DNA from: Mesorhizobium sp. Pch-S | GTDB taxonomy: Bacteria > Pseudomonadota > Alphaproteobacteria > Rhizobiales > Rhizobiaceae | Assembly (NCBI RefSeq): GCF_004136315.1 | Contig: NZ_CP029562.1 | Span: 5,045,501 to 5,109,500 of the forward strand | Direction: 5' to 3' | Length of the DNA: 64,000 nucleotides | Shown: one piece after another, positions 1 through 64,000 of the stretch | How positions within the stretch are numbered: position 1 is the first letter of the stretch | Layout: the number at the start of each line of letters is the position of its first letter | The notes under the pieces: model-generated | What the model was told of the DNA's origin: nothing | Seen by the model: the letters and a program-made list of their open reading frames with translations, nothing else | Databases searched by the model: none | Made by a program: the position numbers and the translations under genes

Positions 1-23
1 TCTTCCAACACCCCTCATCCGTC

Positions 24-69
24 TCGGCGCTGTGCGCCGATCCACCTTCTCCCACAAGGGGAGAAGGTG
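24..69. repeat. Double-hairpin intergenic repeat
   Basis: Two adjacent inverted repeats are visible: TCGGCGC/GCGCCGA at 24-30 and 34-40 with a 3-base loop, and an 11-base perfect stem at 43-53 and 59-69 with a 5-base loop. The order 'CCCCTCATCC', hairpin, 'CCTTCTCCC', hairpin resembles palindromic elements scattered between genes in many rhizobial genomes (recalled, not searched). It lies downstream of the leftward efflux operon and could add to termination or mRNA stability. Confidence 0.6.
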
Positions 70-93
70 TTGGCGGCGCAACCGCAAACAAGA

Positions 94-126
94 AAGGCGC
101 AGGGGAGGCGATTGCCCCTGCGCCTT
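94..126 (-). terminator. Terminator of the RND efflux operon
   Basis: A perfect 12-base stem (94-105 with 115-126) and a 9-base loop lie just beyond the stop codon of the leftward RND permease gene. Read on the minus strand, the stem is followed by a T-rich stretch (TTTCTTGTTTG), as expected of a rho-independent terminator. Confidence 0.65.
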
Positions 127-146
127 GGCCAAACCCAGCTGGGGGC

Positions 147-3100
147 TTATGGGCCCGGCGTCTCGGCCTGCTTTGCAGCAAGCAGTTCTCCGGCAGCACG
201 ATCGGCATCGGTTACCGAGGTCAGTGGCCGCAGCTTGCGCGCCAGCCAGCGGTTCAGGTCGTCCATGACGGTGAACATCACCGGCACGAACACCAGTGAC
301 AGCAGCGTCGAGGTGATCAGGCCGCCGATCACCGCGATCGCCATCGGTGCACGGAAGCCGGCATCGGCGCCGACACCGATAGCCGCCGGCACCATGCCGG
401 CCACCATGGCGATGGTGGTCATGATGATCGGTCGCGCGCGGGTGGTCCCGGCCTTCATCAATGCCGCGCGCCGGTCGAGGCCCTCGCGTCTGGCTTCGAT
501 CGCGTAATCGACAAGCAGGATCGAATTCTTGCCGACGATGCCCATCAGCATCAGGATGCCGATGACCGAGGACAGGTCGAGCGCCGAGCCTGCGATGATC
601 AGCGCCAGCGCCGCCCCGCCCAGCGACAGTGGCAGCGCGATGAGAATTGTCACCGGCTGCAGGAAGTCCTTGAACAGCAGAACCAGCACAGCGACCACCA
701 TCAGCACGCCCGCCAGCACCGCGAGCGCGAAGTTGCGGAACATCTCGGCCATGGCTTCGGTGTCGCCATACTCCTTGAGGCTGACGCCTGCCGGCAGCTG
801 CTTGTAGGCCGGCAACTGCTTGATCGCCTCCATGGCGGTACCAAGCGTGGCCTTGTTGTCGAGGTTGGCCTCGATCGCGACCTGGCGCTTGCGGTCGAGG
901 CGCTCGATCTGGCCTTCCTCTGCACCAAAGGTGATGTCGGCCACTGAGGTGAGCGGCACCATCTTGCCGCCGGACGTACCGACACGCAGTTTGCGCAGCG
1001 CCTCCAAATCGGCCCGGGCGGAACTGTCCAGCAGCACGCGGATTGGCACCTGGCGGGTGCCGAGGTTGAACTGCGCCGAGGCGGAATCGATTTCGCCCAA
1101 TGTCGCGATGCGGGCCACGGTTCCCAATGCCATCGACGACACACCAAGGCGTGCTGCCTCGTCGGGGCGAGGTTTCACCACCAGTTCGGGTGCCAGCGGT
1201 GGTTCACTCGACAAAACGTTGGCAAGCTGGGGCAGGCCACGCATTTCCATTTCGAGCTTGCGTGCCGCATCGGACAGCACCTGAGCGTCCTCGCCGACCA
1301 GGTTGATAGTGACCTCCTTGCCACCACCGTCGGAAAGGAAGGTGAACTGGATATCCGGGGTCATGGCAAAGATCGGCCGCACCGCCATCTCGAAGCCCTT
1401 GCGGTCCTCGCTGCGTTCACTGCGCGGCGTCAACCGGATCAGGAAGTTGGCCTGGTTGACGTTTTCGGAGGTGACCAGCACCGTCTCCACTTCCGGCCGG
1501 GCCAGAAGCTGCTTGACGATGCCGTCGGTTACACTTTCGGTCTCGGTGAGCCGGGTGCCGGGCGGCAGCGTCACCTTGACCTGCGAAAGGTTGCCGTCGC
1601 TGGTCGGCAGGAAGCCTGTCGGCAACATGGTGAGCAGTCCGATCGAGCCTGCAAAGATCATCGCCACGATCGCCAGCGCGGTCTTGCGGTGATCAAGCGT
1701 CCAGGCGAGCAGTGTGGTGTAGCCGGCGGAGATCCTGGACGGTTTCACGTCATGGTCGACCTGTTTCGCCGGCTGCATCAGATAGGCGGCCATCAGCGGC
1801 GTCAGCAGGCGGGCGACCAGCAGCGAGAACAGCACCGCGATGGCTACCGTCAGGCCGAACTGCTTGAAATACTGCCCGACCGCGCCGCCGATGAAGCTCA
1901 CTGGCGCGAAGATGGCAACGATGGTCAATGTCGTGGCAACCACCGCAAGGCCGATGGCGTCGGCCGCCTCGATCGAAGCGATATAGGGCCGCTTACCCAT
2001 ATGGATGTGGCGCTCGATGTTCTCGATCTCGACGATGGCATCATCGACGAGGATGCCGATCACCAGTGTCAGCGCAAGCAGGCTGATCGAGTTCAGCGTG
2101 AAGCCGAGCAGGTCCATCGCCGCGAAGGTGGGCAGGATGGACAGCGGCATCGCCAGCGCCGAGATCATGGTGGCACGCCAGTTGCGCAGGAACAGGAACA
2201 CCACAATGACGGTCAGCACCGCGCCTTCCACCAGCGCGGTCGAGGCGGCGTCGTAGCTTTCCATCGTGTATTGCACGGTCGAGATCAGTTCCTTGATCTC
2301 GATATCCGGCGAGCGCGCCTGGATTTCGGCGATACGCGCACGGGCGGCGTCGGCAACGGTGGTGTCACTGTAGCCCTTGCCGCGCGAGACGGAGAAGCCG
2401 ACGGTGGATTCGCCATCCTGTCGTGCGAAGAAGCGGGACTCTGCTGCGCCATCCGTGACGATCGCGATGTCGGCCAGCTTTACCCAGCGCTTGTCCGGCA
2501 GCGGCACGGAGAGCTGCGCGAGTTCTTCCACCGTCTTGACGCTGCCGAGTGCGCGGATGGACTGCTCGCGTCCGCCGATGGTGCCACGGCCGCCCGGAAT
2601 GTTGGCATTGTTGTCACGCAGCGCAGCATTGACCTGGTCGGCGGTCACGCCGAGCGCCAGCATCTTGTCGGGGTCGAGCGAGACGCGGATCTCCCGGTTG
2701 ACGCCGCCCAGCCGCTGCACCTTCTGCACGCCGCTGACGGCGAGCAATTCGCGGTTGATGGTGTCGTCGACGAACCAGGACAGTTCGACCGGCGTCATGC
2801 GCGGCGCCTTCACCGTGTAATAGAGGATGGCGCTGCCATCGACGTCGACGCGCGAGATCACCGGCTCCTGGATCGATTGCGGCAGATCAGAGCGAATCTG
2901 CTGGATTGCCTCACGCACGTCGTTGGTGGCGCGGTCTGGATCGACGCCGATCTTGAACTCGACCTCTGTGACCGAGGACCCGGTGGTGACGGTCGACTTG
3001 ATGTGGTTGACGCCGGCAAGGCCCGATGCGGCACCTTCGATGCGCCTGGTGACCTGCGTTTCCAGTTCCGCCGGGGCGGCACTCGACTGCGTAACCGTCA

Positions 3101-3248
3101 CGGTCACGATCGGGAACGTGACGTTGGGATTGGCGTTGATCGGCAGCCGCATGAAGGCGGCGAGACCCGCGAAGGTCAGCACGATGAACAGGACGATGGT
3201 GGGGACCGGCTTGCGGATCGCCCAGGCGGAGATGTTGCTGGTGTGCAT
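147..3248 (-). CDS. RND efflux pump inner-membrane permease (AcrB/MdtB-like, HAE1 type)
   Basis: This is a proton-driven multidrug exporter subunit of the inner membrane, about 1033 residues, the normal size for the family. It begins with the usual short cytoplasmic stretch and first membrane helix (ISAWAIRKPVPTIVLF). A large periplasmic loop follows, then a six-helix block containing GILVDDAIVEIENIERH, whose paired aspartates are the proton-relay residues of TM4; the second half repeats this layout. I chose the ATG at 3248 because it begins at the conserved N-terminus. An in-frame GTG at 3302 overlaps the stop of the upstream adaptor gene (GTGA) and would add 18 residues. The adaptor gene lies directly upstream on the same strand, so the two form an operon facing a TetR repressor. 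No outer-membrane factor gene is adjacent, so a TolC-like partner elsewhere is inferred. Confidence 0.93.
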   Translation of the reverse strand: MHTSNISAWAIRKPVPTIVLFIVLTFAGLAAFMRLPINANPNVTFPIVTVTVTQSSAAPAELETQVTRRIEGAASGLAGVNHIKSTVTTGSSVTEVEFKIGVDPDRATNDVREAIQQIRSDLPQSIQEPVISRVDVDGSAILYYTVKAPRMTPVELSWFVDDTINRELLAVSGVQKVQRLGGVNREIRVSLDPDKMLALGVTADQVNAALRDNNANIPGGRGTIGGREQSIRALGSVKTVEELAQLSVPLPDKRWVKLADIAIVTDGAAESRFFARQDGESTVGFSVSRGKGYSDTTVADAARARIAEIQARSPDIEIKELISTVQYTMESYDAASTALVEGAVLTVIVVFLFLRNWRATMISALAMPLSILPTFAAMDLLGFTLNSISLLALTLVIGILVDDAIVEIENIERHIHMGKRPYIASIEAADAIGLAVVATTLTIVAIFAPVSFIGGAVGQYFKQFGLTVAIAVLFSLLVARLLTPLMAAYLMQPAKQVDHDVKPSRISAGYTTLLAWTLDHRKTALAIVAMIFAGSIGLLTMLPTGFLPTSDGNLSQVKVTLPPGTRLTETESVTDGIVKQLLARPEVETVLVTSENVNQANFLIRLTPRSERSEDRKGFEMAVRPIFAMTPDIQFTFLSDGGGKEVTINLVGEDAQVLSDAARKLEMEMRGLPQLANVLSSEPPLAPELVVKPRPDEAARLGVSSMALGTVARIATLGEIDSASAQFNLGTRQVPIRVLLDSSARADLEALRKLRVGTSGGKMVPLTSVADITFGAEEGQIERLDRKRQVAIEANLDNKATLGTAMEAIKQLPAYKQLPAGVSLKEYGDTEAMAEMFRNFALAVLAGVLMVVAVLVLLFKDFLQPVTILIALPLSLGGAALALIIAGSALDLSSVIGILMLMGIVGKNSILLVDYAIEARREGLDRRAALMKAGTTRARPIIMTTIAMVAGMVPAAIGVGADAGFRAPMAIAVIGGLITSTLLSLVFVPVMFTVMDDLNRWLARKLRPLTSVTDADRAAGELLAAKQAETPGP

Positions 3249-3298
3249 GTCTCGTACTCGATGGTCCTTGCGAAGATCGTTTTGATCTTCGGGGCCTG

Positions 3299-4558
3299 TC
3301 ACTTCTTCACACTGCCGGCCTGCACCAGGTCTACGACCGTCACGGCGTCGCCTTCGCGCAGGGCCGCGCCTGCCTTGGCGACGATGCGTTCGCCAGGTTC
3401 GAGACCGGCACGGATTTCGACCTTGCCGCTCCTGCGCAGTCCGGTCTCGACCGGTCGGCGCTGCACGCGGCCGTCATTGACGACAAAGACCGCGCAATCG
3501 TCGGTGCCGCGTCCATAGACCAGTGCGCTGTCGGCGACGACGATGGCCTCTCGCCTGGCGAAGATCACCTCGGCCTTGCCGAAGGCGCCGACAAACAGCG
3601 GCTCGCTGGTGTCGAGCGTGATCTGTGCCGATCCCAATCGGGTCTCGCGATCGATCTTCGGCGCAACGATGCGTACCTTGCCGTCGATCTCGCCGGCGCG
3701 GCCGGCGAGCCGCACCTTGACTGGCTGACCAATGGCAAGCGCCGGCAGGTCGGCCTCCGGAACTTCGGCGGCGAATTCGACCGCGCCGTCGCGGATAAGG
3801 CGGATCAGCGGTTCGGCGCCGGCCTGCGCGCCGGCACGCGCCAAGCGCTCGGAGACCACACCGTCGGCGGGTGCGCGGACGATGGCGCGCTCAAGTTGCC
3901 GCTCCGCTTCGGCACGCTGCGCCTGTGCTTCGGCATTCTCAGCCCGCTGTACGGCAACACCCTGTTTGGCCACCGCAACGGCGGACGCGCGGTCCTCATA
4001 AGTCTGCTGCGAGATGGTGCGGGTCATTTGCAGCCGCTCGGCACGATCGAGCGCCGATTGGGTCTGCGCGAGCGTTGCTTCCTGCTGCGCAAGGGAAGCC
4101 TTGCTGCGTGCCACACGGCCTTCCGATTCGCGCAGCTTGTTTTCCAGCATCGCCGTTTCCAGCCGGACTAGAACCTGGCCGGCCTTGACGTGTTCGCCGA
4201 CCTCCACCTCGACCGCGGCGATGCGCTGGTCCTGCAGGGCGGTTCCGACGGCGATCTCGTCGCGCGCCACCAGCACGCCGGTGAAGGTCAGGGTCCATTC
4301 CGCGGGCTGCCGTTCTGCGATGAAGGTGGAAACGGTGCGCTGCGAAAGATCCGGTTGCGCCGACGCGGCGGCAACTTCGGCAAGCATTGGTCCGGTGCTT
4401 GCCGTCAATATGAAAATGGATGCCGCCGCTGCCCGAACGCAATTCCAGGAAAAGTGTGCAGCGGTTTTCCGTCCGGAATTGCGTAGAGAGAAATGAGGGC
4501 GTTTCCGCGTTTCCGTGGAGAACGGAAGCGCTCTGGCGAAGCGAGAAACGTAACGCAT
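3299..4558 (-). CDS. RND efflux periplasmic adaptor (HlyD/MFP family)
   Basis: This is the membrane-fusion protein that links the RND permease to an outer-membrane channel. It has a biotinyl-lipoyl-like half (VEVGEHVKAGQVLVRLE), a long alpha-helical hairpin rich in Ala, Gln and Glu, the second lipoyl half (VRAPADGVVSERLARAGAQ) and C-terminal beta-barrel and membrane-proximal domains ending in LEPGERIVAKAGAALREGD. A hydrophobic signal-like stretch (about residues 45-60) precedes the mature part. The first 40 or so residues are odd: codons for about residues 26-40 lie in a palindromic rhizobial repeat (4438-4483), so the ATG at 4558 may not be the original start. A TTG or ATG just after the repeat would be the alternatives. 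The stop overlaps a possible GTG start of the permease. The promoter region faces the TetR gene and contains two operators. Confidence 0.88.
   Translation of the reverse strand: MRYVSRFARALPFSTETRKRPHFSLRNSGRKTAAHFSWNCVRAAAASIFILTASTGPMLAEVAAASAQPDLSQRTVSTFIAERQPAEWTLTFTGVLVARDEIAVGTALQDQRIAAVEVEVGEHVKAGQVLVRLETAMLENKLRESEGRVARSKASLAQQEATLAQTQSALDRAERLQMTRTISQQTYEDRASAVAVAKQGVAVQRAENAEAQAQRAEAERQLERAIVRAPADGVVSERLARAGAQAGAEPLIRLIRDGAVEFAAEVPEADLPALAIGQPVKVRLAGRAGEIDGKVRIVAPKIDRETRLGSAQITLDTSEPLFVGAFGKAEVIFARREAIVVADSALVYGRGTDDCAVFVVNDGRVQRRPVETGLRRSGKVEIRAGLEPGERIVAKAGAALREGDAVTVVDLVQAGSVKK
4438..4483. repeat. Palindromic rhizobial repeat inside the 5' end of the adaptor ORF
   Basis: CGCAATTCC (4438-4446) pairs with GGAATTGCG (4475-4483), and an inner GGAAAA (4448-4453) pairs with TTTTCC (4465-4470). 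The sequence around it matches my memory of a very common intergenic palindrome of Mesorhizobium and related genera ('CAATTCCAGGAAAAGTG...'). Here it reads in frame with the efflux adaptor. Confidence 0.7.
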
Positions 4559-4600
4559 GAGTACTGTCGCCTATATCTGCGGCGTCCCCCGCCGCGCTTA

Positions 4601-4645
4601 TTTATTAGACTAGTCGATCTAATAAATGACTTTGTAAGGTGTCAA
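4601..4645 (-). promoter_or_regulatory. Promoter and operator of the RND efflux operon
   Basis: A perfect inverted repeat, TTTATTAGA (4601-4609) and TCTAATAAA (4618-4626), is separated by 8 bases. On the minus strand a TTGACA-like -35 lies at 4645-4640 and TATTAG at 4624-4619 is a possible -10, with a short 15-base spacer. The palindrome overlaps the putative -10, as expected for repression. TetR control is inferred from the neighbouring gene. Confidence 0.6.
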
Positions 4646-4671
4646 GGCGCTTAAATGTGCTAGATTCTGCG

Positions 4672-4720
4672 TTGACACGGTACATGGTGCCATTTATTAG
4701 ACTGAGTAGTCTAGAAATAA
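4672..4720 (+). promoter_or_regulatory. Promoter and second operator, in front of the TetR gene
   Basis: TTGACA at 4672-4677 is followed after 17 bases by TATTAG at 4695-4700. The -10 overlaps a second palindrome, TAGACT (4698-4703) and AGTCTA (4708-4713). It shares the 11-base word TTTATTAGACT with the first operator (4601 and 4693). Two copies of one motif at both divergent promoters suggest that the TetR protein represses the pump and itself. Confidence 0.6.
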
Positions 4721-4740
4721 AGAGGCGGAATTGAGGCGGA

Positions 4741-5352
4741 ATGCGCAAGGTCGACCCTGAAAAGCATGAAGCGAAGCGCCAGCAGATTTTGCAGGCTGCG
4801 GTTGCCTGCTTCGCGCGCAAGGGTTTCCATCGCACGTCGACCGCTGAGATCTGCGCCGAGGCCGGCATGAGCCCCGGCAACCTCTTCTATTATTTCCCGA
4901 ACAAGCAGGCGATCATCGCTGCCATTGTGGAAGAAGAACGGCGCCAGACCGCCGACTATTTCGAGGGCACCATCCAGTCGGCGGACCTGTTTGCCGAGCT
5001 GCTCGACTTCATGGACATCGTGCTCGAGCTCGCTTCCGACCCGACCTATCTCAAGCTGGCGCTGGAGATCGCGGCCGAGGCGATGCGCGACGAGGAGATC
5101 GGCAAGCTCGTCACCAAGAACGACAATGAACTGCAGGTGGCGCTGAACACGCTGTTGCGCAACGCTGCTGCTCGCGGCCAGGTCGATCCGACGCTCGACC
5201 CCGCTGACAGTGCCCGCTGGATCGCAGCACTCATCGACGGCGTCTTCAGCCGTGTCGCCATCGATCCAGGCTTCAATCCGCTGGAGCAGCGGCCGATGCT
5301 GCGGCTCCTCATCACGCGCTTTCTGCGGCCAGGCGCGGTGCCGACAGGCTGA
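4741..5352 (+). CDS. TetR/AcrR family repressor of the RND pump
   Basis: This is a DNA-binding repressor of 203 residues. Residues 12-60 form the TetR helix-turn-helix (ILQAAVACFARKGFHRTSTAEI, then AEAGMSPGNLFYYFPNKQAI). The remainder is an all-helical ligand-binding and dimerisation domain with little sequence signature. It is transcribed away from the efflux operon across a 182-base gap that holds two copies of a palindrome, each on a promoter. Regulation of both the pump and itself is therefore likely; the inducer is unknown. A GAGGCGGA sequence just before the ATG can serve as ribosome-binding site. Confidence 0.9.
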   Translation: MRKVDPEKHEAKRQQILQAAVACFARKGFHRTSTAEICAEAGMSPGNLFYYFPNKQAIIAAIVEEERRQTADYFEGTIQSADLFAELLDFMDIVLELASDPTYLKLALEIAAEAMRDEEIGKLVTKNDNELQVALNTLLRNAAARGQVDPTLDPADSARWIAALIDGVFSRVAIDPGFNPLEQRPMLRLLITRFLRPGAVPTG

Positions 5353-5445
5353 GGTCGGCGATCAAGGCGGCTTCCGGTGCGTGCCAGGGCATCTTGGCAG
5401 ACATTGGAACCGCAAGTCGCTTTCGGACTTTGGAAAGATACGACG

Positions 5446-5640
5446 ATGCAGATGCAGAAACGCTGGTGGCTGGGCTTTCTCGGCTTCATCGGTATTTACA
5501 AGCTTCCGGATGTCATGGCGGCCCTCAACGGCCAGGCCAGCGCATGGGAGTACATCTACCTCTCCTGGTTGATCTGGCTGCTCTATTTCGTGCCCGAGAC
5601 GGCGCCGAAGCACGATGCCGCTGCACAGGACAAACAATAA
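5446..5640 (+). CDS. Small membrane protein of unknown function
   Basis: A 64-residue protein starting at MQMQKRWW. It has a hydrophobic stretch near residues 6-20 (WLGFLGFIGIYKL) and a second at about 35-50 (EYIYLSWLIWLLYFV), giving one or two membrane spans, and a charged tail. I do not recognise a family. The start at 5446 is preferred because GGAAAGA lies about 8-13 bases upstream; the longer frame from 5377 would add a non-conserved-looking leader. It ends 12 bases before the MFS transporter gene, so the two are probably co-transcribed. Confidence 0.6.
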   Translation: MQMQKRWWLGFLGFIGIYKLPDVMAALNGQASAWEYIYLSWLIWLLYFVPETAPKHDAAAQDKQ

Positions 5641-5652
5641 CCGTTCATCATC

Positions 5653-6906
5653 ATGGCCGACGACCAAAAGGCACTGCGGCTGGCGCGCACCATCTGGCCT
5701 TATACCGGGCTCCAGCTTGCCAGCATCACCGTCAATCTCGCCAATGCGATCACCGCCGTGGTCTATCCTTGGCTGGTCTACGATCTCTCGGGCAATGCCA
5801 GCTGGATGGGCATCATCGCGGCGCTGACGCTGTTTCCCGCCATCTTCGGCTCGGCCTTTGGCGGCATCATCGCCGAGAAGGTCGGCATCCGCCGCATGGC
5901 GCTGGTTTCTGTGGCGATGGGGACTGCTGCTGCCGTCGCCGCGGCCGCAGCCCATGACGCCGGCATGCTCACCATCGGACTGCTGGCAAGCCTTGCCTTG
6001 CTGGGCGCTATCCTCGACGGGCCGGGCGGCATCGCTATCGAGGCGCGTGTGCCCGAGATCGCCAGGCTGGCGCGTCTGCCCCTGATCCGGGCCAACGCCA
6101 TCGACGACCTCGTCGACAACGGCGCGGCGATTGCCGGGCCGGCGATCGCGGCTTTCCTGGTCGCCGTTACCAGCACGACGGTTTTGTTATGGATCATCGC
6201 CGTCATCAATCTCGTGGCCGCCGTGCTGGTTGCCCTCAGCGTGCCGCGCTTCCGGCTGCGCCGCATCGCCGGTTCGACAGTCGGCCAGATGAAGGCCGGG
6301 CTCGGCTTCATCTTCGGGCAGCCGACGCTGCGCTCCGCGCTGATCCTGGCGGGCATCGGCACCAGCGTCTTCGTTGCCGTCGAAGGCATTGCCCTGCCGG
6401 CGATCCTGCGCACGGAAGGCAGGTCGGCGGCATTGCTCGGCATGTTTCTGGCAGCGGCCTCGGCCGGCGCGATCGCTTCCAATGTCGCCCTGGCCTTCGC
6501 AAGCCAGGCACCGTCGCTGCGTGGCATCTTCTCGACTGCCTTTGCCGGGCTTGCCGCCGGCGTCGCCTTGCTGCTGTTTGGCCGGTCGGTGCCGATCATG
6601 ATCGCCTCTGGTGCCATGCTTGGCGTCGCCGCCGGCCCGCTGTCGCCAGTCTTTGCAACCCTGCTGCAATCGAGTGTGCCGAAAGACCTGCGCGCCAATG
6701 TCATCGGCATCTCGATGAGCCTGGTGCTGCTCGGTGCACCAGCGGCTGCTCTCGTCACCGGAGTGGCGTTGGATAGCTTCGGTGCGACCGCCGTGCTGGT
6801 CGCCTGCTCGGCCTTGCTGTTGTCATGCGCGCTCGCGGCACTCGCCATGTCGGGATTGCGCGGGGTGACGGCCAGCCTTTCCGGCGAGGCGGCGAGGCAA
6901 GAGTAG
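5653..6906 (+). CDS. Major facilitator superfamily transporter
   Basis: A 417-residue integral membrane protein with about 12 hydrophobic segments. It looks like the EntS/MFS_3 type of small-molecule exporter: an early GLQLASITVNLANAITAVVYPWLVYDLSG segment and a first intracellular loop with GIIAEKVGIRRMALV, the MFS motif A region. A mid-protein loop (RFRLRRIAGSTVGQMKAG) precedes the second six-helix bundle, as in this subfamily. The substrate cannot be told from sequence. It follows a small membrane-protein gene by 12 bases and lies near a multidrug pump, which makes a drug or metabolite exporter plausible, but that is inference. Confidence 0.87.
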   Translation: MADDQKALRLARTIWPYTGLQLASITVNLANAITAVVYPWLVYDLSGNASWMGIIAALTLFPAIFGSAFGGIIAEKVGIRRMALVSVAMGTAAAVAAAAAHDAGMLTIGLLASLALLGAILDGPGGIAIEARVPEIARLARLPLIRANAIDDLVDNGAAIAGPAIAAFLVAVTSTTVLLWIIAVINLVAAVLVALSVPRFRLRRIAGSTVGQMKAGLGFIFGQPTLRSALILAGIGTSVFVAVEGIALPAILRTEGRSAALLGMFLAAASAGAIASNVALAFASQAPSLRGIFSTAFAGLAAGVALLLFGRSVPIMIASGAMLGVAAGPLSPVFATLLQSSVPKDLRANVIGISMSLVLLGAPAAALVTGVALDSFGATAVLVACSALLLSCALAALAMSGLRGVTASLSGEAARQE

Positions 6907-7030
6907 CGCTACGCTTACGCTTGGCGGTTTCGTAAGGGCATTGCCACAAAGTACAATTTCTTTGCCCGATCAGAGCGATATCGTCATCCTCGCTCTATGC
7001 GTACGGGGATGATTCATCGTGCGGGGGCGG

Positions 7031-7079
7031 GCCCGTCTGCAGGCATATGCCTACAAAAGTAGCAGACGGGCTTTCCTTT
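7031..7079 (+). terminator. Terminator-like nested hairpin, possible small RNA end
   Basis: Within the 330-base gap 6907-7236 there is a 10-base perfect stem (GCCCGTCTGC at 7031-7040 with GCAGACGGGC at 7062-7071) followed by TTTCCTTT. Its loop contains a second hairpin (AGGCAT/ATGCCT at 7041-7052). It lies about 125 bases after the MFS stop, far for a simple terminator, so it may instead end an independent small RNA. Nothing else was recognised in this gap. Confidence 0.5.
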
Positions 7080-7236
7080 GTCCGGCGTGCGGACCGGAGA
7101 CTGTCACCGCTTCCCAGTTTGCCCCGTTATTCGCTAGGTTGCTTCCGTTGGGCGATGTCAGGATCGCCAAGGCGGCCTGGTTCGCGAATGACGACAGGGC
7201 TTTCCGCAACGCAGCGAGCCCATGCTGGGAGATGAC

Positions 7237-7695
7237 ATGACCATACTTCACACCGGCGGGTGTCGCTGCGGCGCTATCATCTTCGAGGCTTCGGCCGACC
7301 CATTCTACACCAGCTACTGCCACTGCACTGACTGCCGAAGGGCAAGCGGCGCGCCCGTCGCAGCCTTCGTCGGTTTCCTGGCCGAGCACGTGACTTTCCG
7401 TGGTGAAGCGTCGATCTACGGCAAGTTTCCGATCAGCCGAAGCTTTTGCGCGACTTGCGGGGCGCCCATCGCCTACCGTGATGCGCGCATCGAAGACCAG
7501 GTGTTTTTCATGCTGGGCGCGATGGATCACCCGGAACGCTATCCACCGACCGTTCACGGTTATGTCAGCGAACAGCTTCCCTTGGACTTCTGCGGCTGCA
7601 GAAGCACACTGCGCCGAGGCCGGGTGATGTGCTGTAGGATGCTCGGCCTTTTGGTTGCGGACCTGCAGCAGCCAACCGGATCCCTTCATTTCTAA
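7237..7695 (+). CDS. GFA/CENP-V domain protein (glutathione-dependent formaldehyde-activating-like), altered C-terminus
   Basis: A small zinc-binding protein of the Gfa family. The three cysteine groups are clear: GCRCGAIIFEA (about residues 8-18), YCHCTDCRRASGAP (about 33-46) and FCATCGAPIAY (about 76-86). GGGAG sits 6-10 bases upstream of the ATG at 7237, favouring it over the ATG at 7222. Related proteins usually end in a segment like 'LPW...' about 15-25 residues after the PERYP-like motif. Here the frame reads LPLDFCGCRSTLRRG, while removing one T near 7583-7590 would give LPWTSAAAEAHCAEAG and a stop, which looks more normal. The extra tail may therefore come from a 1-base frameshift. 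The biochemical activity of most Gfa-like proteins is not established. Confidence 0.75.
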   Translation: MTILHTGGCRCGAIIFEASADPFYTSYCHCTDCRRASGAPVAAFVGFLAEHVTFRGEASIYGKFPISRSFCATCGAPIAYRDARIEDQVFFMLGAMDHPERYPPTVHGYVSEQLPLDFCGCRSTLRRGRVMCCRMLGLLVADLQQPTGSLHF

Positions 7696-7915
7696 GGGAC
7701 TGCTCAGCCGTCGCTGTTTGATAAGAGCAAGGGGCGACAGGTCGCTACCGAACAGGTGACGCACTGTTCGCAAAACGTTGAATTGCCGGATCAGGTCATA
7801 TGAACTATTCGGCGACCGCTCGGCGCCGGTCGAGGGGACAGTGCGGCCATCAGGGAAAACCTGGCGGCTTCCGGCGTTGGCGACATCTCGAACCATTCTC
7901 TCAAGGGATATTTCC

Positions 7916-8464
7916 ATGACCAAAGTGGCCGTACTTGTCGGCAGCCTGCGCAAGGACTCCTTCAACCGCAAGATCGCCAAGGCGCTTGCTGCGTTGACGC
8001 CAGGTCTCGAGTTCGACTTCCTCGATATCGGTGCCGTTTCTCACTACAATCAGGACCTGGACACCAATCCGCCGGCGGACTGGGTTGCATTTCGCAAGCG
8101 TATCGCCGATGCCGATGCGGTGTTGTTCGCGACCGCCGAGTACAACCGGTCAGTACCGGGTGTCTTGAAGAACGCCATTGACGTTGCCTCGCGTCCTTAC
8201 GGCCAGGGCGCGCTGAACGGCAAGCCGGCGGCGATCATCTCCACCTCGATCGGTGCCATCGGCGGCTTCGGCTCCAATCATCACCTGCGCCAGTCGCTGG
8301 CCTTCCTGAACATGCCGGTGATGGGTCAGCCGGAAGCCTATATTGGCGGAGCTGCCAACTTGTTCGACGAGGCCGGCAACCTGACCAATCAGGGTACCAA
8401 GGATTTCCTCACCGCTTTCGGTAAGGCGTTCGAGCAGCACATCGCCCTGCACGCCAAGAAATAA
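7916..8464 (+). CDS. NADPH-dependent FMN reductase (flavodoxin-fold quinone/chromate reductase type)
   Basis: A cytosolic flavoprotein of 182 residues. The FMN phosphate-binding loop is GSLRKDSFNRKIAKAL (about residues 8-23). The second flavin motif is AEYNRSVPGVLKNAIDVASR, followed by KPAAIISTSIGAIGGFGS, as in ChrR/YieF-like reductases that transfer two electrons to quinones, azo dyes or chromate. AAGGGA lies about 9-14 bases upstream of the ATG at 7916. An upstream in-frame start at 7778 would add 46 non-conserved residues and is rejected. A strong terminator follows. The physiological substrate is not determined. Confidence 0.9.
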   Translation: MTKVAVLVGSLRKDSFNRKIAKALAALTPGLEFDFLDIGAVSHYNQDLDTNPPADWVAFRKRIADADAVLFATAEYNRSVPGVLKNAIDVASRPYGQGALNGKPAAIISTSIGAIGGFGSNHHLRQSLAFLNMPVMGQPEAYIGGAANLFDEAGNLTNQGTKDFLTAFGKAFEQHIALHAKK

Positions 8465-8487
8465 GCGGTTTCCGATCCAGGAAGGAG

Positions 8488-8520
8488 AAAGGCCGGGCGA
8501 AATGCCTGGCCTTTCTTTTT
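8488..8520 (+). terminator. Rho-independent terminator after the FMN reductase
   Basis: An 11-base stem (8488-8498 with 8504-8514, one G-T pair) with a GAAAT loop is followed directly by CTTTTT. It begins 23 bases after the reductase stop codon. Confidence 0.85.
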
Positions 8521-8553
8521 GGCCCGGCAGCGCTCTGTCGGGCGCGGTATTTG

Positions 8554-9027
8554 TCAGAACAGGACGATTGATGGTTTTGTCAGCATGAGCCAGAAAATGG
8601 CGAGGACACTGGCGAAGGCCGGCCAGCCGAAAGCGAACCAGATTCCGTAGAGTCGGAAATATCTTGCAGGGAGAGGGCTGCCTGTCGCCGCAGACTCCCG
8701 GGCGAGATCGCGCAAGCGGATTTGAATGACGACCACCGGCAGCCAGAACAGTCCGGTAACAACATAAAGTGCCAAAGAGAGCGCGATCCAGCCCTCGGAA
8801 AGCGGCCAGCCGAGCTGGTGGGCCAGAAGGGCGCCGGTGATCGGCTGCAGGATGACTGCCGTCGCCGTGAAGATCGTATCGGCTATGACGACCGTGCCGG
8901 CGACATGGGCAATCAGGTCCGGCCTGAAGCTACGGTGCGCGACGACCATGAAGAATGCGATACCGAGGCCCGTTCCAAACAGCACCGTGGCGCCAAGCAC
9001 ATGGACGAGCCGCAGGAGATCGACCAT
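8554..9027 (-). CDS. DUF2269 family integral membrane protein
   Basis: A 157-residue membrane protein with four predicted helices: LLRLVHVLGATVLFGTGLGIAFFMVV near the start, GTVVIADTIFTATAVILQPITGALL, ALSLALYVVTGLFWLPVVVIQI and a final GIWFAFGWPAFASVLAIFWLML. The early histidine and the helix layout match the DUF2269 family, whose function is unknown. Its start codon lies 3 bases after the stop of the SDR-DoxX gene, so translation is likely coupled. The pairing with an SDR-DoxX fusion suggests a membrane-linked redox role, which is inference. Confidence 0.8.
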   Translation of the reverse strand: MVDLLRLVHVLGATVLFGTGLGIAFFMVVAHRSFRPDLIAHVAGTVVIADTIFTATAVILQPITGALLAHQLGWPLSEGWIALSLALYVVTGLFWLPVVVIQIRLRDLARESAATGSPLPARYFRLYGIWFAFGWPAFASVLAIFWLMLTKPSIVLF

Positions 9028-9030
9028 TGC

Positions 9031-10320
9031 CTAGCGTTCCTCGATAATGGCGAGCGCGACAACCGCCAGTACGATCTGCGGAATGACTTTCACCAGAACG
9101 CCGAGTGGGTCGAGCCAAAGCGAGGGCTCCAGAATGGATGCCGTCGCCAGATAGCACATCGAGAGGCCGATCATGCCAAGCAGGGCAGGCCGAACCGTGC
9201 GCCGCGCGGCGGCTGCCAGCCCCAACCCTATATCTGCAAGGCTGGTCGCGAGGGTGAGCAGTATGGCGCCAGCTGACGAAACACCTACTTCTGCCAGGTG
9301 CGCGCTGGAGGCCTTGAAAAGGGCAAGTGACATCACGCCCGAGACAATCCAGAACAGCGACAACGTGCCGATGATCAACGGCTTCAGGAGATAGAGCCGG
9401 GCGAACCATAGGTCCTGAGCCCCGGCCGGCTGGGTATCGAGGGTCTCGTCGAGTGATCTTGGCGTGAAAGGCAAGTTCACATTGCCGGCGGCGCTGGTTA
9501 TGCCGCCAGATGCGGAAAGCATCGCCGTCGACCGCAAGGGCGAGCGCCAGCCAAGCCAGCCGAGCCAATCGGCCAGTCGCGACACGGCTGATGCTGCAAA
9601 CATGGGAACAGGCAGAACGGATGCAGCCGGCAGACCAAGCCATGCCCGATGCCGCGCCACGATCTGTGCCAGCGTGAAGATTTGGGGTGCCGCGACATGC
9701 AGATCGCTGCCGGTGGGAATACCGTTCTCCAGTGCGTGGATCACGGCGAGAGTGACGTCGTCCAGCGCCGCCACCTCGATCGGTGAGTTTGCATTCACCA
9801 GCGGTGTCACGAGAGGAAAAGCAGCCAATGCTCGCAGCAGCGATGAACCGCCATAACAATTGCGGCCGATGACGAGCGCCGGCCGCAGGATGACGAACGG
9901 TACGCCGGACCGTGTCAACGCCTCGTCAGCCAAACGCTTGGTAGCAAGAAACTCTGTTGCTGCAGCGATCCCGTCGGTACGGGCCGAGATCTGAACCATG
10001 AGTTTGATGCCGGACGCCACCGACGCTTGATAGAGGGCAAGCATTGCGGTTTCCTGCAATGCCCTTACATCGTCCCGAGCTCCGTCCTGCAAAGCGCCTG
10101 CGCAATTGACGACGGCATCCATTTCCTGGAGCAAGGGCAGCCAGGCTTCGACATCGGTCAGGCGAGCGATGTCGACCCTGCGCCAATCGATACCCGGCAT
10201 GCGTCGTGACGCAACCGCAATGTCACGTCCGATCGCCAGGAGCTCGTGGCCGCGCCGTGCCAGCGCGTGCGCCACGGCCGAGCCTATCAATCCGTTGCCA
10301 CCCAGAATCAAGACACGCAT
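9031..10320 (-). CDS. SDR-family NAD(P)-binding protein fused to a DoxX-like membrane domain
   Basis: A 429-residue two-domain protein. Residues 1 to about 290 are an atypical short-chain dehydrogenase with the nucleotide-binding loop LILGGNGLIGSAVAHAL at the N-terminus and VNCAGALQDG further on. The final 130 residues contain four hydrophobic segments with a DoxX-like pattern (LLKPLIIGTLSLFWIVSG; LADIGLGLAAAARRTVRP; LLGMIGLSMCYLATASIL). The fusion implies a redox or isomerase domain anchored to the inner membrane. It is followed after 3 bases by a DUF2269 gene and preceded on the same strand by an overlapping DUF1127 ORF. The LysR gene 315 bases away on the other strand is the likely regulator. 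Confidence 0.85.
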   Translation of the reverse strand: MRVLILGGNGLIGSAVAHALARRGHELLAIGRDIAVASRRMPGIDWRRVDIARLTDVEAWLPLLQEMDAVVNCAGALQDGARDDVRALQETAMLALYQASVASGIKLMVQISARTDGIAAATEFLATKRLADEALTRSGVPFVILRPALVIGRNCYGGSSLLRALAAFPLVTPLVNANSPIEVAALDDVTLAVIHALENGIPTGSDLHVAAPQIFTLAQIVARHRAWLGLPAASVLPVPMFAASAVSRLADWLGWLGWRSPLRSTAMLSASGGITSAAGNVNLPFTPRSLDETLDTQPAGAQDLWFARLYLLKPLIIGTLSLFWIVSGVMSLALFKASSAHLAEVGVSSAGAILLTLATSLADIGLGLAAAARRTVRPALLGMIGLSMCYLATASILEPSLWLDPLGVLVKVIPQIVLAVVALAIIEER

Positions 10321-10540
10321 GTCCGTATGATAGCGGGTCGCTTGGTACGGTACACTCAGGCGGGTTTTCCGCTGGCTGTCCGGCCGACAGGCGCGCCTCG
10401 GTCGCCTGTTTCTTCGTCAGTGCCAGATCGGTCAACAGATGCGCGTCCAATTCACGCAGCGCTGCGCGCTGCCGCAACCGCGATGATGGGGACTGGGCTA
10501 GATAATGCAGCAGTTCGAGGAAGGCGGCACAGACTGGCAT
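10223..10540 (-). CDS. DUF1127 (YjiS-like) small protein, overlapping the SDR gene
   Basis: From the ATG at 10540 the frame encodes 105 residues. The part SRLRQRAALRELDAHLLTDLALTKKQAT (about residues 20-47) matches the DUF1127 pattern: arginine-rich, then a leucine-rich 'L..LD..LL.D..LT' helix. Proteins of this family are often 45-90 residues and implicated in RNA binding and phosphate or carbon metabolism in alphaproteobacteria. The frame runs on for 98 bases into the start of the SDR gene, and that tail looks like non-native sequence, so the natural end is uncertain. No strong ribosome-binding site is seen. The gene would be first in the leftward operon. Confidence 0.5.
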   Translation of the reverse strand: MPVCAAFLELLHYLAQSPSSRLRQRAALRELDAHLLTDLALTKKQATEARLSAGQPAENPPECTVPSDPLSYGHACLDSGWQRIDRLGRGARAGTARPRAPGDRT

Positions 10541-10587
10541 GGCGATCTCGGCTGGTTTGGTTCGCCATAGTCGCCAGATAATGTCTG

Positions 10588-10633
10588 CAAAGGAATTCTT
10601 GCATAGCTGATACAAGGTATTAGAATTTCTTTG
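10588..10633. promoter_or_regulatory. Long inverted repeat at the LysR/SDR divergent promoters
   Basis: CAAAGGAATTCT (10588-10599) and AGAATTTCTTTG (10622-10633) are inverted copies matching at 11 of 12 positions. Between them lies a smaller palindrome, ATAC-N3-GTAT (10610-10620). The right arm ends one base before the LysR start codon. LysR regulators usually bind such dyads between themselves and a divergent target, so this is a likely autoregulatory and activation site. Confidence 0.55.
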
Positions 10634-10634
10634 T

Positions 10635-11519
10635 ATGCGAGGACTGAATCTCGACCAGTTGCAAACCTTTCTGGACGTTGTCGAGTTGGGCAGCTTCTCG
10701 GCCGCGGCTCGAAAACAGGGACTGACGCAACCCGCGATCAGCCTGCAATTGCGGGAACTGGAGAAACGGCTGGGAGTGAGGCTGATCGAGCGCATCAGTC
10801 GCAAGGCGCAGCCGACCGCAGCGGGCGTCGAGCTTTCGCTTCATGCCGAGCGTATTGGCGCCGCGGCAGATGCCGCGCTGGACGCGATGGCCGGTCATAC
10901 CGGTAACCAGCCTCGCCGCGTTCGCATCGGCACCGGTGCTACGGCCAGCATTCATCTCCTGCCACCGGCGTTGAAGGCGCTGCGACAGCGTTTCCCTACA
11001 ATGGAGATCACGGTCAGCACCGGCAACGCGGCGGCGATTGTCGAGGCTGTGCAGGAAAACCGTATCGACATCGGGCTCGTGACCTTGCCGGTCTCCAGCC
11101 GCTCGCTCGACATCAGGCCTCTGGTCGAGGACGAATTCGTCGCTGTTTTTGCTTCGGGTGCACCCATGCCGGTCGAAACGACGCCCGAAATCCTTTCCGC
11201 CCTGCAACTCGTGCTGTTCGAGACCGGCGGTAACGCCTACCGTCTTGTCGAAGGCTGGTTCGCGGCGGCCGGTATCCGCATGAAGCCTGCAATGTCACTG
11301 GGCAGCGTTGAGGCGATCAAGGAACTGGTAGCGGCAGGGCTCGGCTGCGCTATTCTTCCTCGGCAAGCCATGGACAACGAGCGGGATATCAGGCGCTTCA
11401 ACGTCAAACAGTTGTCGCCACCGCTTTCGCGCGTGCTTGCCATGGTGCTGCGCACCGACAAGCTGCGCGACCGGGGGCTGCGCGAAACCGTGAAGGCCTT
11501 GGAGAGACTGGCAAAGTAG
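10635..11519 (+). CDS. LysR-family transcriptional regulator
   Basis: A 294-residue regulator. The winged helix-turn-helix is at residues 4-62 (LDQLQTFLDVVELGSFSAAARKQ, TQPAISLQLRELEKRLG, then LIERISRKAQPTAAG). The C-terminal part has the two-lobed periplasmic-binding-protein fold for an effector (IGLVTLPVSSRSLDIRPLVEDEF; VAAGLGCAILPRQAM). It is divergent from the DUF1127/SDR-DoxX/DUF2269 group, with an inverted repeat touching its start codon. It is therefore the probable regulator of that group; the effector is unknown. Confidence 0.9.
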   Translation: MRGLNLDQLQTFLDVVELGSFSAAARKQGLTQPAISLQLRELEKRLGVRLIERISRKAQPTAAGVELSLHAERIGAAADAALDAMAGHTGNQPRRVRIGTGATASIHLLPPALKALRQRFPTMEITVSTGNAAAIVEAVQENRIDIGLVTLPVSSRSLDIRPLVEDEFVAVFASGAPMPVETTPEILSALQLVLFETGGNAYRLVEGWFAAAGIRMKPAMSLGSVEAIKELVAAGLGCAILPRQAMDNERDIRRFNVKQLSPPLSRVLAMVLRTDKLRDRGLRETVKALERLAK

Positions 11520-11586
11520 TCTGTGGTGGCAGCTATCTGATCGATGGGGTCTTGCCGTCGACGACAGAATCTCCTTTGTCTCGGCC

Positions 11587-12714
11587 ATGGAACTTTCACC
11601 CCAACAGGATGAGGCGCTGAAGGCGGTTGCGCGCTGGCTGAAGGTTGGCCAGCCACAGGTGTTTCGTCTGTTCGGCTACGCGGGTACCGGCAAGACGACG
11701 CTGGCGCGTTATTTCGCCGAGCATGTCGATGGCCAGGTGCAGTTCGCCGCCTTCACGGGCAAGGCAGCCCAGGTCTTGCGTTCGAAAGGCGCTGTGAATG
11801 CCCGTACCATCCACTCGCTGATCTATCGCCCGCGCGGCGAAGAGGCCGTGGAGGATGAGACGACGGGAAAGACGTCGATCAATCCGACCTTCTCGCTCAA
11901 CCGCCAGAGCCCGATCGCCAAGGCAGCGCTCGTCATCATCGACGAATGTTCGATGGTGGATGAACAGCTCGGTCGCGATCTGTTGTCCTTCGGTACGCCG
12001 GTTCTGGTGCTGGGCGATCCGGCGCAGCTGCCGCCGATATCCGGCGGCGGCTTCTTCACAGAGCATGAACCGGACTATCTGCTCACGGAGATTCATCGCC
12101 AGGCACGCGACAACCCGATCATCCGTCTGGCGCTTGATGTGCGGGAAGGACGTGAGTTCATGCGTGGCGACTACGGTGCTGCCCAGGTGATCGGCCGCGA
12201 GGAAGTCAACCAGGATCTGGTACTGAAGGCCGACCAGGTGCTGGTCGGACGCAACCAGACGAGGCGGCGCTACAATCAACGACTGCGCGAACTGAAGGGT
12301 TTTACTGCGGACTATCCGCAGGCCGGAGACAAGCTGGTCTGCTTGCGCAACGACCCGGCCAAGGGCCTGCTCAACGGCTCGTTGTGGAAGGTGATGACCT
12401 CGTCGCGCGAAACGGTGAAGCCAGGCATCAACCTGCTCGTCTCACCGGAAGAAGACGACCCCGACCGCGGCGTTGCCAAGATCAAGCTGCTCAAGGCAGC
12501 GTTCGAGAATCCGGAAGAAGAGATTTCCTGGCAGCAGAAAAAACGCTTCGACGATTTCGACTTCGGCTATGCGCTGACCGTGCACAAGGCGCAGGGTTCG
12601 CAATGGAACGAGGTCGTGCTGTTCGATGAAAGCTTTGCCTTCAAGGAAACACGCCAGCGCTGGCTCTACACCGCGATCACGCGCGCGGCCGAGCGGCTGA
12701 CCGTGGTGCGGTAG
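11587..12714 (+). CDS. RecD-like ATP-dependent DNA helicase (SF1, UvrD_C_2)
   Basis: A compact 375-residue superfamily 1 helicase. Motif I is GYAGTGKTTLARYF (about residues 30-43); motif II is LVIIDECSMVDEQL (about 116-129), and VLGDPAQLPPI follows as motif III. The C-terminal lobe has the UvrD_C_2 region ALTVHKAQGSQWNEVVLFDES and the last motif YTAITRAAERLTVV. The size and motif set match the stand-alone RecD-like/Dda-like helicases of rhizobia, which probably work at stalled forks or in repair. It is a single gene between a LysR gene and an autotransporter, with no exonuclease partner nearby. Confidence 0.9.
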   Translation: MELSPQQDEALKAVARWLKVGQPQVFRLFGYAGTGKTTLARYFAEHVDGQVQFAAFTGKAAQVLRSKGAVNARTIHSLIYRPRGEEAVEDETTGKTSINPTFSLNRQSPIAKAALVIIDECSMVDEQLGRDLLSFGTPVLVLGDPAQLPPISGGGFFTEHEPDYLLTEIHRQARDNPIIRLALDVREGREFMRGDYGAAQVIGREEVNQDLVLKADQVLVGRNQTRRRYNQRLRELKGFTADYPQAGDKLVCLRNDPAKGLLNGSLWKVMTSSRETVKPGINLLVSPEEDDPDRGVAKIKLLKAAFENPEEEISWQQKKRFDDFDFGYALTVHKAQGSQWNEVVLFDESFAFKETRQRWLYTAITRAAERLTVVR

Positions 12715-12894
12715 GCTCTTCCCAGGTCACCAACCCGCCCAATCGCTGAATATTTTGGAGTGCGCCTCTTCTGGCGGGCGCAAAGGAACGCGCAGCGTCG
12801 CACGCGATTTGCGGGCCAATACCTAATCCGTTCATATGAAGTGCGGGCGCAGCGCGTTCGCTACAGTCGGCGAGTCTCTTTTGAGGGGAAGAGT

Positions 12895-15800
12895 ATGCTC
12901 GACCTGTGCCGGAATGACACTTGGCTGCGAGGAGATGGGGAGGCTGTCGAAGTATCCGGCCTGATCTCGCTGTCGAACCGTCTGTCCACACTGAAGAGCT
13001 TGAAGGCGATATTGCTGGCCAGCGCGTTTGCAACAGCCTTACCCTCCTTCGCTGCGGCACAGACAGTCTGGGATGGCTCCAACTCGGCGAACTGGTTTGA
13101 GGGCGGCAATTGGAGCACCGGTGCTGTGCCGACAGCGGCTGACGACGCCATGATCGACCTGTCTTCTCCGGGAGCACGGATCTCCGGCGGTAACGCATTT
13201 GCAGACACGGTCTATGTGGGGGGATCGGGAACGGGGCACGTTGATATTGCAAGCGGCGGTCGTTTGACGAGCAGGCTGGGCTGGATCGGTATGGAACCGG
13301 GCTCTTTGGGTGTTGTCGACATTGCCGGGCAATGGAGCAATGACCAGCTTATTGTCGGCTTCGATGGAGAGGGAGCCGTAAACGTTCTCAACGGCGGTCA
13401 CATGTCTTCGAAAAGTGCCTTTATCGGCAGCAACGAAGATGCTGTTGGCGTCGTCACCGTTCAGACCTCGCAATGGGCTTCCGGAAACCTCTCGGTTGGC
13501 ACGGATGGTTACGGCAGTCTTCAGATCGAAAATCGCGGCGTGGTTTTAACGACGGTTGCTTCGATTGGAACGCACACTGGTGGCAAAGGGGGCGCGGTAA
13601 CACTGACCGGATTGGGATCAGTCTGGGCCCTGAATGGAGAGCTGACCGTCGGCGAAGGCACGAACGGAACACTGACCATCTCCGACGGTGGATTTATCCT
13701 GGGCTCGGGTGCTTCGATCGGGCAGCTCGCGTCCGGAACAGGCATCGCAACCGTTACTGGCGCACGCTCGATATGGGACAACAGGAGTGACGACCTTTTT
13801 ATTGGTGATGCTGGTCATGGCCGGCTCACTGTTTTGGACGGGGCCGGCGTGTCGGGCCGGTCAGGGTTTGTCGGACGCGCTGCCGGTTCAGTTGGATCTG
13901 TCTCGGTCAGCGGTACTGGTTCGCGATGGAATATGTCCAGCGTTACCCTTGTTGGAGAGGCTGGGGACGGGAAACTCCTCATAGAGAAGGGCGGCTTGGT
14001 AACCAGCGATGATGCCGGTGTGATTGGCTCACTTGGAGTCGGCCGCGGCTCTGTCGTGGTGACAGGTACCGGATCGCAATGGATCAATGGTGGCCCTCTG
14101 ACTATCGGACGTGACGGCAACGGCAATCTCACCATCGGTGATGGCGGCAAAGTCAGCAATTCGCGAGGTACGGTTGGGGAATACGGAACGGGCGAAGTCT
14201 TGATTGCCGGCCCAGATTCGATGTGGACCAGTACGGGGCCGCTAGCTGTTGGTGAATTTGGCAAAGGCACGATCACCGTGGCAGCTGGCGGAACGCTGAC
14301 CAGCGCCGACACACTCATCGGCAAGCAAAGCGGTGCATTGGGCGCAGTTTCAATCAGTGGCTCGGGCTCGACCTGGGCGGTGTCGTCCGGCGACGATATA
14401 GAAATCGGCGTGTCCGGCACCGGCACACTCTCCATCACTGACGGCGGCAAGGTCGGCTCAGGGCTTGTCGGTCGCATCGCGAAGAATGCCGGCTCCATCG
14501 GTTCGGTGCTGGTCAGCGGTGCCGGCTCGCTCTGGGGCATGACGGTAATTGCTGTCGGCGACGAAGGCACCGGCACGATGCTGGTCGAGAATGGCGGTAA
14601 GGTCACCAGCCAAATCGCTTCGATAGGCGACAGCGGGCCAGGGAAAGGCGTTGCGGTTATACGCGGCGCGGGCTCGACCTGGACGAACACCGGACCCGAC
14701 CTGTTCCTCGTCGGCTACGAAGCCGATGGCGCGGTGACCGTTACCGCTGCTGGGACGCTGGTCACCGGCGATGCCAAGATCGGCAGCGAAGCCAGCGGTG
14801 TTGGCAAGGTATTCGTGACCGGAGCCGGCTCGACCTGGGCGATGACCTTGGCCGACGACGTTGACATCGGCACGTCCGGTAGCGGCTCTCTGGTTGTCGG
14901 CGATGGCGGCAAGGTTGCCGGTGGCTTTATCGGTCGCATCGCCAAGAATGCCGGCTCGACGGGTTCCGTGCTGGTGAGTGGCACCAACTCCTTGTGGAGC
15001 ATGGAGTTGATCGCGGTCGGCGACGAAGGCAACGGCACGCTGATTGTCGAAAATGGCGGTACCGTCGTGAGTGGTTTCGCGTCAATCGGCGACAGCGGAC
15101 CGGGCAAGGGGCTGGCAATCGTGCGCGGTGCCGGCTCGACCTGGACCAGCCGCGATGTGGCCGATTCGATCTACGTGGCCTACGAAGCCGACGGTACGCT
15201 GACAGTGGCTGAGGGCGGCAAGGTCGTTTCCGGCGAAGGTGCCGGCGAAATCAAGATTGCCGTCAAGGGGTCCGCCAGAGGTACGCTCAACATCGGTTCA
15301 GGTCTCGGCGAGACGGCCGTCGCGCCTGGAACGATCGCAGCCAAAACGGTCTCGTTCGGGGCCGGCATTGGCGCCATCAATTTCAACCACACCGGGACGG
15401 ACTATGTTTTTGCGTCGGCGCTGACCGGACGCGGCAACATCGATCTTGTTTCCGGCACCACGGTCCTGACCGGGAACTCGAGCGATTTCCTCGGTACGAC
15501 GTCGGTAGGCAGCGCGAAGCTTGTCGTGAACGGCCATCTCGGCGGTACGCTCGGCGTCCAGGCGAATGGCTGGCTCGCCGGTTCAGGCACAGTCGGCACT
15601 ACCAGTCTCGCATCGGCAGCGACGGTCGCTCCCGGCAATTCCATCGGCACATTGTCGGTGGCGGGAGATATCAGCTTTGCCGCCGGCTCGACCTATCAGG
15701 TCGAAGTCGGCGACGGCGGGCGCAGCGATTTCATCGATGTAGCCGGTCGTGCCAGCTTGAATGGTGGCAACGTCGCGGTGATCCCGCTTGCCGGTTTTGT

Positions 15801-17067
15801 CAGCGATTCCCGCTACAAGATCCTGAGCGCTGACGGCGGCGTCTCCGGCATGTTCGGAGGACTGTCGCTCGGTTCGGGTCGCTCAGCTTTCCTCACGCCC
15901 TCATTGAGTTACGACGCGAACAATGTGTTCCTGGCGATCGATCAGACGGCTACCTTGGACAGCGCCGGAAGTACGCCGAACCAGATCGCGACGGCCAGGG
16001 GGCTCGATTCGCTGGCGGCAGGAAATCCGCTGCTCGAAACTGTCCTGCAACTGGATGCGCCTGGAGCGCGTGCGGCCTTCGACCAGCTTTCGGGTGAATT
16101 ACATGCGTCGCTCAAGGGCGTGTTGCTGGAAGACAGCCGTCTGCTCCGCGACGCGATGGTGGCGCGGCTGAGAGAGCAGGCTATTGCGGATGATGGGACG
16201 GCAGTTCACGGCATAGGGGCGGTTCCGGGTGGCCCGACACTCGGAGGTGTGGTCTTGTGGGGCAGAGCCATGGGCTCATGGGGCAAGAGCCCGGGCGACG
16301 GCAACGCCGCAGCACTCGACCATTCGACGGGAGGTCTCCTGCTCGGCGCCGACGCGGAACTGAACGACACCTGGCGCGTCGGTGTTCTTGCAGGATATGG
16401 CCGCACGTCATTCGATGCCGATGCGCGTGGCTCGTCGGGTAACAGCGACAATGCCTACCTCGGCATCTATGGCGGCGAAGTGTTTGATCGGTTCGCGGTC
16501 CGGACCGGAGCAGCTTACAGCTGGCACGATGTCACAACCCGGCGTCACGCCGCATTTGCCGGCTTCGACCAGAAACTGACCGCCGGCTATGACGGTGGCA
16601 CAGCGCAGATATTCGGCGAAATCGGCTATCAGCTGCAGGCTGGCGGCATCGCGCTCGAGCCGTTCGCCAATCTCGCCTATGTCAATCTGCACACCGATGC
16701 TTTCACGGAGGATGGCGGCACTGGCGCATTGGCCGTCTCAAGCACGACGACAGACGCGACGTCGACGACGCTCGGCGTGCGGGCAGTGACCGATTTTGCC
16801 CTTGGCGATGCCCGGGCGACGGCTCGCGGCATGGTAGGCTGGCGGCATGTCTTTGGCGATCGCACACCTGGTGGCGATTTCAGCTTTGCCAGCGGCAACG
16901 TCTTTTTCATTGCCGGTGTCCCGCTTGCCCGTGACGCCGCGGTGCTGGAAGCAGGCATTGATATCGCAATTTCTCCCAGCGCGAAATTCGGTGTTCTGTA
17001 CAGCGGGCAGTTCGGCGGCGGGGCTCGCGATCATGGTATTCGCGCAGACTTCGCCCTGAAGTTCTGA
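12895..17067 (+). CDS. Autotransporter (type Va) with T5SS/PEP-CTERM-type passenger repeats
   Basis: A 1390-residue secreted/outer-membrane protein. I start at 12895, where AGGGGAA lies 6-12 bases upstream; the earlier frame start at 12760 lacks this. An extended signal region (residues 1 to about 55) ends in SFAAAQ. The passenger consists of a repeating pattern 'GSGS.W....L.VG..G.G.L.I..GG.V.S...IG' seen about a dozen times, the T5SS/PEP-CTERM-associated repeat type that folds as a beta-helix. An autochaperone-like segment (GDISFAAGSTYQVEVGD) and a helical linker (LHASLKGVLLEDSRLLRDA) precede the beta-barrel, roughly the last 280 residues, which ends in ALKF with the required terminal phenylalanine. 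Two passenger blocks are near copies. There is no visible protease or ligand motif; adhesion or surface coating is the general inference. Confidence 0.93.
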   Translation: MLDLCRNDTWLRGDGEAVEVSGLISLSNRLSTLKSLKAILLASAFATALPSFAAAQTVWDGSNSANWFEGGNWSTGAVPTAADDAMIDLSSPGARISGGNAFADTVYVGGSGTGHVDIASGGRLTSRLGWIGMEPGSLGVVDIAGQWSNDQLIVGFDGEGAVNVLNGGHMSSKSAFIGSNEDAVGVVTVQTSQWASGNLSVGTDGYGSLQIENRGVVLTTVASIGTHTGGKGGAVTLTGLGSVWALNGELTVGEGTNGTLTISDGGFILGSGASIGQLASGTGIATVTGARSIWDNRSDDLFIGDAGHGRLTVLDGAGVSGRSGFVGRAAGSVGSVSVSGTGSRWNMSSVTLVGEAGDGKLLIEKGGLVTSDDAGVIGSLGVGRGSVVVTGTGSQWINGGPLTIGRDGNGNLTIGDGGKVSNSRGTVGEYGTGEVLIAGPDSMWTSTGPLAVGEFGKGTITVAAGGTLTSADTLIGKQSGALGAVSISGSGSTWAVSSGDDIEIGVSGTGTLSITDGGKVGSGLVGRIAKNAGSIGSVLVSGAGSLWGMTVIAVGDEGTGTMLVENGGKVTSQIASIGDSGPGKGVAVIRGAGSTWTNTGPDLFLVGYEADGAVTVTAAGTLVTGDAKIGSEASGVGKVFVTGAGSTWAMTLADDVDIGTSGSGSLVVGDGGKVAGGFIGRIAKNAGSTGSVLVSGTNSLWSMELIAVGDEGNGTLIVENGGTVVSGFASIGDSGPGKGLAIVRGAGSTWTSRDVADSIYVAYEADGTLTVAEGGKVVSGEGAGEIKIAVKGSARGTLNIGSGLGETAVAPGTIAAKTVSFGAGIGAINFNHTGTDYVFASALTGRGNIDLVSGTTVLTGNSSDFLGTTSVGSAKLVVNGHLGGTLGVQANGWLAGSGTVGTTSLASAATVAPGNSIGTLSVAGDISFAAGSTYQVEVGDGGRSDFIDVAGRASLNGGNVAVIPLAGFVSDSRYKILSADGGVSGMFGGLSLGSGRSAFLTPSLSYDANNVFLAIDQTATLDSAGSTPNQIATARGLDSLAAGNPLLETVLQLDAPGARAAFDQLSGELHASLKGVLLEDSRLLRDAMVARLREQAIADDGTAVHGIGAVPGGPTLGGVVLWGRAMGSWGKSPGDGNAAALDHSTGGLLLGADAELNDTWRVGVLAGYGRTSFDADARGSSGNSDNAYLGIYGGEVFDRFAVRTGAAYSWHDVTTRRHAAFAGFDQKLTAGYDGGTAQIFGEIGYQLQAGGIALEPFANLAYVNLHTDAFTEDGGTGALAVSSTTTDATSTTLGVRAVTDFALGDARATARGMVGWRHVFGDRTPGGDFSFASGNVFFIAGVPLARDAAVLEAGIDIAISPSAKFGVLYSGQFGGGARDHGIRADFALKF
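14461..15240 (+). repeat. Tandem duplicated passenger module, 462-base period
   Basis: The segment beginning at 14461 (encoding GLVGRIAKNAGS) recurs at 14923 (GFIGRIAKNAGS), 462 bases or 154 residues later. The similarity continues through SVLVSG, IAVGDEG, IGDSGPGKG and RGAGSTWT, until about 15240. The match is close at both DNA and protein level, unlike the more diverged repeats upstream, so it is a recent in-frame duplication. Confidence 0.75.
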
Positions 17068-17117
17068 CCATCCATGCAAAGCACTCAGGGTTACATGGAT
17101 GGACGTGTGCCGATGCG

Positions 17118-17981
17118 TCAGTGCGTTATCTCAAACAGCAGCGCCGTCGCGTCGTCGCTTACCTTGAAGCGCGGGAATTTCTGGCCGTCCGGATCTTCCT
17201 CGCGTTCGATCTGTCGCAACTCGGCCATGAGCGTTGTCAGACCGCGTTCGGATGCCGCGCGAATCAACCCGGTGCCCTCATAGCGCGCGTATTTATCGAC
17301 CAAGGCTGAAAAGCCGTCGGTGCATAGAAGCCCGCGCGCCGGCAAGGCGGGGCTGAGCCGTCGAATTGAAAGATGGGAGGCTGCTTCGGGCGCGCTGCCC
17401 AGCGTCCACACCGAACCGCCGGGCTGATTGTGGCGCGCGCGCGATCGACGCAGGGCTTCGCGCACCACCGGCTCGTCTGCCAGCGAACGCCAGGCCGCCA
17501 GGCCACCAGCCTGCGCCACGGCTCGACGTGCACCTTCGCTTTCAGCCTTGCTGTAATTGCCATTGGTTTCGAACGCCGTGCCATCCGCGCCGGCCAGGAA
17601 CAGCCTGCAGTCGCCAAGGCCGTAGACGATCAATTCCCGGCCTTCCACGCGCACCAGTTGAAAGCTCGCGGTCGGCAGAGCCCAGGCCTCCACAATCTCC
17701 CCGGAGGGGGCTTCGAGAATTCTCTGCTGGACACGCATGTTCACGTTGCGGACCACATCGGCAATTGAATTGGTCATGCCGATTTCCGCTTCGAAAGCCT
17801 GTGCCGCAAAGACAGCAAGCCATGCTGCATCGGACGTGACATCGAGCAGCGGCTTGCCGCCGAGCCCGGTGGCGCCATCGATGACGAAAGCACAAGAGGC
17901 GTTGCTGCCAGTGGTGTCCTCGTTGCGGCGGCCCGCGTTGCCGGGATCGGAGAGCGAATCGAGAATGCGCAGTGTTGGCAT
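17118..17981 (-). CDS. PP2C-family protein phosphatase
   Basis: A predicted metal-dependent serine/threonine phosphatase of about 287 residues. The metal-binding acidic residues of the family are present: RRNEDTTG near the N-terminus, FVIDGATGLGG shortly after, LLCTDGFSALVDKY near residue 230 and KVSDDATALLFE at the end. I start at 17981, which has AGGGA 5-9 bases upstream; an ATG at 18014 would add 11 residues. The gene converges on the autotransporter with a 50-base gap holding a weak hairpin (17066-17100). No kinase partner is adjacent, so its substrate is unknown. Confidence 0.85.
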   Translation of the reverse strand: MPTLRILDSLSDPGNAGRRNEDTTGSNASCAFVIDGATGLGGKPLLDVTSDAAWLAVFAAQAFEAEIGMTNSIADVVRNVNMRVQQRILEAPSGEIVEAWALPTASFQLVRVEGRELIVYGLGDCRLFLAGADGTAFETNGNYSKAESEGARRAVAQAGGLAAWRSLADEPVVREALRRSRARHNQPGGSVWTLGSAPEAASHLSIRRLSPALPARGLLCTDGFSALVDKYARYEGTGLIRAASERGLTTLMAELRQIEREEDPDGQKFPRFKVSDDATALLFEITH

Positions 17982-18125
17982 GGTGATCCCTGAGAGGTCG
18001 CCCATGTTGCCCATCCCTTCATGACGTGCAACTGAAAGCGGCAGGCTGGAACAGCCGAAAAGGATGTTGGTTTCGCCAGCGCTGGGCTATAGGTTCTGCC
18101 GCCCGCAACCGCCTCAAGGCCGACC

Positions 18126-18866
18126 ATGCCCGCCAAGCTTTCCGTGAACCTCAATGCCATCGCGTTGCTGCGCAACCGTCGTGATCTGCCATGGCCAAGC
18201 GTGACGGGGCTCGGTCGCATTGCGCTCGCTGCCGGCGCGCATGGCCTGACCGTCCATCCGCGGCCTGATGAACGTCATACCCGGCATTCCGATTTGCCGG
18301 AGCTTCGCGCGCTGATCGACGACGAATTTCCCAAGGCTGAATTCAACATCGAAGGTTACCCGACCGAGGATTTTCTCGACCTTGTGGAAAAGAACCAGCC
18401 CGAGCAGGTGACTCTGGTGCCGGACGACCCTGCGCAGGCGACTTCGGATCATGGCTGGAACTTTGTCGGGCAGGCTGATTTTCTCGAACCCATCGTCAGG
18501 CGTCTGAAGAAGGGCGGTTTCCGCGTTTCCCTGTTTTCCGACCCTGACCCCGCCGGCGCAGTGGTGGCACGTGATATCGGCGCTGATCGCATCGAACTCT
18601 ACACCGGCCCTTATGGCGGTTACCATTCTGATTCCGAAAAAGCGGCCAAGGAATTGGAAAGGCTTGGAAAAACGGCGGATGCGGCAATAGCTGCCGGGCT
18701 GCAGGTCAATGCCGGGCACGACCTCGTGGTGTCCAACCTGCCACCCCTGGTGAAGCGCATCCCGGCGCTGGCGGAAGTCTCTATCGGACATGGCTTGACA
18801 GCGGATGCGCTGGAGTATGGCATGGCGGGCACGATAGGGCGGTTCCTGAAGGCGTGCGGGTGGTAG
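18126..18866 (+). CDS. pdxJ: Pyridoxine 5'-phosphate synthase
   Basis: It condenses 1-deoxyxylulose 5-phosphate with 3-amino-2-oxopropyl phosphate to pyridoxine 5'-phosphate in the DXP-dependent vitamin B6 pathway. The 246-residue length is normal. Signature segments are present: [33 protein letters not shown] (phosphate and substrate binding), [29 protein letters not shown] and [12 protein letters not shown], as in the TIM-barrel family. The substrate-binding VNLN and HPRPDxRH motifs are intact. It is a monocistronic gene divergent from the PP2C gene; pdxA is not adjacent. Confidence 0.96.
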
Positions 18867-18972
18867 CGGAAATTTGTTCGAACCCGCGAATGTCAGCGTC
18901 ATGACGCCGGGGCACTTGATATTGCATTGCGGCAAGCGTAGAGCACCGCGCGCTTGAAACGGAGTGTCACCG

Positions 18973-20892
18973 ATGGCCGCTGCCAACCATGGCGCTGAGG
19001 CTGAAGGAACCGAACTGCCCGAGCATTCAGGGGTTGAGCAGCACAGCACCAAGGTGCTGATGCTGGGCGCTCTCGGTGTCGTCTACGGCGATATCGGTAC
19101 CAGCCCGATCTATGCTTTCCGCGAAGCGCTGGTCGCAGCGTCCGGCAGTGAGTTGTCCAAGCGCGAGGATGTCCTTGGCGTCCTGTCTTTGGTGATCTGG
19201 GCGCTGACCATCATCGTCACCATCAAATACATCATGTTCGTGCTGCGCGCCGACAACCGCGGTGAGGGCGGCACGCTGTCGCTGATGGCGCTGGCACGCG
19301 CCACTTTCCAGAAACGCTCGGCGATTGTGCTTGGCATCGGCATGGTCGGTGCTTCGCTGTTCTACGGCGATGCCGTCATTACGCCGGCGATCTCGGTGCT
19401 GTCGGCTGTCGAAGGCATGAAGGTGGTCACGCCGGCGTTTGATCCCTATGTCGTGCCGCTGACGCTGGTGATCCTGGCGATCCTGTTTTCGGTGCAGCGG
19501 TTCGGCACCGGCAGTGTGGCCCTGATCTTCGGTCCGATCACAGCGCTCTGGTTCCTTGCCATCGGTGTCTCGGGCATTGTCCACATCGTCGACGATCCGG
19601 AAGTCCTGCTGGCGATCAATCCGTATTACATCGTGCATTTCCTGATCAATTCGCCGGGTGTCGCTTTTGTTACCGTGGGTGCGATCTTCCTGGCCGTGAC
19701 GGGTGCGGAAGCGCTCTACGCCGACCTCGGTCATTTTGGCCGCAAGCCAATCGTGCTTGCCTGGCTCTGGGTGGTCTTTCCCAGCCTGCTGCTCAACTAC
19801 GCCGGGCAGGCCGCCTATGTTCTGGCCAGGGGTGGAGAAATTGGCCACCCGTTCTTCGAGATGAACGAAGGCTGGGCGCTGATACCGATGGTCGTGCTTG
19901 CGACCGCCGCAACCGTCATCGCCAGCCAGGCAGTGATTTCAGGTGCTTTTTCGCTGACTCGCCAGGCCGTGCAGCTCAACATGCTGCCGCGTCTCGAGAT
20001 CCAGCATACGTCGGAAAAGCAGTCCGGCCAGATCTACATGCCACGCGTCAATTTCATCCTGGCAATCGTGGTCATGCTGCTGGTTGTCGGCTTCCAGCAG
20101 TCGAGTTCGCTGGCCTCTGCCTACGGCATTTCGGTCACCGGCAACATGCTGGTCACTACCGTGCTGCTGTTTGTGATCATGACCCGTATCTGGAAATGGC
20201 ATGTCGGCCTGGCTGTGGCGCTGACGGCGCTGTTCGCGTTCATCGATGTCGGCTTCTTCGTCTCCAACATCGTCAAGGTGTTCGAAGGCGGCTGGGCTTC
20301 GCTTGCGGTCGCCTTCTCCGTGGTGCTGGTCATGTGGACGTGGGTGCGTGGCAGCCGCTACCTGTTTGAAAAGACGCGTCGCAACGAGATCCCGCTCGAT
20401 TTCCTCGCCGGCAATCTGCTCAAGAAAAAGCCGCAGGTCGTTGCCGGCACCGCCGTGTTCCTGACCAGCGATCCGCTGAGCGCGCCGACGGCGCTCATGC
20501 ACAGCCTCAAGCACTACAAGGTGCTGCATGAGCAGAACGTCATTCTATCGGTGGTGACGGCGCCGCAGCCGGTCGTGCCCGACAGCGAACGCGTCAAGAT
20601 GGAGGCCATCAACGAGCTGTTCATGCGGGTGTCGTTGACTTTCGGCTACATGGAACAGCCCAACATCCCGAAGGCGCTGGCCATCTGCCGCAAGCAGGGC
20701 TGGAAATTCGATATCATGACGACGTCGTTCTTCCTGTCACGTCGGTCACTGAAGGCTTCGCCGAATTCCGGCATGCCGCTGTGGCAGGACAGGCTGTTCA
20801 TTGGCCTGGCGCGCACCGCGGCAGATGCGACCGAATACTTCCAGATTCCGACAGGCCGTGTTGTCGAAGTCGGTACGCAGGTGACGATCTAG
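18973..20892 (+). CDS. kup: Low-affinity potassium uptake protein Kup
   Basis: A proton-coupled K+ importer of the inner membrane, 639 residues. The signature [19 protein letters not shown] lies in the first membrane segment. About 12 helices follow, including [20 protein letters not shown] and [22 protein letters not shown], then a cytoplasmic C-terminal domain of about 150 residues ([28 protein letters not shown]). I chose the ATG at 18973 because GGAG lies 9-12 bases upstream; the GTG at 18964 would sit on that site. It stands alone between pdxJ and a hydrolase gene. Confidence 0.96.
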
Positions 20893-21031
20893 CGATGATC
20901 AGGGTCGCGGCCTCCGGGGCCGCTATCATGAGGCCGCACGTCACCCTTCCGAAGACATCAGGGCGACGCATCACCGCGTTGACAGTGGCTGCCTGAACGA
21001 CAACTCTCGGCCGGGTTCCACGAGGGTTACC

Positions 21032-21886
21032 ATGCACGCCTTGTTCAAACGCTGTGCGGTTCTGGTTGGCGTTGGGGTCATTACCGCCTTGCCGCCCAGC
21101 GCTATCGCCGGTGAAACCGTGGTGACATTGGAAAACGGCATTGTCGGTACGCTCAACCTGCCGGATGGCACCGGCAAGGTGCCTGCGGTGTTGATGCTGC
21201 ACGGCTTTGCCGGCAGCCGCGACGAGGTTGCCTCCATATACAAGCGCGAGGCCGATACCCTTGCCGCCAAAGGCATCGGCTCGATGCGCATCGATTTCCG
21301 TGGCTTCGGCGAAAGCAACGGCAATGCCGAAGACCTGACTGTCGACAGCCAACTGCAGGATGCGCTCAGCGGTCTTGCCTTCCTCAAGGGCAATCAGCGT
21401 GTTGATGCGGCGCGGCTGGGCGTGCTCGGGTTCAGCCTCGGCGGCGGCATTGCCATCCTGGCCGCGGACCGAGAGTCTGCCACGGTCAAGTCACTGGTGA
21501 CCTGGTCATCGGTCGGTGATTTCCACAAGGACATGGTGGGTGACGTCGGCCAAAAGGTTTTCGACAAGGCTGCGAGCAGGGGTGTCGCCGTCATCGATTT
21601 CGGCGATCACCAGCTCGTGTTGAAGAAGGATTTCTTCGACAGTCTCGATCGCTTCCCGCTCGCAGCGGCCATTGCCCGTTATCGTGGCGCCTATCTCGCC
21701 ATCGCTGGCGCTGGCGATTTTTCCGGAGCCTATGTCGAGCCTTTCGTGGCGTCTTCAGCGGCAAATCCCAAGGAGGCCCTGATGCTGCCGGGCGAAGATC
21801 ATATCTACCATGCGCTCAGCTATTTCAGCAGCGGCGTCGAGCCGGTCATCGCCAAGACCGCCGACTGGTTCTCCAAGACGTTGTAG
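21032..21886 (+). CDS. Exported alpha/beta-hydrolase
   Basis: A 284-residue hydrolase with an N-terminal signal peptide (MHALFKRCAVLVGVGVITAL, cleavage near ASAIAG-like residues 22-26). The fold markers are clear: oxyanion-loop MLHGFAGSRDE, the RIDFRGFGESNG turn, the nucleophile elbow GFSLGGG and a probable catalytic histidine in PGEDHIYH near the end. The family includes dienelactone hydrolases and esterases; no specific substrate can be named. The FAD monooxygenase gene follows 6 bases later, so the pair is co-transcribed. Confidence 0.85.
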   Translation: MHALFKRCAVLVGVGVITALPPSAIAGETVVTLENGIVGTLNLPDGTGKVPAVLMLHGFAGSRDEVASIYKREADTLAAKGIGSMRIDFRGFGESNGNAEDLTVDSQLQDALSGLAFLKGNQRVDAARLGVLGFSLGGGIAILAADRESATVKSLVTWSSVGDFHKDMVGDVGQKVFDKAASRGVAVIDFGDHQLVLKKDFFDSLDRFPLAAAIARYRGAYLAIAGAGDFSGAYVEPFVASSAANPKEALMLPGEDHIYHALSYFSSGVEPVIAKTADWFSKTL

Positions 21887-21892
21887 CCGCGC

Positions 21893-23158
21893 ATGGGTTC
21901 TCCTCTCGACATCGCGATCGCTGGTGGCGGTCCGGCAGGGCTCGCCGCGGCGCTCTATCTCCATCGCGCGGGGCACCGCGTCACGATCTTCGAGCGTTTC
22001 GAGGCGCCGTCGCCTGTCGGGTCCGGCCTGATCCTGCAGCCGACAGGGCTGACAGTGCTTGCCGATCTCGGCCTGCTCGATGCCATCCTTGCACTGGGCA
22101 GCCGCATTGAACGGTTGCATGGTGCCGATGCTGCGAGTGGCAGCACGGTGCTCGACGTGCGCTACAACGCGCGGCCGGGTGGACGCTTCGGCCTCGCCGT
22201 GCATCGCGCGGCTCTGTTCGGTGTGCTCTATCGTGCGGTGAGCGATGCCGATATCGGCATCGAGACCGGCGTCGAGCTGGAAACGCTGGAAATTGGCCAG
22301 CGGGCCCGCCTTGTCGGAGACAACGGGCGCAGCATCGGTCCTTTCGACCTGATCGTCGATGCTTCCGGTTCACGCTCGAAGTTGCGGCGCCATGCAGCGA
22401 CGCCCGCGGAGCCGCGTCCGCTTGCCTATGGTGCCTTCTGGGCTTCGCTCGGCTGGCGCGGCGAAGGCTTCGACGAACATGCACTCACCCAGCGCTACGA
22501 TCGCGCCGCGGTCATGATCGGCGTGTTGCCGATCGGTCGCTCAAGCCCAGGCGGCGAGAAGATGGCGGCTTTCTTCTGGAGCCTCAAGCCGGCTGACGCC
22601 GAGATTGTACAGGCGAGAGGGTTGGAGGCATGGAAGGAGCGGGTGCTTTCCCTGTGGCCGGAGTGCGCATCCTACCTCGCGCAGATCGACAATTTCGACC
22701 AGCTGACGCTTGCCCGCTATGGCCACCATACCCTGAAGCTTCCAATTGGTCCGCGGTTGGCAGTTATCGGTGACGCCGCGCATTCGACGAGTCCGCAGCT
22801 TGGCCAGGGCGCCAACATGGCGTTGCTCGATGCTGCCGCGTTGAACCATGCCCTCAAGACGAGCAGCCACCTCGAGGACGCACTCGCGTTCTATGCCAGC
22901 TCACGGCGGTGGCATGTGCGCACCTTCCAGGCGCTTTCCTTGATGTTCACGCCCTTCTACCAGTCGGATTCGGTGTTTCTGCCGTTCATGCGCGACCGGC
23001 TGGTCGCCATCGCTGCGCGCATGCCGCCCATGCCGCAATTGCTGGGTTCGATGGTGGCTGGAACGATGGTTGATCCGTTCCGAATGATCGGGCTGACCGA
23101 GCAGGATTGGACCAGATTTGGCGTCGGCGCGAGCGCTGCGGCCATCGACGACGCCTAG
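21893..23158 (+). CDS. FAD-dependent aromatic-ring monooxygenase-like protein
   Basis: A 421-residue class A flavin monooxygenase. The Rossmann dinucleotide site is IAIAGGGPAGLAAALYLHR (residues 7-25), with the acidic end ERFEAP. The second FAD motif, VIGDAAHSTSPQLGQGANMALLDA, lies near residue 285. VDASGSRSKLR is the middle 'DG' region variant. The family hydroxylates aromatic compounds or oxidises related substrates with NAD(P)H and O2; the substrate is unknown. It lies 6 bases after an exported hydrolase gene and is followed by a LysR regulator on the same strand. Confidence 0.87.
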   Translation: MGSPLDIAIAGGGPAGLAAALYLHRAGHRVTIFERFEAPSPVGSGLILQPTGLTVLADLGLLDAILALGSRIERLHGADAASGSTVLDVRYNARPGGRFGLAVHRAALFGVLYRAVSDADIGIETGVELETLEIGQRARLVGDNGRSIGPFDLIVDASGSRSKLRRHAATPAEPRPLAYGAFWASLGWRGEGFDEHALTQRYDRAAVMIGVLPIGRSSPGGEKMAAFFWSLKPADAEIVQARGLEAWKERVLSLWPECASYLAQIDNFDQLTLARYGHHTLKLPIGPRLAVIGDAAHSTSPQLGQGANMALLDAAALNHALKTSSHLEDALAFYASSRRWHVRTFQALSLMFTPFYQSDSVFLPFMRDRLVAIAARMPPMPQLLGSMVAGTMVDPFRMIGLTEQDWTRFGVGASAAAIDDA

Positions 23159-23247
23159 CATCGCGCCGTGATGGAAAATGGACAGGCTTGCTGTTGTGAA
23201 ATAGAATGCTGTCAGGCAAAATATTCATGAACTGACTTCACAAAAGC

Positions 23248-24162
23248 ATGGTCTCTTCCCGCATCGACACCAACCGCCTCGGCGAAATGGATGTGTTCGT
23301 GCGCGTGGTGGAGTTATGCGGCTTTTCGCCGGCAGCCAGGGCGCTCAGACTCTCGCCCTCCGCCGTCAGCAAGCTGATCGCGCGGCTGGAGACACGTCTC
23401 GGTGCCCGCTTGTTCAACCGATCTACCCGCAAGTTGGCGCTGACTGCCGAGGGCAACATTTTCTACGAGCGTTGCGTGCGCATCCTGGCTGACGTCGACA
23501 GTGCCGAACGCGAGGCCGCCGCAGGGGCCGCGCCGCGGGGACGCCTGAGGGTCAATTGCAACACTGCCTTCTCGCAATGGATGCTCACTCCGATCGTACC
23601 GGAGTTCCTGGCGCGGTATCCCGAGATCGTGCTCGACCTCGTCGTTTCCGACGTGGTGGTGGATCTGCTGCAGGAACACGCCGACGTGGCTATCCGCGTT
23701 GGTCCCCTGGCCAATTCCAGCCTGATTGCACGCAAGCTTGGGGAGAGCAAGGCAATCGTGGTGGCTTCGCCGACCTATCTGCAGCGTGCCGGCACGCCGC
23801 GGACGCCCGCAGAACTAGCCTATCACAACCTGCTTGGCTTCGGTTTTTCCCGATTGGTAGAAGGCTGGCCATTTCTCGATGAAAACGGGCAGGTGGTGCG
23901 CATCGCACCTCAAGGTAATGCGCTGGCCAGCGACGGCGACACCATGAGACGTCTGGCGCTTGCCGGTGTCGGCATTGCCCGTACTGCCCGCTTTCACATG
24001 GAAGAAGACCTCGCCGCTGGCCGTCTCGTGCCGTTGCTCGAAGACTATAGCCCCGGTGAAGTCGAGCCGATCCACGCCGTCTATGTCGGACAAGGTGGCG
24101 TGCTGCCGGCGCGTGTGCGTGCCTTTCTCGACTTCCTCGCCGAGAAGGTGAGGGTGCGATAG
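23248..24162 (+). CDS. LysR-family transcriptional regulator
   Basis: A 304-residue regulator. Residues 10-68 form the winged helix-turn-helix (LGEMDVFVRVVELCGFSPAARAL, SPSAVSKLIARLETRLGARLF, NRSTRKLALTAEG). The effector domain has IRVGPLANSSLIARKLGES and LALAGVGIARTARF. It resembles the large group of LysR proteins that are often placed by oxidoreductases. The gene is on the same strand and 89 bases after the FAD monooxygenase, so its target may be that gene pair or something distant. Confidence 0.9.
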   Translation: MVSSRIDTNRLGEMDVFVRVVELCGFSPAARALRLSPSAVSKLIARLETRLGARLFNRSTRKLALTAEGNIFYERCVRILADVDSAEREAAAGAAPRGRLRVNCNTAFSQWMLTPIVPEFLARYPEIVLDLVVSDVVVDLLQEHADVAIRVGPLANSSLIARKLGESKAIVVASPTYLQRAGTPRTPAELAYHNLLGFGFSRLVEGWPFLDENGQVVRIAPQGNALASDGDTMRRLALAGVGIARTARFHMEEDLAAGRLVPLLEDYSPGEVEPIHAVYVGQGGVLPARVRAFLDFLAEKVRVR

Positions 24163-24386
24163 AGATGCCTATGCTTGACACTGCGTTGGCTTAGCCCAGC
24201 TTCGACGTCACAAACCGGGCGGAAGTGACCACGCTACCGGCGCTTTGGAACAGGGTCTCTCCCGGCAAGGTCGGCGATGGGGTCCAGGCAGGCACTACCG
24301 TCGCACAGCAGCAGCCGTATGTCTGTTCGCGCGCGCAATTTTGTTGGAGCGGGATTGACGGGACTGGTTCCTGTTGTTAAAGCCGA

Positions 24387-24401
24387 ACCGTAACGTACGG
24401 T
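24387..24401. promoter_or_regulatory. Palindrome upstream of the TetR-ilvC pair
   Basis: ACCGTA (24387-24392) and TACGGT (24396-24401) form a perfect 6-base inverted repeat with a 3-base spacer, 16 bases before the TetR start codon. A further CGGTACGG overlaps its right half. The position suits an autoregulatory TetR operator. Confidence 0.55.
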
Positions 24402-24417
24402 ACGGCAACGGTCGGCG

Positions 24418-26132
<1,715 letters not shown>

Positions 26133-26215
26133 GCCCCGTCGAACACTTCGGACCGTCGCGGAGCGCAGGATGCTTCGCGACGCCATCCTCAAGTAATGTT
26201 CAGTCGCAAAAATCC

Positions 26216-26246
26216 AGACCGGCGAATCACTTCGCCGGTCTTTTTC
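26216..26246 (+). terminator. Rho-independent terminator after ilvC
   Basis: A perfect 11-base stem (26216-26226 with 26231-26241) and a TCAC loop are followed by TTTTC. It lies about 84 bases after the ilvC stop codon. Confidence 0.88.
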
Positions 26247-26416
26247 ATGTGCCATTCCGGCACGGTTTCAACTGGCATGAAGGTCGCTTGTCGTTGGTCG
26301 GGAGGGCAACATCCAGAAATGGATGTGCCGGGGTGGCCATGCCCGCAAGTTGCGGGAAGCCAACAGTTCCGTACCGATTCGACCGGTCCCGCGGGGGGCG
26401 CCTGGCGGCGGTGCGA

Positions 26417-26447
26417 GAGCCGGCGCGGCGGGGGGCCGCGCCGGCTC
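26417..26447. repeat. GC-rich perfect hairpin downstream of the BA14K gene
   Basis: A 13-base perfect stem (26417-26429 with 26435-26447) encloses GGGGG. It has no T-run on either side. It may stabilise or end the BA14K transcript on the minus strand, but it is not a classical terminator. Confidence 0.45.
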
Positions 26448-26469
26448 AGTCATCTGTTAGACCTGCGTT

Positions 26470-27045
26470 TTAGTAGCGGTAAGGCGATACGCATTGCCGG
26501 CGTGGTCCGTAATTGGGCTGGAAGGTGTTGTCCCAGGCCCGGTACGAACGGTAACGCGAGTAACACCACTGCACGTGTCCGGATGCGCGCGGCGCACGGT
26601 ACACAGGGCGCGGGCGATAATAATCGTTGTAGATAAGGCCGGAGCCAAGCAGGCCGAGGCCGAGATAGACCCCCGAATTGTCCCAGCCTCTGCGGTAGTG
26701 GCGGCGATAACGCCAACCGTCATCGCGCCAGCCGCGGTCGCCCCGCCAATGGCGGCCGCGCCAGCCATCGTCGCGCCATCCGTCACGACGCCAGCCCCGA
26801 TCGCCTCGCCACCCGCGATCTCCTCGCCAACCATCGCCGCGCCATCCGCGCCGCCATTCATTGTTCCTTATTCCACCGCCGCCACCGCCACCGGCCCAGC
26901 TGTCGCGAACCTTCAGGACATCGGATTGCGTTGGGGGTGTCGGCATCGCTGGTGCCGGCATCGGAACTGAAAAGGCCGGTGCAGAGAGACCGACGAGCAG
27001 GCCGAGCGTCACGAGCCCGGTACGAAAGTTGATGAGCCGTTTCAT
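26470..27045 (-). CDS. BA14K-family exported protein with Arg/Trp/Gly repeats
   Basis: A 191-residue secreted protein. GGAGAG precedes the ATG at 27045, which opens a clear signal peptide ([16 protein letters not shown]). A glycine run (GGGGGGG) follows, then a low-complexity block of about ten [12 protein letters not shown]-type repeats. The final 35 residues are the BA14K domain ([15 protein letters not shown], then PNYGPRRQC), first described in Brucella as an immunoreactive, lectin-like protein. The repeat block between signal and BA14K domain is much longer than in the short members. A role at the cell surface or periplasm is inferred from the family. Confidence 0.87.
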
Positions 27046-27232
27046 AACACTCTCCAATGAAACACAGGCCCCGCGCCCTTGGATTCCGAGGGAGGACGCG
27101 ACAATGGGCTTTGATCCATGAACGGGCGATGAATGGAAAGGTTTCATCAACTATTCCAAACAGCTTGTCGCGTCCCGTTATCGAACAGGTTCAGCCTTGT
27201 CTTTGGAGCGGCTTGCAGGCAAAGCTCGCATC

Positions 27233-28342
27233 ATGTCGCTGCGCCTCGCCACCTTCAATGTCGAGAACCTGATGAACAGGTTCGATTTTTCGGGCTACCG
27301 CAATCAGCTCAACGAGGATCGTACGCTGGCGCTCTTTGATATCCGCAGCGAGGCCGAGTACCGGCAGCTCGAACAGGCGCGGGTGATCGCCCATTCCGAC
27401 GACACCCGGCAACTCACGGCACTGGCAATCGCCGCGACACGGGCTGACATCATCTGCCTGCAGGAGGTGGACAACATCGAGGCGTTGAAAGCCTTTGAAT
27501 ACGGCTATCTGTTCAAGATGGTGGGTGAGGGCTATCGCCAGAAATACACCACCGACGGCAACGATTCACGCGGCATCGATGTTGCCGTGATGATGCGGAC
27601 CGAGACCGCGCATGGCCAGCCGATCGATTTCGTACGCATGACTAGCCATGCCTATGTCACCTTCGAGCAATTCGGACTGTTCACGCCGGAGCTTGCAGCG
27701 CTCGGCTATGAAGCCAACGAGCGCATTTTCCGGCGTGATTGCCTGGAGATCGACGTCACGGTCGGAGGCGTGCCACTGACGCTCTATCTGGTGCATTTCA
27801 AGTCGATGGGGCCGCCGCGCAACGGGCTGGATGGCCGTGCGGCGACGATGCCGCTGCGCAACGCGGAAGCGAAAGCGGTGCGCCGTATCATCGAGCAGCG
27901 TTTCGGTGCCGAACATGCCGCTTCCAAGCGCTGGGCGATCTGCGGCGACATGAACGACTATCGCCATCGCGTGCTGATCGGTGGTGATGCCTATGGCGGC
28001 TACAATTTCCAGCCGGTGGCGGAAACTGAAACCTGCCTGAACGTTTTCCTGGCTGATGGCTTTGCCGAGAACATCGTCGAGCGACGTCCTGAAATCGATC
28101 GCTGGACGCTCTATCATACGCGTGGTCCCCAGGAGCGGCACCTGTGCCAGCTCGACTACATCCTGTTGTCGAAAGGCCTTGCCGCGCGCAATGCAGCCAT
28201 CCCCGACATCATCCGCAACGGACAGCCCTGGCGTACTCCATTCCCGCCCGGCCAGGAGATCGAGCGTTTTCCACGCATCGGCTGGGACAGGCCAAAGGCT
28301 TCCGATCATTGTCCGGTGGCGGTCACGCTGGATCTCGTCTGA
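27233..28342 (+). CDS. Endonuclease/exonuclease/phosphatase family protein
   Basis: A 369-residue EEP-fold enzyme. It opens with LRLATFNVENLMNRF, the strand carrying the conserved asparagine. ICLQEVDNIEAL holds the metal-binding Glu, ICGDMNDYRHR holds the Asp and Asn of the active site, and SDHCPVAVTLDL near the end supplies the catalytic Asp-His pair. The fold includes AP endonucleases, DNases and lipid phosphatases; this subfamily is uncharacterised. No signal peptide is present, so it is probably cytosolic. The ATG at 27233 begins the conserved strand; a TTG at 27197 is less likely. The NUDIX gene starts 2 bases after its stop. Confidence 0.87.
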   Translation: MSLRLATFNVENLMNRFDFSGYRNQLNEDRTLALFDIRSEAEYRQLEQARVIAHSDDTRQLTALAIAATRADIICLQEVDNIEALKAFEYGYLFKMVGEGYRQKYTTDGNDSRGIDVAVMMRTETAHGQPIDFVRMTSHAYVTFEQFGLFTPELAALGYEANERIFRRDCLEIDVTVGGVPLTLYLVHFKSMGPPRNGLDGRAATMPLRNAEAKAVRRIIEQRFGAEHAASKRWAICGDMNDYRHRVLIGGDAYGGYNFQPVAETETCLNVFLADGFAENIVERRPEIDRWTLYHTRGPQERHLCQLDYILLSKGLAARNAAIPDIIRNGQPWRTPFPPGQEIERFPRIGWDRPKASDHCPVAVTLDLV

Positions 28343-28344
28343 GA

Positions 28345-29058
28345 ATGGCTCGCTTCGAAATTCCGCGTGGCGCCATTGTGCCCGTTACCTCGGTGGATGT
28401 GCGGCTCGACCCCGCACCGCATCCGTTCGAAATCGAGAACATGGCGCTCGTCGAAGAGAACTGGCGACAGGAGCACGCTGCCAATCCGCGTCTCTACGAT
28501 GGCACCCTGACGCTTCCGTCGGAGCTGAAGCTCAGCAGTCAGGGTGAACTGGTCGGTCGCTGCCACGTGGCGCGGTTTGCAACAATGCTCTATTGGCGCA
28601 AGAACAAGGGAAGTCCCGGCATTGAACATTGTTTTGCGCAGGCCGCGCTGGTGGCAAACGACGGTGCGTTGATTGCGGTGCGCATGGGCCCCCACACCGC
28701 CAATGCCGGCCGCGTCTATTTCGCGGCCGGTTCCTTCGAACCCGAAGATTTTGTCGGCGGCCGTGCCGATACTGTGGGCAACATGCATCGTGAGGTGATG
28801 GAAGAAACCGGGCTCGACTTGACCCACACGCCGCGTGAGCCGGGCTACCATCTGCATTCGATCAACGGCTCGACCATGCTGTTTCGCCGCTATTATCTCG
28901 ACGAGGCCGCCGAGGCCGTGGCTGACCGGATACGAGCCTTCGTCGCCTCCGAGATCGAACCGGAGATCGAAGGTCCGGTGATCGTCCGTTCCGCAAGTGA
29001 TCTGCCCGAAGGAACGCTCAATCATCTCGCCGCCGTAGCACGCTGGCATTTCACCTGA
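28345..29058 (+). CDS. NUDIX hydrolase
   Basis: A 237-residue member of the NUDIX superfamily, which hydrolyses nucleoside diphosphates linked to other groups. The Nudix box is recognisable as GSFEPEDFVGG followed by NMHREVMEETGLDL (about residues 131-160), with the catalytic REVMEETGL core intact. The protein is longer than simple MutT enzymes and has an N-terminal domain of about 100 residues. Its start lies 2 bases after the stop of the endonuclease/phosphatase gene, so the two are translationally coupled and may act on related nucleotide substrates (inference). Confidence 0.87.
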   Translation: MARFEIPRGAIVPVTSVDVRLDPAPHPFEIENMALVEENWRQEHAANPRLYDGTLTLPSELKLSSQGELVGRCHVARFATMLYWRKNKGSPGIEHCFAQAALVANDGALIAVRMGPHTANAGRVYFAAGSFEPEDFVGGRADTVGNMHREVMEETGLDLTHTPREPGYHLHSINGSTMLFRRYYLDEAAEAVADRIRAFVASEIEPEIEGPVIVRSASDLPEGTLNHLAAVARWHFT

Positions 29059-29152
29059 GTTCTGCAACCCGTCAGACAATCCTTGCTACCGGGATGCCGT
29101 TGCGTCACTGGTTGGCGTCGGCGATTTTGCCCGGCTGCTTCGGAGGGAGATC

Positions 29153-29608
29153 ATGATCATGCAGACTGTTCAAAGGTGCCTTTTGTCCAGCATGATCGCG
29201 CTGGCGGCATTGTCCTACAGTGGTGCAGCGGGCGCACTCGACAGCGGCAGCACCGGCGCCAAGGTGATCGTAAAGCCATTGGCCTCGGCCACGACCACCG
29301 CCAGCGGACAACCGATCGTGTTGCCGCAGAAAAATGTGCAGGTCCTGGTCTCGACTTACGAGATCCCGAGTGGCGCGACTTTGCCGGTGCACAAGCATCC
29401 GTCGGCCCGCTACGCCTATGTCCAGGGCGGCACCCTGCAGGTGACCAATGTCGAGACTGGCCAAAGCAAGACCTACCAAGCCGGCGATTTTATCATCGAA
29501 ATGATCGATACCTGGCATCAGGCCGTCAATCTGGGTGCCGATCCGGTCAAGCTGCTGGTCATCGACCAGGTCGAGGAAGGGACCGCGAACACGCTGCTGC
29601 GGAAATAG
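29153..29608 (+). CDS. Exported cupin-domain protein
   Basis: A 151-residue protein with a signal peptide (CLLSSMIALAALSYSGAAGA). The single cupin barrel has motif 1 HKHPSARYAYVQGG (metal-binding His pair, about residues 82-95) and motif 2 with GDFIIEMIDTWHQAVN (about 110-126). The domain is therefore periplasmic and probably binds a metal. The function of such stand-alone exported cupins is unknown. A GGGAG-type site lies 6-10 bases before the ATG at 29153. It converges on the MacB-type permease with a 6-base gap. Confidence 0.82.
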   Translation: MIMQTVQRCLLSSMIALAALSYSGAAGALDSGSTGAKVIVKPLASATTTASGQPIVLPQKNVQVLVSTYEIPSGATLPVHKHPSARYAYVQGGTLQVTNVETGQSKTYQAGDFIIEMIDTWHQAVNLGADPVKLLVIDQVEEGTANTLLRK

Positions 29609-29614
29609 CTTCCG

Positions 29615-30823
29615 CTATTCGTGCCGCAGCGCTTCGATCGGGTCCAGCCTCGCGCCCCGCAAGGCCGGGAAAAAGCCGAACACCATGCCGATCAAGGCCG
29701 AGAAGCCGACTGCGAGCAGGATGACCGCGGGGCTCGGCGAGAACGGGATCGACATCGTCACGGCTGCTAGTCCCGCCAGGGACAGGCCCAGAAGGATGCC
29801 GATGATGCCACCGAGCAGGGACAGCACCGTGGCCTCGACCAGGAACTGGATGAGGATGTGACGCTCATGCGCTCCGATGGCGAGCCGGATACCGATCTCG
29901 CGCGTGCGTTCGGTGACCGAGACCAGCATGATGTTCATGATGCCGATGCCGCCGACAAGCAGGCTCACCCCGGCGACCGCACCCAGCATGCCGGTCATGG
30001 TCGCAGTGGCGCTTGCCATCGTGTCGGCGATCTGAGTCATGTCGCGGATGTCGAAGTCGTTTTCGCCATCCGGCGGCACGCGCCTTGCGTCGCGCAGGAT
30101 GCCTTCGACGCGCGGTAGAAGCACCGATGTCGGTGTCGCGTCGTCGGCGGAAACATAGATGTTGTCGACGTTGCGGTTGCCGGCGATGCGCCGCTGGAAG
30201 GCGTGAAGCGGCATCAACACGACATTGTCCTGGTCTTGGCCAAAACCCGTATAGCCCTTCGACTCGAGCAGGCCGATCACCTGGCAGCTCATCTGGTTGA
30301 CGCGGATTGCCTCGCCGACCGGATCGCCGGCGCCGAAGAATTGCTGGCGCACCGTCTCACCGATCAGGCACACGCCCGTGCCCGCGCGGGTCTCGGATTC
30401 GGAAAACGACCGGCCGGTCAAGATCTTCCAGTCGCGGGCGTCGAGAAAGGCGCTGTCGGTGCCAGTAACGCTGGTAACAAGGCTTTCCGTGCCGAAGACA
30501 GCGCGCACCTGCTTCTGCGCAGCCGGCGAAATAGCACGGGCGCCGGACAATTGCCGCGACAGAGCTTCTGCGTCCTTTTCTTCGAGGGGCCGGGCAACGG
30601 AATCGGAACTTCTCGGACCATTGAAACGGCCGGAACGCACCACGAGCAGGTTCGAGCCCAGCTTGGAGATGTCGGCCTTGACCTTCTGCGTCGTGCCCGA
30701 GCCGATGGTCAGCATGGCGATGACGGCGGCGACGCCAATGACGATGCCGAGCAAGGTGAGGAAAGAGCGCAGGGCATTACGACGGACCGAGCGCAGGGCC
30801 AGGCGAATTGTTTCCCAGATCAT
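29615..30823 (-). CDS. MacB-type ABC transporter permease (FtsX family)
   Basis: A 402-residue inner-membrane permease. The N-terminal helix is preceded by [21 protein letters not shown] (typical MacB entry), followed by LLGIVIGVAAVIAMLTIG. A large periplasmic domain of about 230 residues (MacB_PCD) spans roughly residues 45-275, and three further helices form the FtsX domain, with VTERTREIGIRLAIGA between them. In full MacB the ATPase is fused N-terminally; here it is a separate gene, overlapping by 4 bases. The exporter would work with the adaptor gene upstream, which is frameshifted in this sequence. Confidence 0.9.
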   Translation of the reverse strand: MIWETIRLALRSVRRNALRSFLTLLGIVIGVAAVIAMLTIGSGTTQKVKADISKLGSNLLVVRSGRFNGPRSSDSVARPLEEKDAEALSRQLSGARAISPAAQKQVRAVFGTESLVTSVTGTDSAFLDARDWKILTGRSFSESETRAGTGVCLIGETVRQQFFGAGDPVGEAIRVNQMSCQVIGLLESKGYTGFGQDQDNVVLMPLHAFQRRIAGNRNVDNIYVSADDATPTSVLLPRVEGILRDARRVPPDGENDFDIRDMTQIADTMASATATMTGMLGAVAGVSLLVGGIGIMNIMLVSVTERTREIGIRLAIGAHERHILIQFLVEATVLSLLGGIIGILLGLSLAGLAAVTMSIPFSPSPAVILLAVGFSALIGMVFGFFPALRGARLDPIEALRHE

Positions 30824-31527
30824 AGGGTCGCCTCCATTGTCGTCGCGTCGGAGGCCACATGGCCATCGAGGAAACGGATGGTCCTGCCGGCATAGGCAGC
30901 GATATCGGACTCGTGCGTCACCATGACGATGGTCAGGCCGAGGTCCTGGTTCAGCCGGGTGAGCAGGTCCATGATCTCGTGGCTGCGGGCCGTGTCGAGG
31001 TTGCCGGTCGGTTCATCGGCCACCAGAAGGGTCGGGCGACTGACGATGGCGCGGGCAATCGCCACACGCTGCTGCTGGCCCCCGGACAACTCGGCCGGCG
31101 TATGGTGTTCGCGCCCGGTCAGCCCGACTTCGGCCAAGGCCTGCATGGCAAGCTGGCGGCGTTCGTTGTGAGCGACGCCGCGATAGATCAGCGGCAGCTC
31201 GACATTCTCGACGGCCGTGGTGCGCGGCAGGAGGTTGTAGCCCTGGAAGACGAAGCCGATATGCAGGTTGCGCAAGGTGGCGCGGCGAGCACGGTCGAGC
31301 CTGCCGGCGTCAACTTCCATGAAGCTGTAGGTGCCGGCGGTCGGCGTGTCGAGACAGCCGACGATGTTCATCGCCGTGGATTTTCCGGAACCGGAAGGAC
31401 CCATGATGGCGACGAATTCGCCGCGCGGAATGGCGAGATCGACGCCGGCCAGGGCGTTTACCCGAGCCTCGCCTTCGCCATAGGTCTTCCAGACCTTGTC
31501 GAAGTTTATCAGGGGAGCCCCACGCAT
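30820..31527 (-). CDS. ABC transporter ATP-binding protein (MacB/LolD type)
   Basis: A 235-residue ATPase. Walker A is [13 protein letters not shown] (about residues 39-51), the Q-loop follows, the signature is [15 protein letters not shown] (about 143-157), and Walker B is [12 protein letters not shown] with the switch histidine in MVTHESDIA. It belongs to the group that powers FtsX-type permeases and mechanotransmission exporters. Its stop overlaps the permease start by 4 bases (ATGA), and the adaptor gene ends 2 bases upstream of its start. The three genes are one leftward operon. Confidence 0.93.
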
Positions 31528-31529
31528 GG

Positions 31530-32824
31530 TCAGCCACGCTGCTGTGCAGCGGTGATGACGAGATCGCCGTCGTCAAGTCCCGACAGAACCTCGGTCAGGT
31601 CACCGTTGGTCGAGCCCACGGTGACGTCCACGGGGCGAGGGCGGCCATCCTTCAGGATGAAAAGGCGTCGCGTACCCTCCGGACCGCGATCCTGCTGGCG
31701 GTCGCGAGGTCCCGCATTGATGCGGTTGGGGCGGCCGGTGAACATCGAGAGCAGGCTGAACTCGCGGTTGCGCGCATCCGCGGACGGGCGGAAGCGGAAT
31801 GCCGATGAGGGGACGGTCAGTGCCCCCTTTGACTGCTTGGTCACCACGGAGACGGTGGCCGTCATGCCGGGGCGTAGCAGCAGTTCGCCATTGTCCACCT
31901 CGAGGCGGGCCTTGTAGGTGACGACGCCGTCGGTGGTGACGGATGCGTAGGCGATTTCACGGATCTGCGCGTTGAATGGCCGCTCGGGGAAGGCGTCCAC
32001 GGTGAAACGCGCATTCTGGCCTGGCTGCACGGTGCCGATGTCGGCCTCGTCGATTGCGGCCTGCACTTCCATCTTCTTCAGGTCGGCGGCAATGACGAAC
32101 AGGACGGGCGCCTGCAGCGAGGAGGCGACGGTCTGGCCGGGATCCCCGAACGGGTAAGCACGATGCCGTCGATCGGTGCATAGATGGTGCTCTTGGCGAG
32201 ATCGGTCTGCTGGGCCTTCAGGTCGGCGTTGGCGATGGCGAGGCTGGCTTCGGCGCTGTCAAGCGCAGCCTTGGCGCGGTCGCGCGCCGCCTGCGCGGTG
32301 TCCAGCGCCTGCTGGGTGGCCATGCCGCGCTTTGTCAGCTCGGAGGTACGGGACAGGCTCTGTTCGCTTTCACGCAGTGTGACCTGTGCCGTTTCGACAG
32401 CGGCCGCTGCCGCTTTGGCCGAGGCTGTGGCCCGTTCGATCTGGACTTCCAGCTTGGTGGTGTCGAGCGCAGCCAGCACGTCCCCCTTTTTGACCTGCTG
32501 GTTTTCCTCGACGGCAACGGTACGCACGATACCCGAAAGCTCTGAGGAAATGTCGACCTGGGTGAGGGGCTGCAAGGTGCCGGTGGCCGAGACCTGGACA
32601 GTCAGATCCGCGCGCGATGCCGCCTGCGTGGTGTAGTCGATGCGGGCAGGCGTGCCTGCATACCAGCGCCAGCCGCCAAGGGCCGCCGCGATGACAAGCA
32701 AGGCCAGAACCGCATAAATCCAGCCGCGCCGGCGCTGGCGCCTGGCACCGGCTACATCGAGGTTGAGGGACGCCCTGATGGCGGAAGCTTCCTCCGCCCC
32801 TGGCTGCTTGACAGTCTGGTCCAC
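31530..32824 (-). pseudogene. MacA-like periplasmic adaptor gene, frameshifted
   Basis: Two frames together encode one HlyD-family adaptor. The N-terminal part (32824-32078) has a membrane anchor (AVLALLVIAAALGGWRW), a lipoyl half (SELSGIVRTVAVEENQQVKKGD), a helical hairpin and the start of the second lipoyl half, IYAPIDGIVLTRSG. It then reads IPARPSPP and stops. In the next frame the expected continuation DPGQTVASSLQAPVLFVIA and the rest of MacA (ending near 31530) appear at once. The break is at about 32148-32153, in a run of four G (plus strand: four C); five would restore RSGDPGQTV. This is a real single-base deletion, a phase-variable tract or a sequencing error. Intact, the gene would encode about 430 residues serving the MacB-like ABC exporter. 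Confidence 0.85.
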
Positions 32825-32938
32825 GTTGGACCCCTATGCTGCTCGAAATGTCCCTACTTGCGACACATCAGGTTTTGTACGGGCAATAGCAAATTAATTT
32901 TCAGTCATGTTGACTGGCAGTCGAGCGGGAATTCAGCG

Positions 32939-33847
32939 ATGGTGGCACGTAACTATCTGATTTATGACGTTTTTACCGACGAGGGACTGGCAGGCAATCC
33001 TCTGGCTGTGGTGCTGGACTGCGAAGGGCTCGACCTTGATGCCATGCAGCGGATCGCCCGTGAGTTCAACCTGTCCGAATCGGTTTTCGTGCTGCCGCCG
33101 GAAAACCCAAGGCACCGCGCCCGTATCCGTATTTTCACACCGGACTATGAGATGCCGTTCGCCGGCCACCCTACCGTCGGCAGCGCGGTGGCGCTGACAG
33201 AGCTGGCAGGCGGCGAGGAAGACGCCATCTTCGTGCTGGAGGAGAACATCGGGCCGGTGCGCTGCGCCGTCAGCCGTGGCGAGGGTGCCACCTTCGCCGA
33301 GTTCGACCTTGCCAAACTGCCGGAACAGCTCAAGCTCACGGCCGAGCCTGAAGCGATCGGTGCGGCGCTGGGGCTGGGACCGCACGAGATCGGTTTCGAG
33401 AACCATCGCGTCGCCTTCTTCAGCGCGGGCGTGCCTTACGTCACCATCCCTGTCGCGAACCTGGCGGCCGCGGCCAAGGCGCGTCTCAACAACGACATGT
33501 GGGCACAGCTGGCGCCAAAGAAGAGCGAATGGGCATTTGCCAGTCCCTATGTCTACTGCCGGGAGACGGTGAACAAGGAGAGCGCCTTCCACGTGCGCAT
33601 GATCGTGCCCGGCAATCCGTCCTATGAAGATCCGGCGACCGGCTCGGCGGCGGCGGCCTTCGCCGGTGCAATCATGCAATTCGACCAGCCGGGCGATGGC
33701 ATGACTCGCTGCTGGATCGAACAGGGCCTGGAGATGGGGCGCCCGTCGCGAATCCGTCTCGAACTCGACGTCGCGGGCGGCAGGCTGGCGTCCGCCCGCA
33801 TCGGCGGCAAGGCGGTGAAAGTGGGCGAAGGCAAGCTGTTCGTGTGA
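32939..33847 (+). CDS. PhzF family isomerase/epimerase
   Basis: A 302-residue protein of the PhzF/diaminopimelate epimerase-like fold. The N-terminal YDVFTDEGLAGNPLAVV, the FNLSESVFVLPP region (conserved glutamate, here in NLSESVF, is the acid/base residue of PhzF), FAGHPTVGSAVAL and DPATGSAAAAFAG are the family motifs. PhzF itself isomerises a phenazine precursor, but no other phenazine genes are here. Most rhizobial members have unknown substrates. I start at 32939, where the conserved sequence begins, rather than at 32858. Confidence 0.88.
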   Translation: MVARNYLIYDVFTDEGLAGNPLAVVLDCEGLDLDAMQRIAREFNLSESVFVLPPENPRHRARIRIFTPDYEMPFAGHPTVGSAVALTELAGGEEDAIFVLEENIGPVRCAVSRGEGATFAEFDLAKLPEQLKLTAEPEAIGAALGLGPHEIGFENHRVAFFSAGVPYVTIPVANLAAAAKARLNNDMWAQLAPKKSEWAFASPYVYCRETVNKESAFHVRMIVPGNPSYEDPATGSAAAAFAGAIMQFDQPGDGMTRCWIEQGLEMGRPSRIRLELDVAGGRLASARIGGKAVKVGEGKLFV

Positions 33848-33987
33848 TCCGGCAGGTAAAAACCGGGCTCCGGACAGGTGCGGCAAAAAGAACCGTATCG
33901 ATTTGTCGGGAAATGAAGCGACAGGGGCTGGACAGGAGGGGGAGCGGCGGCTATATGCCCGCCCAAGCTGGTTTTCACCAGCCCCGT

Positions 33988-34060
<73 letters not shown>

Positions 34061-34184
34061 CCATTTCAATCACTTAGCATCCATTCTGCCGGTACTGCTT
34101 TGCAGGCTGCCCGCAAGCTGGCGGATAACCGCGCCGGTTCTGTTCCGGCACGGATCGTCTTGACGATGTCGTTCGCTGGCTGGA

Positions 34185-34227
34185 GCATGATCCCGAAAAG
34201 GTGCAGACTCTTCGGGTAAGATCATGC
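34185..34227. repeat. Palindromic rhizobial repeat downstream of tRNA-Lys
   Basis: GCATGAT (34185-34191) pairs with ATCATGC (34221-34227), and CCGAA (34193-34197) pairs with TTCGG (34211-34215). The word 'GAGCATGATCCCGAAAAG' is one I recall as a very abundant intergenic element in Mesorhizobium and related genomes. It lies in the gap between the tRNA gene and the next protein gene. Confidence 0.7.
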
Positions 34228-34248
34228 GGTAACGCGGGAAGCTGTCGA

Positions 34249-34620
34249 TCAGTCCCGATAGACTTCGACATTGATGAAGTCGGGGTGGACCTCGACCCGG
34301 ATCATCGGCGTACCGTTCAGAATCGCCTGCCGTGACGCCTTGCTGGCCATCCCCCGGTTCAACATGTTTTCGAGCTTGGCCCGATTGCCCTTGTCGGAGA
34401 AAAACGAATCCGTCTCGTCCTCAGGGTCACCCTTTCCGTAGACATACAGATTGGCCCTGTCCTGGCGGATGATCGCGGCGACGCTGGTGAGGCGTTCGCC
34501 ATTCGAGTTGAAGTGGTCGGCGGCGCTCAACCGGGCGACATAGGATTCAATCGACTGCGCGAAAGCAGCAGACGGCGATACGGCCAGCAAAAGACCAACG
34601 GACAAGCCCAGCGATTTCAT
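34249..34620 (-). CDS. Exported protein of unknown function
   Basis: A 123-residue protein. The ATG at 34620 has AGAGGG about 6-11 bases upstream and opens a signal peptide (LGLSVGLLLAVSPSAAFA, cleavage before QS). The mature part is small and polar, with a possible alpha/beta fold (MIRVEVHPDFINVEVYRD at the end). I do not recognise the family. It stands alone between the tRNA-Lys gene and a DUF982 gene. Confidence 0.65.
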   Translation of the reverse strand: MKSLGLSVGLLLAVSPSAAFAQSIESYVARLSAADHFNSNGERLTSVAAIIRQDRANLYVYGKGDPEDETDSFFSDKGNRAKLENMLNRGMASKASRQAILNGTPMIRVEVHPDFINVEVYRD

Positions 34621-34992
34621 GATGCCCTCTTTTTCGGAGAGACACTTACGCGGTCCGACGGCAACTGTCATCCGTGTCACGCGTGGCGTGTGGCGTGAGA
34701 GGGTGATCGGGCTCGCCTCCCTCCAGACCGACCATGTTGCCTGAGTCTGCCGTGAACTGCTGTCAGGCGACCCCGATCAGTTGGGAAACTATCCATCGCT
34801 TCAGGCGCGACAAGTGCGACGATCGTCGTAGGGGCGGCCTGGAAGGTCGATCGTTAGCTCATCGCCCTAACGCCAGGATGCAAGCCGACAATTGTCGACA
34901 AGGAGGTCATGGTTTCCAATGCTTCGACCTTCAAGCCGCGCGACTGGAATCGTCGAGACGGAAGTTGCTTCGCCAAGCGAATGTCGTGATCG
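34621..34992. other. Intergenic stretch with a possible tiny ORF
   Basis: No convincing gene was found in these 372 bases. A 26-codon frame beginning with ATG at 34909 has a strong AAGGAGG just before it but only a 2-base spacing and no family; it is a weak candidate. Otherwise I see nothing beyond the promoter region of the exported protein on the left. Confidence 0.4.
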
Positions 34993-35241
34993 TCAGGCTG
35001 TCAGGATCTTCGCTTCCTTGGCTGCGGCCAGAAACGCCTGTCTGGCGATTTCAGGCTCGCTGCCTCCGCCAAGCACCCTCATGCAGGCCATGCGAGCCAT
35101 TATGCGCTGCCCCGTCTCTCCGATCGGCCAGTCGTAAAGCAACAGTTCTGCCGCTTCGCGCGTGCTCGTCACCAACCTCCGTCCTGAAGGAAGCCGCACG
35201 GTCACCGGGTTTTCAAACGTTCCTGTTTCGCCGTGGTTCAT
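34993..35241 (-). CDS. DUF982 family small protein
   Basis: An 82-residue protein. The middle part (VTVRLPSGRRLVTSTREAAELLLYDWP, then a helix ending in ACMRVLGG) matches the DUF982 family, short alphaproteobacterial proteins found in many copies in rhizobia. No function is established. GGAG lies 8-11 bases upstream of the ATG at 35241. It is a stand-alone gene. Confidence 0.75.
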   Translation of the reverse strand: MNHGETGTFENPVTVRLPSGRRLVTSTREAAELLLYDWPIGETGQRIMARMACMRVLGGGSEPEIARQAFLAAAKEAKILTA

Positions 35242-35409
35242 CTACAAGTCTCCAACGAGGCCCCACGACAGACCATACGGCGGAATACCCGTTTTGGTTT
35301 CTTCACTTTCGGGTGCGCACGCTCACGTTGCGTGATGGCATGGAGGGCTAAGCTCTCTAAAACCGAACCAAGGCCCTCAAGTAGCAGGGGTAATTTTCGC
35401 TACACGCGG

Positions 35410-35697
35410 TTACTTCCCGCAATAGCGGTCGTTGATGTCGTTGACCGCATAGGCGTCGGGGCCGACGCGGTGATAGGCGCAGGGGCCAGCGGCCGTCGTG
35501 AACATCTGTTTGTCGTAGTAGCGCGGGCCGCCGAACAGCATTTCGACAAGGGTACGCCCGGCCGGCACGTAACGCTCCTCGTGATGGACGCGCTGCTTCT
35601 TGTGGTGATGCTTCTTCTCGCCGGCGAAGGTTGGCGCGCTGAGGCCAATCGCCAGCACTGCCATCAGGGCGCAGGTTGCGAATTGCTTCATCGCCAT
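35410..35697 (-). CDS. Small exported protein of unknown function
   Basis: A 95-residue protein with a signal peptide (FATCALMAVLAIGLSAPTFA). The mature part begins with a histidine/lysine-rich stretch (EKKHHHKKQRVHH), which could bind metal, and contains two cysteines (PCAYHRV and RYCGK) that may form a disulfide. An ATG two codons later is an alternative start. I do not recognise a family. It lies just beyond the end of the cobalamin cluster but there is no evidence that it belongs to it. Confidence 0.65.
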   Translation of the reverse strand: MAMKQFATCALMAVLAIGLSAPTFAGEKKHHHKKQRVHHEERYVPAGRTLVEMLFGGPRYYDKQMFTTAAGPCAYHRVGPDAYAVNDINDRYCGK

Positions 35698-35840
35698 CGA
35701 AAATCTCCATGTCGTTGGTCAGAAAGCAGCGGCCACGGCGAAAGTTCCCGTGAGCATTGGAGGTTCTCTGAAAAGCAGCGTGTTGGCAATGCCGCGCTGG
35801 CTTACAGTGACTCTTTGGAAGCTCGGCAGTCTGTCTTTGG

Positions 35841-36851
35841 CTATTTTTCCGAGACACCTGCTTCCGCGAAGCTTGCCATGCCTGCGTGGCAGGCCAGCGC
35901 TGAACGGACGAGGTTGACGGCGAGGCAGGCGCCGGACCCTTCGCCAAGTCGCATGCCGAGATCGAGCAGTGGTGTCAGGCCAAGCGCCTGCAGCAGGCCG
36001 CGGTGGCCGGCTTCCGCCGAGACATGGGCCGCAATGGTGTGGGCGAGGCCTGCTGGATGCAGCTTGGCCAGGGGGGCGGCTGCGGCGGTACAGACGAAGC
36101 CGTCGAGCAGCACCGGCACGTTGCGATGCCGCGCAGCAAGCGTCGCGCCGAAGATGGCCGCCAGTTCACGCCCGCCGAGCGCCGCCGCCGCCTTGAGCGG
36201 ATCTGCAAGCACCGCGGCATGACGGTCAAGTCCGGCCTCGATCGCAACGACCTTGCGTTTCAGGCCGGCATCGTCGACGCCGGTACCGCGGCCGGTCCAT
36301 TTTTCGGCGCCGCCGCCGAACAGCGCAGCCGAAATCGCCGCTGCCGGGGTGGTGTTGCCGATGCCCATTTCGCCGAGGCAGACCAGATCGAGATCCGTGT
36401 CCACGGCATCATAGCCGGCAGAGACGGCAGCGAGGAAAGCCGCTTCATCCATCGCAACTCCTTGGGTGAAGTCGCCGGTGGGGTGGTCGAGGTCGAGCGG
36501 GATGACATCGAGTTCCGCACCGGTGGCGCGGGCAAGCTGGTTGATGGCCGCGCCACCGTGGGCGAAGTTGGCCACCATCTGCACGGTGACTTCGGAAGGG
36601 TAGGCGGAGACGCCTTGGGCGGTGACGCCATGGTTGCCCGCGAACACCAACACTTTCACCCGGTCGAGCCGGGGCATGTCGCGGCCCTGCCAGCGTGCCA
36701 GCCAGGCGGCAATGGCTTCCAGCCGACCCAGGCTGCCCTGCGGCTTCGTCAACGTGTCCTGGCGGCGGGCGACCGCAGCGGCTGCCACCTCGCTGCCGGC
36801 TGGCAGGTCGCGGCAGGCGGCGCGCAGTTCATCGAAGGATTTGAAGGACAT
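35841..36851 (-). CDS. cobT: Nicotinate-nucleotide-dimethylbenzimidazole phosphoribosyltransferase
   Basis: It makes alpha-ribazole 5'-phosphate from nicotinate mononucleotide and dimethylbenzimidazole for the lower ligand of cobalamin (cobU in Pseudomonas naming). The 336-residue length is normal. LTKPQGSLGRLE near the N-terminus, VLVFAGNHGVTAQGVSAYPSEVT, and GEMGIGNTTPAAAISAAL (catalytic Glu region) are intact. It is the last gene of the leftward cobalamin operon, 24 bases after cobS. Confidence 0.96.
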   Translation of the reverse strand: MSFKSFDELRAACRDLPAGSEVAAAAVARRQDTLTKPQGSLGRLEAIAAWLARWQGRDMPRLDRVKVLVFAGNHGVTAQGVSAYPSEVTVQMVANFAHGGAAINQLARATGAELDVIPLDLDHPTGDFTQGVAMDEAAFLAAVSAGYDAVDTDLDLVCLGEMGIGNTTPAAAISAALFGGGAEKWTGRGTGVDDAGLKRKVVAIEAGLDRHAAVLADPLKAAAALGGRELAAIFGATLAARHRNVPVLLDGFVCTAAAAPLAKLHPAGLAHTIAAHVSAEAGHRGLLQALGLTPLLDLGMRLGEGSGACLAVNLVRSALACHAGMASFAEAGVSEK

Positions 36852-36875
36852 GACGGATTTGTCTCCGAAACAGAA

Positions 36876-37643
36876 TCAGGTGAGCGCGACGGATGCGGCG
36901 ATGAGGACGGCTATTTCACAAAGCTGCTGCAAGGCACCGGCGGCGTCGCCGGTATGACCGCCGATCTGGCCGAGGCAGAGCTTGCGGAAACACAGGAAGA
37001 TCAAGGCGAGCAGGATGGCGGTGGCAAATGCGCCACCAAGGCCCAGCACCAGCAGCGTGATGGCGCCCACGGCTATGCCTGCCTGTGCAGTGCCCAGAGA
37101 AACCGTGCCGATGCGGGAAGAGAGACCCTCGGCGGTGGCCGATGGCAGCCAGTGCAGGAAGGCGCCGAGCAGGCCGCGGGAGGCGGCATGGGCGGCGACC
37201 AGCGCAAGCAAGGCGGACCAGCCACTGGAAAACTCCGCCAATGCACTCCAGCGGATGAGAATGCTCAAACCGAGCGCGGAGGCGCCATAGGCGCCGATGC
37301 GGCTGTCATGCATGATTTCCAGCTTGCGTTCCGGGGTGCGGCCGCCGCCGAAGCCGTCGGCGACATCGGAAAAGCCGTCTTCATGCAAGGAACCGGTGGT
37401 CAGCATCATCGCGGCCAGCGCCAGTGCCGCGGCCGGGCCGGAGGCGACGCCGAGGCTCGTTGCCAGCGTCAAGATCGCCGCGCCGACAACCGCCACAACC
37501 ACACCGGCTATCGGCGCTGCCCAGATCGCGTCAGCCAGCCTGCGGTCGCCGAAATCCAAAACCGGCAACGGCAGGCGCGTGAAGAACACCAGTGACAGCG
37601 CGATGTCGGTGGCGATCCTGGCCGAGGCTGAGCCGGTGCTCAT
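36876..37643 (-). CDS. cobS: Adenosylcobinamide-GDP ribazoletransferase (cobalamin synthase)
   Basis: This integral membrane enzyme joins adenosylcobinamide-GDP to alpha-ribazole in the last steps of cobalamin synthesis (cobV in Pseudomonas naming). It has 255 residues with about six helices. The cytoplasmic metal-binding loop GSLHEDGFSDVADGFGGG and KLEIMHDSRIGAYGA are family signatures. The start overlaps the stop of cobB by 4 bases. Together with cobT it provides nucleotide-loop assembly in this operon; cobP (kinase/guanylyltransferase) is not here. Confidence 0.95.
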   Translation of the reverse strand: MSTGSASARIATDIALSLVFFTRLPLPVLDFGDRRLADAIWAAPIAGVVVAVVGAAILTLATSLGVASGPAAALALAAMMLTTGSLHEDGFSDVADGFGGGRTPERKLEIMHDSRIGAYGASALGLSILIRWSALAEFSSGWSALLALVAAHAASRGLLGAFLHWLPSATAEGLSSRIGTVSLGTAQAGIAVGAITLLVLGLGGAFATAILLALIFLCFRKLCLGQIGGHTGDAAGALQQLCEIAVLIAASVALT

Positions 37644-38956
37644 GGGTTCACCGCGATGGCGTGAAAAAACGTGCCGCTGACAAGACCGCGCCGCGCACCG
37701 GAAGCGCCAAGCGGATTGCCCAGCCCGTCGACAAGCTCGGCCAGCGGTTCATCCGAACCGGCATCCGTCACCTGTGCATAGTGGAATTCATGACCGCGCA
37801 CGGCCGTTCCAGCTGTCCCAAGGGCGCAATCGCTGTTCAGCCGCGCTTCGCGATAGCCGAGATTCATCTTTCGCCTGGCAAAGGATGTCGAATGACCGAG
37901 CAGGCCCAGCATCGGATGGGTGACGCCGTCGGCGTCTTCGATTGCCGTCCCCAGCGTCATGAAGCCACCGCACTCGCCATGAACCGGTTTTGTCGTGGCA
38001 AATCGTAACATACCGGCGCGGAATTTTCCGGCGGCAGCGAGCGTGCCGGCATGCAGTTCCGGATAGCCTCCCGGCAGCCAGCAGACATCGCAGCTGGCAT
38101 CCGGCGCCTCGTCGGCAAGCGGCGAGAAAGGCACGATCTCGGCGCCGGTGTTGCGCCAATGTGCGGCGACGTGCGGATAGACGAAGGTGAAGGCAGCATC
38201 CTCGGCCAGCGCGATGCGCTGACCGGGCGGAGGCAGTGCTGCGCTGAAATCGCCGGCAACTGGTTGCAGTGGCGAGGCCAGCGCCATGATCGCATCGAGA
38301 TTGAGCGAGGTTTCGGCCATGTCGGCCAGTCGGTCGAGATGCGACATCAAACCGGCGTGCTCGCTGGCCTGGACGAGGCCGAGATGGCGTTCGGGCAGGG
38401 CCAGGGCTGAGTCGCGCTGGATGGCACCCACCACCGGCAGGCCCATTGCTTCGATGGCATCGGCGCACAGCTTGCGGTGGCGTTCGCTGCCAAGACGATT
38501 GAGCACGACACCGGCGATGCGCACATTGGGGTCGTAGCAGGAAAAACCCTTTGCAACGGCGGCTGCCGTTGTCGATTGGCCGGAGACGTCGAGCACCAGC
38601 AGCACCGGCAGCCGATAGAGCCGGGCGAGGTCCGCCGCCGAACCGGTGCGTCCATCCGGCGAGGGAATGCCGTCGAACAACCCCATGGCGCTTTCCAGCA
38701 CCACCAGTTCGGCGTCGCCGGCTGCGCGTGCCGCGAGGCCATTGAGCAGGGAAGGCGGCATCGCCCAGCTGTCCAGATTGACGCCGGGAAGACCGGTGGC
38801 GGCGGCATGGAAGCCGGGATCGATATAGTCCGGGCCGGACTTCGCGCCGCGCACGCGCACGCCACGCTTTGCCAGCGCGCGCAGGATGCCGACGGTGACG
38901 CTGGTCTTGCCCGAGCCGGAACGCGGTGCACCGACGATGATGGCACTGCCATTCAT
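37640..38956 (-). CDS. cobB: Hydrogenobyrinic acid a,c-diamide synthase
   Basis: It amidates the a and c side chains using glutamine and ATP, before cobalt insertion in the aerobic pathway. The 438-residue protein has the N-terminal ATP loop GAPRSGSGKTSVTVGILRAL, the conserved RGAKSGPDYIDPGFH segment and a C-terminal class I glutaminase domain with the Cys in GECGGFMTLG and a later histidine in GHEFHYA. Starts and stops overlap cobA (ATGA) and cobS. Its product is the CobN substrate. Confidence 0.95.
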   Translation of the reverse strand: MNGSAIIVGAPRSGSGKTSVTVGILRALAKRGVRVRGAKSGPDYIDPGFHAAATGLPGVNLDSWAMPPSLLNGLAARAAGDAELVVLESAMGLFDGIPSPDGRTGSAADLARLYRLPVLLVLDVSGQSTTAAAVAKGFSCYDPNVRIAGVVLNRLGSERHRKLCADAIEAMGLPVVGAIQRDSALALPERHLGLVQASEHAGLMSHLDRLADMAETSLNLDAIMALASPLQPVAGDFSAALPPPGQRIALAEDAAFTFVYPHVAAHWRNTGAEIVPFSPLADEAPDASCDVCWLPGGYPELHAGTLAAAGKFRAGMLRFATTKPVHGECGGFMTLGTAIEDADGVTHPMLGLLGHSTSFARRKMNLGYREARLNSDCALGTAGTAVRGHEFHYAQVTDAGSDEPLAELVDGLGNPLGASGARRGLVSGTFFHAIAVNP

Positions 38957-39738
38957 GGCTTTGCCGCCAATCGCTCGCGCATGGCGACGATGCCGCCGAC
39001 GACGATCAGCGCCGGCGAAACGATCGCTTCGCGTTCGGCGGCCTCCACCAGCGAGCCGAGGGTGGCGACGACAGTGCGCTCCTGCTTCAGCGTGGCATTT
39101 TCGATCAGGGCGGCTGGCGTATCCGGTGCCAGTCCGCCGGCCAGCAGATCGGCAACGGTCGCTTCGATGTGGGTCAGGCCCATATAGATGACGATGGGCT
39201 GGCCGGTGCGGGCGAGCGCCTGCCAGTCCGGGCGGTCGTCGGAGACCGCGGCAAAGCCGGTTGCCAGGATGATGGCGCCGTTGATGCCGCGCATGGTCGC
39301 TGGAATGCCGGCCGAGGTCAGCCCGCCAAAGGCTGAGGTGACGCCGGGCAGGACACGATAAGGAATGCCGTGTTCGATCAATGCCAGCGTTTCCTCGCCA
39401 CCACGTCCGAAGACGTAGGGGTGGCCGCCTTTCAGGCGTACCACCTTGCGACCTTCCCTGGCGAGCTTGACCAGAAGGCTATTGATGTCGCCTTGCGGGA
39501 TGGACAGCCGGCCGCCGCGCTTGCCGACATAGAATTTTTCAGCCTGCCCGGCGACGTCGATGATCTCCTGCGAGACAAGCGCGTCATGCACCAGCGCATC
39601 GGCCTGGCTGAGCGCAGAGAGCACTTCCAGCGTCAGCAGGCTGGGGTCGCCCGGGCCGGAGCCGGCCAGCCAGACATGGCCGGGCTCAAGTTGCGGCTTG
39701 TGTGCGGTGAGCTTTTCGAGCGTAGCGGAAAGCGTCAT
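38953..39738 (-). CDS. cobA: Uroporphyrinogen-III C-methyltransferase
   Basis: It adds SAM-derived methyl groups at C2 and C7 of uroporphyrinogen III, giving precorrin-2, the branch point to cobalamin and siroheme. From ATG 39738 it has 261 residues. The start of the methyltransferase fold [48 protein letters not shown] and [13 protein letters not shown] match CobA/SUMT. There is no CysG-type dehydrogenase domain. The start overlaps the cobM stop (ATGA). A longer frame to 39942 would run antiparallel to nothing conserved and is not used. Confidence 0.96.
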
Positions 39739-40493
39739 AGCCGGTTCCTGAAGCGGCGCTGGTAGTAGGCGTCGTAGAGTGAACTCTCGGTGAAGTCCTC
39801 TGCGGCCAGCGAACGCCCGACGAAGATCAGCGCGGTGCGCTCGATCGGATCGGCGGCGAGTATGGCGGCGACGGTCTCCAAAGTCGCCCGGATGACGCGC
39901 TCGTCCGGCCAGCTGGCGCGAAAGACGATGGCGACGGGGCAATCGCCGCCATAATGCGGGGTCAGTTCCTTCACCACCTGCTCGATGGCATGAATGGCGA
40001 GGTGGATCGCCAGCGTTGCGCCTGTCCGTCCGAAAGCTGACAAGGTTTCGCCGGGCGGCATCTTGGATGCGCGGCCCGAAACGCGGGTCAGCACCAGGCT
40101 TTGCGCCACTTCCGGGATGGTCAGCTCACGTTTGAGCGCGGCCGCCGCTGCGGCGAAAGAAGGCACGCCGGGGGTGAGCGTGTAGGCGATGCCGTTGCGT
40201 TCGAGCCGGCGGATCTGCTCGGCGACGGCGCTCCACACCGAGAGATCGCCGGAATGCAGCCTCGCCACGTCCTGCCCAGCCTTGTTGGCGGCGACGTATT
40301 CGGCCTCGATTTCGTCGAGCGACATCGGCGCAGTATCGACCAGCCGCGTTCCCGGCGCGCAATGCTGGAGCAGTTCCGGCGCCACGATCGAACCGGCATA
40401 GAGGCAGACCGGGCAGGACGCGAGCAGCCTTGCGCCGCGCAAGGTGATGAGATCGGCAGCGCCCGGGCCGGCGCCGATGAAATGCACGGTCAT
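39735..40493 (-). CDS. cobM: Precorrin-4 C11-methyltransferase
   Basis: It methylates C11 to yield precorrin-5 in the aerobic pathway. The 252-residue TP-methylase has [21 protein letters not shown] at its N-terminus, the CobM-specific [26 protein letters not shown] and the later [16 protein letters not shown]. It overlaps cobE and cobA by 4 bases each, typical of coupled translation. Confidence 0.96.
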
Positions 40494-40867
40494 GCCGAGG
40501 CTCCACTGACAGCGATGGCGCAGGTAACGGCGCCTGTGATGAGGCGCGGACCCAGCAGGCGCGCATCCTTGCCGGCCGCCGCGAGTGCCGCGCTTTCCGA
40601 AACGGATGACGAGCCGGCAACGGCGCGGGAAATATCGGAACGGGTGAGAGTGTCGTCGCTCTCATCGGAGCCTTCGACGACGATCACCTCGAGGCCGAGC
40701 CGCTCCGCAGCGGCAAAGATCGCGGCCTCGTTCCGCTTGAAACTGGTGGTGGCGAGTGCGGAGAGCGCGGAGCGGTCGAGTTCGTGGCTGTGAAGGGCCG
40801 CGTCCAGCGCCGCCAGAACACCGGCGGTATCCACACCTTTGCGACAGCCAATGCCCGCGACGATCAT
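40490..40867 (-). CDS. cobE: Cobalamin biosynthesis protein CobE
   Basis: A 125-residue protein homologous to the C-terminal part of CbiG. It begins with [20 protein letters not shown], a conserved glycine/cysteine motif, and contains [19 protein letters not shown] and [20 protein letters not shown]. Its exact role in the aerobic route is not established. The ATG at 40867 overlaps the cobL stop (ATGA), which decides the start. The upstream frame to 41311 is a shadow of cobL. Confidence 0.88.
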
Positions 40868-42099
40868 GGCTTGACCCAGCTCCATTGCGTCACCGGCAGT
40901 GCGGGTCGCCAGGCCTGCATTGTGCCGACGGGTGCGGCGCGCGAAATGGCGATGCGGGTCAGCGTGCCGCCCAGTTCCGCCTGACGGGCGACCAGCAGCG
41001 CCTCCATCTCCAGCGTGACCGCATTGGCGACGCAGCGGCCGCCGGGAGGCAAGGCTTTCAGGGCGGCATCGAACACGCCCGCATCGGTGCCGCCGCCACC
41101 GATGAAGATGACATCGGGTGCCGTGAGGCCGGACAGTGCTTTCGGAGCCTCGCCTTCGATCACCGTCAATTCCGGCACGCCGAAAGCAACCGCGTTGTGC
41201 CGGATGCGCTCGGCGCGTTCGGCATTGGCCTCGATGGCGAGGGCGCGCAGCGAAGCATGCGACAGCATCCATTCGATGGCGATGGAGCCGGAGCCTGCGC
41301 CGATGTCCCACAACACCTCACCCCGGCGTGGCGCCAGCGCGGACAACGTTATGGCGCGCACTTCACGCTTGGTGATCTGACCGTCGGTCTCGAACAGTTC
41401 ATCCGGGAGACCGGACGCCAAGGGAAGGATGCGCGCCTGAGTTTCCGATTCAATTTCAAGCGCCAATATGTTGAGCGGATTTATGTTTTTGAGATTGAAG
41501 GCATCGGCGCGGGAGCCGCGGACGAGTTCGTCCGGACCTCCCAGTGCTTCCAGTGCAGTCAGCCGGGACGGACCGAATCCCAGTTCGGAGAGTAGCGCTG
41601 CCAGCCTGGATGGTGCCGCCCCGTCAGAGGTCAGAGCCAGGATCCGCGCGCCGGGTTGCAGCAAAGGCCTGATGAGATCGAGCGGGCGACCATGCAGGGA
41701 AATCGTCTCGATGTCCTGCAGTGCCCAGCCAAGTCGTGACGCTGCGAGCGAGAAGGATGAGGGGGCAGGCACCACCACCATGTCGGCGGCGGCCACTTTA
41801 CGCGCAAGCGTCACCCCAACGCCGTAGAAGAACGGATCCCCGGAAGCCAGCACGCAGACGCGGCGGCCGGCGCGGTCGAGAACCGCGTCCATCTCCGGAT
41901 CGAAAGGTGTCGGCCACGGGTGCATCTCGCCGGTGGCCAGGGAACCCGCGAGTTCGAAATGACGCTTGCCGCCGAAGACGAACTCGGCCTCGGCGATCAG
42001 CCGCTTGGCCTCGTCGCCCAGACCCGCTACACCGTCCTCGCCGATGCCGACGATGGCGAGCCAGGCTGGCAAGGCACGCGTTTCTTTCTCAGCAGGCAT
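40864..42099 (-). CDS. cobL: Precorrin-6Y methyltransferase/decarboxylase (CbiE-CbiT fusion)
   Basis: A bifunctional enzyme of 411 residues. The N-terminal CbiE domain (WLAIVGIGEDGVAGL onwards, with VCVLASGDPFFYGVG) methylates C5; the C-terminal CbiT domain (IGAGSGSIAIEWMLSH, the SAM loop, with VIFIGGGG) methylates C15 and decarboxylates. The product is precorrin-8x. The ATG at 42099 lies directly against the cobK start on the other strand. cobE follows with a 4-base overlap. Confidence 0.95.
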   Translation of the reverse strand: MPAEKETRALPAWLAIVGIGEDGVAGLGDEAKRLIAEAEFVFGGKRHFELAGSLATGEMHPWPTPFDPEMDAVLDRAGRRVCVLASGDPFFYGVGVTLARKVAAADMVVVPAPSSFSLAASRLGWALQDIETISLHGRPLDLIRPLLQPGARILALTSDGAAPSRLAALLSELGFGPSRLTALEALGGPDELVRGSRADAFNLKNINPLNILALEIESETQARILPLASGLPDELFETDGQITKREVRAITLSALAPRRGEVLWDIGAGSGSIAIEWMLSHASLRALAIEANAERAERIRHNAVAFGVPELTVIEGEAPKALSGLTAPDVIFIGGGGTDAGVFDAALKALPPGGRCVANAVTLEMEALLVARQAELGGTLTRIAISRAAPVGTMQAWRPALPVTQWSWVKP

Positions 42100-42868
42100 G
42101 ATGTCCCACCGTATTCTCATCCTGGGCGGCACGACCGAGGCGAGGCAACTGGCCAGCCATCTGGCAGCGAGGCCCGATGTCGAATTGACCCTTTCGCTGG
42201 CGGGCCGCACGGAGAATCCGCTGGCCCAGCAGGTGCCGACGCGCGTCGGCGGTTTCGGCGGCGCCGAAGGCCTGGCTGGCTATCTGCGGGACACCGGGAC
42301 AGATCTGCTGATCGACGCGACGCATCCATACGCGGCGCGTATTTCGGCCAACGCCGCCGAAGCCGCGCAACTTGCCGGCGTGCCGATCCTGGCGCTGCGG
42401 CGCTCCGGCTGGGAGCGAAGAGAAGGCGACCGCTGGACTGAAGTGGACGATGCTGCCGCTGCCGCCGTCGCGTTGGGCCTGCCCGCCCGGCGTGTCTTTC
42501 TGGCGCTCGGGCGCCAGGACGTCGGCGCCTTCGAGAGCGCAGCCCAGCACCATTATCTGCTGCGCAGCGTCGACCCGGTCGAGCCGCCGCTCGGCGTTCC
42601 GCATGTCGACTATCTTCTGGCGCGTGGACCGTTTCGCGAGGCGGACGAGCATCGATTGCTGCTCGAACACGGCATCGACGTCGTCGTTTGCAAGAACAGC
42701 GGTGGTGAAGCGACCTACGGCAAGATCGCCGCGGCGCGGGCACTCGGCATCGAGGTGGTGATGATCCGCAGGCCCATCCTGCCGACGGTAGCTTCGGCGC
42801 CAGGCGTCCCGGAGCTGCTGGTCATGGTCGATCATTCTCTGCGTCCCGTCGCCGAACGCGGCGTGTAG
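42098..42868 (+). CDS. cobK: Precorrin-6A reductase
   Basis: It reduces precorrin-6A with NADPH to precorrin-6B, before CobL acts. The 255- or 256-residue protein has ILILGGTTEARQLASHLA at the N-terminus, DATHPYAARISANAAEAA, VVCKNSGGEATYGKIAAAR and a final conserved VPELLVMVDHS. Two adjacent in-frame ATGs, 42098 and 42101, are possible. This is the only cobalamin gene on the plus strand, so the leftward operon transcript is antisense to it. Its 3' end overlaps cobJ by 37 bases. No strong ribosome-binding site is visible upstream, which is inside cobL. Confidence 0.93.
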   Translation: MMSHRILILGGTTEARQLASHLAARPDVELTLSLAGRTENPLAQQVPTRVGGFGGAEGLAGYLRDTGTDLLIDATHPYAARISANAAEAAQLAGVPILALRRSGWERREGDRWTEVDDAAAAAVALGLPARRVFLALGRQDVGAFESAAQHHYLLRSVDPVEPPLGVPHVDYLLARGPFREADEHRLLLEHGIDVVVCKNSGGEATYGKIAAARALGIEVVMIRRPILPTVASAPGVPELLVMVDHSLRPVAERGV

Positions 42869-43596
42869 ACCAGCGCCGGCTTGCCGTTGCGCTTGATGAT
42901 ACGGGTTTCAGGCGATCCGATAATCACACAGGTTGCCATGTCCGCCATGTCGGCGCGGGCGAAAGCCAGCGAGGCGACTTCGATGCGCTCGTCGGGACGG
43001 CCTGCGGCGCGACCGAAGATCACCGGCGTGGTGCCTGGCAAAACAGCGGCGAGCGCCTCGAAGGCGCGCCCGAGCTGCCAGGGACGGGCCTTGCTGATCG
43101 GATTGTAGAGCGCGATCACGAAACCCGCGCCGGCCGCGGCGAGCAGCCTGAGTTCGATCAAATCCCATGGCTTCAGATTGTCGGACAGCGAGATGGCGCA
43201 GAAATCGTGGCCGAGCGGAGCGCCGGCGCGCGCAGCTACGGCGAGCATCGCGGTAACACCCGGCACGATCTGCAGGTCGATGTCACGCCATTCGGCAGGA
43301 CCTTCCTCGATCGCCTCGCACACCGCCGCGGCCATAGCGAAGACGCCAGGGTCACCACCGGAGACGACGGCTACAGCATGACCTTCAGCGGCCTTGACGA
43401 TCGCTTCCTTGGCGCGCGCCAGTTCCTCACGGTTGTCGGAGGCGACCGGGGTCTGATGCGGCTTCAGCTCAAGCCGGTCGACATAGGGCTTGTAGCCATA
43501 GAAGAACGTAGCCTCCGCGACCGCGTGGCTGGCTTGCGGCGTGACCTGGTCGGCGTTGCCGGGGCCGAGGCCGATGACATAGAGACGGCCGCTCAC
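42832..43596 (-). CDS. cobJ: Precorrin-3B C17-methyltransferase
   Basis: It methylates C17 and contracts the macrocycle, giving precorrin-4. At 254 residues it is a single-domain TP-methylase: LYVIGLGPGNADQVTPQA, the specific FFYGYKPYVDRLEL, VVSGGDPGVFAMAAAVCEA and ALYNPISKARP. Its start overlaps cobI by 4 bases; its end overlaps the convergent cobK. Confidence 0.96.
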   Translation of the reverse strand: MSGRLYVIGLGPGNADQVTPQASHAVAEATFFYGYKPYVDRLELKPHQTPVASDNREELARAKEAIVKAAEGHAVAVVSGGDPGVFAMAAAVCEAIEEGPAEWRDIDLQIVPGVTAMLAVAARAGAPLGHDFCAISLSDNLKPWDLIELRLLAAAGAGFVIALYNPISKARPWQLGRAFEALAAVLPGTTPVIFGRAAGRPDERIEVASLAFARADMADMATCVIIGSPETRIIKRNGKPALVYTPRSATGRRE

Positions 43597-44342
43597 AGGC
43601 TAACCTCCGGGCGGCCAGACCAACCTGCGACCAGCACCACTGCGAAATAAGGCGCCTTGTCGTCCAGCTTGTCCTGCAATCGCATGGAGACCGAACCGGG
43701 CATGGTGCCGCGTTCGACATAAATGGCACGTGCAAGCTTGCCGGTGGTTTCCAGCGCGCGACGGATTTTCGGCAGGTTGCGGCCAACCTTCATGATGACG
43801 GCGGCATCGGTGTCGGCCAGCCGCCGGGTCAGTTCGAACTCATTCATCGTGCCGGGCAGCACGGTCAGCACATCGTCGCCCTGCACGATCGGCAGCCCAT
43901 TGGCCGACCAGCAGCCCGACATCGCCGTCACGCCCGGAATGACTTCGGTCGGGTAGCGATGTGCAAGGCGCACATGCAGGTGCATATAGGAGCCATAGAA
44001 CAGCGGGTCGCCCTCGGAGAGGATGGCGACGGTGCGGCCCTGGTCGAGATGTTCGGCGACCCGCGTCGCCGACTCTTCGTAAAAGCCGGTGATCGCCGCC
44101 TTGTAGTCGTCGCTGTCCTTGTCGATCTCGGTGGTGACCGGGTAGACCAGCGGCAGCTCGATCCAGTCTGGCCGACGATGTGCACCGACAATGGTACGGG
44201 CATTGCCGTTGGCGCCGCGCTTGGAAAAATGCGCCACCACATCGGCCGCGGCCAGCGCACGCACGGCCTTGAGCGTCATCAGTTCGGGATCACCGGGGCC
44301 GGTGCCGACGCCGATCAGGCGGCCTTTTGCCGACGCGCTCAC
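43593..44342 (-). CDS. cobI: Precorrin-2 C20-methyltransferase
   Basis: It adds the C20 methyl group to precorrin-2, giving precorrin-3A. The 249-residue enzyme shows LIGVGTGPGDPELMTLKAVR, the CobI-specific YPVTTEIDKDSDDY, VAILSEGDPLFYGSYMHLH and VIPGVTAMSGC. It overlaps cobH and cobJ by 4 bases each. Confidence 0.96.
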   Translation of the reverse strand: MSASAKGRLIGVGTGPGDPELMTLKAVRALAAADVVAHFSKRGANGNARTIVGAHRRPDWIELPLVYPVTTEIDKDSDDYKAAITGFYEESATRVAEHLDQGRTVAILSEGDPLFYGSYMHLHVRLAHRYPTEVIPGVTAMSGCWSANGLPIVQGDDVLTVLPGTMNEFELTRRLADTDAAVIMKVGRNLPKIRRALETTGKLARAIYVERGTMPGSVSMRLQDKLDDKAPYFAVVLVAGWSGRPEVSL

Positions 44343-44971
44343 AGGCCGGGCCTCGCCAGTGAATTCAGCGCGGCAGCGGTCATGGCACTGCCGCCCAGCC
44401 GGCCGCGAACGATCGCGAACGGCACGCCGTAGGAATTCTCGGCCAGCGCATCCTTGGATTCGGCCGCGCCGACAAATCCTACCGGCATGCCGATGATCGC
44501 GGCCGGCTTCGGCGCGCCGTCGCGTAGTTTCTCAAGGAGGTAGAACAGTGCGGTCGGCGCATTGCCGATCGCCACCACAGCCCCTGCTAGCCGGTCGGTC
44601 CACAGATCTATGGCCGCGGCCGAACGCGTGTTGCCGATCGCCTTGGCGATGTCGGCGGTACGGGGATCACGCAGGGTGCAGATCACGTCGTTGCCCGCCG
44701 GCAGGCGGGCGCGGGTAACGCCATGCGACACCATTTCGGCGTCGCACAGGATCGGTGCACCTGCCTTGAGCGCGTCACGCGCGGCACTGGCGAAATCGGG
44801 CGAGAAGACGAAATGATGTGCCGCCTCGACCTGGCCGCAGGCATGGATCATGCGAATGGCGATATCGGCCTCGGCCTCCGAGAAGCGCGACAGGTCGGCC
44901 TCTGCGCGGATGATGGCGAAGGAACGCTCGTAGATGGCGTTGCCGTCATGGATGTAGTCATAGGCGGCCAT
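44339..44971 (-). CDS. cobH: Precorrin-8X methylmutase
   Basis: It moves the C11 methyl to C12, making hydrogenobyrinic acid. It has 210 residues: YDYIHDGNAIYERSFAIIRAE at the N-terminus, MIHACGQVEAAHHFVFSP with the catalytic histidine, GAPILCDAEMVSHGVTRARLP and GNAPTALFYLLE. The ATG at 44971 is preferred; a TTG at 44977 would overlap the cobG stop. Confidence 0.95.
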   Translation of the reverse strand: MAAYDYIHDGNAIYERSFAIIRAEADLSRFSEAEADIAIRMIHACGQVEAAHHFVFSPDFASAARDALKAGAPILCDAEMVSHGVTRARLPAGNDVICTLRDPRTADIAKAIGNTRSAAAIDLWTDRLAGAVVAIGNAPTALFYLLEKLRDGAPKPAAIIGMPVGFVGAAESKDALAENSYGVPFAIVRGRLGGSAMTAAALNSLARPGL

Positions 44972-44973
44972 AC

Positions 44974-46305
44974 TCAATCCGTACCCAATCTCGCGAAGGC
45001 GTCGGTGATCGCTGCTTCACCCAGCCGGGCGAGGCAGACGGCCACGGTTTCGTTGCCGTGCCTGGCGCTGCCGGCCAGCGCGGCGACGCGGCCAAGGCCG
45101 CGCGCGGCTTCATATCGCGGGCTGTATCGGCGCGGAAGAGCCTTTGCCGTCCCGTCCACGACAAGTCCGGCTCCGTTTTCGCCGCCGACCAGCGTAAGGG
45201 CCGCCGTCGCGGGGTGGGCGCAGCCCTTGGCGCAACCGGAAACATGCAAGGTGAAGGAGCCGTCGAGCAGAGCGGCGTGGTTTGATGCCACCGTTTCGGC
45301 GATTTCGCGCGTCGCGATCCGGCCGGAGGCGCAGGCAGGCTCGCCCGGGCAAGCCGCGATGTGCAGGCGCGGATCGCCGGCTTCGGTCACGAAGCCGAGC
45401 CCACGGGCGGCCTGCTGCAGACCGACACGGTCTTCTTCGTCCAGCCCGAGGAACAGCAGGGTGCGTCGCGGCGCAGGCCGGATTTCGACGGCGCTGCGTG
45501 CACGTGCTTCCAGGCAAAGTTTTGCGATCGTTTCGGCGGGCATCGAACCGAAGGGCAGGGCGATGCCGACGGCGTGGGCATCGTTGGTCAAGGCAAGGAT
45601 TCCAGTGGGAGCAGAATCGCTTCGACGGCTTTGCCGATCTGCTAGTACAGCGCCGTCTGCGGGCAGGACTGTGGCGCTCAACTCGCGTGCGCGGCCTTCC
45701 CGCCCGATGGCGGCAATGGCTTGAAGGATCGTCAAAGTCCTATCGCACGCGTCTGTCTCATCCAGCAAAGCCAGCGGCCGTGCGGTGGCCGCAGTGCCGC
45801 CAATGGCAAGATGCCATCTTACTTGGCTGCCGTCCCTTGTCGCGACGAGCCGGATGTCGGCCAGGATCGCGTCCAGGCCGATGGCGCCGCCACCGTCGAC
45901 GACAATGGAGACTTTCGGCCCGAGCCTGCCTGCCAGATCGGTTTTTTCAATCGCCCTGCGCAGGGCTTCCGCGAGTGGGCGCGGATCGGCAATCTCGTGC
46001 ATGTCCAGCCCGGCCAGCGGGCCGGTTTCGACCGGAACGCCGGTTCGCACGGCGATGCCCAACGCGTTCACCTCCGCGGCCAGCTGGCCGGCCCCTGCAG
46101 TGGTCAGGCCGCGGATCTGGATCGAGCCGCGGGCGGTGACTTCCATGATGCCGTTGCCATGCCGCGTGGCGGATTCCGAGAGTCCGATCAGAGCCTTGGG
46201 AGAAAGTCCTCCAGCAACCGGATTGAGACGCACCAGAAGCCCGTCGCCGGTCTGCATCGGCGTCGACAAGGCGGGGCAGGCGCCGCGGCGCTGGAGGGCG
46301 TTCAT
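44974..46305 (-). CDS. cobG: Precorrin-3B synthase (CobG)
   Basis: It hydroxylates C20 and forms the lactone of precorrin-3B, an O2-dependent step that marks the aerobic pathway. The 443-residue protein is of the nitrite/sulfite reductase fold. A ferredoxin-like N-terminal half (DGLLVRLNPVAGGLSP; EVTARGSIQIRG) is followed by the cysteine motifs ACPGEPAC and HVSGCAKGCAHP for the [4Fe-4S] centre. The start overlaps the cobN stop by 4 bases (ATGA), which fixes it; the upstream frame to 46398 is inside cobN. Confidence 0.93.
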   Translation of the reverse strand: MNALQRRGACPALSTPMQTGDGLLVRLNPVAGGLSPKALIGLSESATRHGNGIMEVTARGSIQIRGLTTAGAGQLAAEVNALGIAVRTGVPVETGPLAGLDMHEIADPRPLAEALRRAIEKTDLAGRLGPKVSIVVDGGGAIGLDAILADIRLVATRDGSQVRWHLAIGGTAATARPLALLDETDACDRTLTILQAIAAIGREGRARELSATVLPADGAVLADRQSRRSDSAPTGILALTNDAHAVGIALPFGSMPAETIAKLCLEARARSAVEIRPAPRRTLLFLGLDEEDRVGLQQAARGLGFVTEAGDPRLHIAACPGEPACASGRIATREIAETVASNHAALLDGSFTLHVSGCAKGCAHPATAALTLVGGENGAGLVVDGTAKALPRRYSPRYEAARGLGRVAALAGSARHGNETVAVCLARLGEAAITDAFARLGTD

Positions 46306-49300
46306 TCGGCCGCCTCCGCTCCCTTTGGCACACGACCTTGAGCTTCTGCGATCAGGGCGGCCAGATCGTCGTCGACCGAGTTGCGCAGCGGGTGCCACAG
46401 GCCACGCTGCCTGGCCGATCGAAAACGCTCGGCAATCAATTTGGCGGCCTGAGGGTTCTCGGCAAGCAGAAACGCGCGCACCGCCTCGTCGCCGAGATAG
46501 GCATCGTGCACGGCGCCGATCAGATCGCCGGCAATGGCCTGGGTGGTCTCTGCGAAGCCGATCAAGCGATCAACCGTCTCGGCGAATTCCGAGGCACCAC
46601 GCGGTCCGTGCCGCATCTGTCCCTCGATGAAACGGCGGTTGACGGCGCGGGCCCGCACCACGCGCGTGACGGCTTCCGATACCGAGCGTGGTTTCGGCCT
46701 TGCAGGATCCGTCGTGTCAAGCACGATGACGTCGGCGCTTGTGCCAAGCGCAGCGACCGCCGCGGAGAAGCCGCCGATGAAAGCGACATCGGCCGAACCT
46801 TCGAGGATGTCTCGCCCCGGATCGTCGCCGGTGTGGACAAGCAGATCGGCTTCGGCGATGCGTCCGGCAAAGGCGCCGGGCACTGCCGAGCCTTCGCCGT
46901 CGGCTCCGCCATAAGCGTGCGAGGCGGCTTCAAGATAGGCTCGGCCAAGCTCCTCGCGGCGACGCCATTCGCCGCTGGCAAGCATCGCCTCCAGGCCGGC
47001 GCCATAGGTGCCTGGCGAGGAGCCGAAGATGCGCGGTTCGACCCGGCCTGCTGCACGCGTTGCCGCCGCGAGCGGGTTCTCGCTGTCGTCCTCGTCTCGC
47101 TGGGCGACAGCGCGTGCTGCCGCATCGATCAGGGCAATCTGGGTTGGGAACATGTCGCGAAACAGGCCGGAGATGCGCCAAGTGACGTCGACACGTGGCC
47201 GTCCGAGCGTGGCCGGCGGCAACACTTCGATCCCGGTGACGCGACCGGTGGCGGCATCCCATTGCGGCCGGCATCCCATCAACGCCAGGCCCTGCGCGAT
47301 CTCCTCGCCACCCGTGCGCAGGGACGCGGATCCCCACAGGTCTATGACCAGAGCACGCGGCCAGTCGCCATGGCCCTGCATGTAGCTAACCACGATCTCG
47401 TCGGCAGCTGCCTTGCCGAGATCGAAAGCGGTCGGCGTCGGCATGGTGCGCGGGTCGGCAGTGAACAGGTTCCTGCCGGTGGGCAGGACGTCGGTGCGGC
47501 CGCGGGCAGGTGCGCCCGCCGGGCCTGCGGCGACATGGCGGCCATCGAGGGCCGCGAGCAGTGCCGCCTTTTCGTTGGTCGCGCTTTGCAGGCGCAAAGG
47601 GTCGGCTTCGCCGTCCACGGAGCGGCCATAGACGTGCAGCCCGTCCTTGACCGCAAAATCCTTGAGATCGCAGAGCCAGGCGTCGATGCGGCGCAGCGCT
47701 TCATCGGGGGCGTCGGTTTTGGCCACACCGGCCTCCGATGCTAGGCCGGTTTTCGCGGCAGTTTCGACGATCAGCCTGGCCAACCGGTCGCGCCGGCGGC
47801 GGTCGAGCCCATCCGCCTGGGCGTATTCATCGACCAGTCGTTCCAGCTCCTGCTGGTGATCATCCAGGCCGGCGTCGGTCAGAGGCGGTGGCAGATGACC
47901 GAGTGTAACCGCGGCGATGCGGCGCTTGGCTTGCGCGGCTTCGCCGGGATTGGAGACAATGAACGGATAGATCACCGGCAGCGCGCCGGTGACGATTTCC
48001 GGGAAGCAGTTCGGACCGAGGGCAACGGTCTTGCCGGGCAGCCACTCCAGCGTGCCGTGCGCGCCGACATGGATGATCGCATGGACCCCAAGTGATTTCT
48101 GAAGCCAGAGTCCAAAGGCGACCAACTCGTGGCGCGGCGGCAGCGTTGGATCGTGATAGTCGGCGCGGCGGTCGGCGGAACGGCCGCGATCCGGTGCCAG
48201 AGCCACGGTGACATTGCCGAACGTCGCGGCGCGAAACGGGAAATGGGATCCGCCGGCTTCGCCCCAGGCGTCGGATACGGTCTGGCGCGCATCTGCCGGC
48301 AGGTCACTGGAAAGCGCGGCGTAGTCGTTGGCCGCCAGGCGCTGGCCGGCCTCTTCCAGAAGGTCGAGCAGCCGGCGTGGGGATTCAGGAATCTTCTCAA
48401 CGAAATAGCCGGCATCGTTAAGGTCATGCAGCATGGCGAGCACGGAGGAGGGCACGTCAAGCCCGACGGCATAGCCGGTACGACCCGGAGCGCTCGGATA
48501 GTCGGGAACAAGGATGGCAAGACGCCGTTCGGCCGGGGCCGCTCGCTGAAGCCGGATATGCGCGGCGATGCGATCGGCGACACGCTCGACGCGGTCGGGC
48601 TCCGGCCTGTTGGCGAAAGCACGGAAGGCGAGCTCGGTATCTGCTCCCAGTTCGGCCTTGAAGGAGATCGCGCCGGCCAGGATGCGGCCATCCAGTTCCG
48701 GCAGTACGACATGCATGGCAAGATCGGCCGGTGCCAGGCCGCGCTGGTTGGTCTCCCAGGCGTCGCGGCGCGTCGTGGCGACAATGACCTGGAACACCGG
48801 CACGCCGGCACGGTCGAACAGGGTTTCGGCCCCAGGTTCAGCACCGGAAGCAAAGGCGGTGGCGGTGACGATGGCGGCAGGGTTCAGAGTGCTGAACGCC
48901 TTTTCGACGAACCCCAGAGCCGCCTGGTCTTTCAGACTGGGCACGAAGATGGGCACGGCCATGACGTCGCGCACTTCAAGCGCTGCGGCCAAGGCATCGA
49001 TGGGGGCAGCATCGGCCGCGAGCAGCATTGAACGATAAAAGAGGACGGGGACGGCGGGTTTGCTGGTGAACGTCGGAGGAGGCGCGTCGACGACACCGAC
49101 GCCCGGCTGATAAAACCCCGCCTTGGGCAGTTCGACCGGTTGGGCGACAACCCGGTCGTGGCCGCAAAGCCGAGCCAGCTGATTGACCAGCGCAGACATG
49201 TTGGCCGGTCCACCCTGGCGAAAATAGGCAAGCAAGGCGCCAAGCTCTTCGGCAGGCAGAGTGGAGGCTTCCGTGAGGCGCGGATCTTCGTCATGGGATT

Positions 49301-49649
49301 CGCCGGGCAGCAGCGCCAGCTTGATGCCCCTGGCGCGGGCTGTCGCGGCAAGCTGGTCGCAGCCGTAGCGCCACCAGTCGTAGCCGCCCAGGATTCGTAC
49401 CAGGATCACCTTGGCGTGCCGTGCGACGCTGTCGATCCACAGATCGACGGACATCGGGTGGCGAAGGTCGCGCAGCGCCGCCAGCCGCATCGAGGGCAGG
49501 GTTTCGGCATCCGCCTGCCAGGCGGACGCCAATCCGGCCAGATCGCTGTCGGTGAAAGACAGCGCCACCATCTCCGCCGGCTGCTGGCGCAGATCGACCG
49601 GCTCGGCGATATCGTCGAGCGAGGCGGAGGTGGTGGTCAGGATGTGCAA
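46302..49649 (-). CDS. cobN: Cobaltochelatase large subunit CobN
   Basis: It inserts cobalt into hydrogenobyrinic acid a,c-diamide together with the ATPase partners CobS/CobT (chelatase subunits, not encoded here). The 1115-residue protein is similar to Mg-chelatase BchH: VRILGGYDWWRYGCDQL near the N-terminus, HVGAHGTLEWLPGKTVALG (conserved His) in the middle, and VVSYMQGHGDWPRALVIDLWG and FGSSPGTYGAGLEAML later. It is somewhat shorter than the Pseudomonas denitrificans protein (about 1275, from memory), with no sign of frameshift. The gene lies 3 bases after cobW and overlaps cobG. Confidence 0.94.
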   Translation of the reverse strand: MHILTTTSASLDDIAEPVDLRQQPAEMVALSFTDSDLAGLASAWQADAETLPSMRLAALRDLRHPMSVDLWIDSVARHAKVILVRILGGYDWWRYGCDQLAATARARGIKLALLPGESHDEDPRLTEASTLPAEELGALLAYFRQGGPANMSALVNQLARLCGHDRVVAQPVELPKAGFYQPGVGVVDAPPPTFTSKPAVPVLFYRSMLLAADAAPIDALAAALEVRDVMAVPIFVPSLKDQAALGFVEKAFSTLNPAAIVTATAFASGAEPGAETLFDRAGVPVFQVIVATTRRDAWETNQRGLAPADLAMHVVLPELDGRILAGAISFKAELGADTELAFRAFANRPEPDRVERVADRIAAHIRLQRAAPAERRLAILVPDYPSAPGRTGYAVGLDVPSSVLAMLHDLNDAGYFVEKIPESPRRLLDLLEEAGQRLAANDYAALSSDLPADARQTVSDAWGEAGGSHFPFRAATFGNVTVALAPDRGRSADRRADYHDPTLPPRHELVAFGLWLQKSLGVHAIIHVGAHGTLEWLPGKTVALGPNCFPEIVTGALPVIYPFIVSNPGEAAQAKRRIAAVTLGHLPPPLTDAGLDDHQQELERLVDEYAQADGLDRRRRDRLARLIVETAAKTGLASEAGVAKTDAPDEALRRIDAWLCDLKDFAVKDGLHVYGRSVDGEADPLRLQSATNEKAALLAALDGRHVAAGPAGAPARGRTDVLPTGRNLFTADPRTMPTPTAFDLGKAAADEIVVSYMQGHGDWPRALVIDLWGSASLRTGGEEIAQGLALMGCRPQWDAATGRVTGIEVLPPATLGRPRVDVTWRISGLFRDMFPTQIALIDAAARAVAQRDEDDSENPLAAATRAAGRVEPRIFGSSPGTYGAGLEAMLASGEWRRREELGRAYLEAASHAYGGADGEGSAVPGAFAGRIAEADLLVHTGDDPGRDILEGSADVAFIGGFSAAVAALGTSADVIVLDTTDPARPKPRSVSEAVTRVVRARAVNRRFIEGQMRHGPRGASEFAETVDRLIGFAETTQAIAGDLIGAVHDAYLGDEAVRAFLLAENPQAAKLIAERFRSARQRGLWHPLRNSVDDDLAALIAEAQGRVPKGAEAAE

Positions 49650-49652
49650 GGT

Positions 49653-50690
49653 TTATCCTACCAGGATCTTCTCGATGGCCGGGCGGTCGAGACCCTTCAG
49701 CCCGATCACGACCAGCCGCGAGCGGCGGTCGTCCTCAGCCGTCCAGGCGCGATCGTAATAGTGGTTCACGCGTGGCCCCACAGCCTGCAGCAGCAGACGC
49801 ATCGGCTTGGCGTCGACCTCGACGAAACCCTTTACGCGCAGCACGTTTTCCCTGTCCGCGGCCTCCGCGACACGGCGAGCGAGATCCTCCGGATTGGCAA
49901 CAGCGGGGATTTCGACCACGAAGGTGTCGAAATCGTCATGCTCGTGGTCACCCATGCCATCATGATGGCTCTTGCGGTTTTCAATGTCATCCTCGACGGC
50001 GAGGCCGAGGCCGAGCAGTACTGACGGATCGACCTTGCCCTGTGCGGTCGGCACCACCTTGACCGCGCGTGCGATATGTTCGTTCAGCACGGCATTGGCC
50101 CGAGCCGCACCGGCCTCGTCCAGCAGATCGTTCTTGGAGAGAATGATCAGGTCGGCGCAGGCGACCTGATCCTCGAACACTTCCTCGACCGGATCGTCGT
50201 GGTCGAGTGAGTCGTCTGCGGCACGCTGGGCGGCGAGCGCGTCCATGTCCGAGGCTACGCGTCCTTCGGCAAGTGCCGGGCCGTCGACCACGGCGACGAC
50301 ACCATCCACGGTGACGCGGTTCTTGACCGTCGGCCACTGGAAGGCCTGCACCAGTGGCTTCGGCAGTGCGAGGCCGGAGGTCTCGATCAGGATGTGGTCA
50401 ACCTTCGGCGTGCGTGCCAGGATCTGGTCGAGCGCCGGTACGAAGTCGTCGGCGACCGTGCAGCAGATGCAGCCATTGGCGAGTTCGACGATGTTTTCCT
50501 CAGGGCAGGTGTCGACACCGCAGCCCTTGAGGATCTCGCCGTCGACGCCGACGTCACCGAATTCGTTGACGATGAGGGCCAGCCGCTTGCCTTTGGCGTT
50601 TTCGAGGATGTTGCGGATCAGCGTTGTCTTGCCGGCGCCGAGGAAGCCGGTGACGACGGTGCAGGGGACGCGGGAAACGGAAGCGGTCAT
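49653..50690 (-). CDS. cobW: Cobalamin-linked GTPase CobW
   Basis: A 345-residue G3E-family P-loop GTPase thought to deliver cobalt to the chelatase. Walker A is GFLGAGKTTLIRNIL (residues about 14-28). The metal-binding GCICC motif is intact in VELANGCICCTVADDF. ETSGLALPKPLVQAF is switch/Walker B, and the C-terminal CobW_C domain follows a histidine-rich stretch (KSHHDGMGDHEHDDFD) that may bind metal. The start overlaps DUF1636 by 4 bases. Confidence 0.94.
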   Translation of the reverse strand: MTASVSRVPCTVVTGFLGAGKTTLIRNILENAKGKRLALIVNEFGDVGVDGEILKGCGVDTCPEENIVELANGCICCTVADDFVPALDQILARTPKVDHILIETSGLALPKPLVQAFQWPTVKNRVTVDGVVAVVDGPALAEGRVASDMDALAAQRAADDSLDHDDPVEEVFEDQVACADLIILSKNDLLDEAGAARANAVLNEHIARAVKVVPTAQGKVDPSVLLGLGLAVEDDIENRKSHHDGMGDHEHDDFDTFVVEIPAVANPEDLARRVAEAADRENVLRVKGFVEVDAKPMRLLLQAVGPRVNHYYDRAWTAEDDRRSRLVVIGLKGLDRPAIEKILVG

Positions 50691-51112
50691 ATCTGGTCCT
50701 TCAAAACAGCGAGGGGAGGGATGCGCGCGACGAGGCCGCGCTTCAGGGAGTCAGGGCGGCCTCGCCATGGAATGAGGCCGTCCTGCGATGTCGCGAAAAG
50801 TTCTGCTCCGGCGACGAGGTCGGAACCCGATCCGACTGTCAGGTCACCAAAGACATAGCTCCAGCAGTCGTTGCGCAGCAGTGCCGCCGAAAGCCGGCGC
50901 TTGCAGTTCCCGAGGCACTCGACTGTTCGCACTTCAATGGAGTGGCGGTCACGAGCTGCGGCGCGGGTGGCTTCGGCCAGCAGAGCGCCGGCACGGGGAT
51001 GGGCATCAGAGCCGTTCTCATCCCGACAGGACGAGCAGACGATGACGGTAACGGGCGCGGTTTCCACATCCGCTGTCGTCGTCCCGGCCGAGAAATTATC
51101 GTCGTGATCCAA
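50687..51112 (-). CDS. DUF1636 family protein, first gene of the cobalamin operon
   Basis: A 141-residue protein of the DUF1636 family. It has cysteine pairs resembling a thioredoxin-like [2Fe-2S] or metal site: VIVCSSC near residue 25 and VECLGNCKRR near residue 66. The start is a TTG at 51112, with AAGGAG 6 bases upstream on the minus strand; no ATG is available in frame before the conserved part. It sits directly behind the B12 riboswitch and overlaps cobW. DUF1636 genes are often found beside cobW/cobN, so a role in cobalt handling is plausible but unproven. Confidence 0.82.
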   Translation of the reverse strand: MDHDDNFSAGTTTADVETAPVTVIVCSSCRDENGSDAHPRAGALLAEATRAAARDRHSIEVRTVECLGNCKRRLSAALLRNDCWSYVFGDLTVGSGSDLVAGAELFATSQDGLIPWRGRPDSLKRGLVARIPPLAVLKDQI

Positions 51113-51157
51113 ATCAGGCTCCTTGCCCGGGACACCCGCCAGGCGTTGGGATTCTGG

Positions 51158-51340
51158 TCAGACGGCAGGTCTCCTGGCTCGCGGGTCGGTGCCTCGGTGC
51201 CGCCTTCCCGGGAAAACCCCAGTGGCTCTCGGCCTTGGCTCGCCGCTCACAGTTGCGGGGACAGCCGCGGACTTGAGGCTTTTGCCCCGCACCGCATTCC
51301 CTCTTCGCTCCTCCCCGTGAAGGGAGGAGACCGTCTTTGC
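51158..51340 (-). promoter_or_regulatory. Cobalamin (B12) riboswitch
   Basis: Read on the minus strand, the segment has a 5' hairpin (GGAGGAG arms), GGGAATGCGGTGCGGG, then CCGCGGCTGTCCCCGCAACTG, GAGCCACTGGG and finally the B12 box AGCCAGGAGACCTGCC (51179-51164). These are the conserved blocks of the adenosylcobalamin riboswitch in the usual order. It ends about 45 bases before the TTG start of the DUF1636 gene. It should lower expression of the operon when B12 is plentiful. Confidence 0.93.
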
Positions 51341-51432
51341 CGGATTTAGGCTTGGGCGGGTGGCGCTGTCAACGCGCCGCAACGGCGGATCGCGTCGCAA
51401 GCGTGATGGTGGCTTGGGCCACCGAGCCGACG

Positions 51433-52347
51433 TCAAGCCACTATACAATCCCGTTCTCGCCTTTGAATGTGCAGATTGGCTGCCAGGAAGTCGATGAAAA
51501 GACGCGTCTTGGCAAGCGGCAGGCGGGCGGCCGGCCAGACGATGTGGACCGGAACCGCCGGCTGTTCGAACTCCTCCAGAATCACCTCGACTGTGCCGCT
51601 GTCGACAAGATCCTGGATCTGCCAGAGCGGCACGCGGCCTATGCCGAGGCCAATGGCGATTGCTGCGTGGCTCGCAGCCGCGTTGTCGAGATGCAGCCGC
51701 CCACCGACCTTCACGGTCAATGGCCTGCCGCCTTCCTGGAATTGCCAGGCACCGGCATCGCGATCCGTGTTGCGGAAAACACAGTGATGTTCGGCCAGGT
51801 CTCGCGGATGGGAGGGGCGCCCGCGTTTTTCGAAATAGGACGGCGCGCCGAAAACGACCCGGCGCATGATGCCGAGCCGGCGCGCCTTCAAGTCCGAATC
51901 CGGCAGTTCGCCGATACGGATGGCGAGGTCCAGCCCTTCCTCGGCAAGGTCGACGAAGCGGTTCGAAAGATTGAGTTCGATCTCCAGCCTGGGGTGCATT
52001 TCCATGAAACGCGCGAGGATCGGGACAAGATAGCGATGTCCGAACAGTTCCGGTGCTCCGACCTTGAGCAACCCGGAAGGTTCGGCGCTGCGGTTCCCGG
52101 CTTCGATCCTGGCTTCGACAATTTCCAGAAACGCCGGTTTCACCCGGCGGTAGAAGTCATGCCCGGCTTCCGTGGGCTGCGCCTTGTGCGTGGTGCGGCG
52201 AACTAGCTCCACGCCGACACTCCTTTCAAGAGTGGCCAGCGAACGACTGACCGCCTGCAGCGAACGGCCGAGATGGCGGGCGGCGGCTGACAGGTTGCCC
52301 CGTTCGACGATCGCGAGGAACGCTTCGACGTCATCAAACCGATCCAT
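51433..52347 (-). CDS. LysR-family transcriptional regulator
   Basis: A 304-residue regulator. The winged helix-turn-helix occupies residues 4-62 (VEAFLAIVERGNLSAAARHLG, LQAVSRSLATLERSVGVELV, RRTTHKAQPTEAG). The effector domain includes LKVGAPELFGHRYLVPILARF and IAIGLGIGRVPLWQ. I start at 52347 because MDRFDDVEAF is the family N-terminus; the frame to 52440 would cover most of the gap. It is divergent from an NmrA-type gene 109 bases away, the probable target. Confidence 0.9.
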   Translation of the reverse strand: MDRFDDVEAFLAIVERGNLSAAARHLGRSLQAVSRSLATLERSVGVELVRRTTHKAQPTEAGHDFYRRVKPAFLEIVEARIEAGNRSAEPSGLLKVGAPELFGHRYLVPILARFMEMHPRLEIELNLSNRFVDLAEEGLDLAIRIGELPDSDLKARRLGIMRRVVFGAPSYFEKRGRPSHPRDLAEHHCVFRNTDRDAGAWQFQEGGRPLTVKVGGRLHLDNAAASHAAIAIGLGIGRVPLWQIQDLVDSGTVEVILEEFEQPAVPVHIVWPAARLPLAKTRLFIDFLAANLHIQRRERDCIVA

Positions 52348-52456
52348 GCTGGCTCTCCGATTTTCGGGAGACCGTATCACAGATGACCGGCCTACCAACC
52401 GGCAAACGAGAGACCGATCTTCACAGGCATATGGTTCCAAAACCTGAGGTAAACCG

Positions 52457-53350
52457 ATGTCTGATCTGAACGGGAAAACCGTGCTCGTGGTGGGCGCTTC
52501 CGGCCGTAGCGGTGGCTATGTCGCCGCCGAGCTTGCCCGGCGTGGTTTCATTGTGCGGGCGCTGGTGCGCAACGCAGCGGCTGCACGAGCGGCACGGGGC
52601 AACGGCGCATCGGAAATCGTGCATGGCGACCTGCGCGATGCCGGAAGCCTCGACGGCGCGCTCAAGGGAATAGACGGGGTCTACCATGTCGGCCCGCCCT
52701 TCGTGGCGGACGAACCAGCACTTGGTATTGCCATGGTTGATGCGGCGAAGCGCGCGGGAGTTGGCAAGTTCGTGTTTTCGTCCGTCATCCACCCAGCCAA
52801 CGGGCTGGCCAATCATGCCAGCAAACTGCCGGTGGAGGAGGCGTTGCTGCGCTCCAGGTTGGACTACACCATCCTCTACCCGGCAACGTTGTTCCAGAAC
52901 ATCGCCCCGGCCTGGCAGGCCGTGGTCCGCAACGGTGTCTTCGCGGAACCTTTTTCGAACACCGCGCGGCTGGCGCGCGTCGATTACCGCGACGTCGCCG
53001 AAGTTGCGGCCAAGGCATTGACTGAGGATCAGCTTGCCTATGGCTCTTTCGAGCTTGCCGCCGATGGGATGCACAATCGCATCGAGATTGCCGCCTTGAT
53101 GAGTGCCTTGCTTGGGCGGGTGATCGAGCCGGTGGAACTCAGCTTCGAGGCGTGGGCGGCCGTCGCCAAACCGCCTTTCGAAGGCGATGCGCTGGCGCAA
53201 CTCGCACGCGTATTTGAGTCCTACACGGAATTCGGCTCTGCCGGAAACAGCCTGACCCTGCGTGCCATTCTTGGACGCGAACCCAGTACGCTGCGGCGAT
53301 ATTTCGAAGAGCTCGCGGTCGTCGATCCGCAAGATTTATCGCTGTCGTGA
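52457..53350 (+). CDS. NmrA-like NAD(P)-binding protein
   Basis: A 297-residue atypical SDR. The Rossmann loop VLVVGASGRSGGYVAAELARRG is at residues 9-30. It lacks the classical YxxxK catalytic pair at the usual position, fitting the NmrA group (redox sensors or small oxidoreductases). VFSSVIHPANGLANHASK and RVDYRDVAEVAAKAL are typical for this group. It is transcribed away from a LysR gene that probably controls it. Confidence 0.87.
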   Translation: MSDLNGKTVLVVGASGRSGGYVAAELARRGFIVRALVRNAAAARAARGNGASEIVHGDLRDAGSLDGALKGIDGVYHVGPPFVADEPALGIAMVDAAKRAGVGKFVFSSVIHPANGLANHASKLPVEEALLRSRLDYTILYPATLFQNIAPAWQAVVRNGVFAEPFSNTARLARVDYRDVAEVAAKALTEDQLAYGSFELAADGMHNRIEIAALMSALLGRVIEPVELSFEAWAAVAKPPFEGDALAQLARVFESYTEFGSAGNSLTLRAILGREPSTLRRYFEELAVVDPQDLSLS

Positions 53351-53396
53351 TCCGGATCGAGCCGGTGACCAATTCCACGGAAAGGAGCGGGTGGTG

Positions 53397-53885
53397 CTAG
53401 GCCAGCTCCAGGATACGGTCGGCGGTGCTTTCGACCGGTCCTCTGGAATCGATTTCGTGGTCGGAAGACTCCCGAAGCAGCGGCTCGACCGTGGCGATCA
53501 GTTCGGCAATCTTGCGCTGTTCCTCTTCGATGTGACCATAACCGTCAGGGGTTCGTGCCGACACCCTTTGCATGGCTGTCTCGACCGGCACGGAGAGCAG
53601 GATGACGGTATCGATCAGCGGGAAAAGCTCGTCCATATTCTCGGCACAACCGCTGATGAAGAGGGTCTCTTCGCGCGGTTGGCAAAGCAGTGTGCGAACC
53701 TTGTCCAGCTGCCACACCCAATCCTTGCCGTCTCCAGGCGTCAGCGTGTCACCAGGGACGGCATCGATCCAGTGTGACCACTCCGGCGTATCGAGGTCGT
53801 AGGCCGCATGGCCACGTCTCGCCAGCTCCAGGATGGTGGCTGACTTGCCGGTCCCGGACATGCCGGTGATCAGGACGCGTTTCAT
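53397..53885 (-). CDS. Small P-loop kinase-like protein
   Basis: A 162-residue nucleotide-binding protein. Walker A is VLITGMSGTGKSATILELARRG (residues 4-25), and the rest follows an adenylate/shikimate kinase-like fold with a lid-type RTPDGYGHIEEEQRK and a strand LFISGCAENMDEL. It is probably a small-molecule kinase, with the substrate unknown. It is followed on the left by the NmrA gene, convergent, and preceded by a GNAT gene on the same strand 24 bases away. Confidence 0.8.
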   Translation of the reverse strand: MKRVLITGMSGTGKSATILELARRGHAAYDLDTPEWSHWIDAVPGDTLTPGDGKDWVWQLDKVRTLLCQPREETLFISGCAENMDELFPLIDTVILLSVPVETAMQRVSARTPDGYGHIEEEQRKIAELIATVEPLLRESSDHEIDSRGPVESTADRILELA

Positions 53886-53909
53886 GGAGAGCTCGGATGG
53901 CGAACAGAT

Positions 53910-54407
53910 TCACAGGTGAAGTGCGAGATGCTTGCGCATGTAGACCGTGGTGCCTTCCATGTACGGCTCGCGTTCGGTGATGACATAGCCCAGGCGCTCA
54001 TAGAGCGCGATGTTGGCTTCGAACGCGGCGTTGGTCAGCAGGCGGGTTTCGTTGTGACCCGCCTGGCGAGCCAGCTGTTCTGCATGATCGAGCAGTTTTT
54101 TGCCAAGCCCCTTTCCCTGCTGAGCCGGCAACACACAGACGTTCTCGATCCAGAGATGATCGTTTTCCTGGATGGTCTCGATCAGACCAGCGATCTCGGT
54201 ATCCAGATAGAGCAGGGTGAACTGGTGCTTTTGCAGCGCCTCGTCGTAGTCGGCCTTCATCGGGCTCGGTTCGCGTCCGATGACCGTGATCCACTTCGAG
54301 TAGGCCGCGCGCACGACGTCGCGGACCAAGGCCACATCTGTCGCAGTAGCAGTTCGAAATTGCGCGGCGACTTCAAGCGGCATGGGCGGTCTTTCGGTTG
54401 GCGTCAT
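53910..54407 (-). CDS. GNAT-family N-acetyltransferase
   Basis: A protein of about 165 residues. The acetyl-CoA binding motif is VCVLPAQQGKGLGKKLLDHAEQLA, with the preceding strand LWIEN and the following ETRLLTNAAFEANIALYERLGYVI, the common GNAT pattern. The start is uncertain: ATGs at 54407 and 54383 are reasonable, and a longer frame to 54557 would run into the promoter of the divergent hydrolase gene. The acetylated substrate is unknown. Confidence 0.82.
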   Translation of the reverse strand: MTPTERPPMPLEVAAQFRTATATDVALVRDVVRAAYSKWITVIGREPSPMKADYDEALQKHQFTLLYLDTEIAGLIETIQENDHLWIENVCVLPAQQGKGLGKKLLDHAEQLARQAGHNETRLLTNAAFEANIALYERLGYVITEREPYMEGTTVYMRKHLALHL

Positions 54408-54569
54408 GGCAAGCCAAGGATTCGGAGAGATGACGAGAGTGCCATCGCGTGGCCGTTGGTCGCCAGCCGCCAGAAGAAAATTTTGTCTGGCCATGTCGGA
54501 ATGTGAAACGCTGCTTCGTCTTACAGGCAGCGTTATCGAAAACGCATGAGACAACAAACGGAGAGCCTC

Positions 54570-55433
54570 ATGTTCCGCGCATTGTTAGCAGCCGCAGCTT
54601 TTCTTCTCGGCACTCCGGCGTTTGCCGGGTCCGTACCCGTCGGCGATCGTGTCGAGGTCAACGGCATGAAGATGTATTACGAGGTGTCGGGCGAGGGCGA
54701 GCCGCTGGTCGTCCTGCATGGCGCCTACATGAACATTCCGTCGATGGGGGAGATCATTCCGACACTGGCCAAGACCCACAAGGTCTATGCACTGGAATTC
54801 CAGGGACACGGCCGCACTACAGACGTCGACCGGCCGATCACCTATCCCAATCTCGCCGACGATGTTGCCGGCTTCATGGACAAGGTGGGTCTGAAGAAAG
54901 CCGATGTGTTCGGCTATTCGATGGGCGCAGCAGCCGGCCTGCAGCTCGCCATCCGTCATCCTGACAAGGTCAACAAGCTGGTTGCGGCATCGGTCGCCTA
55001 CGATGCCAAGGGCTGGCAACCCGAATTCACGGCCTTTATTCCTCAGATGAACGTCGAGATGTTCGTCAACATGCCTTTCGCGGCTGAGTACAAGAAGCTC
55101 GCCGCCAATCCGGATGGCTTTCCTGCGCTGGTCGGCAAGCTGATCCCGCTGGAGAAGGAGCCGATGGCCTGGGAAGCCGAGGTCAAGGCACTCAAGACCC
55201 CGGTGCTGATCATCAGCGGCGATGCCGACGTGGCCACGCTCGAGCATTCGGTTGCGCTGTTCCGGTTGCTTGGTGGCGGCGCCATGGGCGACATGGGCAA
55301 GCCGCTTGCCGCCTCGCGCCTCGCAGTCATGCCTGCGACCTCGCACACCGCCGTCATCACCCAGCCCGCACTGCTCTTCGCCTTCACCGAGCCCTTCCTG
55401 AAGGGCGAAACACCCAAGGGCATGTTCCAGTAA
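54570..55433 (+). CDS. Exported alpha/beta-hydrolase
   Basis: A 287-residue hydrolase with a signal peptide (LLAAAAFLLGTPAFAGS). The catalytic features are an early GEPLVVLHGAYMN oxyanion loop, the nucleophile elbow GYSMGAAAG, an acid in ISGDADVATLEHS and a histidine in ATSHTAVITQ. The substrate is unknown. GGAGAG lies 5-10 bases before the ATG at 54570, so the longer frame from 54546 is not used. A terminator follows. Confidence 0.87.
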   Translation: MFRALLAAAAFLLGTPAFAGSVPVGDRVEVNGMKMYYEVSGEGEPLVVLHGAYMNIPSMGEIIPTLAKTHKVYALEFQGHGRTTDVDRPITYPNLADDVAGFMDKVGLKKADVFGYSMGAAAGLQLAIRHPDKVNKLVAASVAYDAKGWQPEFTAFIPQMNVEMFVNMPFAAEYKKLAANPDGFPALVGKLIPLEKEPMAWEAEVKALKTPVLIISGDADVATLEHSVALFRLLGGGAMGDMGKPLAASRLAVMPATSHTAVITQPALLFAFTEPFLKGETPKGMFQ

Positions 55434-55454
55434 ACGGGACAGAGCCTGACGGAG

Positions 55455-55479
55455 AAGGAGGCGCTAGCAGCGCCTCCTT
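55455..55479. terminator. Bidirectional terminator between convergent genes
   Basis: A perfect 11-base stem (55455-55465 with 55469-55479) with an AGC loop lies 21 bases after the hydrolase stop and 17 bases before the stop of the convergent YcaQ-like gene. T-rich sequence follows on the plus strand. Confidence 0.7.
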
Positions 55480-55496
55480 TGCGTTTGTCGCGTTTG

Positions 55497-56711
55497 TCAG
55501 GCGGCTCTCGCGATGGCGGCGACAGCGGCGAGCGCTGGACCGAGATCACCAGCAGGCGTTATTTCGGTGCGTTCGAGGCCGAGCCAGGCCTGCATCAGTT
55601 TCAGCTCTTCGAACAGCTCGGTCGCGGTTTCCGGCGGCGCGCTCGCTTCAGCATAGGCGGCATGCACGCGCAGCACGCCGGCGGGCCGGTCGGCTTTGAG
55701 GTCGACGCGCGCCACGATCTTCTCGTCATAGAGGAAGGGCAGCACATAGTAGCCGTACTGCCGCTTGTCGGCAGGCGTGTAGATCTCGATGCGATAGCGG
55801 AAGTCGAACAGGTTCTCGGCGCGGCCGCGCTCGAACACCAGCGGATCGAAGGGCGCGAGCAGGGCACGCGCTTCGACCTTGCGAGGCTGGCGTGCGTCCT
55901 TGTGGAGATAAGCGGGTTTGTCCCAGCCTTCGACGCGGACCGGGATCAGTTCACCGTCTTCGACCAGTTCCTCCAGCCGCCCCTTGGTGTCATGCGGCGC
56001 GAGCCGGAAGTAGTCGCGCAGACAGGAGTAAGTCGCCACCCCATGTGCCCGCGCCGACAGGCGCAGCAATTCGCGGTGCGCGTCCTCGGGCGAGGGGACA
56101 GGCATGTCGCGGACGGCCTGTGGCAGTACCCGTTCCGGCAGATCATAGAGACGCTCGAAGCCACGGCGTGAATGGGTGGTGATGCGCCCGGCCCAGAACA
56201 ACCACTCGAAGGCGTGCTTGGCGGCGCTCCAGCCCCACCAGCCGCCATTGCCCTTGTGGCCTTCGATTTCGGAAGCGGCGATGGGGCCGCGTGCTTCGAC
56301 CTCGCGGTAGATCTCCTCGATCATGGACGTGTTCTGGCAGCCCCACTTGGCGAGGCCAAGATACATTTCCTCGCCGCGCCCGGCGCGTTCCATGCGCCAG
56401 CGCATCAGGGGATAGGTCTCGACCGGCAGTAGCGAGGCCTCATGCGCCCAGTATTCGAACAGCAGGCGCTTGCGGCCGGGCGCCATCGCCTCGTCGAGCA
56501 TGGACATCGGGTAGGGGCCAAGACGCGAATAGAGCGGCATGTAGTGCGCCCGCACCACCGCACTGACGGAATCGATCTGCAGAAGGCCAGTGCGCGAAAG
56601 CACACGTCCGAGGTGGCGGCGGTCGGGTGTGCCAACTGGTCGCGGGTCGGCGAAGCCCTGTGCTGCAAGTGCGATACGGCGGGCCGTTTTGAGCGAGATC
56701 CTGTCTTTCAT
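55497..56711 (-). CDS. YcaQ/AlkX-type DNA glycosylase (winged helix, HTH_42)
   Basis: A 404-residue protein of the HTH_42 family, which in other bacteria unhooks DNA interstrand crosslinks. The catalytic-type Q-x-D motif appears as LLQIDSVSAVVRAHYMPLYSRLG near residue 45, followed by a winged-helix array (EYWAHEASLLPVETYPLM; FEWLFWAGRITTHSRRGFERLYDLPERVLP) and a C-terminal LLAPFDPLVFERGR. The Q-x-D form suits the YcaQ rather than the AlkZ (Q-x-Q) type. The start at 56711 is the first ATG of the conserved region. It is a lone gene convergent with a hydrolase. Confidence 0.87.
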   Translation of the reverse strand: MKDRISLKTARRIALAAQGFADPRPVGTPDRRHLGRVLSRTGLLQIDSVSAVVRAHYMPLYSRLGPYPMSMLDEAMAPGRKRLLFEYWAHEASLLPVETYPLMRWRMERAGRGEEMYLGLAKWGCQNTSMIEEIYREVEARGPIAASEIEGHKGNGGWWGWSAAKHAFEWLFWAGRITTHSRRGFERLYDLPERVLPQAVRDMPVPSPEDAHRELLRLSARAHGVATYSCLRDYFRLAPHDTKGRLEELVEDGELIPVRVEGWDKPAYLHKDARQPRKVEARALLAPFDPLVFERGRAENLFDFRYRIEIYTPADKRQYGYYVLPFLYDEKIVARVDLKADRPAGVLRVHAAYAEASAPPETATELFEELKLMQAWLGLERTEITPAGDLGPALAAVAAIARAA

Positions 56712-57041
56712 CCTGACGACATTTTGACTGTTGCGATGAGCCGAGGCTGCCGGCGATTCCACCCATGCTAGCAGGGTTTGGCCGCCGATCCTGTCAGGAG
56801 AGAAAAGTGGAGTAAAAAGTGAAGGAAATCAAATGGGAGCTGATCGGACCAGTTTTGCTGGAAGAGGCGTCCACAGTCGCATTTTGAACAAGGTTTGACT
56901 TGCTTCGCCGAATGCGCTGCGCTAACCGTCGCCGCATTGCAGCATGGGCCCGTAAATCGGTTCAGCGGTTGAACCCACGTGCTTCCGCCCTAGGGTCTTG
57001 TGCTGTATCAGGTGGATAAGCCACCAATGGAAAGTCGCAGC
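56712..57041. other. Promoter region of the nuo operon
   Basis: These 330 bases separate the divergent YcaQ-like gene and nuoA. No gene was found. A TTGACT at 56895-56900 with GCTAAC about 20 bases later is a possible promoter, but the spacing is long. Several GGAG-like words near 56798-56830 are not followed by a real gene. Confidence 0.4.
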
Positions 57042-57407
57042 ATGAACGCACTCCTCAGTTCGTACCTGCCCATCGTTCTCTTCATCGGTGTGGCGCTCGT
57101 CGTAGGCCTTGCCCTTATCGTGGCACCATTCCTGGTCGCGTACCGCAATCCGGACCCGGAAAAGCTGTCGGCCTACGAGTGCGGTTTCAATTCCTTCGAC
57201 GACGCCCGCATGAAATTCGACATCCGTTTCTACCTGGTGTCGATCTTGTTCATCATCTTCGATCTGGAAGTGGCCTTCCTGTTCCCGTGGGCGGTCTCCT
57301 TCGGCCAGATCGGCATGCTCGGCTTCTGGTCCATGATGGTGTTCCTCGGCGTGCTGACCATCGGCTTTGCCTATGAATGGAAAAAAGGAGCGCTGGAATG
57401 GGATTGA
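57042..57407 (+). CDS. nuoA: NADH-quinone oxidoreductase subunit A
   Basis: A 121-residue membrane subunit of complex I. It has three helices, starting with [19 protein letters not shown], then the conserved loop [22 protein letters not shown] with its cysteine and acidic residues, then the last helix [21 protein letters not shown]. The ATG at 57042 is the usual N-terminus. It is the first gene of the nuo operon and overlaps nuoB by 10 bases. Confidence 0.97.
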
Positions 57408-57979
57408 GCGACAGTTCCGGCACGCTCGTCGCGCCGAAGCCGAAGGGCATTCTCGATCCAAACACCGGCAAGCCGATCGGTTCGGACGATCCCTTCTTTC
57501 TGGACATCAACAACGAGCTTGCCGACAAGGGCTTCCTGGTCACTTCGAGCGAGGCCCTGATCACCTGGGCGCGCACCGGCTCGCTGATGTACATGACCTT
57601 CGGTCTGGCCTGTTGCGCGGTGGAGATGATCCACAGCGCCATGCCGCGCTATGACAGCGAACGCTTCGGCATCGCTCCGCGCGCTTCACCGCGTCAGTCG
57701 GACGTGATGATCGTCGCCGGCACGCTGACCAACAAGATGGCGCCTGCGCTGCGCAAGGTTTACGACCAGATGCCGGAGCCACGCTACGTCATCTCGATGG
57801 GTTCCTGCGCCAATGGTGGCGGTTATTACCACTATTCCTATTCGGTGGTTCGCGGCTGCGATCGCGTCGTGCCGGTCGACATCTATGTGCCCGGCTGTCC
57901 GCCAACTGCTGAAGCGCTGCTCTACGGGCTGCTTCTTCTGCAGAAGAAGATACGCCGCACTGGCACGATCGAACGGTAA
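57398..57979 (+). CDS. nuoB: NADH-quinone oxidoreductase subunit B
   Basis: A 193-residue peripheral subunit carrying cluster N2, the last FeS cluster before quinone. The cysteine ligands are in [23 protein letters not shown] and [16 protein letters not shown] lies 9-12 bases before the ATG at 57398. nuoC starts 6 bases after its stop. Confidence 0.97.
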
Positions 57980-57985
57980 ACGATC

Positions 57986-58588
57986 ATGAGTGAAGCTCTC
58001 AACAGCCTTGCCGACCATATCAAGGACAAGCTCGGCGCAACGGTGATCGACAGTGTGCTCGCCTATGGCGAGCTGACGGTCCTGGTCGGCGCTGCCGACG
58101 TGGTCAAGGCGGCAACCTTCCTGCGTGATGACGCCAGGTGCCAGTTCGTTTCGATCATCGACGTGTCAGGTGCCGACTATCCGTCGCGGGCGCTGCGCTT
58201 CGACGTGGTCTATCATCTGTTGTCGCCGAAGCAGAATCTGCGCATCCGTCTCAAAACACATGCCGACGAGGAGACGGTGGTTCCGTCCGTAACCGGTGTC
58301 TGGCCGGGTGCCGACTGGTTCGAGCGCGAGACCTATGATCTGTACGGCGTGCTGTTTTCCGGCCATCCGGACCTGCGCCGCATCCTGACGGATTATGGTT
58401 TCGACGGCCACCCGCTGCGCAAGGACTTCCCGCTCACTGGCTTCGTCGAGGTGCGTTACGACGACGAAGCCAAGCGCGTGATCTACGAGCCGGTGGAGTT
58501 GAAGCAGGAATTCCGCAGTTTTGATTTTCTCTCGCCGTGGGAGGGCACGGAATACGTGCTGCCGGGCGATGAAAAGGCGAAGCAATGA
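57986..58588 (+). CDS. nuoC: NADH-quinone oxidoreductase subunit C
   Basis: A 200-residue 30-kDa-type subunit of the peripheral arm. The signature segment [21 protein letters not shown] and the following [15 protein letters not shown] are intact. It is separate from NuoD, as in alphaproteobacteria. Its stop overlaps by 4 bases a tiny ORF for a membrane peptide. Confidence 0.97.
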
Positions 58589-58692
58589 CCGGCGGCAAAG
58601 CGGCTGGCGGCTCGACCGTGCGCAAGGTGCTGTGGCTGGTTCTGGCCGGCGTCACTGCGTATGTCGTGGCTCAGCTCGTGAAGGCGCTCTAG
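58585..58692 (+). CDS. 35-residue membrane peptide between nuoC and nuoD
   Basis: An ATG at 58585 overlaps the nuoC stop (ATGA) and opens 35 codons ending in TAG at 58692. The product has a small polar start ([14 protein letters not shown]) and a single hydrophobic helix ([18 protein letters not shown]). The coupled start and single membrane span argue that it is translated. I do not recognise a family; a complex I assembly or stabilising peptide is a guess. nuoD starts 21 bases later. Confidence 0.55.
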
Positions 58693-58713
58693 GCAGCAAG
58701 GTCAGTAAATCAA

Positions 58714-59904
58714 ATGGCTGAGACCTCAGTTCGCAACTTCAATATCAACTTCGGCCCGCAGCATCCGGCCGCGCACGGCGTTTTGCGCCTCGTGCTGGAG
58801 CTAGATGGCGAGGTGGTCGATCGTGTCGATCCGCATATCGGCCTGCTGCACCGCGGCACGGAGAAGCTGATCGAGCACAAGACCTACCTGCAGGCGGTGC
58901 CTTATCTCGACCGGCTCGACTACTGCGCGCCTATGAACCAGGAGCATGCTTTCGCGCTCGCCGCGGAAAAACTGCTCGGGATCGAGGTGCCGAAGCGCGG
59001 TCAGTTGATCCGCGTGCTTTATTCCGAGATAGGCCGCATCATGTCGCACATCCTCAATGTGACGACGCAGGCTATGGACGTTGGCGCACTGACCCCGCCG
59101 CTGTGGGGGTTCATCGAGCGCGAAAAGCTTATGGTGTTCTACGAGCGGGCTTCCGGTTCGCGCATGCATGCCGCCTATTTCCGTCCCGGTGGCGTGCATC
59201 AGGATCTGCCGAAGCAGCTGATCGAAGACATCGGCAGGTGGATCGATCCGTTCCTGAAGTCGATCGACGATCTCGACGCGCTGCTCACCCCCAACCGCAT
59301 CTTCAAGCAGCGCAATGCCGACATCGGTGTCGTGTCATTGGACGATGCCTGGGCCTGGGGCTTCTCGGGCGTGATGGTGCGTGGTTCGGGCGCGGCCTGG
59401 GACCTGCGCAAGTCACAGCCCTATGAATGCTATTCGGAACTGGAATTCGACATCCCGATCGGCAAGAACGGCGACTGTTACGATCGCTATCTCATTCGTA
59501 TGGAAGAGATGCGCCAATCGGCACGGATCATGCGCCAGTGCGTCGATCTGCTGCTCGGCAAGGAAAGCGCCGGCCCGGTGTCGAACATCGACGGCAAGGT
59601 GGTGCCGCCTAAGCGTGGCGAGATGAAGCGTTCGATGGAAGCGCTCATCCATCACTTCAAGCTCTACACCGAAGGTTATCGTGTTCCGCCCGGCGAGGTC
59701 TACGCAGCCGTCGAAGCGCCGAAGGGCGAGTTCGGCGTCTTCCTGGTCTCCGACGGCACCAACAAGCCTTATCGCTGCAAGCTGCGCGCGCCTGGTTTCG
59801 CGCATCTGCAGGCCATGGATTTCCTGTGCCGCGGCCACATGCTGGCCGACGTCACCGCCATCCTCGGCTCCCTCGACATCGTGTTCGGAGAGGTTGACCG
59901 CTAA
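58714..59904 (+). CDS. nuoD: NADH-quinone oxidoreductase subunit D
   Basis: A 396-residue 49-kDa-type subunit lining the quinone site. [26 protein letters not shown] is the classic N-terminus, with conserved His and [30 protein letters not shown] and the final [18 protein letters not shown] complete it. nuoE begins immediately after its stop (TAA-ATG). Confidence 0.97.
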
Positions 59905-61125
59905 ATGTCAGTCCGTCGTCTCGCAGATGCAAGCGTCCAGCCAGCTTCCTTCGCTTTCAACAAGGCGAATGCGGCGTCGGCCAGGAAGTGGATCGCCAAG
60001 TACCCGAAAGGCCGCGAACAGTCGGCCATCATCCCGCTTTTGATGCTGGCGCAGGAGCAGGAAGGCTGGGTCACCAAGGCGGCGATCGAGTCGATCTGCG
60101 AAATGCTCGGCATGCCCTATATCCGCGGGCTGGAAGTCGCCACCTTCTATACGCAGTACCAGCTGAAGCCGGTCGGCACCCGCGCTCATGTCCAGGTATG
60201 CGGCACCACGCCCTGCATGCTGCGCGGCTCTGAAGAGCTGATGGATGTCTGCCGCTCCAAGATCCATCACGACCAGTTCCACACCAATGCCGACGGCACG
60301 CTGTCGTGGGAGGAGGTCGAGTGCCTCGGCGCCTGCGTGAATGCGCCGATGGTCATGATCTTCAAGGACACTTATGAGGATCTGACGCCGCAGCGGCTGG
60401 CCGAGATCATTGATGATTTCGAGGCGGGCAAGGGGCATTCCGCGCCGGTCGGTCCGCAGAACGGCCGTTATTTCTCGGCACCGGTCAGTGGTTTCACCTC
60501 GCTGGCCGATGAGAAGCAGATCCTCAAGACCACGCGCGACAAGGCGACCAAGGCTGCCGCGCGCACCACCAAGGAAGCACCTGCTGTCGCGGCAGAGCCG
60601 GTGAAAGCCGCCGCTGTGGCACCGTCCAATGCTGCCAAGCCGAAGACCGACGCCATCGAAACGAGCCCGGCGGTGAAGACCCCATCCAAGGTCAAGGTCG
60701 CGCCGGCTGCCGAAAAGGCTGCAAGCGTCAAGGCGCCGAAGGCAAAGGCTGAAGCCAGGCCGGCTGCATCAAAGGCTGAAACCGCCGCTGCGCCGAAGAA
60801 GGCGCCGGCAAAGAAGGAAGCTGCGCCCGCCAAGCCTTCGCTGGAAGACAAGAACCGTCCGAAAGGCATCTCGAAGCCGGCCGCTGTTGACGACCTTCAG
60901 TTGATCTCCGGCGTCGGCCCCAAGATCGAAGCCACGCTGCATGAACTCGGTATCTTCACTTACGCCCAGGTGGCGTCGTGGAAGAAAGCCGAGCGCGAGT
61001 GGGTGGACGGGTACCTTTCCTTCCATGGCCGCATCGAACGCGAGGACTGGGTCAAGCAGGCCAAGGCGCTCGCCAAGGGTGGCGTCGAGGAATACATCCG
61101 CGTGTTCGGCAAGAAACCGGTCTGA
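59905..61125 (+). CDS. nuoE: NADH-quinone oxidoreductase subunit E with a long HhH-like C-terminal extension
   Basis: A 406-residue protein, more than twice the usual 160-220. Residues 1 to about 190 are the 24-kDa-type subunit with [2Fe-2S] ligands Cys99, Cys104, Cys140 and Cys144 (VQVCGTTPC; VECLGACVNAP). A long Ala/Lys/Pro-rich linker (about 210-325) follows. The last 80 residues contain a helix-hairpin-helix-like module (LISGVGPKIEATLHELGIFT, WVDGYLSFHGRIEREDW). The same module ends a separate protein encoded after nuoF. The extension is not needed for cluster N1a binding and its partner is unknown. The start directly abuts nuoD. Confidence 0.94.
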   Translation: MSVRRLADASVQPASFAFNKANAASARKWIAKYPKGREQSAIIPLLMLAQEQEGWVTKAAIESICEMLGMPYIRGLEVATFYTQYQLKPVGTRAHVQVCGTTPCMLRGSEELMDVCRSKIHHDQFHTNADGTLSWEEVECLGACVNAPMVMIFKDTYEDLTPQRLAEIIDDFEAGKGHSAPVGPQNGRYFSAPVSGFTSLADEKQILKTTRDKATKAAARTTKEAPAVAAEPVKAAAVAPSNAAKPKTDAIETSPAVKTPSKVKVAPAAEKAASVKAPKAKAEARPAASKAETAAAPKKAPAKKEAAPAKPSLEDKNRPKGISKPAAVDDLQLISGVGPKIEATLHELGIFTYAQVASWKKAEREWVDGYLSFHGRIEREDWVKQAKALAKGGVEEYIRVFGKKPV

Positions 61126-61138
61126 GGAAGCATAGACC

Positions 61139-61774
61139 ATGGCTAGCTTTGGCAAGAGAGGGCAGGATACGCAGCGTTCGTCGAACGCCGTGCGCCCGCT
61201 TGCCGGCAGCGCGCCCCGGATCTCGCCGCAGAAACCAAGCCCACATGTGATCTATCGAGATGGTGAGACGGAACGTCCGCAGTTCCATGGTTCATTCATC
61301 GATTTGCACTGGCCGAAGCTCGGGGCGGGCGCGGCGGCACTGTTCGCATTCGGATATTCCATCTCGTCGGGCAGGACCGATCCCTTCAGCCTCGTGCTTG
61401 TAACGGCGCTCGCGGGTGGCATGGTCTATTTCGTGCTCAACAAGTTCCGCAAGTCGGTCGACGACGTCCACACCGCACGTACCGAGATTTTCAGGTCGCC
61501 GCGCTTTGCCGTCGGCGCGCTGTTGGGACTTTGTTATTTTGTCTATTCGACGTTCTTTGGTTCCAGCGAGTCGACAGGAAACCAGATCGCCGACGCGGTG
61601 GCGAAGTTCCAGGATCCGTTGACCCCTTTTCGTGATGGCTTTCAGCAGCAGGATTTGTCAGCTGTCGCCATGCTCATCCTCAAGGCTGCCGGCATGATGG
61701 TTTTCGGCGGCCTGATCGTAAGAACCGTAGCCAGGCGAGTGCTTGGCGAAGAAGAAAGCGGGAGCACCACATAA
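61139..61774 (+). CDS. Membrane protein of unknown function inside the nuo operon
   Basis: A 211-residue protein between nuoE and nuoF. A polar N-terminus of about 55 residues is followed by hydrophobic segments [50 protein letters not shown] and [17 protein letters not shown], so three or four helices. No family was recognised. Its stop overlaps the nuoF start (TAATG), so it is translated with the complex I genes. It could help assemble or anchor the complex. Confidence 0.7.
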
Positions 61775-63078
61775 TGCTTCAGGACAAGGACCGCATCTTC
61801 ACCAATATCTACGGCCGCTTCGACCAGTCGCTGCAAGGCGCCATGGCGCGCGGGCAGTGGGATGGCACCAAGGCGATCATCGACAAGGGCCGTGACTGGA
61901 TCATCAACGAGATGAAGGCGTCGGGGCTGCGTGGCCGTGGCGGAGCCGGCTTCCCGACAGGCCTCAAATGGTCGTTCATGCCCAAGCAGAGCGACGGCCG
62001 TCCGAGCTATCTCGTCGTCAATGCCGACGAATCCGAGCCGGGAACCTGCAAGGATCGCGATATCCTGCGTCATGATCCTCACACGCTGGTTGAGGGTTGC
62101 CTGCTGGCCGGCTTCGCCATGGGGGCGGTTGCTGCCTACATCTATGTCCGCGGCGAATTCATCCGTGAGCGTGAGGCGCTGCAGCGGGCCATCGATGAGG
62201 CTTACGAAGCCAAGCTGATCGGCAAGGGCAACAAGAACGGCTACGATTTCGACATCTACGTCCATCATGGCGCGGGTGCCTATATCTGCGGCGAAGAGAC
62301 CGCGCTGCTGGAAAGCCTGGAAGGCAAGAAGGGCCAGCCGCGCCTGAAGCCGCCGTTCCCGGCCAATGTCGGCCTTTATGGCTGCCCGACCACGGTCAAC
62401 AATGTCGAGTCGATCGCCGTGGCCCCTACCATCCTGCGCCGCGGCGCAGCATGGTTCTCGTCGATCGGCCGCCCGAACAATGTCGGCACCAAGCTGTTCA
62501 TGCTGGTTGGCCACGTCAACACGCCCTGCACCGTCGAAGAAGCGATGGGCATCACCTTCCGCGAACTCATCGAGAAGCATGGCGGCGGCATCCGCGGTGG
62601 CTGGGACAACCTGCTCGCCGTCATCCCTGGCGGTGCGTCCTGCCCGGTCGTCAAGGCCGAGGACATCATCGACTGCCCGATGGATTTCGATGGCCTGCGC
62701 GAGAAGAAATCCTCGTTTGGCACGGCTGCCGTCATCGTCATGGACAAGTCGACCGATATCGTGAAGGCGATCGCCAGACTTGCCTATTTCTTCAAGCACG
62801 AAAGCTGTGGCCAGTGCACGCCATGCCGTGAAGGCACGGGCTGGATGTGGCGGGTGATGGAACGGCTGGTGCGCGGCGAGGCGCAGAAGCGCGAGATCGA
62901 CATGCTGCTCGATGTCACGAAGCAGATCGAAGGTCACACGATCTGCGCGCTCGGCGATGCTGCGGCCTGGCCCATCCAGGGTCTGATCCGCAACTTCCGC
63001 CCGGAGATCGAGCGCCGCATCGACGAATTCACCCGCAACGCACACCGTGCCGAGCCGGTGCTTGTGGCGGCTGAGTAA
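61774..63078 (+). CDS. nuoF: NADH-quinone oxidoreductase subunit F
   Basis: A 434-residue 51-kDa-type subunit that binds NADH and FMN. The FMN-binding glycine-rich region is [30 protein letters not shown] follows, and the N3 cluster ligands lie in [15 protein letters not shown] plus a later cysteine ([13 protein letters not shown]). The start overlaps the membrane-protein gene by one base. Confidence 0.97.
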
Positions 63079-63172
63079 CATAAGGCAAGAAACGGAAGCC
63101 GGGACAAACCCGGGTTTCAAGGAAACGGCTGAAAGCAGGGCATCAGGAACGAAACGGCTTAGGAGTGAGCCA

Positions 63173-63895
63173 ATGTCGATGTTTCCCATACCCGACACAG
63201 TGCCTGACAGGAACGAATTCGAGAAAATGACCCAGGATCTGACCAGGATGATGCCGCAGGAGATGGCCAGTGCCGTCAACCTGTTCGCGCATCCGGTTGC
63301 CGGTGCCGCCGCATTCTCGGCGCTCGGCTTCGGTCTGGCCAGCCATGCTTTCGGCGTCTGGGTCGGCGCGCTGACCGGTGCCGCCGAGATGTCGCAGCGC
63401 CTTATGCAGCCGGTTCTGGACGATTTCCCCGGCTCAGCGAGGAGCTTTGCCGACCGTGACGACGCACCGGTCGCCAAGGCTCCGGCAGTGCGGGCACGCG
63501 TTGCAACAAGAAAGCTGATCGCAGAAGCACAGTCCGTGGCCGAAAAGATCGTGGAACCGGTCGTTGAGACGACGGAAGACATTCAGCCCGTCGAGACCGC
63601 CGTGGTCGAAGTGCCCGCTGCCGTCGCCGTCACTGCCTTGATGCCGGAAGATTTCCGCAAGCCCGCCAGCATCGACAAACCCGCCGTTCCGGACGACCTC
63701 AAGGCAATCGCCGGTGTCGGTCCGAAGCTTGAAAAGGTCCTGAACGATCTCGGTGTCTGGACCTATACGCAGGTCGCTGCCTGGACGCCTGCCGAGGTTG
63801 CCTGGGTGGACGACTATCTTGGCTTCAAGGGCCGTGTCGAACGCGACGGCTGGCTGACACAAGCGGCGGCTTTGACCGCCAAGACGAAAAACTGA
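63173..63895 (+). CDS. HhH-domain protein between nuoF and nuoG, homologous to the NuoE tail
   Basis: A 240-residue protein with AGGAG 8-12 bases before its ATG. An N-terminal helix-rich region (residues 1 to about 90, with LTRMMPQEMASAVNLF and a hydrophobic stretch AFSALGFGLASHAFGVWVGAL) resembles phasin-like helical proteins only loosely. A charged linker precedes the final 69 residues, which contain IAGVGPKLEKVLNDLGVWTY and WVDDYLGFKGRVERDGW. By hand alignment 34 of 59 residues match the C-terminus of the NuoE of this operon. Function unknown. The pairing suggests an accessory subunit or assembly factor. Confidence 0.72.
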   Translation: MSMFPIPDTVPDRNEFEKMTQDLTRMMPQEMASAVNLFAHPVAGAAAFSALGFGLASHAFGVWVGALTGAAEMSQRLMQPVLDDFPGSARSFADRDDAPVAKAPAVRARVATRKLIAEAQSVAEKIVEPVVETTEDIQPVETAVVEVPAAVAVTALMPEDFRKPASIDKPAVPDDLKAIAGVGPKLEKVLNDLGVWTYTQVAAWTPAEVAWVDDYLGFKGRVERDGWLTQAAALTAKTKN

Positions 63896-63915
63896 GCGAA
63901 GGAAAGGCGACGGCG

Positions 63916-63993
63916 ATGCAGGTCCACGACACGCGCGATGTGCTCGCCGTTCGCAACGCATACGAAGCGGCCCAGGCCGCCAGGAGCAATTGA
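63916..63993 (+). CDS. 25-residue ORF before nuoG
   Basis: An ATG at 63916, preceded by AAGGAAAGG about 8-16 bases upstream, opens 25 codons (polar, helical: DVLAVRNAYEAAQAARSN) ending in TGA, which overlaps the nuoG start (TGATG). It may be a real peptide or a translational-coupling leader. Evidence is limited to the start, overlap and spacing. Confidence 0.4.
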   Translation: MQVHDTRDVLAVRNAYEAAQAARSN

Positions 63994-64000
63994 TGGCAAA
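63993..64000 (+). CDS. nuoG: Start of nuoG (cut by the window)
   Basis: Only MAK is in the window. AGGAG lies 8-12 bases upstream of the ATG, which overlaps the stop of the 25-codon ORF. The identity is inferred from position in the nuo operon. Confidence 0.65.

Follow-up and report, generated by a model that had tools for sequence, protein, structure and literature searches.

Several described proteins resemble, in whole or in part, those considered here. According to a review, the phasin PhaH of Caulobacter crescentus (NF045508) attaches to PHB granules through its N-terminal end, and a helix-hairpin-helix at its C-terminus binds DNA nonspecifically; on this account, the part that holds it to a large body is N-terminal and separate. 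The histone-H1-like granule tethers PhaF, PhaM, and AlgP are credited, in the same review, with the job that we propose below, the holding of a body to the nucleoid, but the domain described there for PhaF and PhaM is histone-like and not a helix-hairpin-helix. Protein-O of the Dinoroseobacter shibae RC-LH1 (8yy9 chain O) has its gene within the nuo operon, flanked by nuoE and nuoF; its paper describes a hairpin of membrane helices in which Cys10 and Cys59 are linked, finds the C-terminal domain invisible in the reported structure, and already notes that this domain is common to NuoE and others. Long-form NuoE proteins have a model of their own (NF009040, PRK12373), whose description gives the protein name and no function for the tail. 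Such tails are presumably assigned to a COG. One paper mentions that COG for a Halomonas PHA synthase.

Here we examined a nuo operon in a stretch of 64,000 nucleotides from Mesorhizobium sp. Pch-S (the window), in which NuoE and the protein encoded after nuoF (post-nuoF) end in the same module (Table 1). The initial annotation had counted 34 of 59 identical residues by hand between the two tails, and this homology was borne out by BLASTP: 43 of 76 residues were identical and 55 of 76 similar in an ungapped alignment (E 2e-28). The GVGPK hairpin that it had read as a helix-hairpin-helix likewise held up, occurring in NuoE and post-nuoF tails alike, with GVG in both modules of the window. HHH_5 (PF14520) matched the NuoE tail with 22.5 bits, under the curated gathering cut-off of 27, and the same Pfam search gave no HHH_5 match to post-nuoF; relatives bearing the same module lie above this cut-off (L157, 34.6; L209, 32; and L245, 29.4 bits). 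The NuoE of the window is a full member of the long-form model NF009040 (616 bits against a cut-off of 514, residues 2-406), and the post-nuoF module matched the NuoE model with an E-value of 1.5e-34 and the L21 model with 2.3e-21. Ahead of the NuoE module, the Ala/Lys/Pro-rich linker, put at about 115 residues by the initial annotation, proved to span 122 residues (37 Ala, 23 Lys, and 14 Pro), a make-up that recalls histone-H1-like tails; PhaF, PhaM, and AlgP are lysine-rich in the same way.

Table 1 Features of the nuo region, in positions of the window.
Feature	Position	Strand	Basis or remark
35-aa frame with one hydrophobic stretch, directly 5' of nuoD	58585-58692	+	no link to module
NuoE ORF, 406 aa	59905-61125	+	ORF list
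NuoE thioredoxin-like [2Fe-2S] core, residues 1-200	59905..60504	+	PF01257 E 1.2e-50; NF009040 616 bits
NuoE Ala/Lys/Pro-rich linker, residues 201-322	60505..60870	+	composition; net charge +14; pN/pS 0.43
NuoE C-terminal helix-hairpin-helix module, residues 323-406, plus stop	60871..61125	+	BLASTP, Pfam; pN/pS 0.17
211-aa membrane protein, nuoE-nuoF interval, without module	61139-61774	+	top hydropathy window 2.20
nuoF	61774..63078	+	ORF; present in 80/80 Mesorhizobium loci (best 80 of at least 499)
Post-nuoF protein, 240 aa, preferred ATG start 63173	63173-63895	+	ORF list
Post-nuoF N-terminal part, residues 1-85	63173..63427	+	weakly hydrophobic; pN/pS 0.35
Post-nuoF linker, residues 86-157	63428..63643	+	net charge -3
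Post-nuoF C-terminal helix-hairpin-helix module, residues 158-240, plus stop	63644..63895	+	BLASTP; conservation
25-aa frame, 3' of post-nuoF gene	63916-63993	+	no link to module

The longest post-nuoF frame in the ORF list starts with a GTG at 63047. The highest 19-residue hydropathy in a scan of the whole protein is 1.49 and lies in the linker, and values ahead of the module range from 0.64 to 1.56 among the post-nuoF rows of the family. We therefore see no clear membrane helix in the N-terminal part, which in our reading is phasin-like. Protein-O shares the C-terminal module with post-nuoF (E 4.2e-17) but differs in its membrane-helix hairpin and linked cysteines, whereas post-nuoF has no cysteine at all. 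The C-terminal part of PhaH is also homologous to the modules of the window, and it is the only part of the PhaH model that was matched, by post-nuoF at positions 109-233 (E 1.1e-22) and by the out-of-frame DppF-type module of the same genome at positions 165-232 (E 2.9e-16); the carriers are in this case complex I and others. Scores of 83.5 bits for post-nuoF and 62 bits for NuoE fall below the full-length cut-off of 250 bits, and no protein in 290 genomes of the class exceeded it, while the Caulobacter control did, which led us to reject PhaH as the identity of the window protein. Members of one further family (f11) were rejected as PhaH as well, as they look membrane-anchored and the two that were scored fall far below the cut-off. 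Since the NuoE model matches the post-nuoF module better and the L21 model about equally well, and the PhaH-model search also gave a below-cut-off match in Methanocaldococcus, the PhaH match indicates kinship of the domain and not of function. Profile searches listed no nuclease domain for the window's proteins.

Conservation was evaluated in Mesorhizobium, using the best 80 of at least 499 confirmed nuo loci. The NuoE module is under purifying selection as strong as that on the Fe-S core (pN/pS 0.17, mean identity 86% in 73 comparisons), while the linker drifts fast (pN/pS 0.43). These 73 comparisons were drawn from 78 pairs, the other five being NuoE proteins without the module; because 5 of 78 loci do without it, the tail is dispensable. 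A low-complexity artefact is ruled out, because the match covers the module and not the Ala/Lys/Pro linker, and the module is conserved while the linker drifts.

The initial annotation had proposed that the two tails may be paired accessory parts that touch each other or something outside the complex. Read as a pair specific to complex I, they would touch each other or stabilize the complex. The operon position points this way, as does the arrangement in two further families of this class, where in 10 of 12 stretches a module-bearing NuoE precedes one or two more module proteins that come ahead of nuoF (of the remaining two stretches, which like the others were drawn around known module matches, one has the NuoE module only and one is not a nuo region); a solved chain titled 'NADH:ubiquinone oxidoreductase 41 kd complex I subunit' (9wqv_a) bears the module too. 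The two tails do not co-vary, however: in a census of 41 genomes of the window's family, its own genome included, 19 had both tails, 14 the NuoE tail only, three the post-nuoF tail only, and five neither (Fisher p 0.44), so that pairing is not obligatory and was rejected as a requirement. The same module, moreover, sits on ribosomal proteins, importer ATPases, PHB depolymerase, and others. The best-matching solved NuoE, 8qby_E, which we take to be that of Paracoccus, has 239 residues, and the alignment ends at its residue 199. The extra subunits named in the Paracoccus complex I paper are NDUFS4, NDUFS6, NDUFA12, and a methyltransferase, and protein-O, according to its own paper, was found in RC-LH1 preparations. 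We thus consider a pair specific to complex I very improbable.

The accessory set of small neighboring genes that had also been suggested is not supported. Among the best 80 of at least 499 Mesorhizobium loci, the 35-aa frame was found in one, the 211-aa membrane protein in none, and the 25-aa frame in 16, the search being weak for peptides as short as the first and last of these; a conserved set was accordingly rejected for Mesorhizobium. The family of the 211-aa protein comprises 28 proteins in the protein database, including the window's own cluster, and a relative in another nuo locus (L125; 44% identity) adjoins nuoF. As far as seen, this protein stands outside the module system.

The module occurs on a wide range of carriers. 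The window's genome has five copies, on NuoE, post-nuoF, a LivG-type importer ATPase, a DppF-type ATPase (here out of frame), and a membrane-anchored protein; five same-genus stretches examined for conservation of the DppF-type frame break hold the membrane-anchored carrier instead. Across the family the module was present in 37 of 41 sampled genomes, on NuoE (33 genomes), post-nuoF (22), ribosomal L21 (21), LivG-type ATPases (11), DppF-type ATPases (5), ribosomal S2 (5), GlnQ-type ATPases (3), and the transhydrogenase PntA (2), with DppF-type and GlnQ-type carriers together in one genome. The 36 NuoE rows contain 35 distinct ones, one having been seen in two overlapping loci; 11 of the 22 post-nuoF rows were assigned by position after nuoF, and the weakest assignment is a 37-residue match. 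The five DppF-type rows are 76-87% identical to the reference, and the three GlnQ-type rows 30-32%. Outside the family sample, where carriers were typed in part (14 non-window matches in 13 loci, 12 stretches, and 20 stretches), the module ends ribosomal S1 (L242), PHB depolymerase, and RC-LH1 protein-O. A protein from outside the class (L245), in our reading phasin-like, joins a lysine-rich stretch to the module domain.

Of the 136 frames that carry the module, 132 have it in their C-terminal part; the exceptions are three GlnQ-type ATPases, where it is N-terminal with a linker, and L195, where it is internal. A tree of 138 tails (137 distinct; L195 was excluded from the tree and the column counts, and a protein-O-like frame present in both L008 and L014 was entered once) required 28 changes of carrier label, against 89.0 when labels were shuffled and a possible minimum of 12; although it has few columns and 69 open forks, tails thus mostly follow their own carrier, and concerted evolution within a genome is unsupported. 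A phage origin was rejected, as none of 50,697 phage records matched the module.

We tentatively propose that this portable tail acts as a tether in the cytoplasm, its partner most likely being nucleoid DNA. In Alphaproteobacteria, a helix-hairpin-helix some 70 residues long would be joined, through a flexible and in many cases lysine-rich linker, to one terminus (the C-terminal one almost without exception) of components of large bodies, namely membrane energy-conversion complexes, importer ATPases, ribosomes, and PHB granules. It would bind nucleoid DNA without sequence preference through its GhG hairpin and the arginines of GRIxRD; in NuoE the H1-like linker may assist, and post-nuoF would be a second, surface-bound carrier. 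In known structures of complex I, NuoE occupies the distal tip of the peripheral arm, and its tail would therefore project out of the membrane complex into the cytoplasm and in the direction of the chromosome. The GhG hairpin touches the DNA backbone in known members of the fold; of 137 distinct modules, 134 retain it, and the two arginine columns hold R in 88% and 81% of 138 rows. We infer DNA binding by homology only, and we likewise infer the tethering and, for every carrier, the cytoplasmic location; PhaH is the only relative reported to bind DNA. The earlier suggestion that the tails contact something outside complex I, for example the nucleoid, is to this extent supported as a possibility.

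Charge did not serve as proof of DNA binding, as the modules are near neutral or acidic, with mean net charges of +1.1 (NuoE), -1.9 (post-nuoF), -3.6 (L21), and -3.0 (S2). The 70 residues ahead of the module average +10.6 in L21 (n = 25; part may be ribosomal core), +6.3 in the LivG type (n = 11), and +2.7 in NuoE (35 distinct), and there are acidic linkers as well (S2, -10.3; an RND pump, -17; post-nuoF of the window, -3). Near-neutral or acidic modules and acidic linkers count against DNA binding and fit protein-protein contact equally well. Domains of the helix-hairpin-helix fold also form protein contacts, and the tails could bind each other or one common hub, with the fold kept and DNA contact lost, so as to gather complex I, importers, ribosomes, and granules. 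Such clustering would agree with conserved Asp, Trp, and Gln columns, with the two to nine matches in 31 of the 37 module-bearing genomes, and with proteins that have several modules (two in 4 of 136 frames, three in L244, and four in L209). We nevertheless hold it to be rather unlikely, given the six of 37 genomes with a single match, the failure of the NuoE and post-nuoF tails to track each other (Fisher p 0.44), and the near-universal retention of the GhG hairpin.

The three ribosomal carriers (L21, S2, and S1 in L242), together with a weak similarity of the module to ribosomal eL32 (E 0.012 and 0.031), raise another reading, in which the tails hold mRNA or rRNA and tie ribosomes and membrane complexes to transcripts, for example in membrane-coupled translation. 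This seems distinctly unlikely, as RNA has no evident use for a PHB depolymerase or an importer, and the only relative with a reported activity is said, in the review, to bind DNA.

Under the DNA-tether reading, a broader view is possible, though doubtful: that many Rhizobiales and Rhodobacterales have a general system of spatial organization, in which one interchangeable DNA-binding tail on complex I, cytochrome c1, transhydrogenase, importers, ribosomes, and storage-granule proteins ties membrane, translation machinery, and granules to the chromosome. On this broader view, complex I in such bacteria would have a physical connection to the nucleoid. That respiratory enzymes, ribosomal proteins, importers, and granule proteins all share one module points to a common kind of cytoplasmic partner, so that a single binding assay would inform on many proteins. 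The module would bear on the part of RC-LH1 protein-O that stays unseen, its C-terminal domain, and its recognition would correct names such as 'NADH:ubiquinone oxidoreductase' on tail-bearing proteins. It would also give DNA-membrane and DNA-ribosome contacts in these organisms a concrete molecular candidate.

The nuo operon present in the window encodes two proteins, NuoE and the product of the gene directly after nuoF (the post-nuoF protein), that end in the same module of about 70 residues. The kinship of these tails, first noticed in the initial annotation, was upheld by BLASTP, whose alignment shows 43 identities over 76 residues at E 2e-28. The NuoE linker is, as described there, rich in Ala, Lys and Pro; it measures 122 residues and has a net charge of +14. 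The helix-hairpin-helix assignment also stands: the module contains a GVGP hairpin typical of such domains, and while the window's copies score under the cut-off of Pfam HHH_5, relatives with the same module exceed it.

Module proteins and a neighbouring gene (positions in the window or, with L-numbers, in stretches fetched from other genomes; L228 is from the window's own genome, G000)
Feature	Location	Length	Remarks
NuoE	59905-61125	406 aa	thioredoxin-like [2Fe-2S] core, linker, C-terminal module
Membrane protein	61139-61774		between nuoE and nuoF; no Pfam family over cut-off
Post-nuoF protein	ATG at 63173	240 aa	after nuoF; same module at its end
DppF-type peptide-importer ATPase	L228:1-2381 (G000:C1:4682400-4684780)		gene ends in Ala/Lys/Pro linker; module next, in a different frame
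GlnQ-type amino-acid importer ATPases	L198:2481-3890; L112:1728-2894; L180:2538-3926		module and linker at N-terminus
Third module protein	L202:3651-4514; L203:3184-3975; L204:3636-4466		between protein-O homologue and nuoF
Four-module protein	L209:742-4797 (G113:C53)	1352 residues	hydrophobic stretch near start

Searching the window's genome with the post-nuoF module as query located the module at five places. Two are the post-nuoF protein and NuoE themselves. The third is a LivG-type ATPase (Pfam ABC_tran and BCA_ABC_TP_C) whose Ala/Lys/Pro linker is long, the fourth a membrane-anchored type of protein that starts with a hydrophobic stretch and contains Ala/Lys/Pro repeats, and the fifth a DppF-type ATPase. 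In this last case the ATPase and module frames overlap by about 50 bases, which may reflect either an error in sequencing or a genuine break of the frame. Within the window's family, the module occurred in 37 of 41 sampled genomes (the window's own included), with one to nine copies each; the 119 matches in the other genomes were all fetched, as 97 stretches. Classed by similarity to a few references and by gene context, with genes at contig ends possibly missed, the carriers were NuoE (33 genomes), the post-nuoF protein (22), ribosomal L21 (21), LivG type (11), DppF type (5, not counting the out-of-frame copy in the window's genome), ribosomal S2 (5), GlnQ type (3), transhydrogenase PntA (2) and the membrane-anchored type (2). 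Rarer types rest on one genome each (cytochrome c1, an RND pump, an alpha/beta hydrolase and a protein-O-like protein), and 11 genomes hold additional, unclassified carriers. Pfam bore out the identities of cytochrome c1, PntA, the hydrolase and the RND pump. The module is not confined to complex I, being found also on ribosomal proteins, importer ATPases, PntA and cytochrome c1. It lies in the C-terminal part of 132 of 136 module-bearing frames, internally in one (stretch L195), and at the N-terminus only in the three GlnQ-type ATPases.

An alternative reading is that the tails may bind one another. The NuoE tail and the post-nuoF protein occurred together in 19 of the 41 genomes, the former alone in 14, the latter alone in three and neither in five (Fisher p 0.44); thus, the two need not be partners, and their description as paired parts of complex I was not sustained. 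The membrane protein between nuoE and nuoF belongs to a family of 28 database proteins, itself included; it was found in 0 of 80 Mesorhizobium nuo loci, and a relative adjoins nuoF in one stretch (L125).

Across 78 Mesorhizobium loci, pN/pS in NuoE was 0.17 for the module (n = 73), 0.23 for the core and 0.43 for the linker, with mean identities to the window of 86%, 84% and 63%, respectively. For the post-nuoF protein (80 loci), the values were 0.34 for the module, 0.35 for the N-terminal part and 0.60 for the linker. Five of the 78 NuoEs (L030, L046, L062, L070 and L087) lack the module, in frame, with linker sequence and the final residues KKPV present, and so represent naturally tail-less strains; these loci were recovered via the post-nuoF protein, whose module is intact there. 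Together with the low pN/pS of the module, these cases indicate that the NuoE tail matters but is not essential.

Stretches from other families added ribosomal S1, the PHB depolymerase PhaZ and further S2 as carriers, as well as proteins with three and with four modules. Ribosomal eL32 (PDB 9l94 chain Q) is weakly similar to the module (E 0.012 and E 0.031), a ribosomal parallel of possible interest. In a phylum sample of 150 genomes weighted towards the window's kin, 38 had matches, 35 in the window's class and three, weak, outside; sampling one genome per family in the class gave matches in six of 57, so its distribution is uneven, with certain families holding most of it. A further family, f17, had it in 37 of 41 sampled genomes. 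Around matches in f17 (11 stretches) and one other family (one), 10 of the 12 stretches encode NuoE with the module, then one or two further module proteins, then nuoF. Among them, L206 encodes protein-O, an RC-LH1 component of Dinoroseobacter shibae (all 239 residues aligned, E 3.9e-159). We read the N-terminus of the third module protein as phasin-like.

According to the RC-LH1 paper, protein-O is encoded between nuoE and nuoF; only its residues 8-59 were traced, and its C-terminal domain was likened to those of NuoE and other proteins of obscure function. Its N-terminal part is matched by the 76-residue 'Protein LRC' (PDB 9lts chain A, E 4.5e-40), and PDB 9wqv chain a carries the module; we found no paper on either chain. 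The module is also kin to the C-terminal helix-hairpin-helix of the Caulobacter phasin PhaH, which, per a PHB review, binds DNA nonspecifically while the N-terminal end binds granules. These two papers were the closest found; our search of open-licence literature, in which absence is not proven, returned none linking a helix-hairpin-helix to NuoE or complex I, nor any on such an L21 extension. That the complex I tail is akin to a DNA-binding phasin tail, and common to ribosomal proteins and importers, was not found stated in that literature.

The module is most likely part of a tether, in which a flexible linker would connect a large body at one end with the binding module at its other end. 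This reading is unaffected by the three N-terminal fusions. The ends of most carrier proteins are expected on the cytoplasmic side, and a module common to so many carriers points to a shared kind of cytoplasmic partner. This partner may be RNA. Against DNA, the modules are near-neutral, some linkers are acidic, and the match to the NCBIfam PhaH model is no better than that to other models, those for long NuoE, L21 and S2 being also among the ones that match. By analogy with PhaH, and given the G-hydrophobic-G hairpin retained in 134 of 137 distinct modules, the conserved arginines and the abundance of lysine in several carriers' linkers, DNA would nevertheless be the best candidate for what the tether binds.
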